Below, piece by piece: positions 1 through 32,942 of a stretch of DNA of 32,942 nt; position 1 is the stretch's first letter, and each line of letters begins with the position of its first letter. The stretch comes from Saprospiraceae bacterium (lineage in GTDB: Bacteria > Bacteroidota > Bacteroidia > Chitinophagales > Saprospiraceae). Below the pieces are notes generated by a model that was given only the letters and a program-made list of their open reading frames with translations, did not search any database and was not told where the DNA came from. The translations under genes were made by a program, and so were the position numbers. Location: assembly GCA_020630735.1 (NCBI GenBank), contig JAHDIP010000044.1, forward strand, positions 1 through 32,942, written 5' to 3'.

Positions 1-30
1 AAACTCGGAAAAGCAGGTGCAAAAGCCTAA
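1..30 (+). CDS. C-terminal tail of an upstream gene (partial)
   Basis: Frame 1 is open from the window edge and ends at TAA 28-30, reading KLGKAGAKA. A basic, Ala/Gly/Lys-rich end is all that is visible, so the product cannot be named. Frame 2 is also open over this stretch (to 121), so even the choice of frame is uncertain. Confidence 0.3.
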   Translation, partial: KLGKAGAKA

Positions 31-85
31 GTTACAACGATTATCAGATCAAAAAGACACATTAGCAACTATGAATAAAAATGTG

Positions 86-93
86 TATTTTTG
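86..93 (+). promoter_or_regulatory. Candidate Bacteroidota -7 promoter element
   Basis: TATTTTTG matches the Bacteroidota sigma-A -7 consensus TAnnTTTG exactly and sits 36 bases before the ATG of the glutathione peroxidase gene. Only a weak -33 match (TTAG at 62) is seen upstream, so this rests mainly on the -7 element and its position. Confidence 0.42.
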
Positions 94-129
94 CCAGATA
101 TTGATAAAAATTAATACATAGTCATAGAT

Positions 130-606
130 ATGACTTCGATACATAAATTTAAGATAGAAGGATTAGAGGGGCAAGAAATAGATTTTGCAACTTTTAAAGG
201 TAAAAAGATCATGGTGGTCAACGTCGCATCTGAATGTGGCTACACCTCTCAATACCAACAATTGCAAGAACTCTACGAAGAGTTTAATCATAAATTGGAG
301 ATCGTCGGTATTCCTGCCAATGACTTTGGCGGTCAAGAACCAGGAACAAACAGCGAAATCCAGACGTTTTGTAAAAGAAATTATGGTGTAAGCTTCCCAA
401 TGGCTGCAAAAGTCACTGTTTTAGGAGAGCAAGCCCATCCCATTTATAAATGGTTGACAAACAAAACGCAAAATGGAGTGATAGACAGTGAAGTAAAGTG
501 GAATTTTAATAAATTTCTACTTGACGAAGAAGGGTATTTAGTAAGCTATCATCCATCATCTGTAAGCCCAATAGACGAATCGATTCTAAATTGGTTGATG
601 AATTAA
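130..606 (+). CDS. Glutathione peroxidase family (thioredoxin-dependent type)
   Basis: A 158-residue GPx-fold peroxidase that reduces hydrogen or lipid peroxides in the cytoplasm; no signal peptide is seen. The peroxidatic Cys36 lies in NVASECGYT, followed by the catalytic Gln69 in GGQEPG and Trp124-Asn125 in KWNFNKF. The FPCNQF block of many relatives reads IPANDF here, so that Cys is absent. Cys81 in TFCKRNYGVSFP is at the spacing expected for the resolving Cys of non-selenium GPx enzymes that use thioredoxin rather than glutathione. Length is normal for the family. The gene stands alone, with a predicted promoter at 86-93 and a stem-loop after the stop. The family call is certain; thioredoxin dependence is inferred from the cysteine pattern. 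Confidence 0.93.
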   Translation: MTSIHKFKIEGLEGQEIDFATFKGKKIMVVNVASECGYTSQYQQLQELYEEFNHKLEIVGIPANDFGGQEPGTNSEIQTFCKRNYGVSFPMAAKVTVLGEQAHPIYKWLTNKTQNGVIDSEVKWNFNKFLLDEEGYLVSYHPSSVSPIDESILNWLMN

Positions 607-642
607 ACGATATTCCTACCTATCTTATTTTTCAGTAATTAA

Positions 643-665
643 ACACTAAAGGTAAAGCTTAGTGT
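643..665 (+). terminator. Stem-loop between the GPx gene and holB
   Basis: ACACTAA (643-649) pairs with TTAGTGT (659-665) around a 9-base loop, with A/T-rich flanks. It may terminate the GPx transcript. It also buries the GTG at 664, an upstream in-frame start for holB, which favours the ATG at 685. Confidence 0.4.
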
Positions 666-684
666 GTTTCTGAAAGCTAAGAAT

Positions 685-1803
685 ATGCAATTCAAAGACG
701 TTATTGGTCACGATCATATTAAACAGCAATTCAAAGAAATGATTGCTGCTGATAGGATGCCCCATGCACAGCTTTTTATTGGTCCTCAAGGTTGTGGCAA
801 ATTGGCACTCGCTATTGCTTTTGCTCAATATGTACTTTGTGAACAAAAAACAGCTGATGATGCTTGTGGCTCTTGTGCTGCATGTACCAAAGTTGCCAAA
901 TTAGCACACCCAGATTTACACTTTTCTTATCCTACAGTGGGTACTAATGTTATTAGTACATCGTTTTTGTCAGAGTGGCGAACGGCTATAGACGAATCGC
1001 CTTATTTGAATGTGAACCAATGGTTACAGTCAATAGGTGCAGAAAACAAACAGGGAAACATAAACAAAGGAGAATGTGTTAGTATCATCAAACGGCTTAG
1101 CCTTAAAGCCTTTGAAGGTGCTTACAAAATCCTGATTATGTGGCTACCAGAATATTTGGGCAAAGAAGGGAATCGACTATTGAAGTTGATCGAAGAACCA
1201 CCGGAGCGAACGCTCTTTGTGCTCGTTGCCGAAAACCAGCATTTGATTTTAAATACGATTCTTTCTCGTTGCCAAATTGTAAAAATCAATCAGTTAAATG
1301 ATGAAGATATTACAACTGCTTTGGTGGAACGAAAAGGGCTAGATCAGTCTACCGCTGAATCTATTGCACATATGGCAAGTGGTGACTTCAACGAGGCATT
1401 GAACCTTGCGACGAATAATGAAAATGATAATGCAACGCTGTTTCTTGACTGGATGCGTAAGTGCTATAAAGGAAATGGTGTAGAATTAGTCAAATGGGTC
1501 GATAAATTTTCAAAAATTGGTCGTGAAAATCAAAAACATTTTTTAGCCTATGCACTACATTTTATGCGAGAATATATGGTGCTAAAAATGACTGGAAAGT
1601 CAGCGATTCGTTTGCAAGACAAGGAATTGTCAACAGCTACAAATTTGACTAAAGTGATTGAATTTGAACAGATCGAGCAAATTACTAGTTTATTTAATGA
1701 CTGTACATATTATGTAGAACGGAATGCAAATCCGAAAGTATTATTTTTGGATGCATCTATTCAATTGAATAAGATTTTAAAGCAACAAATAGCAGTTCAG
1801 TAG
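685..1803 (+). CDS. holB: DNA polymerase III, delta prime subunit
   Basis: 372-residue clamp-loader subunit of the AAA+ superfamily, acting with delta and gamma/tau to load the beta clamp. It begins MQFKDVIGHDHIKQQF, the usual start of this protein in Bacteroidota, so the ATG at 685 is preferred to an in-frame GTG at 664. The P-loop reads GPQGCGKLAL (33-42), with Leu where Ser/Thr normally follows the Lys, in keeping with the non-hydrolysing role of delta prime. Four cysteines (52, 61, 64, 67) form the zinc module typical of the gamma/delta prime family. An SRC motif (sensor 1/arginine-finger segment) follows in ILSRCQIV. The next gene is a PSP1 protein, the same neighbour as in Bacillus (holB-yaaT), which supports both calls. 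Confidence 0.93.
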   Translation: MQFKDVIGHDHIKQQFKEMIAADRMPHAQLFIGPQGCGKLALAIAFAQYVLCEQKTADDACGSCAACTKVAKLAHPDLHFSYPTVGTNVISTSFLSEWRTAIDESPYLNVNQWLQSIGAENKQGNINKGECVSIIKRLSLKAFEGAYKILIMWLPEYLGKEGNRLLKLIEEPPERTLFVLVAENQHLILNTILSRCQIVKINQLNDEDITTALVERKGLDQSTAESIAHMASGDFNEALNLATNNENDNATLFLDWMRKCYKGNGVELVKWVDKFSKIGRENQKHFLAYALHFMREYMVLKMTGKSAIRLQDKELSTATNLTKVIEFEQIEQITSLFNDCTYYVERNANPKVLFLDASIQLNKILKQQIAVQ

Positions 1804-1876
1804 AGTTTTGCTATTTAGTTAATCTCAAAAACAAGTGTTGTTTTTTAAGCAACATTCAAAATAAAAGGAAATAAAG

Positions 1877-3385
1877 ATGGGATGTTCAGGTTGTTCAACA
1901 GTAGGTAACGGAAAACCCGGAGGATGTCAGAGTAATGGCGGTTGTGCCACTGGCGGTTGTAATCGGATGAATACGTACGACTGGTTAGCAAGTTATGATA
2001 TATACGAGCCAGAAGCATACAATGTAGTAGAAGTTTCTTTTAAGAACGGTTCGAGAAAATCATTTTATTATAACCACGATTCTAATACGATAACTGGAGA
2101 TATGGTTGTGGTAGAAGCAGGGGGAGGTTACGATATTGGTCGAGTATCATTATCAGGTGATCTTGTTCGTTTACAAATGAAGAAAAAAAGAGTAAGTGAG
2201 GAGTCGTTGGCACATAGTATTATCCGACGTGCAAATGAACGGGATCTTGATCGCTTACATGAGGCTAGAGAAAAAGAGTTTTCTACGATGTTTAAAGCTA
2301 GGCAAATTTCTCGAACCCTAGACTTAGAAATGAAAATTGGTGACGTCGAATACCAAGGTGATAAACGTAAAGCCACGTTTTATTACACTGCTGATGGTCG
2401 GGTAGATTTCAGAGAACTGATTCGCCATTTTGCAAAAGAATTTAAAGTTAAAATCGAAATGCGCCAGATTGGTGCACGTCAAGAGTCTGCACGTATTGGA
2501 GGTATTGGTTCATGTGGTCGTGAGTTGTGTTGCTCAACTTGGTTAACGGACTTTAAGTCTGTTTCTACAACAGCAGCTCGATATCAAAATTTGGCGATCA
2601 ATCAAACCAAACTTTCTGGACAATGTGGTCGATTAAAATGTTGTCTGAATTATGAATTGGATTCGTACATGGATGCGCTAGAACATTTTCCGAAAAACGG
2701 AGAACGGTTACAAACGCAAGCAGGTATGGCAAATTTGGTAAAAACAGATATTTTCAAAGGTTTGATGTATTATATCTACACGAAAAAATCGGAAAAAAGT
2801 GGCAAATTTTATGCCTTACCAATAGATCGTGTTAAGGAGATTTTAGCGCTGAATAAAAAAGGAGAATTTCCATTAGAGTTGATGCCTACGAAAACAATGG
2901 AAGAGCTTTTGGAAGAAGATTTGATGGATTACGAAGACGTAACTGGTGCTATCGAGTTGCCTGAAGAAGTGCGTAGAAAGAAACGAAGAAAAAAGCGAAA
3001 ACCTTCGAATAAAGGCGGTAAACAAGGTGGTGGTAAATCGAATACTCCTAAAAAGGATAATACAAAAAAAGACGATTCGAGAAAAGATTCGAACAAACCA
3101 ACTAGGAATAAAAAACCAAATTCGAACCGAAAGCCTCGACCTCCTAAAGATGCTAACGCAAAAGGAAAACCAGAAAATAAGGCGAATAATAAACCAGAAA
3201 ATAAAGGGGACAATTCTCCAAAACCCAAAAGCAAAAGTAGAAATAATAGGAATCGAAATCGGAACCGAAATCGCAAACCAAAGGATGCTAATGGTACTCC
3301 GAAAGATAATAAACCAAGAGATAATAAGCCACAAGGCAAAACACAAAAAGACAACAAACCATCGGATAATAAGCCGAAGGAATAA
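1877..3385 (+). CDS. PSP1-domain (RicT/YaaT-like) protein with Cys-rich head and basic tail
   Basis: 502 residues in three parts. The head has cysteines at 3, 6, 17, 23 and 28 in a Gly-rich context (MGCSGCSTVG). The PSP1 domain (about 40-340) carries the hallmark pairs CGRELCC (213-219) and CGRLKCC (250-256). From about 366 to the end is a disordered tail of Lys, Arg, Asn and Pro with DNKP-type repeats. In Bacillus the homologue RicT acts with two partners in an iron-sulfur-containing complex affecting RNA maturation and phosphorelay. Whether that role applies here is not known, but the clustered cysteines suit metal or cluster binding and the tail suits RNA binding. It lies 73 bases after holB, the conserved arrangement. 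The usual Bacteroidota follower gldH is not here; lpdA follows instead. The tail uses many AAA, AAT and CCA codons and forms low-complexity DNA. Confidence 0.88.
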   Translation: MGCSGCSTVGNGKPGGCQSNGGCATGGCNRMNTYDWLASYDIYEPEAYNVVEVSFKNGSRKSFYYNHDSNTITGDMVVVEAGGGYDIGRVSLSGDLVRLQMKKKRVSEESLAHSIIRRANERDLDRLHEAREKEFSTMFKARQISRTLDLEMKIGDVEYQGDKRKATFYYTADGRVDFRELIRHFAKEFKVKIEMRQIGARQESARIGGIGSCGRELCCSTWLTDFKSVSTTAARYQNLAINQTKLSGQCGRLKCCLNYELDSYMDALEHFPKNGERLQTQAGMANLVKTDIFKGLMYYIYTKKSEKSGKFYALPIDRVKEILALNKKGEFPLELMPTKTMEELLEEDLMDYEDVTGAIELPEEVRRKKRRKKRKPSNKGGKQGGGKSNTPKKDNTKKDDSRKDSNKPTRNKKPNSNRKPRPPKDANAKGKPENKANNKPENKGDNSPKPKSKSRNNRNRNRNRNRKPKDANGTPKDNKPRDNKPQGKTQKDNKPSDNKPKE

Positions 3386-3468
3386 AACTTGTCTCCTTTA
3401 GCGATTTGAAGATTGGAGTTCTCAAGTTAATATAAAACTGATTTTAAAAAATAGAAATAGATAGTAGA

Positions 3469-4872
3469 ATGAAATATGATCTTACCGTTATAGGCTCTGG
3501 CCCTGGAGGTTATGTAGCCGCAATAAGAGGAGCACAATTAGGATTGAAAACAGCTATCATCGAACGATATAATACCCTCGGTGGTACTTGTTTGAATGTA
3601 GGTTGTATTCCGTCCAAAGCCTTATTAGATTCATCAGAGCATTACCATAATGCACATGAAAAATTTGCTACTCATGGAATCGAGTTGAAAGACTTGAAGG
3701 TGAATATGAAACAAATGATCAAACGTAAAAACGAAGTGGTAAGTGATACCTGCAAAGGGGTAGAGTTTTTGATGAAGAAAAATAAAATCGACGTTTATAC
3801 TGGCCATGGTTCATTTGTAACGGCTAATAAAATTAGCATTGCAAAATCAGATGGTTCGACTGAAGAAATCGAAACAACGAATACCATCATTGCCACTGGA
3901 TCAAAACCGGTAACACCTGCTGCTTTCAACTACGATAAAAAACGAGTCATTACTTCTACCGAAGCACTTAACCTTACTAAAGTACCTAAGCGAATGGTTA
4001 TCATTGGTGGTGGTGTTATTGGTTTGGAGCTAGGCTCTGTTTATGCTCGTTTGGGGACAGAGGTAGAAGTTGTCGAATATATGGATCGCATCATTGCTGG
4101 TATGGACAAAGACTGTAGTAAAGAACTACAACGTGCCCTGAAAAAATCAGGAATGAAATTCCACTTAAAACATATGGTCACCGATGTAAAAGCGACAAGC
4201 AGAGGCGTAACGGTTAGCTATAAAAAAAGAGATACAGAAGATATTCTAACAACTAAAGCAGATTATTGCTTAGTAGCTATTGGTCGCCGACCGTATACCG
4301 ACAATTTAGGTTTAGAGAATATCGGCGTGACTAAAGACGACAAAGGACGCATCGAAGTAGATGCACATTTACAAACAAATGTCCCTGGTGTTTATGCTAT
4401 TGGTGATGTGATTAAGGGAGCGATGCTGGCGCATAAGGCAGAAGAAGAAGGTGTTTTTGTAACAGAAATAATTGCAGGTCAAAAACCTCATATCAATTAC
4501 AATCTCATTCCTGGAGTTGTATATACTTGGCCAGAAGTTGCTGGAGTTGGACAAACGGAAGGACAGTTGAAAGAAGCTGGTATTCCGTTTAAGGCTGGTA
4601 AATTTCCGTTCAAAGCATTAGGGCGTGCGAGAGCAAGTACAGATACAGAAGGTATGGTAAAAGTATTAGCACACCAAGAAACAGACGAAATCTTAGGCGT
4701 ACACATGGTCGGTCCTCGTACGGCGGATATGATTGCGGAAGCTGTTGCCTTGATGGAGTTCCGTGCATCTGCTGAAGATGCAGCGCGCATGAGCCATGCA
4801 CATCCGACATATACTGAGGCGTTTAAAGAAGCAGCATTGGCTGCGACAGATAATCGTCCGTTGCATATTTAA
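3469..4872 (+). CDS. lpdA: Dihydrolipoamide dehydrogenase (E3)
   Basis: 467-residue FAD enzyme that reoxidises dihydrolipoyl groups of pyruvate and 2-oxoglutarate dehydrogenase and glycine cleavage complexes, producing NADH. The FAD site is VIGSGPGGYVAA (7-18). The redox disulfide is Cys41-Cys46 in GGTCLNVGCIPSK. The NAD site reads IIGGGVIGLELG, the second FAD motif is AIGDVIKGAMLAHKAEEEG, and the C-terminal HPTYTE holds the catalytic His-Glu pair. It is full length with ATG start. The gap to the PSP1 gene is 83 bases, with no clear promoter consensus, so co-transcription from holB is possible. A complex nested hairpin lies just downstream. Confidence 0.97.
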   Translation: MKYDLTVIGSGPGGYVAAIRGAQLGLKTAIIERYNTLGGTCLNVGCIPSKALLDSSEHYHNAHEKFATHGIELKDLKVNMKQMIKRKNEVVSDTCKGVEFLMKKNKIDVYTGHGSFVTANKISIAKSDGSTEEIETTNTIIATGSKPVTPAAFNYDKKRVITSTEALNLTKVPKRMVIIGGGVIGLELGSVYARLGTEVEVVEYMDRIIAGMDKDCSKELQRALKKSGMKFHLKHMVTDVKATSRGVTVSYKKRDTEDILTTKADYCLVAIGRRPYTDNLGLENIGVTKDDKGRIEVDAHLQTNVPGVYAIGDVIKGAMLAHKAEEEGVFVTEIIAGQKPHINYNLIPGVVYTWPEVAGVGQTEGQLKEAGIPFKAGKFPFKALGRARASTDTEGMVKVLAHQETDEILGVHMVGPRTADMIAEAVALMEFRASAEDAARMSHAHPTYTEAFKEAALAATDNRPLHI

Positions 4873-4882
4873 AAAAGTGCTG

Positions 4883-5018
4883 AGACTGCTTCGCTGCGAG
4901 AGTAGAGAATATTTTAGCAAAGCTGAAATTGCGAGAAGTCAGATCACTATTAACGTGGTCTGACTTCTCGCAGTCTAAGCTTGCTTAGACGGTCTCACAT
5001 CTCGCAGCGAAGCGGTCT
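4883..5018. repeat. Nested-hairpin (cloverleaf-like) intergenic element, copy 1
   Basis: An outer stem (4883-4901 with 5000-5018, 19 pairs, one G-U) encloses at least two perfect or near-perfect hairpins. The first is TGCGAGAAGTCAGATCAC (4930-4947) pairing with 4955-4972 across loop TATTAAC. The second is the palindrome GTCTAAGCTTGCTTAGAC (4973-4990). A small third hairpin (TTTAGC/GCTGAAA) lies near 4913-4928. The hairpin core and the 18-base TTTTAGCAAAGCTGAAAT recur at 25457-25534. It starts right after lpdA and may act as terminator, but its size and recurrence fit a repeat family. Confidence 0.7.
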
Positions 5019-5051
5019 TTAATACAATTGAAAATATAAATTGATCTTATC

Positions 5052-5912
5052 TTGTTCCTTCTTTTTCAACAAATAACCTTATCTAATTTTCGAATCTTCT
5101 TACTCGTTTTAACTCTTAGTATCACAAGTTGTACCGAAGAGAAAAAAGTAAGTTACCTACATATTTCACACACTCGAATTGATGGCGGAGCTAATCGAGC
5201 GATGAAAGAAGTAGAAGCCTTAGATTTTTCGCCTTATGATATGCTTTGGCTAGGTGGCGACATGGCATTGCATAGTTCGAAAGATAGTGCGACTTTAGAA
5301 TATTTGGACACCATTTTTCAACTCTCTAGTCCGAATACTTTATGGGCATTAGGAAATCACGATTACCATACCAAGCCCGATTTAATCAAAGACTTTACTA
5401 AACGACCACGATACTTTAGCCAATATAAAAACGGGATCACTTTTTTTGTACACGATACACAAATCGAAAAATGTAATACAAGTGGTGATCAACTTGCCTT
5501 ACTAAAATCAGTAACAGATACACTAAAACATTCTAGTCATTTTATTTTTTTACACCACAAATTAATTTGGTTACCTAATCATCCCGAGTTGGGACCAAAG
5601 GCAAATGAGATTACGAACTCATCTGTGAATACTTGCTTTCATTGTTTGCATCCAAACAACTTTTATGAAGAAGTTTATCCATTATTAAAGGAAGTTCAGA
5701 AGAGAGGAATCCAAGTTATTTGCGTAGCAGGAGATATCGGTTTTAAAGTCAAAAACTTTGAGTACAAAACGAAAGAAGGAATTATATATTTGGCTTCAGG
5801 GCTATGGGACAAAACACCTAATCAAGACGTTCTACTGTTTGAGCACGACATTTATTCTAAAAAACTGAAATGGACGTTTTTGTCAATACAAGAACTTTTA
5901 AACAAAGAATAA
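5052..5912 (+). CDS. Lipoprotein, divergent calcineurin-like metallophosphoesterase
   Basis: About 286 residues. The N-terminus FRIFLLVLTLSITSC is a lipoprotein signal peptide with the acylated Cys at 27, so it should sit on the outer side of a membrane. Phosphoesterase motifs GGD (68-70), GNHDY (101-105), LHH (167-169) and VAGD (near 226) are present. The first metal motif, normally DxH, reads HISHTRID, and no final GHxH is seen, so metal binding is altered or differently arranged. No ATG exists before residue 51 and an in-frame TAA lies at 5037-5039. The start must therefore be TTG 5052 or a rarer codon (ATT 5040, ATC 5049). A gene for an unknown secreted protein follows closely. The fold is fairly sure; substrate and activity are unknown. 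Confidence 0.72.
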   Translation: MFLLFQQITLSNFRIFLLVLTLSITSCTEEKKVSYLHISHTRIDGGANRAMKEVEALDFSPYDMLWLGGDMALHSSKDSATLEYLDTIFQLSSPNTLWALGNHDYHTKPDLIKDFTKRPRYFSQYKNGITFFVHDTQIEKCNTSGDQLALLKSVTDTLKHSSHFIFLHHKLIWLPNHPELGPKANEITNSSVNTCFHCLHPNNFYEEVYPLLKEVQKRGIQVICVAGDIGFKVKNFEYKTKEGIIYLASGLWDKTPNQDVLLFEHDIYSKKLKWTFLSIQELLNKE

Positions 5913-5960
5913 GACTATTCTTTGGGTAAACAATTTAAAAATATAAAAACAAAAATATAC

Positions 5961-7505
5961 ATGAAAAAAGTAATCTTTATTCTGCTCACATTTCTTTTAA
6001 TGCATAGCTCAATATTTAGCCAACCATACGATGTAGAATGGGGGCCTGTTTATAAGAAAGATGGATTAAATTCAACGTTTGATTTAATAGGAATTCAAGA
6101 AGATCATTATTATATGCTGATGCATCATAGAAAGAAAGGTAATACTTTATTGAAGTATGATATGAAGCATAAATTAGTATCCAATAAACAATTTGATATC
6201 GATTATAAGGATAGAGATATTCTCCAAGTAGGGATACCTAAAATGAAAATGATTGAAACAAAAAACGGAACATTTGGATATATAAATATTCTCGATAAGA
6301 AAAAGAAGGAGAAAGTAATATATATGAGTAAGTTTGAAAAGGGAACCTTTTCAGAAATAAAAGAAATATATAACCATTATTATAAAAAGAGAATTAAGAT
6401 AGTTTCAACTACCTATGATAAAGCAGATAGAGAAAACGATATGGTTGTAAGTTTAGACAGGAATAGGGTTTCTTTTTCTGATGTTGTTACAAATAGAGAT
6501 GATAATAAAAAAGAAGAAATATCCGTAGCTGTTTTTGATGCAGATATGAATTTGCTTTGGGAAAAGGTACAAGACTTAAAGCACAAAGATAGAAAATTAC
6601 AAATAAGGCAAACAGTCGTCACAAATGATGGTATTGTATATGTTTTAGGCAAATTATTTGAGAAGAAAAAATCAAAAAGCTTACCTGATTATGATTATAA
6701 AATTTTTCAAGTGACTGAAAGTGGAATGAAAGAAATTCCTATTAGTATTGGTAAATCCGTTGCACCTACCGATGCAGGATTGTATTTTCCTGATGGTACT
6801 GATGCTGATTTTATTTTAGCAGGTTTTTATTCAGATGATGAACGTAAAAGTGGAATAAAAGGTATTTTTTATGCTTCTGGAAAAGCAGGTAGCGGAGTCA
6901 AAAATGCAAAGATTCATAAATTTGATAATACCTTTTTGGAAGATATTGCGAAAAAAAGAGACATCAAAAAAGAAAGAGGGATACGCTTAGATTTTGATAT
7001 AAAAAACTTTATACAATTTAAAGATAACTCAATAGGCTTTATTGCTGAGAATTATTTTATTACAACTCATTCTACTAGAAACTCTAATGGTACCACGTCA
7101 ACATACTATCAGTATCATTCTAATGCTTTAATTATTCCAAGATTCACAATGGATGGCGAATTAATAAAGGTTCAAAAAATACCTAAAACATTTAAAAGTT
7201 CAATACGAATGAATACTTCCTATACTTTCGCATTAGCAAGCAATAAAGTCTATCTCATGTTTAATGATTATAAAACAAGGAAAGAACGAAGTGGTAAATT
7301 AGGAGCAGCAAAATGGCGTTATACAGACCTCGTTGTAATTAACGAAAACGGAGAAATAGAATTTAACGAAACTTTGTTTAATAATAAAGAAATTGATTTA
7401 GAATTTGCGCCATACCTTTCAGATTTTTCTGAAGGCAAATTATTGATTGGTAGCATAAAAACTTTCGGATATAACAAATATGCTTTTGGGTTGATTAAGT
7501 TATAA
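5961..7505 (+). CDS. Secreted protein of unknown function
   Basis: 514 residues from ATG 5961; an in-frame TTG at 5922 would put charged residues before the signal peptide and is not preferred. MKKVIFILLTFLLMHSSIFSQ is a signal peptide cleaved near residue 20, so it is periplasmic or outer-membrane associated. The mature part is rich in Lys and aromatic residues with repeated beta-strand patterns (for example GIVYVLGKLF, IGFIAENYF, KLLIGSIKTFGYN), which could be a beta-propeller. No catalytic motif or sorting domain is recognisable. It starts 48 bases after the phosphoesterase lipoprotein gene on the same strand and likely shares its transcript. A symmetrical terminator follows. Confidence 0.75.
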   Translation: MKKVIFILLTFLLMHSSIFSQPYDVEWGPVYKKDGLNSTFDLIGIQEDHYYMLMHHRKKGNTLLKYDMKHKLVSNKQFDIDYKDRDILQVGIPKMKMIETKNGTFGYINILDKKKKEKVIYMSKFEKGTFSEIKEIYNHYYKKRIKIVSTTYDKADRENDMVVSLDRNRVSFSDVVTNRDDNKKEEISVAVFDADMNLLWEKVQDLKHKDRKLQIRQTVVTNDGIVYVLGKLFEKKKSKSLPDYDYKIFQVTESGMKEIPISIGKSVAPTDAGLYFPDGTDADFILAGFYSDDERKSGIKGIFYASGKAGSGVKNAKIHKFDNTFLEDIAKKRDIKKERGIRLDFDIKNFIQFKDNSIGFIAENYFITTHSTRNSNGTTSTYYQYHSNALIIPRFTMDGELIKVQKIPKTFKSSIRMNTSYTFALASNKVYLMFNDYKTRKERSGKLGAAKWRYTDLVVINENGEIEFNETLFNNKEIDLEFAPYLSDFSEGKLLIGSIKTFGYNKYAFGLIKL

Positions 7506-7515
7506 AGGCATAGCT

Positions 7516-7558
7516 AACGAGACTATCTTATAATTTCATTGTATAGGATAGTCTCGTT
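7516..7558. terminator. Bidirectional terminator between converging genes
   Basis: AACGAGACTATCTTATA (7516-7532) pairs with 7542-7558 (16 of 17 matched) across a 9-base loop. It lies between the stop of the secreted protein gene (+) and the stop of rsmI (-), so it can serve both. Confidence 0.7.
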
Positions 7559-8227
7559 CTAACTTTTATTTCCTTCCACCACCACTACAATTTCACCTTT
7601 CACTTTCTTCGCCGAAAAATGTTTTGCTAACTCTGCCAAACTACCCTTCGCATTTTCCTCATGTAGTTTAGAGAGTTCTCTAGAAACGGCTGCTTGACGA
7701 TCAGTACCACAATGTTCAGCAAGTTGTTCTAAGCATTTGACCAATCGAAAAGGAGATTCGTATAAGATAAAAGTATGAGGAAGTTCTGCCAAATATTTTA
7801 GTCGAGTTTGGCGACCTTTTTTGTGAGGTAAAAAACCTTCAAAATAAAACTTGTCGCAAGGCAAACCAGAATTGACCAGTGCAGGAACAAAAGCAGTAGC
7901 GCCTGGTAAACATTGTACAGGAATATCATTTCGCAAGCATTCTCGTACAAGATAAAACCCAGGATCAGAAATAGCAGGTGTTCCTGCATCAGAGATGAGC
8001 GCAATGTCTTGTTCTGCTTTTAGGAGTTCGATCAGTTCAGGAGTTGTTCCATGTTCATTGTGCGCATGATGCGAGCGCATAGGCGTACTGATGTCATAGT
8101 GTAACAACAGTTTTTTAGAATTACGAGTATCTTCAGCTAAGATTAGGCTGACCTCTTTTAGTATTCGTAAAGCACGAAAGGTAATATCTTCTAAATTGCC
8201 TATTGGCGTAGGAACAATGTATAGCAT
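7559..8227 (-). CDS. rsmI: 16S rRNA (cytidine-1402-2'-O)-methyltransferase
   Basis: 222-residue SAM-dependent tetrapyrrole-methylase-fold enzyme that 2'-O-methylates C1402 in the ribosomal P site. Family blocks are clear: LYIVPTPIGNLEDITFRAL at the N-terminus, LAEDTRNSKKLL, the SAM-binding LISDAGTPAISDPG, and a YESPFRLVKCLEQL segment. It is short compared with the roughly 285-residue E. coli enzyme because the C-terminal extension is missing, which is common in Bacteroidota. Its ATG abuts the stop of purS with no gap, so the two are co-transcribed and probably translationally coupled. Confidence 0.95.
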   Translation of the reverse strand: MLYIVPTPIGNLEDITFRALRILKEVSLILAEDTRNSKKLLLHYDISTPMRSHHAHNEHGTTPELIELLKAEQDIALISDAGTPAISDPGFYLVRECLRNDIPVQCLPGATAFVPALVNSGLPCDKFYFEGFLPHKKGRQTRLKYLAELPHTFILYESPFRLVKCLEQLAEHCGTDRQAAVSRELSKLHEENAKGSLAELAKHFSAKKVKGEIVVVVEGNKS

Positions 8228-8482
8228 TTACTCAGCTGCTTTGATAGAGTACGTATAATTCTCCATGATCATATTACTCAATAATTTTTTGCAAGCTGTT
8301 TCGACCTTTTCATTGGCAGCTGCTTCAGAGTCTGCTTCGAGTGTCATCTGAATATGCTTTCCGATACGTACATCCTCTACACCGTTAAGGTCTAAGTTTT
8401 TCATATTATTAGCCACTGTTTTTCCCTGAGGATCTAATAATTTTTTGTGAGGCATTACATCAATTTCTGCAATAAATTTCAT
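8228..8482 (-). CDS. purS: Phosphoribosylformylglycinamidine synthase subunit PurS
   Basis: 84-residue small subunit that bridges PurL and PurQ in the three-part FGAM synthase of purine synthesis and takes part in ammonia transfer. The sequence has the family pattern: MKFIAEIDVMPHKKLLDPQG, then NLDLNGVEDVRIGKHIQMTL, and a C-terminal helix with CKKLLSNMIMENYTY. Its length is typical. It lies 61 bases after pssA and directly before rsmI on the same strand. Neither purL nor purQ is in the window, so the partner subunits must be encoded elsewhere. Confidence 0.92.
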   Translation of the reverse strand: MKFIAEIDVMPHKKLLDPQGKTVANNMKNLDLNGVEDVRIGKHIQMTLEADSEAAANEKVETACKKLLSNMIMENYTYSIKAAE

Positions 8483-8543
8483 TTGTCTATATTTATTTTT
8501 CTGATGATTAATTTTAAATGATATTCTAAGAGCTTCTCGATCT

Positions 8544-9263
8544 CTAAGTCGCCGTCTTTTTACTCAACAAATGTTTAATAATAGAAAAAAGAACATAAGT
8601 AAAAATGATTAAGGAAAAAGCCGCTTCTTTAAAAATCAATAAAAAAACAATCGCTAAAGCCGTAAAGATAAAACGGATCTCATTACCAGCCCATTTTAAG
8701 CCCTTAAATTTTAAATTAAACATCGGCAATTCTGATACCATCAAATACGAGAATATAAAAATAACAGGATACAAAAAGTAAGGACTCGATACCCACTCTC
8801 GCATTCCAAAAGAATCATAATGATAAATCAGCATTAAGCCAACGATAAATCCTGTACATGAAGGAGTCGGCAAACCAATAAATTCTTCAGATTGACGAGT
8901 ATCTAAATTGAATCGAGCAAGTCGTAAACCTGCCATTACCGAAACAATAAATCCTGGAAGTGCATAATAATTGATCTCAGTAGAAGTCAAACCATTGATA
9001 CCACTTTTGGATAAAAGCATATACAATATAGTTCCTGGTACTACTCCAAAGGTCACCATATCTGCCAAAGAGTCCAATTCTTTTCCTAATTCAGAGTGTA
9101 CATTGAGCGATCGGGCGATCATTCCATCCGAATAATCTGCAATAACACCAACTAAGACAAATATAAAAGCAGTAGGAAAATGCCCATATAGTACAGATAC
9201 AACAGCACATGATCCGAAGAACAAATTAAAGAGGGTTATAATATTAGGGATGTTTTTCTTCAT
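8544..9263 (-). CDS. pssA: CDP-diacylglycerol-serine O-phosphatidyltransferase
   Basis: 239-residue integral membrane enzyme that makes phosphatidylserine, the precursor of phosphatidylethanolamine, from CDP-diacylglycerol and serine. The CDP-alcohol phosphatidyltransferase signature is complete: D43-x2-D46-G47-x2-A50-R51-x8-G60-x3-D64-x3-D68. NIITLFNLFFGS at the N-terminus and several hydrophobic segments (about 10-42, 70-105, 125-145, 160-185, 195-235) fit the six-helix family. Start is ATG at 9263. It is the first gene of a probable pssA-purS-rsmI operon. The serine rather than glycerol-phosphate specificity follows from the MKKNIPNIITLFNLFFG and PxPSCTGF blocks of the Bacteroidota PssA type. 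Confidence 0.93.
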   Translation of the reverse strand: MKKNIPNIITLFNLFFGSCAVVSVLYGHFPTAFIFVLVGVIADYSDGMIARSLNVHSELGKELDSLADMVTFGVVPGTILYMLLSKSGINGLTSTEINYYALPGFIVSVMAGLRLARFNLDTRQSEEFIGLPTPSCTGFIVGLMLIYHYDSFGMREWVSSPYFLYPVIFIFSYLMVSELPMFNLKFKGLKWAGNEIRFIFTALAIVFLLIFKEAAFSLIIFTYVLFSIIKHLLSKKTAT

Positions 9264-9382
9264 AATACTCTTCTAGCTTGCTTTTTTTATGTAAAAGTAG
9301 TATTTTTTTTATCTTTTCTGCTGCCAAAAAAGCCAGTACATTGTAAATTAAGAATAACAGGAAATGTTTTTGTATCTACGGG

Positions 9383-9475
9383 TATTCGGTTATCTGATCA
9401 TTAATGGTTGCTATCTTTTGATTTTCAGTAACTTTAGCCGTTCGGTAATCCGAAAACTGTATTGATTTCAGTATA
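9383..9475 (+). repeat. Diverged intergenic repeat, copy A
   Basis: This stretch aligns by eye to 17993-18081 in the same orientation with roughly three quarters identical bases and small gaps. Shared blocks include GATCAT, TTTGATT, TCAGTA, CTTTA and AATCC. Both copies are intergenic and non-coding. Confidence 0.55.
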
Positions 9476-9513
9476 TCATGAACTCCTGAAAATCGTTTCG
9501 CCCTAATTTGGCA

Positions 9514-9629
9514 TTTTGAACAGCATAGGGATTAAGTATATTAAATCCCCCTTACTGCCTAAAATTGTATCCAAAGGCGAAATTGTCGTTAACTTCACCT
9601 TTGAAGCAACACTTTTCTACTGTTCAAAA
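9514..9629. repeat. Nested inverted repeats, possible structured RNA or repeat element
   Basis: TTTTGAACAG (9514-9523) and CTGTTCAAAA (9620-9629) form a perfect 10-base inverted repeat. It encloses GGGATT (9528-9533) with AATCCC (9544-9549), and CAAAGGCGAA (9572-9581) with TTCACCTTTG (9594-9603, one mismatch). The layout is that of a three-way junction. Confidence 0.45.
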
Positions 9630-9734
9630 CGTTTAATTAGAGACTAGTATTAAACATTTTATTAGCTCCAAACATTAAATACTTGATGTGATTAAAGAAT
9701 GTGTTTTAGATAAAGAAGACAAAGCAAAAACAAT

Positions 9735-12700
9735 ATGACAAAATTGAATTATATAAGATACTGTACCATTTGTTTACTCCTCTCTGTCTGTCATATCCTG
9801 ACAGCGCAGCCAAGCAATGACGATTGTGAAAATGCTATAGAAATTATAGATGTAGCCAATAGTTGCTCAGATGTAGCGGCCTATACCAACATCAATGCAA
9901 CAGATTCAGGCTATGGAGGTGCCACTTGTTTTGCGAATGCCTCTAATGATGTTTGGTTTTCCTTTACAGCAATTGCAACCGATGCGACTATTACGATTAA
10001 TGGAAATCAATTTTTAGGAGGCGGAGGATCGCTTTCCAATCCTGAAGTTGCTCTATATGATGGTGTTTGTGGAGGAACAATTAATGAGTTTGAATGTGCT
10101 TCAGATGCTGTAGGCAATAATGTCATCGAATTATATAAAGGAGGTTTGATTCCAGGAACAGTTTACTTCATTCGAGTACAGGGGCGGAATGGTTCAGAGG
10201 GGACATTCCAATTATGTATTAATAATTATTTCCCACCTGTTAATCCAGGTTCAGATTGTCCAGATGCATCGATACTTTGTGATAAGTCGCCTTTTGTAGT
10301 ACAAGCAGTAAATGGCGCAGGATTGAATAATGATGAAGCTAGTGGTACCTGCTTAGGTGGCCTTGGTCAAGCATCAGAATCTAATTCGACTTGGTTTTCG
10401 TGGACAGCGGCTACTTCTGGATCGCTGACCTTTACATTAACGCCCCTTAGCCCACCAGATGATTTGGATTTTGTAGTATATGAATTGCCAAATGGAGTGA
10501 GCAATTGTTCAGGCAAAATGGATTTACGTTGTATGGCTTCTGGTGATAATGTTTTTCCAAGTCCTTGTATGGGCCCAACAGGTTTAGCGAATGGAGAAAT
10601 TGATGTTTCGGAACCAGCAGGTTGTAATAATCCTACTCAAAATAGTTTTTTAGCTCCAATAGATATGGTGGCTGGTCGAAGTTATGCTTTAGTGGTTAAT
10701 AACTTTACTTCTGCCAATAATGGATTTTCCATTGAGTTTGGAGGAACAGGAGAATTCCTCGGCCCTGAAGCCGCTTTTACGACCAATGACCCGAATAATA
10801 GCGTTTGCTATGGTGACCCGATTAGCTTTACAGATGCTTCTACATTTGCGCTCGGTTCTATTGTTGGTTGGTCTTGGGGATTTGGAGTAGGGGCTACACC
10901 TTCTAATGCCACAGGTCCAGGACCACACGCTGTTACTTGGGACTCACCTGGAGTGAAAACAGTTATTCTAACTGTAGAAAGTGATCTTGGTTGTATTGTA
11001 GTTGAAACAGGGACTATAATTGTCGAACAATGTTGCAATGATGAAAATGCGATGACAATTACCGAAACAATAGACGATGTGCTTTGTGCTAATATTTTTG
11101 AAGGTGCTATAGATTTGAATGTTGATAGTAATGTTCCTCCTTATACATATGAATGGAGTACAGGCTCTACCAATTCATCTATTAATAACTTGGAATCAGG
11201 TGAGTACATGGTGACGATCACCAATGATGCTGCTTGCGATACTGTTTTAACATTTACAGTAGATAGCCCTCCACCTATTCTGATTGATACATTGATAACC
11301 ATGCCTACTTGTGATGGAGGTCAAGATGGTGCAGTTACGCTAAATGTATCAGGTGGAGTAGCGCCTTATGATTTCGATTGGATTAATCCTGGAATAGGAA
11401 CCGTAAGTGGCAATACATTATCTAATGTGCCAATTGGCGACTATAATGTTGTTGTAACAGATGCTAATAATTGTGTTGAAAATCTAACGATTGAAGTACG
11501 AGAATTAGAACTCATATTAGATCCTACGGTACAAGCAATCATTCAACCTTCTTGTTTTGGTTTTTCAGATGGTTCTATTTTATTGATTGTTGCGAATGGT
11601 TTACCTCCATATCAGTTTGATTGGAATGATGGCAATGGGTATGTGTCTGATAATTCTATTGATAATATTGCTGCAGGAACCTTTACCATAAATGTTTTGG
11701 ATGCCAATAACTGTACTGGACAATTTGATCTAGTTGTAGATCAACCTACGCCGTTAGCACTTATTGTCGATCCAACCAATAGTAGTTGTTTCAATGCAGA
11801 TGATGGTGTAGCCTTTGCAAATATATCAGGAGGTGTTGGAAATTATACTTACACTTGGAACAATGGACAAACGACACAATCTGCAGTCGATCTTGCTCCA
11901 GGAGATTACTTTGTCACTGTACTAGATGGAAATGGTTGTGTAATAGAAGGCAATACAAGTACGATAGAACCACCAGAGTTATTTATTGATGTGGTGCGAG
12001 TAGAAGATGTTGTATGCTTTGGTGATGAAACAGGAACGATTAGTGTTATTGGCTCTGGAGGCACACCAGACTACGAATATAGTGTTGATGGTTTTACGTT
12101 TCAAACAGATACAACTTTTACTAATTTAGGAGCTGGTACTTATATCTTAACAGCAATGGATGCGATGGGGTGTTTAGATTCTACCACAGCTACCATTTCT
12201 CAACCTCTAGAATTAATCGTCGATGCAGGAGAAGATCAAACGGTAGATTTGGGCTATTCAGTAGAACTTCCGACCATTATAAGTCCACCATTTACTCCTG
12301 TAGATTATGCTTGGGTGCCTGGCGAAAACTCGTTGGACTGTACCGATTGTCCTCGACCAACAGCTACGCCGCCTAATACGACAACTTATGAAGTAACGGT
12401 TACGGATCAACTTGGATGTACAGATACAGATCAAGTAACAGTGAATGTGGTTAAAAATAGACCAATCTATATTCCGAATGCTTTTTCACCTAATGCTGAT
12501 GGATTCAATGACTTTTTTACAGCATATGGTGGTCCTGCGGCAAGACAAATAAAACTACTTCGAATTTTTAGTCGTTGGGGCGATTTTCTATTTGAAACAA
12601 CAGATATTGATTTAAATAATGAGCAGCTTGGTTGGAATGGTATTTATAGAGGCAAACCAGTAGAATCGGGTGTATATGCCTACTATATAGAAATCGAATT

Positions 12701-12752
12701 TATAGATAACGAAGTAGTTCCTTTTTCTGGCGATATAACAATTATAAAGTAA
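9735..12752 (+). CDS. Large T9SS-exported surface protein, gliding-type C-terminus
   Basis: 1005 residues. A signal peptide (1-24, ending LTA before Gln25) is followed by two Cys-containing jelly-roll-like domains (about 26-165 starting NDDCENAIEI, and 172-345), and a PKD-like domain (about 345-435). Then come five SprB-type repeats (about 440-815, each with a Cys, a DG turn, a GG-x-PPY-like turn and a YxVTVxDxxGC end), an Ig-like segment with CTDC, and a C-terminal domain of about 95 residues opening IYIPNAFSPNADGFNDFF. That last domain is the type B (gliding motility-associated) T9SS sorting signal. It should be exported and attached to the cell surface and may act as adhesin; the exact role is not determined. 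lptC starts on the very next base. No porP/sprF-like partner, which often accompanies type B proteins, is adjacent. Confidence 0.88.
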   Translation: MTKLNYIRYCTICLLLSVCHILTAQPSNDDCENAIEIIDVANSCSDVAAYTNINATDSGYGGATCFANASNDVWFSFTAIATDATITINGNQFLGGGGSLSNPEVALYDGVCGGTINEFECASDAVGNNVIELYKGGLIPGTVYFIRVQGRNGSEGTFQLCINNYFPPVNPGSDCPDASILCDKSPFVVQAVNGAGLNNDEASGTCLGGLGQASESNSTWFSWTAATSGSLTFTLTPLSPPDDLDFVVYELPNGVSNCSGKMDLRCMASGDNVFPSPCMGPTGLANGEIDVSEPAGCNNPTQNSFLAPIDMVAGRSYALVVNNFTSANNGFSIEFGGTGEFLGPEAAFTTNDPNNSVCYGDPISFTDASTFALGSIVGWSWGFGVGATPSNATGPGPHAVTWDSPGVKTVILTVESDLGCIVVETGTIIVEQCCNDENAMTITETIDDVLCANIFEGAIDLNVDSNVPPYTYEWSTGSTNSSINNLESGEYMVTITNDAACDTVLTFTVDSPPPILIDTLITMPTCDGGQDGAVTLNVSGGVAPYDFDWINPGIGTVSGNTLSNVPIGDYNVVVTDANNCVENLTIEVRELELILDPTVQAIIQPSCFGFSDGSILLIVANGLPPYQFDWNDGNGYVSDNSIDNIAAGTFTINVLDANNCTGQFDLVVDQPTPLALIVDPTNSSCFNADDGVAFANISGGVGNYTYTWNNGQTTQSAVDLAPGDYFVTVLDGNGCVIEGNTSTIEPPELFIDVVRVEDVVCFGDETGTISVIGSGGTPDYEYSVDGFTFQTDTTFTNLGAGTYILTAMDAMGCLDSTTATISQPLELIVDAGEDQTVDLGYSVELPTIISPPFTPVDYAWVPGENSLDCTDCPRPTATPPNTTTYEVTVTDQLGCTDTDQVTVNVVKNRPIYIPNAFSPNADGFNDFFTAYGGPAARQIKLLRIFSRWGDFLFETTDIDLNNEQLGWNGIYRGKPVESGVYAYYIEIEFIDNEVVPFSGDITIIK

Positions 12753-13316
12753 ATGCAAATAAAGCAACTTTTAGGACTAATACTAAGTATAGTATTTATA
12801 GTAGGGTGCGAAAATGATTTGACAGAAATACAAAAAGTAATTACAGAAGAAGAAGTTGGGACAGAACAAGCTTTTGACGTCGAAATGTTGTACAGCGATT
12901 CGGCACAAGTTCGAGTACGGATAAAAGGCCCCACTTTAATTCGGCATTTAGATAAAAAAGACCCTAGAGAAGAATTTCCAGAAGGCGTTCAAGTAGATTT
13001 TTTTGGCCCTCGTAATACTCCTCAAAGTGTTTTGACTGCCAAGTATGCTATTCGGCACCAGAGGAAAAATGAAGTTTTTGTTCGTGATAGCGTCGTATGG
13101 GAAAGTAAAAATCAAGAACGACTAGAAACAGAAGAACTAATTTGGGATGATCGAAACCAACGGGTGTACTCCAATAAATTTGTAACGATTCGTAAGCCTG
13201 AAGAAGTTATTTATGGTTATGGCTTTGAAGCTACACAGGATTTTACCCATTGGAAAATAAAAGCGATAGAAGGTCGACTCAAAGTAGATGGGCTAAAGGA
13301 CGAATTTAAAAACTAA
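12753..13316 (+). CDS. lptC: LPS export protein LptC (lipoprotein type)
   Basis: 187 residues. The N-terminus MQIKQLLGLILSIVFIVGC is a lipoprotein signal with acylated Cys19, where proteobacterial LptC has a transmembrane helix. The remainder matches the LptC/OstA-like beta-jellyroll: EVEMLYSDSAQVRVRI-like start, EEFPEGVQVDFF, then repeated strand pairs (SVLTAKYAIRH, KNEVFVRDSVVW, ERLETEELIWDDRNQRVYSN), and the KIKAIEGRL end. It receives LPS from LptB2FG and passes it to the periplasmic bridge. ATG 12753 follows the stop of the previous gene with no gap. A CNNM-type gene follows, which I recall as a common lptC neighbour in Bacteroidota. Confidence 0.88.
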   Translation: MQIKQLLGLILSIVFIVGCENDLTEIQKVITEEEVGTEQAFDVEMLYSDSAQVRVRIKGPTLIRHLDKKDPREEFPEGVQVDFFGPRNTPQSVLTAKYAIRHQRKNEVFVRDSVVWESKNQERLETEELIWDDRNQRVYSNKFVTIRKPEEVIYGYGFEATQDFTHWKIKAIEGRLKVDGLKDEFKN

Positions 13317-13354
13317 TTTTTTTATAAATATTAAATAAAAGAGTTATTTTAATA

Positions 13355-13362
13355 TAACTTTG
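13355..13362 (+). promoter_or_regulatory. Candidate -7 promoter element
   Basis: TAACTTTG is an exact TAnnTTTG match 39 bases before the ATG of the CNNM-type gene. The region upstream is A/T-rich without a clear -33 TTTG. Confidence 0.4.
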
Positions 13363-13401
13363 CTTATTCATCTATAGCTTAAACATTACGATAAAAAGCA
13401 A

Positions 13402-14655
13402 ATGCTTATAGCACTCATCATCCTATTTTTAATACTTTCAGCTTTGTTCTCTGGAACAGAAATTGCGTTTATTTCAGCAAGTAAGTTGAGGGTAGAGTTA
13501 GACCGAGACAAAGGTTCGCGTCAAGGAGCAATTTTAGCTGGTTTTTTTGCCAAACCAGCAGATTTTTTAGGAACTATGCTTGTAGGCAACAATATCGCTT
13601 TAGTCGTATTTACTTATCTAATGACTCAATTATTAGCTCCATATATTGAGCCATATGTAGCAAGCGAATTGCTGCGCTTATTATTGAGTACGATTGTTAT
13701 TACCATTGTTGTTCTTATTTTTGGAGAGTTTTTTCCAAAAACATTCTTCCGATTATATGCCAATGAGTTACTTTATTTTTTGGCCTTTCCTTTGGCCTTT
13801 TTAAAGTTTATCTTAGCCATTCCCGCAGGGCTAATGACAAAACTATCTAACTTCTTATTACGACTTGTCTTAAAAACACCCGTTGAAAATGTAGAGCAAG
13901 TTTTTACTCGTTTAGATTTAGAAACCTTTATTAAAGATACTCGTGTAGAAGATTCAACGGAAGAAATTGATACAACACTCTTTGAAAAGGCACTTTACTT
14001 GAAGCAAACGAAGGTAAAAGAATGTATGGTGCCACGTACAGAAATAGAAGAAGTCGATGTTAGTGCTACAATTCAAGACTTAAAAGACAAATTTCAAGAA
14101 TCAAATCATTCTAGACTAATCGTAACAAAAGACGATATAGATAATGTATTGGGATACGTACATCATTTGCAGATGCTCGAAGAACCGAAAGGCATAGAGG
14201 AGATGATTTTAACTATTCCTATTGTACCTGAGGTTATGAGAGTACATGATCTAATGAATCGGTTGATAAAAGATCGAATCAATATAGCTTGTGTAGTTGA
14301 TGAATATGGTGGTACTGCGGGTATCATCACCTTAGAAGATATTTTGGAAGAAATTTTTGGGGAAATCGAAGACGAACACGACCAAGAAGAATATGTAGAA
14401 GTGCAAGTGTCTGAAGAAGAGTTTATTTTTTCTGGGCGTTTAGAAATAGATTACCTCAATGAAAAATACGAAGCGCTAAACTTTCCAGATGGAGAATATA
14501 CTACTCTGTCAGGTTATTTAGTAATGACAACAGAAACCATTCCTAAACAAAATGCGGAAATTGAATTGGAGGGATACCGCTTTATTTTAGAATTAGTAAG
14601 TGATACTAAAATTGAAACTGTTCGAGTGCTTAAACTAGAAGAAGAACAAGTCTAA
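13402..14655 (+). CDS. CNNM/CorC-type (hemolysin-family) membrane protein
   Basis: 417 residues: a DUF21/CNNM membrane domain (about 1-170, helices near 3-20, 60-80, 95-115, 128-150), two CBS domains (about 205-325, including CVVDEYGGTAGIITLEDILEEIFGEIEDEHD), and a CorC_HlyC domain (about 335-415). The family is linked to divalent cation (Mg/Co) transport or regulation; the old name hemolysin is misleading. The gliding protein GldE belongs to the same family, but gldD, its usual neighbour, is absent, so GldE is not claimed. The stop overlaps the start of the next gene by one base (TAATG), implying translational coupling with the patatin-like protein. Confidence 0.88.
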   Translation: MLIALIILFLILSALFSGTEIAFISASKLRVELDRDKGSRQGAILAGFFAKPADFLGTMLVGNNIALVVFTYLMTQLLAPYIEPYVASELLRLLLSTIVITIVVLIFGEFFPKTFFRLYANELLYFLAFPLAFLKFILAIPAGLMTKLSNFLLRLVLKTPVENVEQVFTRLDLETFIKDTRVEDSTEEIDTTLFEKALYLKQTKVKECMVPRTEIEEVDVSATIQDLKDKFQESNHSRLIVTKDDIDNVLGYVHHLQMLEEPKGIEEMILTIPIVPEVMRVHDLMNRLIKDRINIACVVDEYGGTAGIITLEDILEEIFGEIEDEHDQEEYVEVQVSEEEFIFSGRLEIDYLNEKYEALNFPDGEYTTLSGYLVMTTETIPKQNAEIELEGYRFILELVSDTKIETVRVLKLEEEQV

Positions 14656-16904
14656 TGAAGAAATGGTTTACTGACATATTCTATTCTTTTCCTATTCAGT
14701 TAGTAATATTACACCTTCGAAATAATTTATTACTAATTGGTCTGTGGCTGTTGATCGCATTATTAATGACGGGCACAGTGGCGAAGCTATATGGTATTCG
14801 ATATCTGTTTATTACACCTGAATATTTGGGCGAAGTTAACTTTTGGAGTTACTTTTTTGTTGGCTTTGCTTTTGGTGGTTTTTTAATGACTTGGAATCTG
14901 ACTACCTATTTACTCGATGCGCATCATTTCCCCTTTTTAGCTTCTTTGGAACGACCCTTTACAAAATTTTGCCTAAATAATTTTATCGTTCCTCTGGTAT
15001 TTATTACTGTTTATTTTGGATATACAATTCACTTTTCGTGGTATTATGAGTACTGGGATGCTAGTGTCATTTTTCAAAACTGTTTAGGCTTCTTTTTTGG
15101 ATGCATTACATTGTTGATGTTATCCTCGATTTATTTTTACTACACGAATAAAGATATTCTTAGTTTTCTGAAAATTAAAAAGAAAGCGCCGAATATGGTT
15201 GGAAAAATAGCTCCAGGTCGTAGAGTGCCTACTGTGCAAAAATTAAAATCTGGTGAACGGCATTGGCGAGTCGATACCTACCTTAACGAGTCTCTCCGAC
15301 CTCGAATCGTACGAAGTGTAGCACACTATGACAATAGTATCTTACTAAGTGTTTTCAAACAAAATCACGTTAATGCTTTGATCGTACAACTATTCGGGTT
15401 GGTCGTATTGATCATTTTGGGCTTATTGATAGACATCCCTTTTTTTATAATTCCTGCAGGAGGTAGCCTGTTTATTTTTGCTAGCGTTTTAGTGGCAATA
15501 ACTGGCGCAGTGACGTATTGGTTTCACCGTTGGCGGATTTCGATTATGGTTTTGTTTTTAATTTGTATCAATTTCATTACCCGCTTTGATCTGTTTAGCC
15601 ATAAAAATAAAGGCTATGGAATGGACTATACTCAAGAGTTGGTCAAATATAATTATCAAGCACTAAATGATCAATGTATGCCTGATATTGTGAATGAGGA
15701 TAAGGCTAATACCATAAATATACTTAACAACTGGCGTAAAAAATTCGGTAAAAAAAAATTAGACAAACCTAAAATGGTCGTCTTTTGTACAAGTGGTGGT
15801 GGAATGAAAGCTACTGTTTGGGCAATGCAAGTGATGCAACAAGCAGATAGCCTTTTAAATGGAGATTTGTTTAAACATACTACCCTTATTACTGGAGCTT
15901 CTGGTGGTTTGATGGGAGCAGCTTATTTTAGAGAACTAAAACTTCAACAAGATCAAGGAAGTTTGAATGATATTTATCATCCTAAATATGTGGATAAAAT
16001 TTCTGGTGATTTACTAAATTCTTTAGCCTTTACAATCGTCTCCAACGATCTCTTTTTGCCTTGGATGGAATTTGAATCAGGTGGTTACATTTATCGAAAA
16101 GATAGAGGTTATATTTTTGAAAAACAGCTGAATGAAAATACGAATAATGTTTTTAATAAAACACTCGGCGACTATAAAGCACCAGAATCAGATGCTACTA
16201 TTCCATTACTTTTAGTAACACCATCCATCGTCAATGATGGTCGTCGATTGGTGATTTCACCTCAAGGTGTTTCGTATATGACTACGGCACCAATAGGCGT
16301 TGAAAAACGAAATGAAGTCGAAATAGATGCAGTAGATTTTGGTCGTTTATTTGCAAATCAGCGAGCTGATAATTTACGGTTTACTACTGCCTTACGAATG
16401 AATGCAACTTACCCATATATCCTTCCAAATGTATACCTACCTAGCGAGCCAAATCTCGAAGTTATGGATGCTGGTTTTAGAGATAATTATGGCATAATGT
16501 CCGCTACACGATTTATTCACGTTTTTAAAGATTGGATATTGAACAATACTAGTGGCGTGGTGTTAATTCAAGTAGCAGGTGGCGAACGATTAGAAGAAAT
16601 TAGTTCAAGCGATGATAGTGGTATTATTGAGTCTTTTTTCAATCCTTTGGGTATCGCAGGGCAAATCTTGCAGCTCCAAGATTTTGAACACGATAATAGC
16701 TTAGGACTCTTGTATGATTTGCTTGGCAAAGATAATTTTGATGTTGTCCGATTTACATACGAACCAAGTAATCAAAATGAAATTGCTTCTATGACCTTCC
16801 ATCTCACTAAACGAGAGAAGAATGATATTCTTGAAGCATTTTATTTAGAAAAAAATCAAAAAAGTTTTAGACAGTTGAAACGGATATTATATAACGCGAA
16901 GTAA
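14655..16904 (+). CDS. Membrane-anchored patatin-like phospholipase
   Basis: 749 residues. The N-terminal half has about seven hydrophobic helices (near 24-46, 63-85, 108-128, 136-160, 245-265, 268-290, 296-315). The C-terminal half is a patatin-like lipase: oxyanion Gly loop SGGGMKA (380-386), nucleophile elbow GASGG (414-418, Ser416), and DAG (605-607) with catalytic Asp605. The intact Ser-Asp dyad predicts acyl-hydrolase activity on lipids near the membrane. The ATG overlaps the stop of the CNNM-type gene. The combination of polytopic membrane part and patatin domain is unlike the short soluble patatins. The substrate is unknown. The upstream neighbours lptC and the CNNM gene suggest an envelope role. 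Confidence 0.82.
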   Translation: MKKWFTDIFYSFPIQLVILHLRNNLLLIGLWLLIALLMTGTVAKLYGIRYLFITPEYLGEVNFWSYFFVGFAFGGFLMTWNLTTYLLDAHHFPFLASLERPFTKFCLNNFIVPLVFITVYFGYTIHFSWYYEYWDASVIFQNCLGFFFGCITLLMLSSIYFYYTNKDILSFLKIKKKAPNMVGKIAPGRRVPTVQKLKSGERHWRVDTYLNESLRPRIVRSVAHYDNSILLSVFKQNHVNALIVQLFGLVVLIILGLLIDIPFFIIPAGGSLFIFASVLVAITGAVTYWFHRWRISIMVLFLICINFITRFDLFSHKNKGYGMDYTQELVKYNYQALNDQCMPDIVNEDKANTINILNNWRKKFGKKKLDKPKMVVFCTSGGGMKATVWAMQVMQQADSLLNGDLFKHTTLITGASGGLMGAAYFRELKLQQDQGSLNDIYHPKYVDKISGDLLNSLAFTIVSNDLFLPWMEFESGGYIYRKDRGYIFEKQLNENTNNVFNKTLGDYKAPESDATIPLLLVTPSIVNDGRRLVISPQGVSYMTTAPIGVEKRNEVEIDAVDFGRLFANQRADNLRFTTALRMNATYPYILPNVYLPSEPNLEVMDAGFRDNYGIMSATRFIHVFKDWILNNTSGVVLIQVAGGERLEEISSSDDSGIIESFFNPLGIAGQILQLQDFEHDNSLGLLYDLLGKDNFDVVRFTYEPSNQNEIASMTFHLTKREKNDILEAFYLEKNQKSFRQLKRILYNAK

Positions 16905-17328
16905 AATTGCGTTATTTATAACCTAGTAGTTTGAGGTTCGACTGATAGGTTAACTCTAAGTGTACTGTCTTCAATTTAGAAATATTTTTCACGTTATGAA
17001 ATGGACCAAAAGAATTGCGAACTAAGTAGCGGGAAGCTCGGACAAATACTAAAGCATAGGCTTGATTCGGGGATCAAAAAGCATAGAGTTTTTTTGTTCT
17101 ATATTTTTGCCTTCTTTTCATCGATGAAAATCGAAGATTCATGAACACCAAAGATGATAAGAAGTGAACTAAAAGAAGGATGCCGTGGCAAATACTAAAC
17201 AATAGCTCCTGATATTTTGATTTAGATTAGGCCTCAAGCAAGTCCTCTTAAGTTGACAGACTTATATTCGAGTGATCCTATCTGCATAATTTACAATTTG
17301 GTTTTGAAAAGATTTAATATAAACTATA
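16905..17328. other. 424-base intergenic region without a supported gene
   Basis: No reading frame looks real here. The only structure noticed is a 9-base inverted repeat CCTTCTTTT (17110-17118) and AAAAGAAGG (17171-17179) around A/T-rich DNA, and AACCTA/TAGGTT close to the patatin-like gene end. The promoter of the thioredoxin-like gene should lie near the right end, but no exact consensus was seen. Confidence 0.5.
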
Positions 17329-17979
17329 ATGAAAAAGATAAAAAAAGAGGTAGTAGACCAAAGCATGAACTATGCTGCCTACCGTCAACTCATCGATGAT
17401 TTGTTTGCCGAAAATAAAACGACAGGCGATAATCATAGCGAAGCTTTTTTGCACTATACTAAAATGAATATTGCAAGAATGAACCGCTTGGATAAAACAA
17501 CTCGACTGACAAAAGAAAGTATTGTGAACATAATGCATATCGAACGACCTTTAATCTGGTTGGTGTTGACAGAAGCGTGGTGTGGCGATGCTGCTCAAAT
17601 TTTACCTGTCATGAATAAGTTGGCAAATGAAAATGAACACATTGAATTAAGAATGATATTGAGAGATGAACACCTCGGTATCATGGATGCTTTTTTGACA
17701 AACGGTGGTCGATCTATTCCAAAACTAATTTGCTTGGATGCTGAAACTTTAGATGTACTCGGCTCTTGGGGACCACGTCCTGAAGAAGTTCAAGAAAAAG
17801 TTATGACACTAAAAAAAGAACTGGCAACGGTAACAGATGATGATCAACGAAAAGCGAAAAATGAGGAAGCAAAAAAAGATATTCAATTGTGGTATGCGAA
17901 AGATAAAACCAAAAGTATTCAGAAAGAATTATTAGAGACGATAGAGGAATTATTAGCAATACAAAGGATTGACAAATAA
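17329..17979 (+). CDS. Thioredoxin-fold protein with a single active-site Cys
   Basis: 216 residues, no signal peptide, so cytoplasmic. An N-terminal helical part (1-70) precedes a thioredoxin fold with the active site WCGDA (84-88): Cys85 present, second Cys replaced by Ala88. The cis-proline loop GGRSIPK and the final strand LGSWGPRP are recognisable. The C-terminus (about 150-210) is a charged helix. This matches the thioredoxin-like family common in Bacteroidota and Firmicutes whose function is not established. A monothiol site suggests disulfide isomerase, glutaredoxin-like or binding roles rather than dithiol reductase activity. It stands alone between two non-coding stretches. Confidence 0.85.
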   Translation: MKKIKKEVVDQSMNYAAYRQLIDDLFAENKTTGDNHSEAFLHYTKMNIARMNRLDKTTRLTKESIVNIMHIERPLIWLVLTEAWCGDAAQILPVMNKLANENEHIELRMILRDEHLGIMDAFLTNGGRSIPKLICLDAETLDVLGSWGPRPEEVQEKVMTLKKELATVTDDDQRKAKNEEAKKDIQLWYAKDKTKSIQKELLETIEELLAIQRIDK

Positions 17980-17992
17980 TTATACCTATCGA

Positions 17993-18081
17993 TATTGGGC
18001 TGTCGATCATCATCGGTAGCTAACCTTTGATTCTCAGTAGCTTTAATCGTTTTACAATCCCAAAATTTTGGTTTCAATATA
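17993..18081 (+). repeat. Diverged intergenic repeat, copy B
   Basis: Aligns to 9383-9475 in the same orientation (about three quarters identical by eye). A hairpin CTATCGAT (17986-17993) with ATCGGTAG (18012-18019) lies at its left edge and is not well kept in copy A. Confidence 0.55.
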
Positions 18082-18123
18082 AAGTTGATGTAAAGAATTA
18101 AATAGCATAACGACAGTTATTAT

Positions 18124-18882
18124 TTAAGCATTTGCTTCAGGGACTGCTCTATCTTCAATATTCAGATAACGTTCTATTTCTTGTTCCAAATATTTTGCTT
18201 TGGAGAGGGTATTAACGGTTATAAGTTTTTCATGCTTTTGTCCTTCGATACTATTAATAATCATATAAATGCTATAATAACCAGACCCATCTGTAGCGTG
18301 TTTAAGGTACAATTGATCAATTTCATCAGCATCATAGGATTTATCTTTTTTGAGATTTTTTGGGCGAGATTGAATATTTAAAAATTTATCATTGATATGG
18401 ATAAAGGTTTTGTTCTCAGAAGAATTAATCCCTTTATAAATGAAGTATACTGCAATTGATGACAAAATGATAGGGACAGATAGATGTAAATTTTTTTCAC
18501 CAAAAAAGTAAATGAATGTAAGGAAAAGAGCAGCTAAAGGAAAGATCATGAGCCCGAAAGCAACGAAACCTTGTATATGTTGCTGAACAGTTATATCTAA
18601 ATCATCTTTAAAATAGAACAAATCAATACCTTCAGGTCTTAAGATTTCTTGCTTCATTTCCTTTTTAGTCTTCACATCTTCGACCTCTTCCTCAATAGAG
18701 AAAATAACATTACAGCTACTGCACTTCGCTATACTATTTTGAAGATTTAAGTTGTCAGCTTCTACTTCATTCGTACAAGAAGGACAAGAGACTTTCTTGA
18801 AGGTTTTAGGAAAATCTTTTTTTATTTTCTTAAGTTCTAACTTTTCAGCAGGTTTATATTGTTCTTTTGGTTCTTCCATCAT
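18124..18882 (-). CDS. Zinc-ribbon membrane protein of unknown function
   Basis: 252 residues from ATG 18882; an in-frame TTG at 18921 would add a hydrophobic stretch before the charged start and is not preferred. After a Lys-rich opening comes a zinc ribbon, CPSC then CSSC (about 20 residues apart), an acidic linker, two transmembrane helices (about 103-127 and 131-149), and a cytosolic beta-rich domain resembling a PH-like module (FIHINDKFLNIQSRP through a DEIDQLYLKH strand). No enzymatic motif is present. Neighbours do not point to a pathway. The family is not recognised beyond the visible zinc ribbon and membrane topology. Confidence 0.72.
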   Translation of the reverse strand: MMEEPKEQYKPAEKLELKKIKKDFPKTFKKVSCPSCTNEVEADNLNLQNSIAKCSSCNVIFSIEEEVEDVKTKKEMKQEILRPEGIDLFYFKDDLDITVQQHIQGFVAFGLMIFPLAALFLTFIYFFGEKNLHLSVPIILSSIAVYFIYKGINSSENKTFIHINDKFLNIQSRPKNLKKDKSYDADEIDQLYLKHATDGSGYYSIYMIINSIEGQKHEKLITVNTLSKAKYLEQEIERYLNIEDRAVPEANA

Positions 18883-19010
18883 ATTAATAAATATAGTGAA
18901 TATATAAGAGAAATAAGGCAAATTAAAGATAAAACCAAGTTGGGGAATTTATTATTTTAATTTGCCTAAAATGGTAATTAGATGAAAAGGTTGACTAATA
19001 AAAAATCATG

Positions 19011-21743
19011 TTAATGCATAATCAGAACTTTACCTTTCGATTCTATATCACCATTTTTGATGTAATAGTAGTATACTCCGTTGCTCAAAGAAGAAGTATC
19101 TATTGTTTGGTCTACAGGACCTGTACCTTCCCATTTGTATTCACCAATGCGTTGACCAACAGCATTGTAAAAAAGTATAGAGGCATTGCCCTGCATTGAA
19201 CCAAAATTAATAGTGAGTTGATCATTTGCAGGATTAGGATAAACGTTTATATGTTCTTTAGATGCAAAGTAAACATCTTCTTCTTGGGAGTAGACAATAG
19301 CACTATTATTACTAACTATTTTTAAGCGATAGGTGTTTAAACCATTGGCAGGATTCTCGTCAACATAGTCATACGTTGTTTCGATATTGTGTACATTTTT
19401 GGAAAGGATAGTTCCTATGGTAGAAAAAATGCCACTATTATAAAGTGCTCGTTGGAGTTCAAAATAATCGGTATTCAATTCGCTTTGTGTCGTCCAATTC
19501 GTTTGTACATCTTCGCCATTAGTACTTGCATTAAATTGCAATAGCTCTACAAAAATAGGTGAACAGTCGGGATATAAAAACACTTCGTCTCGACCTTTTA
19601 AACCAGCAGCATCCTCCACTTCTAAAACAACTCGGTAATAATAAATTTCACCATCGCAACCAAAAGGTTCTATCCGCAAAGTTGATTCTACTTCGTTTTT
19701 GAACGGATCGGGATGCTCGTGCGTATTATGACCTAAAATATTTTGCCAAGCATAACTTAGTTCATCACCTTCGTGTTCGGCATCAGTTACAGTAGCTTTT
19801 AGATCAAAAAGAGAATAGCCTGCCAACGAATACTGTGTACCATCTTCTATACTAGTAATGTCAACAACAGGAGGCGTATTATTCAATGAGACGATCAGCT
19901 CCGTACTAGCCGAAGCACCAATACTATCGGTTATCGTGAGTTGCACTGTAAAAGGAGTAGGTGCATTAGTATCTGTAGTAAAGGTATGAATTGGGCTTAT
20001 TTCTGTAGACGTTGTACCATCACCAAAATCCCAAAAGTACGTTATTGGATCATCTTTTGGATCGTAGGATTCACTGCCGTCAAATTGAACAGTTAAAGGG
20101 CTATTACCATAGAAGACATCAGCACTAGCAATTGCTTTAGGTAGTAAGTTATTCCCATAGCAAATTCGTTTGATTCCTCTAGGATAATCTATAAAATAAA
20201 GACAACCATCAACAGGATTAATGTCAATATCAGAAATAGATATCGTATCCGAGAACCAATCACTTACACTAGTGATATTATCATTTAAATCTACACCAAT
20301 TGTTTTAATCCAGCCCATAGAGTAATCACCGATAAAAAGCTTGCCATGTAATTCTTCTGGAAAAGTATTAGCTGTATAAAAATCACCAGTAATGGTAGCA
20401 ATACCATGTCGCCATTGGCTATTGCCTTCGACAGGTGAATCTGGATGTTCTATCGGAATAGAGCTTGCTTGACCGTTTTCATCAAAGGTGCCGATATAGT
20501 ATTTTCCTCCTGTTGAGTGATGTCCTAAAGCAAGGTCTGGACGATCATGAATAGAAGTAAATTCATCTGGAATTACTTCCGAAGAATCACAAGGGTTATA
20601 AAAAATTGGTTCGGGAATCGAAGGCTGTTTGATCAATTGCTGAAAAGTAAAAAATTCTTGATCGCAATTACCGCCTGATAAATTATTTGGTGTTTGTTTG
20701 TTTTCTCGTACTTTTTCGAAGTATTTATTATTGAAGCTCATGCCTTCATATGCAGGCCAGCCAAAATTCATATTTGGTCGTTTTACAATATTGATTTCTT
20801 CCCATTTTTCAAAACCAACATCGGCGACATAGAGTGTTCCTGGTAGACCATCATCTGGATTGTTCGTACCAGAGTTTGGTCGTACCACTGCTCTAAATGG
20901 ATTTCTCAATCCTCTTGCCCAAAGTCTTGACTGAGGTGAACGAGGATTGGATGCTTCGTAATAAGGATTGCTAGAAATACCGTCTCCTGTCATCGGATCA
21001 ATACGAAGTACTTTTCCGTTATGATTATTGATTAATTGAGAACGATAAGAGCCAACTTCTTCTGCTGGTGTAATGATATTTAGTTCGAGGCCTTGCTCAA
21101 CATATTCGTCTTCATAAGGAGGGCCGTTTCCTGCATAAGGAGCAATCCAAGTGGAGCCGTCACCAGTCGTAACGAAAAGGGTTCCATCGTCTCCAAAACA
21201 AACCGTACCGCCTGCATGAGAGGTGTGCAACATTGGGACGCCTGTTTCTTTCGTTTCTCCTATCAACACTTTTCGGCTATCGTATATTGTAGTTGCGAAG
21301 TTGTTATTAGCATCTGCTTGATAACGGGTGACACGTGCGATAGTCGATCTATTATAAGCATTTTCGGTAGGATCGTAAGTGGGGCTATCTGCATTGAGCA
21401 AATGATAATTATCAACGACATAATAAAGGTAAAAATAGCCGTTATCATAAAAGTTGGGATCGGGTACAAAACCAAGCATACCATGATCGCCATGATAAGC
21501 CACTTCATCGCTAAGATCAATGAATGGTTCTGTACTTTTTACACCACCTTCAACTAACCAGATTTTACCTCCTTTTTCGACTACATACATTCTGCCTGTT
21601 TCATCAAAATCGATTTGTACAGGTTGAATAAAATCCGTGACGTACCATTCGACATCAAAACCTTCAGGAGTGGTTTGTGCTCCCACCGTTACTGCAAAAA
21701 AGAATAGTACACTTTGTAAAATATATTTTTTGAAATCGTTCAT
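19011..21743 (-). CDS. Secreted PQQ-type sugar dehydrogenase with PKD and T9SS sorting domain
   Basis: 910 residues. A signal peptide (1-22, VGA before Gln23) is followed by a soluble glucose/sorbosone dehydrogenase-type beta-propeller (about 25-505). Its family blocks are HGDHGMLGFVPDPNF, HAGGTVCFGDDGTLFVTTGDG, RGLRNPFRAVVRP, DVGFEKWEEINIV and NFGWPAYEG. A PKD domain (about 520-600, FDGSESYDPKDDPITYFWDFGDG), an Ig-like segment, an unclassified beta domain, and a type A T9SS sorting domain (VYPNPANDQLTINF, about 830-910) complete it. It should be surface-bound or released and oxidise sugars or act on glycans, with PQQ or calcium as cofactor as in relatives. It follows the Gre-like gene by 85 bases on the same strand but has its own promoter candidate. 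Confidence 0.9.
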   Translation of the reverse strand: MNDFKKYILQSVLFFFAVTVGAQTTPEGFDVEWYVTDFIQPVQIDFDETGRMYVVEKGGKIWLVEGGVKSTEPFIDLSDEVAYHGDHGMLGFVPDPNFYDNGYFYLYYVVDNYHLLNADSPTYDPTENAYNRSTIARVTRYQADANNNFATTIYDSRKVLIGETKETGVPMLHTSHAGGTVCFGDDGTLFVTTGDGSTWIAPYAGNGPPYEDEYVEQGLELNIITPAEEVGSYRSQLINNHNGKVLRIDPMTGDGISSNPYYEASNPRSPQSRLWARGLRNPFRAVVRPNSGTNNPDDGLPGTLYVADVGFEKWEEINIVKRPNMNFGWPAYEGMSFNNKYFEKVRENKQTPNNLSGGNCDQEFFTFQQLIKQPSIPEPIFYNPCDSSEVIPDEFTSIHDRPDLALGHHSTGGKYYIGTFDENGQASSIPIEHPDSPVEGNSQWRHGIATITGDFYTANTFPEELHGKLFIGDYSMGWIKTIGVDLNDNITSVSDWFSDTISISDIDINPVDGCLYFIDYPRGIKRICYGNNLLPKAIASADVFYGNSPLTVQFDGSESYDPKDDPITYFWDFGDGTTSTEISPIHTFTTDTNAPTPFTVQLTITDSIGASASTELIVSLNNTPPVVDITSIEDGTQYSLAGYSLFDLKATVTDAEHEGDELSYAWQNILGHNTHEHPDPFKNEVESTLRIEPFGCDGEIYYYRVVLEVEDAAGLKGRDEVFLYPDCSPIFVELLQFNASTNGEDVQTNWTTQSELNTDYFELQRALYNSGIFSTIGTILSKNVHNIETTYDYVDENPANGLNTYRLKIVSNNSAIVYSQEEDVYFASKEHINVYPNPANDQLTINFGSMQGNASILFYNAVGQRIGEYKWEGTGPVDQTIDTSSLSNGVYYYYIKNGDIESKGKVLIMH

Positions 21744-21769
21744 TATTATTTCGTTTTCCTTATTGATTG

Positions 21770-21777
21770 CAAAGGTA
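21770..21777 (-). promoter_or_regulatory. Candidate -7 promoter element (minus strand)
   Basis: On the minus strand this reads TACCTTTG, an exact TAnnTTTG match 26 bases before the ATG of the PQQ-type dehydrogenase gene. No convincing -33 element was seen. Confidence 0.42.
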
Positions 21778-21828
21778 CAACGTCTGTGCTGAGTGAAGGC
21801 TGTTAGGCTGTTATTTTTTTAACGTTCA

Positions 21829-22290
21829 TTAGACAATTTCTAGAATGCTTATCTTATTTCCATTGAATTGGAATTCATCACCAACTTGTTTGTTTTTGAG
21901 TAAGCTACCTATAGGGGAATCTAGAGAAACACAGTAAAAAATCTTTTCTTCTAGTACAACTTTACCAACTCCGATTGCCAGATAGTAACTTCCTTTGTTT
22001 GTGATGACGAGACTGCCTAAAGCTGATTTTCCTGTTTGCTTATCGGGATCAATAGTAGAAAAAATAGTTCTGACTTTGATCGCTTGCGAAAGTTGGATAT
22101 TGCTATTTTCTTCTTCGATTTGCATCATAGCTCTACCTGTGTTATGCTTATCGCCTACACTACTTTTTGTTTCCTTATTACGAGCCTCGGCTATAGAGTT
22201 GAGTTTATCTTGTATAGCATTTATTCGTTGTTCAATATTTTTGGCGCAGGCCTGATATAGTTGTTGTTTTAATAGAAGTTTTTTACTCAT
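21829..22290 (-). CDS. GreA/GreB-like transcription factor (atypical)
   Basis: 153 residues. An N-terminal helical hairpin (about 5-75, with TKSSVGDKHNTGRAMMQIEEE) is followed by the GreA/GreB C-terminal FKBP-like domain (about 90-153), whose core reads SPIGSLLKNKQVGDEF (125-140). Gre factors enter the RNA polymerase secondary channel and stimulate RNA cleavage; this shorter subgroup is widespread in Bacteroidota and is sometimes mislabelled as an acyl-carrier enzyme. The coiled-coil tip is not the standard Gre one, so cleavage activity is uncertain. Its ATG overlaps the stop of the serine hydrolase gene (ATGA, 22287-22290), so it is translationally coupled. Confidence 0.8.
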   Translation of the reverse strand: MSKKLLLKQQLYQACAKNIEQRINAIQDKLNSIAEARNKETKSSVGDKHNTGRAMMQIEEENSNIQLSQAIKVRTIFSTIDPDKQTGKSALGSLVITNKGSYYLAIGVGKVVLEEKIFYCVSLDSPIGSLLKNKQVGDEFQFNGNKISILEIV

Positions 22291-23615
22291 TCCTTAATGA
22301 TTAGCTGACTTTGGGATTTATGATTATTACTAAGTTGTAATAGATAAACACCTTTTTCATAAGAAGATATATCGACCAAAGTGTTATCATTTTTGATTGA
22401 AAGATCAGCAATGAGTACACCTATTGTACTATAAATACGAAGGCGATCAGCTTTGAACGAAGGCTTTATAAAGATGGATTCACTACTAGGGTTAGGACTT
22501 GCAAAAGGATCTTCTTTTGTCGTTTCAATAAAGGTAGTAGAAGTTGTGCTATTATGGCAAGGAAGTTCATCTTCTTGTGTTGCAGAATATTGATCAAGAT
22601 TATCTCTAAGTAGATTGATGATGTTATTAATATTACCACCAGTATTACTTAATACAATAACACCTTCCTTAGTTGCTTGGTTGAAATCCAAGATAGTGGC
22701 TACTCCTTGGTCTCCACCACTATGACCGTTTACTAAGAAATTTGTATTAGAAGCTTGAAGAATAGTGATGTCATCCATAGTACCTTCTTCAAGCAAAGTG
22801 ATAGCATAATTCGCCATATCTCTCAAAGAAGACCGAAGTCTACCCGAAGGATAATCATTATAACTATAATGACCGATTGCATTGAATGTACTGTTGGAGA
22901 AACTATAAGGAATGGCAATTTCTTCTTCTTCTAAATCATCAAAAAAGAATGACGATTGACTCATACATAATCGTTCAAAAATATGTTCTTGGCAATACTG
23001 ACCGAACGTTTCAGCTCCAGTTGCCACTTCTATCACATACCCAGCAAGCGCATAACCAATATTACTATAGTGATAAGTAGTTCCGATTGTTTCAGTATAG
23101 AAATTTAAGTTTTGATTATAGATAGAACCACTTGGTAATAAATAGTCTTCAAGGTAATCTCCTAATGCTTGGGTTTGGTTATCATTGTCCAAATAAGGCA
23201 TGACATCCCAATTGTCTTGGATACCTGCTACATGGTTGAGTAACATTCTAAGTGTTATGACACTGTTCGGAAAGAGCGGATGTGTCAAGGTCCAAGGTAG
23301 ATACTGATTAATCGGATCGTCTAATGAATTAATGTGTCCTTGTTCTATGGCAATCATTGCGGCACAATAAACAAAGTGCTTAGAAACACTCGCAAGCATA
23401 AATGGCGTATCTTCACTGACAGGAATGTTATTCTCAATATCGGCATATCCAAAAGTGCCTTGCCAGACGAGAGCACCATCTTTTACCATTCCGACTGCAA
23501 GACCAGGGATGTTATTATTTTCCATCTCTGTCTGAATAAGTGTACTTAAATCTTGGGCAGATAATAAAAAAGTACAGAAGAGTAATAAGGTAGAGAGTAA
23601 ATTTTTCATTGTCAT
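22287..23615 (-). CDS. Secreted serine hydrolase (beta-lactamase/DD-peptidase fold) with T9SS signal
   Basis: 442 residues (ATG 23615; a second ATG at residue 3 is equally likely). Signal peptide about 1-20 (LLSA before Gln21). The class C beta-lactamase/esterase domain (about 22-335) shows S76-V-S-K79, Y183-S-N185 and H298-S-G-G301, the three active-site boxes of this fold. A type A T9SS sorting domain (about 370-442, ASPNPSSESIFIKP, ending QLIIKE) sends it to the cell surface. Substrate may be an ester, peptide or cell-wall product; resistance to beta-lactams cannot be claimed. It starts 13 bases after the tetR stop and overlaps the Gre-like gene, so it belongs to the tetR operon. Confidence 0.88.
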   Translation of the reverse strand: MTMKNLLSTLLLFCTFLLSAQDLSTLIQTEMENNNIPGLAVGMVKDGALVWQGTFGYADIENNIPVSEDTPFMLASVSKHFVYCAAMIAIEQGHINSLDDPINQYLPWTLTHPLFPNSVITLRMLLNHVAGIQDNWDVMPYLDNDNQTQALGDYLEDYLLPSGSIYNQNLNFYTETIGTTYHYSNIGYALAGYVIEVATGAETFGQYCQEHIFERLCMSQSSFFFDDLEEEEIAIPYSFSNSTFNAIGHYSYNDYPSGRLRSSLRDMANYAITLLEEGTMDDITILQASNTNFLVNGHSGGDQGVATILDFNQATKEGVIVLSNTGGNINNIINLLRDNLDQYSATQEDELPCHNSTTSTTFIETTKEDPFASPNPSSESIFIKPSFKADRLRIYSTIGVLIADLSIKNDNTLVDISSYEKGVYLLQLSNNHKSQSQLIIKE

Positions 23616-23628
23616 TTTAATTTGCTAT

Positions 23629-24228
23629 TTACTTGGCAAGACCTTTAAATTTTAAATGTAAATATTGTTCAGCAATTTCTTTAATGGTCAGGTTATTTTC
23701 TATTAAGAATTTTGGATTGGTCAACACGTCAAAGATAAAATAACGATCAGCGTGTAGCAATAAGGCAACATTGACATTTTTAAATTCACCAGCTTTAATG
23801 CCTCCTTCATAATATGCATTGAGAGACTGCACCATCTGTTTCAAAAAAACATCAACTATCTCCCATTGGTCGGGATAGTCTTCTTTTAGGTCAAACAAAA
23901 ATTGGTTGGAAATATCAGATACATTATCACTGACAAACTGAATGAAATTGGTGTAGCGATTAATATAAGTGATTTGTTCATTATTTAATATTTGCTCATA
24001 GTCTTTCATGATCTCCATCTTCGACAGCAGGGCAAGTGTTACGATTTCTTCTTTTGATTTGAAGTACTCGTATAAGGTCGACTTACTTTTTTCCAACCAT
24101 TTGGCCATTTTATTAATCGTAATACCTTTCAAACCATGTTGTTGAAAAAAGGGGAATAAAGCATCTGCCCATTCCTGTTTTTTATCAAAATCTTGCTTTC
24201 GGTCTTTTACTACAGCTTTTCTGCCCAT
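23629..24228 (-). CDS. TetR-family transcriptional regulator
   Basis: 199 residues. The N-terminal HTH (about 15-62) reads GITINKMAKWLEKSKSTLYEYFKSKEEI, the standard TetR recognition pattern. The rest is the all-helical ligand-binding and dimer domain, which is not conserved enough to name the ligand. It is divergent from alkB with 133 bases between the two start codons. That gap contains two identical inverted repeats, one of which covers the predicted tetR -7 element. This supports autoregulation and control of alkB. An alkane, alkanol or fatty-acyl effector would be a reasonable inference from the neighbour, not something the sequence shows. Confidence 0.93.
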   Translation of the reverse strand: MGRKAVVKDRKQDFDKKQEWADALFPFFQQHGLKGITINKMAKWLEKSKSTLYEYFKSKEEIVTLALLSKMEIMKDYEQILNNEQITYINRYTNFIQFVSDNVSDISNQFLFDLKEDYPDQWEIVDVFLKQMVQSLNAYYEGGIKAGEFKNVNVALLLHADRYFIFDVLTNPKFLIENNLTIKEIAEQYLHLKFKGLAK

Positions 24229-24243
24229 AATTTTTATTTAAAT

Positions 24244-24269
24244 CGAACTAAAATTACAAAAATAGTTCG
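24244..24269. promoter_or_regulatory. TetR operator candidate O1
   Basis: CGAACTA (24244-24250), 12-base A-rich spacer, TAGTTCG (24263-24269). It is the same inverted repeat as O2, with centres 62 bases apart, about six helical turns. The predicted tetR -7 element lies inside it, so bound repressor would block tetR. Confidence 0.75.
24257..24264 (-). promoter_or_regulatory. Candidate -7 element of tetR
   Basis: On the minus strand this reads TATTTTTG, an exact TAnnTTTG match 28 bases before the tetR ATG and within operator O1. Confidence 0.5.
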
Positions 24270-24288
24270 GTTTTAACGATTTTATTTA

Positions 24289-24296
24289 TATATTTG
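24289..24296 (+). promoter_or_regulatory. Candidate -7 element of alkB
   Basis: TATATTTG is an exact TAnnTTTG match between the two operators. Transcription would start about 24300-24304, right at the edge of operator O2. Confidence 0.55.
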
Positions 24297-24304
24297 TATA
24301 GCAA

Positions 24305-24332
24305 TCGAACTAAAAACTGTAAAATAGTTCGA
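24305..24332. promoter_or_regulatory. TetR operator candidate O2
   Basis: TCGAACTA (24305-24312), 12-base spacer, TAGTTCGA (24325-24332): a perfect 8-base inverted repeat, one pair longer than O1. It lies just after the predicted alkB start site, a good place to stop initiation or elongation. Confidence 0.75.
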
Positions 24333-24361
24333 AAATTCAATCACATAAAAACCATTTTATA

Positions 24362-25414
24362 ATGAAGGACTTGAAATATTTGATCGCTTATCTCGCTCCT
24401 TTATCTGCTATGGCAGCAGTTTATTTTGGAGGCTACTTATCTTTTGCTGCTTTTTTAGTAGCATTCGTTTCTATTCCTATTTTGGAATTGGTACTTCCGA
24501 AATCAACCAAAAATTTTACTCCTGAAGAAGAAGAAGTTCGTTTGACGACGAGACTTTTTGATTACCTTATTTATTTCAATATTCCATTAATTTTCATTTT
24601 ACTTTGGATGTACTTTACAAGAGTAAGTGCTGGTGGATTAGAATTATACGAACTGATCGGAATGACAATCAGTGTGGGTATCAATGGTGCTGCTTGCATT
24701 AATGTTGCACATGAATTAGGACATCGAGATGAAAAGTACGAACAGTTTATGTCGAAATTATTATTGATGACGACACTCTATATGCACTTCTTTATAGAAC
24801 ACAACAGAGGACATCATAAAAATGTTGCAACAGATGAAGATCCTGCTTCTTCTCGTACAGGCGAAATCTTATATACTTTCTGGATTCGATCGGTTAGTGG
24901 TGGCTATATGAGTGCTTGGAATTTAGAAAATACTCGCTTAGAACGTGCTGGAGAAAAAGTGTGGAGTTTGAAAAATGAAATGATTATTTATCACATCATT
25001 CAAGTCGCTTATTTAGTGATCGTTGGATTGATTTTTGGATGGGCAGTAGTGCCATTCGCAATAGCAGTTGGTGTCATCGGATTTTTATTATTAGAAACGG
25101 TCAACTATATTGAACACTATGGTTTGCGCCGAAAAAAACTACCTTCAGGTCGTTACGAAAAAGTAGGCCCACACCACTCTTGGAATTCAGACCATGAATT
25201 AGGTCGTATCTTTTTGTATGAGCTTACTCGTCATTCAGATCATCACTATAAAGCGAATCGAAAATACCAAGTGCTTCGTCATTTTGAAGAAAGTCCACAA
25301 CTACCATTAGGTTATCCTGGTTCTATGCTCATGTCCTTTATTCCACCGCTTTGGTTTTGGTATATGGATGGAAAAGTAGAAGATTATAATCGACAGTTTC
25401 AGTTGAGTATGTAA
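24362..25414 (+). CDS. alkB: Alkane 1-monooxygenase (AlkB)
   Basis: 350-residue integral membrane diiron hydroxylase that oxidises the terminal carbon of alkanes to 1-alkanols, using electrons from rubredoxin. The His boxes of AlkB are all present: HELGH (117-121), EHNRGHH (146-152) followed by VATDEDPASSR, NYIEHYG (248-254), and HSDHH (291-295) in the TRHSDHHYKANRKYQ context. The end, LPLGYPGSMLMSFIPPLWF, is also characteristic. Hydrophobic helices lie near 5-22, 25-45, 68-86, 96-115, 205-225 and 228-246. The length is somewhat below the roughly 400 residues of Pseudomonas AlkB, and no rubredoxin domain is fused or encoded nearby. Regulation by the divergent TetR is strongly suggested by the two operators upstream. 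Confidence 0.95.
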   Translation: MKDLKYLIAYLAPLSAMAAVYFGGYLSFAAFLVAFVSIPILELVLPKSTKNFTPEEEEVRLTTRLFDYLIYFNIPLIFILLWMYFTRVSAGGLELYELIGMTISVGINGAACINVAHELGHRDEKYEQFMSKLLLMTTLYMHFFIEHNRGHHKNVATDEDPASSRTGEILYTFWIRSVSGGYMSAWNLENTRLERAGEKVWSLKNEMIIYHIIQVAYLVIVGLIFGWAVVPFAIAVGVIGFLLLETVNYIEHYGLRRKKLPSGRYEKVGPHHSWNSDHELGRIFLYELTRHSDHHYKANRKYQVLRHFEESPQLPLGYPGSMLMSFIPPLWFWYMDGKVEDYNRQFQLSM

Positions 25415-25456
25415 AGAAAAAAGACTTCGTTGACGGAAGTCAGAATGTTTAGATAA

Positions 25457-25516
25457 GCTAAAAATACGAGAGGTCAGATTCACATTTATAGTGATCTGAC
25501 CTCTCGTATTTTTAGC
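25457..25516. repeat. Hairpin element, copy 2, also probable terminator of alkB/nadB
   Basis: The left arm 25457-25483 pairs with 25491-25516 (26 pairs, one bulged T) across loop ATTTATA. It contains the core GAGAGGTCAGAT(T)CAC, differing by one base and one insertion from the hairpin at 4930-4972. The following 18 bases TTTTAGCAAAACTGAAAT match 17 of 18 at 4912-4929. It lies between the converging alkB and nadB genes and so may end both transcripts. Confidence 0.7.
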
Positions 25517-25562
25517 AAAACTGAAATGATCTGACATGATATCTAAAATCGAAGCGTTTTTA

Positions 25563-27164
25563 TTACATCAAAGACATTTCAATAAATTTTTTCTTCTCAG
25601 GATAGTCAGTTGTATAATGTAAGCCACGACTTTCTTTTCTGAAAGAAGCCGAACGAGTAACTAAAGTGCCGATCGTAATTAAGTTTCTCAATTCACAGAT
25701 TTGTGGGGAAATAGTAGTTGAGGTATACAATTGTTCTGTTTCTCGATACAACAAGTCTAGTCGATCAAGCGCACGTCTTAGACGAACATTGGAACGAACG
25801 ATACCAACGTAACTACTCATAATTTCTTTTAGCTCCTTCCAACTTTGAGTAATCAAGACCATCTCCTTAGGGTCAGTCGTACTTTGAGCATTCCAATCAG
25901 GAATACCTTCTGCATAATTAGCCTCATCAATAATATCAAGAATATCTAAATGGATGCGATGCGAAAAAACCATTGCTTCCAATAATGAATTACTCGCTAG
26001 ACGATTAGCACCATGCAAGCCTGTACAGGTACATTCGCCACTAGCATAAAGGTGATTAATAGAGCTTCGACCCATTTCATCAACTCGTATACCTCCACAT
26101 ACATAATGACAAGCAGGAACGACAGGAATCATATCCTTAAATGGATCGATACCCAAACTCATGCACTTATCATAAATAGTCGGGAAGTGCGCCTTAAAGC
26201 CTTCTTCGTCTAAGTGTCTACAGTCCAAACAAACATAATCGTCACCTCGTTTTTTGATTTCATTATCAATTGCGCGAGCCACGATATCACGAGGGGCAAG
26301 CGATTTTCGTTCGTCATAATTATGCATAAATTCCTCACCATCGCTTGTTTTCAAAATAGCGCCAAAACCACGCACAGCTTCCGAAACCAAGAAGTCAGGA
26401 TTTTCGCCAGCAGGATTGTACAAGGCAGTAGGGTGGAATTGGATAAATTCCATATTTTCTAAACGTCCTTTTGCACGGTATACCATTGCAATGCCATCGC
26501 CAGTTGCAATAACAGGGTTGGTCGTGTTTCTATAAATTTGTCCTGCACCACCTGTACAAAGTACTGTCTTCTTTGCTAAAATAGTATCAATGCGTTTACT
26601 CTTTTTGTTAAGGACATAAGCACCATAGCAATCAATATTTTCGGTAACTCTAGAAACATTATAGCCTAGGTGATGCTGTGTCAAAAGATCGAGTGCAAAA
26701 TAATGTTCGTGTAATTCGATGTTTTCTTTCTTATTGGCAGCTTCTAAAAGTGCTCGTTGTATCTCCCAACCTGTCAAGTCTTTGTAGTGGAGTATTCGGT
26801 ATTCAGAATGACCACCTTCCATGCCGAGGTCGTACTCTTGTTCTTTATTCTTATCAAAACGAGTACCCCAATCTATGATTTCTCGGACTCTAGTAGGACC
26901 TTCTTCGACCACTATTTTTACGATATCTTCTTCACATAGACCATCACCTGCATCAAGTGTATCAGCGATGTGTTTTTCGTAAGAATCTTTTTCGAGATCC
27001 CAAACTGCTGCTACTCCACCTTGAGCATATCGAGTATTACTTTCTTCTTCATTGACTTTTGTCAGAACCGTCACTTTTAGATCAGGACGTTTATTGGCTA
27101 ATTTGAGTGCTAATGTTAGTCCTGCAATACCAGAACCAATAACAAGAATATCTGTTTTTATCAC
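25563..27164 (-). CDS. nadB: L-aspartate oxidase
   Basis: 533-residue FAD enzyme of de novo NAD synthesis, converting L-aspartate to iminoaspartate for NadA. The FAD motif is VIGSGIAGLTLAL (8-20), then NTRYAQGGVAAVW (43-55), GGHSEYRILHYKD, the active-site block QFHPTALYNPAGENPDFLVSEAVRGFGA, CHYVCGGIRVDEMG, and SGECTCTGLHGANRLASNSLLEA near the second flavin site. Its length fits NadB, and the absence of fumarate-reductase-type partner genes separates it from SdhA/FrdA. ATG at 27164. It is divergent from the glycosyltransferase gene. Neither nadA nor nadC is within the window. Confidence 0.95.
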   Translation of the reverse strand: MIKTDILVIGSGIAGLTLALKLANKRPDLKVTVLTKVNEEESNTRYAQGGVAAVWDLEKDSYEKHIADTLDAGDGLCEEDIVKIVVEEGPTRVREIIDWGTRFDKNKEQEYDLGMEGGHSEYRILHYKDLTGWEIQRALLEAANKKENIELHEHYFALDLLTQHHLGYNVSRVTENIDCYGAYVLNKKSKRIDTILAKKTVLCTGGAGQIYRNTTNPVIATGDGIAMVYRAKGRLENMEFIQFHPTALYNPAGENPDFLVSEAVRGFGAILKTSDGEEFMHNYDERKSLAPRDIVARAIDNEIKKRGDDYVCLDCRHLDEEGFKAHFPTIYDKCMSLGIDPFKDMIPVVPACHYVCGGIRVDEMGRSSINHLYASGECTCTGLHGANRLASNSLLEAMVFSHRIHLDILDIIDEANYAEGIPDWNAQSTTDPKEMVLITQSWKELKEIMSSYVGIVRSNVRLRRALDRLDLLYRETEQLYTSTTISPQICELRNLITIGTLVTRSASFRKESRGLHYTTDYPEKKKFIEMSLM

Positions 27165-27221
27165 GAATACTATTTTTAATTAGTAAATACCTTATATTCG
27201 ACGGAAGAACGCCCATAAAGG

Positions 27222-27229
27222 TACATTTG
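27222..27229 (+). promoter_or_regulatory. Candidate -7 promoter element
   Basis: TACATTTG is an exact TAnnTTTG match 52 bases before the ATG of the glycosyltransferase gene, in the short divergent region shared with nadB. Confidence 0.38.
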
Positions 27230-27281
27230 AAATCAAAAAAAACAATACTTTTATACATTATTTGTCAGTTCAACTACTTCA

Positions 27282-28397
27282 ATGAAAATAGCGGTAAATA
27301 CACGTTTCTTATTAAGTAATAAAATGGAAGGTATCGGTTGGGTCAGTTTTGAGCTGCTTAAACGTATGGTTGCCGCACACCCTGAAGATGAATTTCTCTT
27401 TTTCTTTGATCGAGCATATGACGAAAAATTTATTTTTGGTAATAATGTAACCCCTGTAGTATTGAGTCCTCCTGCTCGTCATCCATTCCTTTGGTATTGG
27501 TGGTTTGAAATCTCTATACATCAAGCCTTGAAAAAATATCAACCAGATATTTTTTTATCAACAGACGGATATTTGTCCTTGGCTACTTCGATCAAAACGG
27601 TAATGATCACACATGATATTGCACATGTTCACTTTCCCGAACAAATACCTTTCTTGGTACGAAGCTATTATAATCACTTTGTCCCTAAATTTTTAGAACG
27701 TGCAGATAGAATAGTAACCGTTTCGGAGTTTACAAAGCAAGATATTATTCGACAGTATGCTATTGACGAAAAAAAAATAACTGTTGTTCATAATGCTTGC
27801 CAAGACGAATTTAAACCAGTTGATAAAAAAACGAAAGAGCAGATAAGAGATCAATATACATCAGGACAACCTTATTTTTTATTTGTAGGAGCAGTGCATC
27901 CTCGCAAAAATGTACACCGTTTGATAGAAGCATTTGACCAATTTAAGTCAACGACTAAGGCAGCACATAAGTTGTTAATCGTTGGACGCTTTGCTTGGCA
28001 AACAGGAGCTGTAAAAACAGCTTTTGATAATAGTCGATATCAGCAGGATATTATTTTTCCTGGTTATGTAGATGATTTGTACTCCATAACAGCATCTGCC
28101 TTTGCGATGGTGTATGTATCTCTTTTCGAAGGTTTTGGCTTACCTGTTTTGGAAGCGATGAATTGTGAAGTGCCAGTCATTACCTCCAATATTTCATCCT
28201 TACCAGAGGTGGCAGGCGATGGAGGTTTATTAGTTGATCCGACATCGGTGTCTGAAATAGCCAATGCAATGCAAGAACTTTTAGTCGATCAAGAATTGTA
28301 TAAACGATTGATAAATCGAAGCCGTCAACGATGTCTACAGTTTTCATGGGACGAATCGGCGGCAAAGTTATATGCTATTTTACAAAAGGCACTATAA
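27282..28397 (+). CDS. Family 4 glycosyltransferase (GT-B)
   Basis: 371 residues. The two-lobed GT-B fold starts MKIAVNTRFLL and has a MEGIGWVSFELLKRM loop in place of the usual GIGRY segment. TVSEFTKQDI ends the first lobe. The donor lobe (about 190-371) contains YFLFVGAVHPRKNVHRLIEAF, GYVDDLYSITASA and the E283-x7-E291 motif in EGFGLPVLEAM, which binds the nucleotide sugar. Enzymes of this group usually transfer mannose or similar sugars to lipopolysaccharide, exopolysaccharide or lipid carriers; the acceptor here is unknown. No other polysaccharide gene is adjacent, so it looks like a stand-alone transferase. It is probably peripheral on the cytoplasmic membrane. Confidence 0.92.
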   Translation: MKIAVNTRFLLSNKMEGIGWVSFELLKRMVAAHPEDEFLFFFDRAYDEKFIFGNNVTPVVLSPPARHPFLWYWWFEISIHQALKKYQPDIFLSTDGYLSLATSIKTVMITHDIAHVHFPEQIPFLVRSYYNHFVPKFLERADRIVTVSEFTKQDIIRQYAIDEKKITVVHNACQDEFKPVDKKTKEQIRDQYTSGQPYFLFVGAVHPRKNVHRLIEAFDQFKSTTKAAHKLLIVGRFAWQTGAVKTAFDNSRYQQDIIFPGYVDDLYSITASAFAMVYVSLFEGFGLPVLEAMNCEVPVITSNISSLPEVAGDGGLLVDPTSVSEIANAMQELLVDQELYKRLINRSRQRCLQFSWDESAAKLYAILQKAL

Positions 28398-28399
28398 AG

Positions 28400-28456
28400 C
28401 AAGATCGAAGCCATCAAGGATGACTTCGATCTTGTAAAATCTTCTGTATAGAAGAT
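28400..28456. terminator. Tandem stem-loops between converging genes
   Basis: CAAGATCGAAGCCATC (28400-28415) pairs with 28419-28434 (one G-U) over a 3-base loop. A second hairpin ATCTTCT (28439-28445) with AGAAGAT (28450-28456) follows. Both lie between the glycosyltransferase stop and the stop of the S74-type gene. Confidence 0.72.
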
Positions 28457-28471
28457 GTCTAAAGCCTAAAA

Positions 28472-29617
28472 TTATTTTTGAATAATCATTTTTTCACGAG
28501 CCAAGCTTTGTCCGTTTGCTTCAATTGCATAGATATAAGTGCCATTACTTAACGAACTTGCATCTAATTCTACTGTTCCAGCATTCGATGTTATCGCATA
28601 GTTTTTAACTTGCTTGCCATACATATCATAAACCACGAGAGAAGCAGAAGTAATCGTTTTAGGTAATTGGTATTCGATAGTCGTACTTGTACTAAAAGGA
28701 TTTGGTCGATTTTGCTTTAGAGTTACTCCCTTAGTTGTTAGTGTAGAAATGGTAGTCTCTTCTTCAGAACGACTTTGAGTTGCCGTTAATAATTGTTCTA
28801 TTTTTGCTAGACGTGCTTCTAAGTTGTCAATCTTTTCGTCTTGTTCAGCAATGATTAAATCCTGATCAGCAATGAATTCTTGTTGTACTTTTACCGCTTC
28901 GGTTAAAATAGGAATAATAGCATCGTACTTCATTGCTAAGAAACCATCATCGTCTTTATTGATAATGTCTGGTAATACTTTTTGTACTTCCTGAGCAACA
29001 AAGCCATAGTTTTTTCCTGTTGGTAACAGTTTATTTGGTGCTTGATCTGGAGTATAATTATAGGTTACACCATTTAGCTTTGAGATAATATCCATTGGGT
29101 CTGAAATCCCTTTAATATTTTCTTTTAAGCGAAGATCAGAATTTTGTGCCCAACCACCTGTTGCAAAAGCAGTACCGCTTACATACATGACATAAGGGTT
29201 AGATGAAACTTGACCTATGGAAACCAAAGTTCTACCACAACCAAGGAAAAAAGGACTATTTAATGCATTTCTTTGTTGAAAAGCTAAACGTGAATTTGCC
29301 CTTGATTCCCACAAAATGGTAGGTATCATTATTTGAGGATTTGGTGGTATCGGTTGTAGTATAGAAGGTTGCATACCTACATTGATAGAGTTGTTGACAT
29401 CTAATTGCGATCTGAAACCATATAGGTCACAACCATTTATAGGTTGAGTTGTTCCTCCCGATTCACCAATAGAAGCAAACTGTCCATCAGGATTGAAAAA
29501 AGGATTAGCTGTAGGGTAAATTCCAAAATTGTTTGTTTGTATTAGTTGTGCATTAAGCGTAATGCTCGTTATCAAAAGAGCGAGAGTACATAAGAGTGTA
29601 TTTCTTAGATTTTTCAT
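28472..29617 (-). CDS. Secreted protein with peptidase S74 chaperone and T9SS sorting domain
   Basis: 381 residues. Signal peptide about 1-23 (LNA before Gln24). An N-terminal low-similarity region (25-155) precedes a peptidase S74 (tail-fibre intramolecular chaperone) domain (about 158-250) with the dyad S160-D-L-R-L-K165, then KNYGFVAQEVQKVLPDI and MKYDAIIPILTEAV. A coiled coil (about 250-285, heptads in EFIADQDLIIAEQDEKIDNLEARLAKIEQLL) and a type A sorting domain (about 300-381, RPNPFSTSTTIEY, ending REKMIIQK) follow. Such domains trimerise and fold fibres and can cut themselves off. Here it likely helps assemble a trimeric surface protein. There is no phage gene nearby, so this is a host cell-surface protein rather than a prophage tail. 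Confidence 0.87.
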   Translation of the reverse strand: MKNLRNTLLCTLALLITSITLNAQLIQTNNFGIYPTANPFFNPDGQFASIGESGGTTQPINGCDLYGFRSQLDVNNSINVGMQPSILQPIPPNPQIMIPTILWESRANSRLAFQQRNALNSPFFLGCGRTLVSIGQVSSNPYVMYVSGTAFATGGWAQNSDLRLKENIKGISDPMDIISKLNGVTYNYTPDQAPNKLLPTGKNYGFVAQEVQKVLPDIINKDDDGFLAMKYDAIIPILTEAVKVQQEFIADQDLIIAEQDEKIDNLEARLAKIEQLLTATQSRSEEETTISTLTTKGVTLKQNRPNPFSTSTTIEYQLPKTITSASLVVYDMYGKQVKNYAITSNAGTVELDASSLSNGTYIYAIEANGQSLAREKMIIQK

Positions 29618-29746
29618 AATAGGTTATGTTTGATTAATAATGAGGTTCTCTGTAATATCTTAAGCGCTTAAAAAGAATAGTAGAGAATTAGTATGTGATA
29701 AAGGTGAGGGAAAAAGCAGTGCTTGTCAAAAAAAATGAACTTTTAT

Positions 29747-29772
29747 GAGTATGAATTTATAAATTCATACTC
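29747..29772. repeat. Perfect 26-base palindrome
   Basis: GAGTATGAATTTA and its exact reverse complement, with no spacer. On the minus strand it is followed by an A/T run, so it may be a second terminator for the PAS-AraC gene. As an uninterrupted palindrome it could also be a protein-binding site. Confidence 0.6.
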
Positions 29773-29860
29773 GAAAAAAATGTAGGACAAAGTTTTACTT
29801 CTTTTCTTGAACAATTACCAGAAAATGATTGTTTAAATGTTTTGTCTATAACTAAGTGTA

Positions 29861-29900
29861 TGCAAAAATCCCAATCGTTCTTTCGATTGGGATTTTTGCA
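29861..29900 (-). terminator. Terminator of the PAS-AraC regulator gene
   Basis: TGCAAAAATCCCAATCG (29861-29877) pairs perfectly with 29884-29900 across a 6-base loop. It lies 24 bases past the stop codon of the regulator gene, with a U-rich descending arm in the minus-strand RNA. Confidence 0.8.
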
Positions 29901-29923
29901 TTTAAGAAAAAGCATTAGGAAAA

Positions 29924-30703
29924 TTAGGATGCGATAGCACGAGATCCTTTTGGAGGTTGATTGATGAATTGTTTTGGACTTTCGCCTGTATACTGTTTAA
30001 ATACACGATAAAAAGTTGATTTATTTTTGAAACCACATTCATTGGCAATAGCAAATAAGGTATAGGTGCTTAGGTCTTTAGTAAACACTATTTCTTTAAA
30101 CGCATTGACTCTGTATTCGTTAATTATATTTTGGAAATTCTTGCCCCCTTGATGATTGATTACTCTAGAAAGGTAGCCTGTATTTGAATTTAAAGCTTTA
30201 GCGACTTCTACTAATTTTAAATCAGGGTTTAGGTAGAGTTGCTGATTTTCAACAAGTGTGATAAACTTGGTGTACAAATCTATTTCTTCAGGATGTTTCA
30301 ACGAATTAGTAGTGTACTTAGCCACAGGTTCCATTACAGAAAGTTTGGAGGAGTCAGTTTTGTCTCCATCTACTTCGAAAGCTATGAAGTTAGTCAGTTT
30401 GTTATTGCTATCATGTATTGGATGAATAACAATATTACAAGTATATTCTTCTCCATTTTTATTATAGTTGATCACTTCATTTTTGAAAGGTTTTCCTAAA
30501 TGAAGTTGTTTACGAATAGATTGAATGGTTTCTTCTTTCGTCTTTTTTCCTTGCAAAAAATCAGGTTTCCTACCTTTAATTTCGTCTAGCGTATATCCTG
30601 AGATTTCAGTGAAATCATCATTGACCCATAAAATATGTTTAGAGTTATCCGTAATGATGATAGCTACATAAGGTACTTGGGAGTTTATAGTTGTTTTCTT
30701 CAT
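29924..30703 (-). CDS. PAS domain-AraC family transcriptional regulator
   Basis: 259 residues. A PAS domain (about 10-115) is joined to an AraC-type DNA-binding domain (about 150-250), with LKLVEVAKALNSNTGYLSRVINHQGG as the first HTH and IANECGFKNKSTFYRVFKQYTGESPKQF as the second. The PAS part resembles LOV domains around GRKPDFLQG (44-52) and NYNKNGEEYTCNI, but the photoactive Cys of the LOV motif GRNCRFLQ is Pro47. It therefore should not form a flavin adduct; another ligand or redox sensing is possible. A cytoplasmic sensor-regulator in one chain like this needs no separate kinase. Target genes are not evident. The flanking T9SS protein genes on the same strand are candidates by proximity only. 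Confidence 0.88.
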   Translation of the reverse strand: MKKTTINSQVPYVAIIITDNSKHILWVNDDFTEISGYTLDEIKGRKPDFLQGKKTKEETIQSIRKQLHLGKPFKNEVINYNKNGEEYTCNIVIHPIHDSNNKLTNFIAFEVDGDKTDSSKLSVMEPVAKYTTNSLKHPEEIDLYTKFITLVENQQLYLNPDLKLVEVAKALNSNTGYLSRVINHQGGKNFQNIINEYRVNAFKEIVFTKDLSTYTLFAIANECGFKNKSTFYRVFKQYTGESPKQFINQPPKGSRAIAS

Positions 30704-31083
30704 GAAGGGTACGTTTTTGGATTAGTTCAAATAGCTTTTAGCTTTGTATAAAAGATAAAACTTTAATACATCATATGATTGTTTTAAGTAGTGCTGTTTT
30801 AGAATTTAAAATACTTATTGCCCAAATATTGATGCAATCTAAAGGGATAGATCGTTTGTTTTTATAGCTAATAATTGGAGTGATTACTTATCAAATGTAC
30901 GAAATTAGAATTGAACTACCAAATGTTATATTCTAAATTCAAAAATGTTTATGTATTGTTAAAAAGGTAATATTAAATCCAAATCATTCGATAATTAAAT
31001 TAATTTTAACAATACAAAATCGAAGTTGTAAAAGTTACAACTTCGATTTGAGTTATATTATACCTGTTTTAAAGTGGTTATAC
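30704..31083. other. 380-base intergenic region
   Basis: A very A/T-rich stretch without a supported gene. It should contain the promoter of the PAS-AraC gene (right of 30703) and holds the terminator of the hydrolase gene at its right end. No exact TAnnTTTG element on the minus strand was found. Confidence 0.5.
31017..31049 (-). terminator. Terminator of the T9SS hydrolase gene
   Basis: AAATCGAAGTTGTAA (31017-31031) pairs perfectly with TTACAACTTCGATTT (31035-31049) over a 3-base loop, 35 bases past the stop codon on the minus strand, followed by an A/T-rich stretch. Confidence 0.78.
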
Positions 31084-32802
31084 TTAATTCAATTTTACAA
31101 ATTGTTTTGTGATGCTTTGGTCATTAGTAATGATTGTTATAAAATAGGTGCCTGCATTTAATCCAGAAAGATTTATAGCGCTTGTATTCGGAACTCCATT
31201 CAATTGAACATTTCCAAGGATATCGTGAATTAAAAACTGTTTAGCATTTAGATTATTTAGTTGGAGGTTAATAATATTTTTAGTTGGGTTTGGAAAAAGG
31301 ACAAAATCTTGTTTATTGATTCTAGTAAGACCAGAAGGAATCGTAAAAGAACTAGGTGTACTAAAGGTCTCATTAGCAGACCAATTTGTCCAACCTAATG
31401 GACACTTTGTTTTTAACTTGTACTTGTATGCTGTACCTGCCATTAAGTTTGTTTCTGTTTTTGAATTAACAGTTAAACTAGTGTATTCCGTCCAAGGGAA
31501 ACCACCAGAAGCAGGTTTATATTTCATTTTGTATTTTAAATCAGCAGTATTACTACTCCAACCTAATGTAACAGATGTTGAAGATAAAAGAGTAGCAGAA
31601 CTAGTAGCAGGTATGTCGCAAACCTCACTACTTGTTGTAAAGAAATTATCAGTTGACCAAACAGAATTTTCAGTTGCACATAAACTTTTTACCTGAAACA
31701 TATAATCTGTATTCGGAAGTAAGCCATTCAAAAAACGGAATGTCTCAGTACCCTGAGTGAGTACTTCTGTCGATATTCCTGTAGGAGCAGTTTTGTATCG
31801 TATTCTGTATCGCTCAGCATTTGTGTTTTCGTCCCATGATAATCGTACAACATTACCACTAATGACCGTTGTAGTAATGTCTGTAGGTATATCACAACTA
31901 GCAGGAGGTACTGCGCAGTTTGGTGCAGTAAAAAAATCGGTGATATAGTCTTTTTGTGTTTCATTTGTTGAATGTCCAGCATCACCTCTTAAATGTACAA
32001 CCTGATCTGACAAGTAAGAATATTCGTATACAGTAGAAGTACCGATTTGTGTACCTGCTGTAGGTAATTGAGCACCAGTGTATCCTTGACTTTGAGCAAC
32101 AATATAAGCTGCCTCTTGTGCATCTAAGAAGTTAACACCAAACGATATACCACCATAATAAGGAATCGCACCATCGTTGGTATTGCAGATGCTTAAATAT
32201 TTTCTATTAGTGAGCGGAGTGGTTACAATATCGTATCCATTATAAGGAAGTGTTTGACTCGTTTCTCCACTTGGGTAGTAAAAATTACCGTTGTGATATT
32301 GGGCATCAGATAGTTGGGAAACGATTGCACAAATGATATCAATTCCTGTATTTTTATTTTCAATAAAGACTCTATTAGAAAGCGCAGCACCATTAGATGA
32401 ACCTATGATTCTGATTTGATTAGAGTTTACATTGGAATAGGTTTGTAAATTATTGATGAGATCTTCAACCATTTCTACATCAGGAGCATCACTATTTTCA
32501 TCTGAGATATTCCAACTATTTAGATATCCAGTTGGAGCTACGAGTATATGACAGTCGAGTATATTTTGAAATTGGGCAAGCATACCAGTTCCCATTCCTC
32601 CATTGCCATGTAGCAATATACAAACAGGAAAACCACCAACAGGAGGAGTACTTGTTGGTACACTAATATCCATTGGATAGGTCCAGCCAGTTGGCTCTTG
32701 TGACCAGGTTTTGGTAATCGTAATCGTACTTGAATTTGTTAATGCTTGAGCAAAGATGAAGCTTGGTAAAAAGAGGAAAAGTAGGAGTAAATATCGTTGC
32801 AT
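31084..32802 (-). CDS. Secreted alpha/beta-hydrolase with two fibronectin III domains and T9SS signal
   Basis: 572 residues. Signal peptide about 1-19 (FIFA before Gln19-Ala20). The alpha/beta-hydrolase domain (about 35-295) has LLHGNGGMG as the oxyanion loop, the nucleophile elbow GSSNG (134-138, Ser136), and candidate acid and base at Asp210 (NTNDGAIPYYGG) and His277 (GDAGHSTNET). This layout is that of the PHB depolymerase/feruloyl-esterase (LpqC-like) group. Two fibronectin type III modules (about 303-392 and 393-485, each starting with a CDIP motif) and a type A T9SS sorting domain (about 500-572, LFPNPTKNIINLQL, ending TKQFVKLN) follow. It is probably a surface esterase acting on a polymer bound by the FN3 part; the substrate is not determined. 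ATG at 32802. Confidence 0.88.
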   Translation of the reverse strand: MQRYLLLLFLFLPSFIFAQALTNSSTITITKTWSQEPTGWTYPMDISVPTSTPPVGGFPVCILLHGNGGMGTGMLAQFQNILDCHILVAPTGYLNSWNISDENSDAPDVEMVEDLINNLQTYSNVNSNQIRIIGSSNGAALSNRVFIENKNTGIDIICAIVSQLSDAQYHNGNFYYPSGETSQTLPYNGYDIVTTPLTNRKYLSICNTNDGAIPYYGGISFGVNFLDAQEAAYIVAQSQGYTGAQLPTAGTQIGTSTVYEYSYLSDQVVHLRGDAGHSTNETQKDYITDFFTAPNCAVPPASCDIPTDITTTVISGNVVRLSWDENTNAERYRIRYKTAPTGISTEVLTQGTETFRFLNGLLPNTDYMFQVKSLCATENSVWSTDNFFTTSSEVCDIPATSSATLLSSTSVTLGWSSNTADLKYKMKYKPASGGFPWTEYTSLTVNSKTETNLMAGTAYKYKLKTKCPLGWTNWSANETFSTPSSFTIPSGLTRINKQDFVLFPNPTKNIINLQLNNLNAKQFLIHDILGNVQLNGVPNTSAINLSGLNAGTYFITIITNDQSITKQFVKLN

Positions 32803-32843
32803 GATGCTTGTTTAAGTTGGTTTTGAAATGTATATCGTTCCTT

Positions 32844-32927
32844 GCAAACCTTTTTGTTTGCTAGCGTTAAGATAATAATTTTTAAATTTATACCAATCAT
32901 AAAACCTGAAACCAAAATGGTTTTCAG
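32844..32927. other. Upstream region of the T9SS hydrolase gene with two small stem-loops
   Basis: GCAAAC (32844-32849) pairs with GTTTGC (32856-32861) in the likely 5' leader. CTGAAACCA (32906-32914) pairs with TGGTTTTCAG (32918-32927) with one bulge, possibly the terminator of a gene beyond the window. The region to the window end shows no coding sequence. Confidence 0.35.
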
Positions 32928-32942
32928 ATTGCCAAACAATTA

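Follow-up and report, generated by a model that had tools for sequence, protein, structure and literature searches.

Two palindromes between divergent tetR and alkB genes

The window analysed here is a stretch of 32,942 nucleotides from a Saprospiraceae genome assembly, in which tetR and alkB are divergently oriented with 133 bases between the genes (Table 1). The tetR product contains a TetR_N helix-turn-helix (PF00440, 30.4 bits against a cut-off of 24). Its AF2 model, built from 4 sequences and with a mean pLDDT of 85.6, is all-helical and yields near full-length matches to TetR-family chains, with Z scores of 15.5-18.4 among the best 50 matches. The recognition helix predicted from this model comprises residues 49-55 (KSTLYEY). 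The alkB product is the sole match of the AlkB kind in this assembly, and phmmer searches relate it to PDB entries 8f6t (E 9.4e-82) and 8sbb (E 5.2e-80). Homology to 8f6t extends over the catalytic membrane core, where the stretches HELGH, EHNRGHH, NYIEHYG and RHSDHH align; we take these to be histidine boxes. The protein has one Pfam domain and is unfused to any redox domain.

Table 1. Features of the tetR-alkB region, in window coordinates
Feature	Position	Strand	Description
tetR	23629..24228	-	TetR-family repressor, 199 aa, N-terminus MGRK; Pfam TetR_N, E 3.3e-07
Putative operator O1	24244..24269	.	Exact match to CGAACTA-N12-TAGTTCG; kept in orthologous gaps; promoter geometry
Predicted tetR -7 box, TATTTTTG	24264-24257	-	Inside O1; no TTG box upstream
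Predicted alkB -7 box, TATATTTG	24289..24296	+	Consensus TAnnTTTG; starts 19 nt after O1
Putative operator O2	24306..24331	.	Exact match to CGAACTA-N12-TAGTTCG; second site also in L006, L116 and L120
alkB	24362..25414	+	Homologue of membrane di-iron alkane 1-monooxygenases; 350 aa; Pfam FA_desaturase, E 4.8e-26

Directly downstream of tetR, and on the same strand, lies a gene whose product has a beta-lactamase fold and carries a type IX secretion sorting domain (22287-23615). At the other end of the pair, alkB converges with nadB, and the sequence between these two genes (25448-25525) holds an inverted repeat with 32-nt arms that are 88% complementary, a 14-nt loop, and runs of A and T. This repeat is a probable two-way terminator.

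The preliminary description of this DNA reported two identical inverted repeats of the form CGAACTA-N12-TAGTTCG in the gap, 62 bases apart. Both 26-mers are present exactly as described, with a start-to-start distance of 62 bp. The word 'identical' applies to their arms and not to their 12-nt spacers, which agree at 7 of 12 bases. O1 and O2 are the only exact matches to this pattern in the entire assembly (6,635,307 bases in 434 contigs). Six further places carry 2 mismatches each, giving 8 places in all versus 30 for the reversed pattern. These six are no more than background, and a wider regulon in this genome was rejected as an explanation for them. A search of the window with up to 3 mismatches returned the same two sites, both with 0 mismatches; at this threshold 32 of 100 shuffles gave 2 or more, so this search alone is not significant.

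Conservation of the palindrome among relatives

The search for TetR homologues covered 148 relatives, 396 genomes from the order and 395 from the phylum, in samples that overlap. In the order sample, TetR matches were found in 41 of the 396 genomes and 30 loci were taken, with the TetR loci of G420, G400, G372, G380, G362 and G365 left out. For AlkB, 80 of 92 loci were kept. Loci L001-L004 were left out of all locus counts, and L118 and L119 out of the counts of motif position. Divergent tetR-alkB loci number 29 and represent 22 genus-level groups; L026, which has no TetR match by tblastn, is not among them.

A motif scan of orthologous tetR-alkB gaps had been proposed in the preliminary description, with absence of the motif as the outcome that would speak against an operator. 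The palindrome is conserved: when up to one mismatch is allowed, RAACTA-N11/12-TAGTTY occurs in 28 of the 29 divergent gaps (21 of the 22 genus-level groups), and 23 gaps match it exactly. These 21 groups belong to the order of the window and beyond, including one Flavobacteriaceae and two Cyclobacteriaceae records. When the gaps were dinucleotide-shuffled (200 rounds), a mean of 0.315 of 29 (maximum 2) matched with at most one mismatch, and the exact motif appeared 0 times in every round. A chance palindrome is rejected by these values, which the motif far exceeds in orthologous gaps, together with the presence of only two exact matches in the assembly.

The spacer is 12 nt in 21 of the 23 exact gaps and 11 nt in the other 2. 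The earlier observation that the half-sites are more widely spaced than in the classic TetR operator is supported, and this spacing is conserved. Other spacers (4 to 25) were tried, and an exact match was obtained with N17 only, in one gap; at one mismatch, N17 is matched in 13 of the 29 gaps. A 17-nt spacer was rejected as a separate site type, and we attribute these matches to the flank TTTACTTT, which follows the N12 site. The sole exception among the 29 loci is L017 (G022), where the 269-base gap between divergent tetR and alkB lacks the operator though both proteins are conserved. At L126 the palindrome is present and no alkB is visible, because the contig ends about 200 bases past tetR.

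The palindrome is also associated with tetR and alkB in other gene arrangements. Two loci, L051 from Algoriphagus and L114 from Cyclobacteriaceae, have tetR downstream of alkB in the same orientation, and in both the palindrome lies upstream of alkB. Where tetR is located elsewhere, 14 alkB loci were read, excluding L187 (the pair of L017). Exact palindromes were found at 2 of these, starting about 71 bases upstream of alkB in G003 and about 278 bases upstream in G400, and palindromes with one mismatch at 2 more (G143, with N12, and G513), leaving 10 of the 14 without the motif at up to one mismatch. In G003, G400 and G143, tetR and alkB are on separate contigs. The G513 site (L197) is a degenerate operator-like palindrome with N11 and 1 mismatch about 39 bases before alkB, and a similar stretch that exceeds the mismatch threshold lies directly upstream of alkB in G726 (L198).

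These last two genomes each carry an exact palindrome 4.67 kb upstream of tetR (G513, L152:2348-7620; G726, L200:1067). In G513 this site stands at the head of a row of four genes, which encode a fusion of a desaturase-type oxygenase with FNR and ferredoxin, a GMC oxidoreductase, an FMN oxidoreductase and, at the end of the row, the TetR. The distance from palindrome to tetR is the same in G726, where the genes between were read in part.

Among close TetR homologues with no alkB seen alongside (matches under 100 bits left out), 11 of 12 lack an exact site. AlkB loci without a TetR match have the palindrome in 1 of 78 cases, some of the 78 having little upstream sequence (such as L065 and L108); the single case is L026, which entered the sample by a partial TetR match. 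The gaps between an FNR-Fd gene and alkB in L035, L036, L037, L039, L040 and L042 are likewise without the palindrome. In 31 chosen genomes, a strict form of the pattern occurs at 20 places versus 9 for the reversed pattern. Fourteen of these places are in tetR-alkB gaps, 1 precedes alkB in G003 and 1 precedes the gene row in G513. Four are elsewhere (two in G022, one each in G055 and G151). The G055 site and one of the G022 sites were read and do not adjoin alkB, and the neighbour of the G151 site may be missing because the contig ends 60 bases away. We treat these four stray sites as background.

Promoter geometry and a proposed repressor switch

The flavobacterial -7 box has the consensus TAnnTTTG at -12 to -5, as given in PMC9723704. 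Matches to this consensus lie where the preliminary description had placed them, TATTTTTG for tetR inside O1 and TATATTTG for alkB between the two sites, and at both promoters a TTG box is absent 17-23 nt upstream of the -7 box. The -33 place of alkB reads TTCG, within the right arm of O1 (TTTG in L006). Transcription is predicted from these boxes to start near 24301 for alkB and near 24252 for tetR. The right arm of O1 (24263-24269) would then be located at about -38 to -32 of the alkB start, the whole of O1 at about -17 to +9 of the tetR start, and O2 at about +6 to +31 of the alkB transcript.

Overlap of the palindrome with consensus promoter boxes is also seen in relatives. Of the 30 positive gaps, 28 of them divergent and 2 same-strand, 13 have an alkB -7 box whose start is 18-20 nt beyond the palindrome; in 8 the box is inside the palindrome, in 3 it follows by 7-8 nt, and in 6 its placement is unclear. 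These boxes are consensus matches placed by our own reading, and some gaps hold several candidates.

We consider it very likely that O1 and O2 serve as operators for the neighbouring TetR-family protein, which would act as an autorepressor and switch alkB, and CGAACTA-N12-TAGTTCG is very probably the operator sequence of this repressor. An autoregulated switch over alkB had been claimed in the preliminary description. With the motif in nearly all divergent gaps, the sites do resemble operators through which the neighbouring TetR would control alkB and tetR, and the autoregulatory part of that claim is read from the position of O1 over the tetR -7 box.

We infer a switch in which, with no inducer, the repressor would occupy O1. 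One bound complex would block both promoters, because the right half-site of O1 falls on the alkB -33 region and also, in the opposite strand, on the beginning of the tetR -7 box. O2, just past the predicted alkB start, would provide a second block that affects only alkB. Release of the repressor would be triggered by a ligand of its C-terminal domain, by analogy with AlkX probably an alkane-derived fatty acid or acyl-CoA.

That this TetR activates alkB, or that the palindrome binds another regulator, seems to us very unlikely. Some TetR-family proteins do activate (PMC6921075), and in 13 gaps the end of the operator falls at the -33 region. However, the operator also covers the -7 box (8 of 30) or lies past the predicted start (O2), positions that suit repression. 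A different regulator would have to be reconciled with a motif that goes with this particular TetR (28 of 29 loci alongside alkB versus 1 of 78 without a TetR match).

The preliminary description had further suggested, from the in-phase placement of the sites, that repressors on O1 and O2 interact by looping across 62 bp from the same helix face. This distance is indeed 5.9 turns at 10.5 bp per turn, and L006, the closest relative, keeps 62 bp despite a different gap length and different flanks. L112 has a weak second match (one mismatch) 52 bp off, or 4.95 turns, which may be chance. However, a conserved helical phase is not supported, since the second site lies at 62 bp in L005 and L006 (with one mismatch in L006) but at 56 bp in L116 and L120, two loci of one genus in which both sites are exact; 56 bp is 5.3 turns, about 0.57 turn off. 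Moreover, the alkB -7 box is fixed at 19 nt from O1 in L005, L006, L116 and L120 while O2 shifts by 6 bp. This is the reverse of what a phase requirement predicts. A single site at up to one mismatch is found in 23 of the 28 positive divergent gaps, and we know of no looping TetR-family protein. Looping is very unlikely, although a near-whole-turn phase may hold in single lineages (L112, 52 bp), and O2 is better read as a putative added road-block.

Each operator, a palindrome of 26-28 bp, falls within the 22-32 bp class bound by dimers of dimers, single-dimer operators being 15-17 bp (PMC4150764). A distance of 19 bp, about 65 angstroms, separates the centres of its half-sites. Published recognition-helix distances are 31-38 angstroms in TetR-family DNA complexes (PMC4150764) and 41-50 angstroms in DarR structures without DNA (PMC10636190), and one dimer cannot readily span both half-sites because 19 bp exceeds them. 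We infer that two dimers probably bind each operator in the mode of QacR. QacR, CgmR, CprB and DarR, which bind as dimers of dimers, share this operator length class, and their half-sites differ from those found here. The TetR model matches the DNA-bound QacR chain 1jt0 (Z 16.0, rmsd 3.1, 182 aligned), a score that is uninformative on binding mode because TetR-family chains score alike. An unusually open single dimer spanning both half-sites is an unlikely alternative to two dimers. It would agree with strong conservation in the two outer half-sites only (the interior of the spacer is A/T-rich with little conservation, so that inner contacts of a second dimer are putative), but it would have to bridge about 65 angstroms, well above the distances in both sets of structures. 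DarR illustrates how a weak inner half-site can serve a second dimer (PMC10636190).

Residues of the predicted recognition helix were compared with operator type, using rows that we sorted into GAAC and AAAC types and leaving TetR matches under 80 bits out of the helix table and the tree. All 13 GAAC rows have S at residue 50, and all 17 AAAC rows have A there; at residue 54 the former have E, Q or S and the latter K, H, N or T. By our reading of the helix, these positions correspond to Gly45 and Tyr49 of DarR, which touch bases (PMC10636190). Some rows are mixed. L006 carries both types (CAAAC in O1, CGAAC in O2) with S50 and an S/E helix, L123 and L126 combine A50 with a TTAAAC arm and a TCAAAC arm, and both operator types are found with T54 (L115; L131 and L132, with TCAAAC and TCGAAC sites). 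Independent covariation of helix and operator looks clean, but it was rejected because a tree built without residues 45-57 gives the switch as one change. The pattern is consistent with direct recognition of the operator by this helix, as a single event.

Known regulators of alkB and the supply of electrons

TetR-family regulators of alkB are described in Actinobacteria, namely AlkX in Dietzia sp. DQ12-45-1b and M. tuberculosis and AlkU in Rhodococcus jostii (PMC8784404, PMC9430723, PMC6921075). In the same reports, the Dietzia AlkX operator is longer than typical and fits a dimer or a pair of dimers, and fatty acids weaken operator binding. Such control of alkB is apparently unique to Actinobacteria according to a passage of the review PMC8784404, a table row of which seems to place a TetR-type Orf10, identified from sequence only, near alkB1 of A. 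hongdengensis. The locus described here likewise has a gene for a putative TetR-family repressor of alkB that is linked to alkB, with the candidate operator on the alkB promoter (promoters being placed by consensus). In the AlkX and AlkU systems, as these sources depict them, the order is alkB, rubredoxin genes and then the regulator, whereas at the Bacteroidota loci examined here tetR is mostly divergent; the inverted repeats given for R. jostii (PMC6921075) also differ from the operator found here. Likened by description, AlkX is the closest working parallel: the tetR-alkB pair would work like AlkX but differs from it in the order of the genes, the operator, the phylum and, it appears, the redox partner. 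Among the literature matches listed, seen as abstract openings and including genome papers such as PMC5531107, none concerns TetR-alkB regulation in Bacteroidota, which is weak evidence of absence. The proposed mechanism is of a familiar type, in a bacterial group where TetR-alkB control was little known, and a conserved, predictive operator could help to locate the regulon and to construct sensors for alkanes or fatty acids.

FadR-type fatty-acid repressors of the TetR family offer a second comparison. B. subtilis FadR with stearoyl-CoA (3whc) matches the TetR model with Z 16.6 and rmsd 2.8 over 179 aligned residues. The FadR-type NCBIfam family gives a weak match (E 1e-4) whose 22.1 bits fall far below the cut-off of 200, and TetR is therefore not a member of this family.

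No match to rubredoxin (PF00301) was found in 24 of 24 genomes with a divergent tetR-alkB pair, comprising the assembly studied here (G000) and 23 relatives. All are draft assemblies, 18 of which have a completeness of 90% or more and a contamination of 5% or less. The control search found PF00301 in 7 of 14 named genomes. AlkB in these genomes may use an electron donor other than rubredoxin. One known class of AlkB, with N-terminally fused ferredoxin reductase and ferredoxin, has been shown to be active (PMC8918992). That class relies on ferredoxin reductase and ferredoxin, whereas here AlkB is unfused and an FNR-[2Fe-2S] protein is encoded by a separate gene nearby in some relatives.

A broader reading, which we offer tentatively and with slightly less than even confidence, is that the palindrome marks a Bacteroidota regulon for rubredoxin-free membrane di-iron oxygenases, in which AlkB would be fed by a separate FNR-[2Fe-2S] (PaaE-like) reductase and the repressor would have followed the chemistry and not one gene. 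This last element is suggested because the operator heads the oxygenase-FNR-ferredoxin row in G513, and in G726 by its identical distance to tetR. Should the rubredoxin-free reading hold, the route by which AlkB is assumed to receive electrons in these bacteria would change.

The FNR-[2Fe-2S] PaaE-like reductase gene, recognised by the Pfam domains of its product, adjoins tetR in L021, L022, L023, L025 and L027, the last of which combines this gene with tetR, alkB and the palindrome. It is divergent from alkB in L035, L036, L037, L039 and L040, lies 0.64 kb away in L042, and is found, partly matched, at about 2.2 kb in L038. The relation of this gene to tetR and alkB is one of association only. 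FNR-[2Fe-2S] homologues at E <= 1e-30 occur in 23 of 29 genomes, and some of these homologues will be other reductases. In the assembly that contains the window, a 56% identical copy is located on C20, a different contig from that of alkB.
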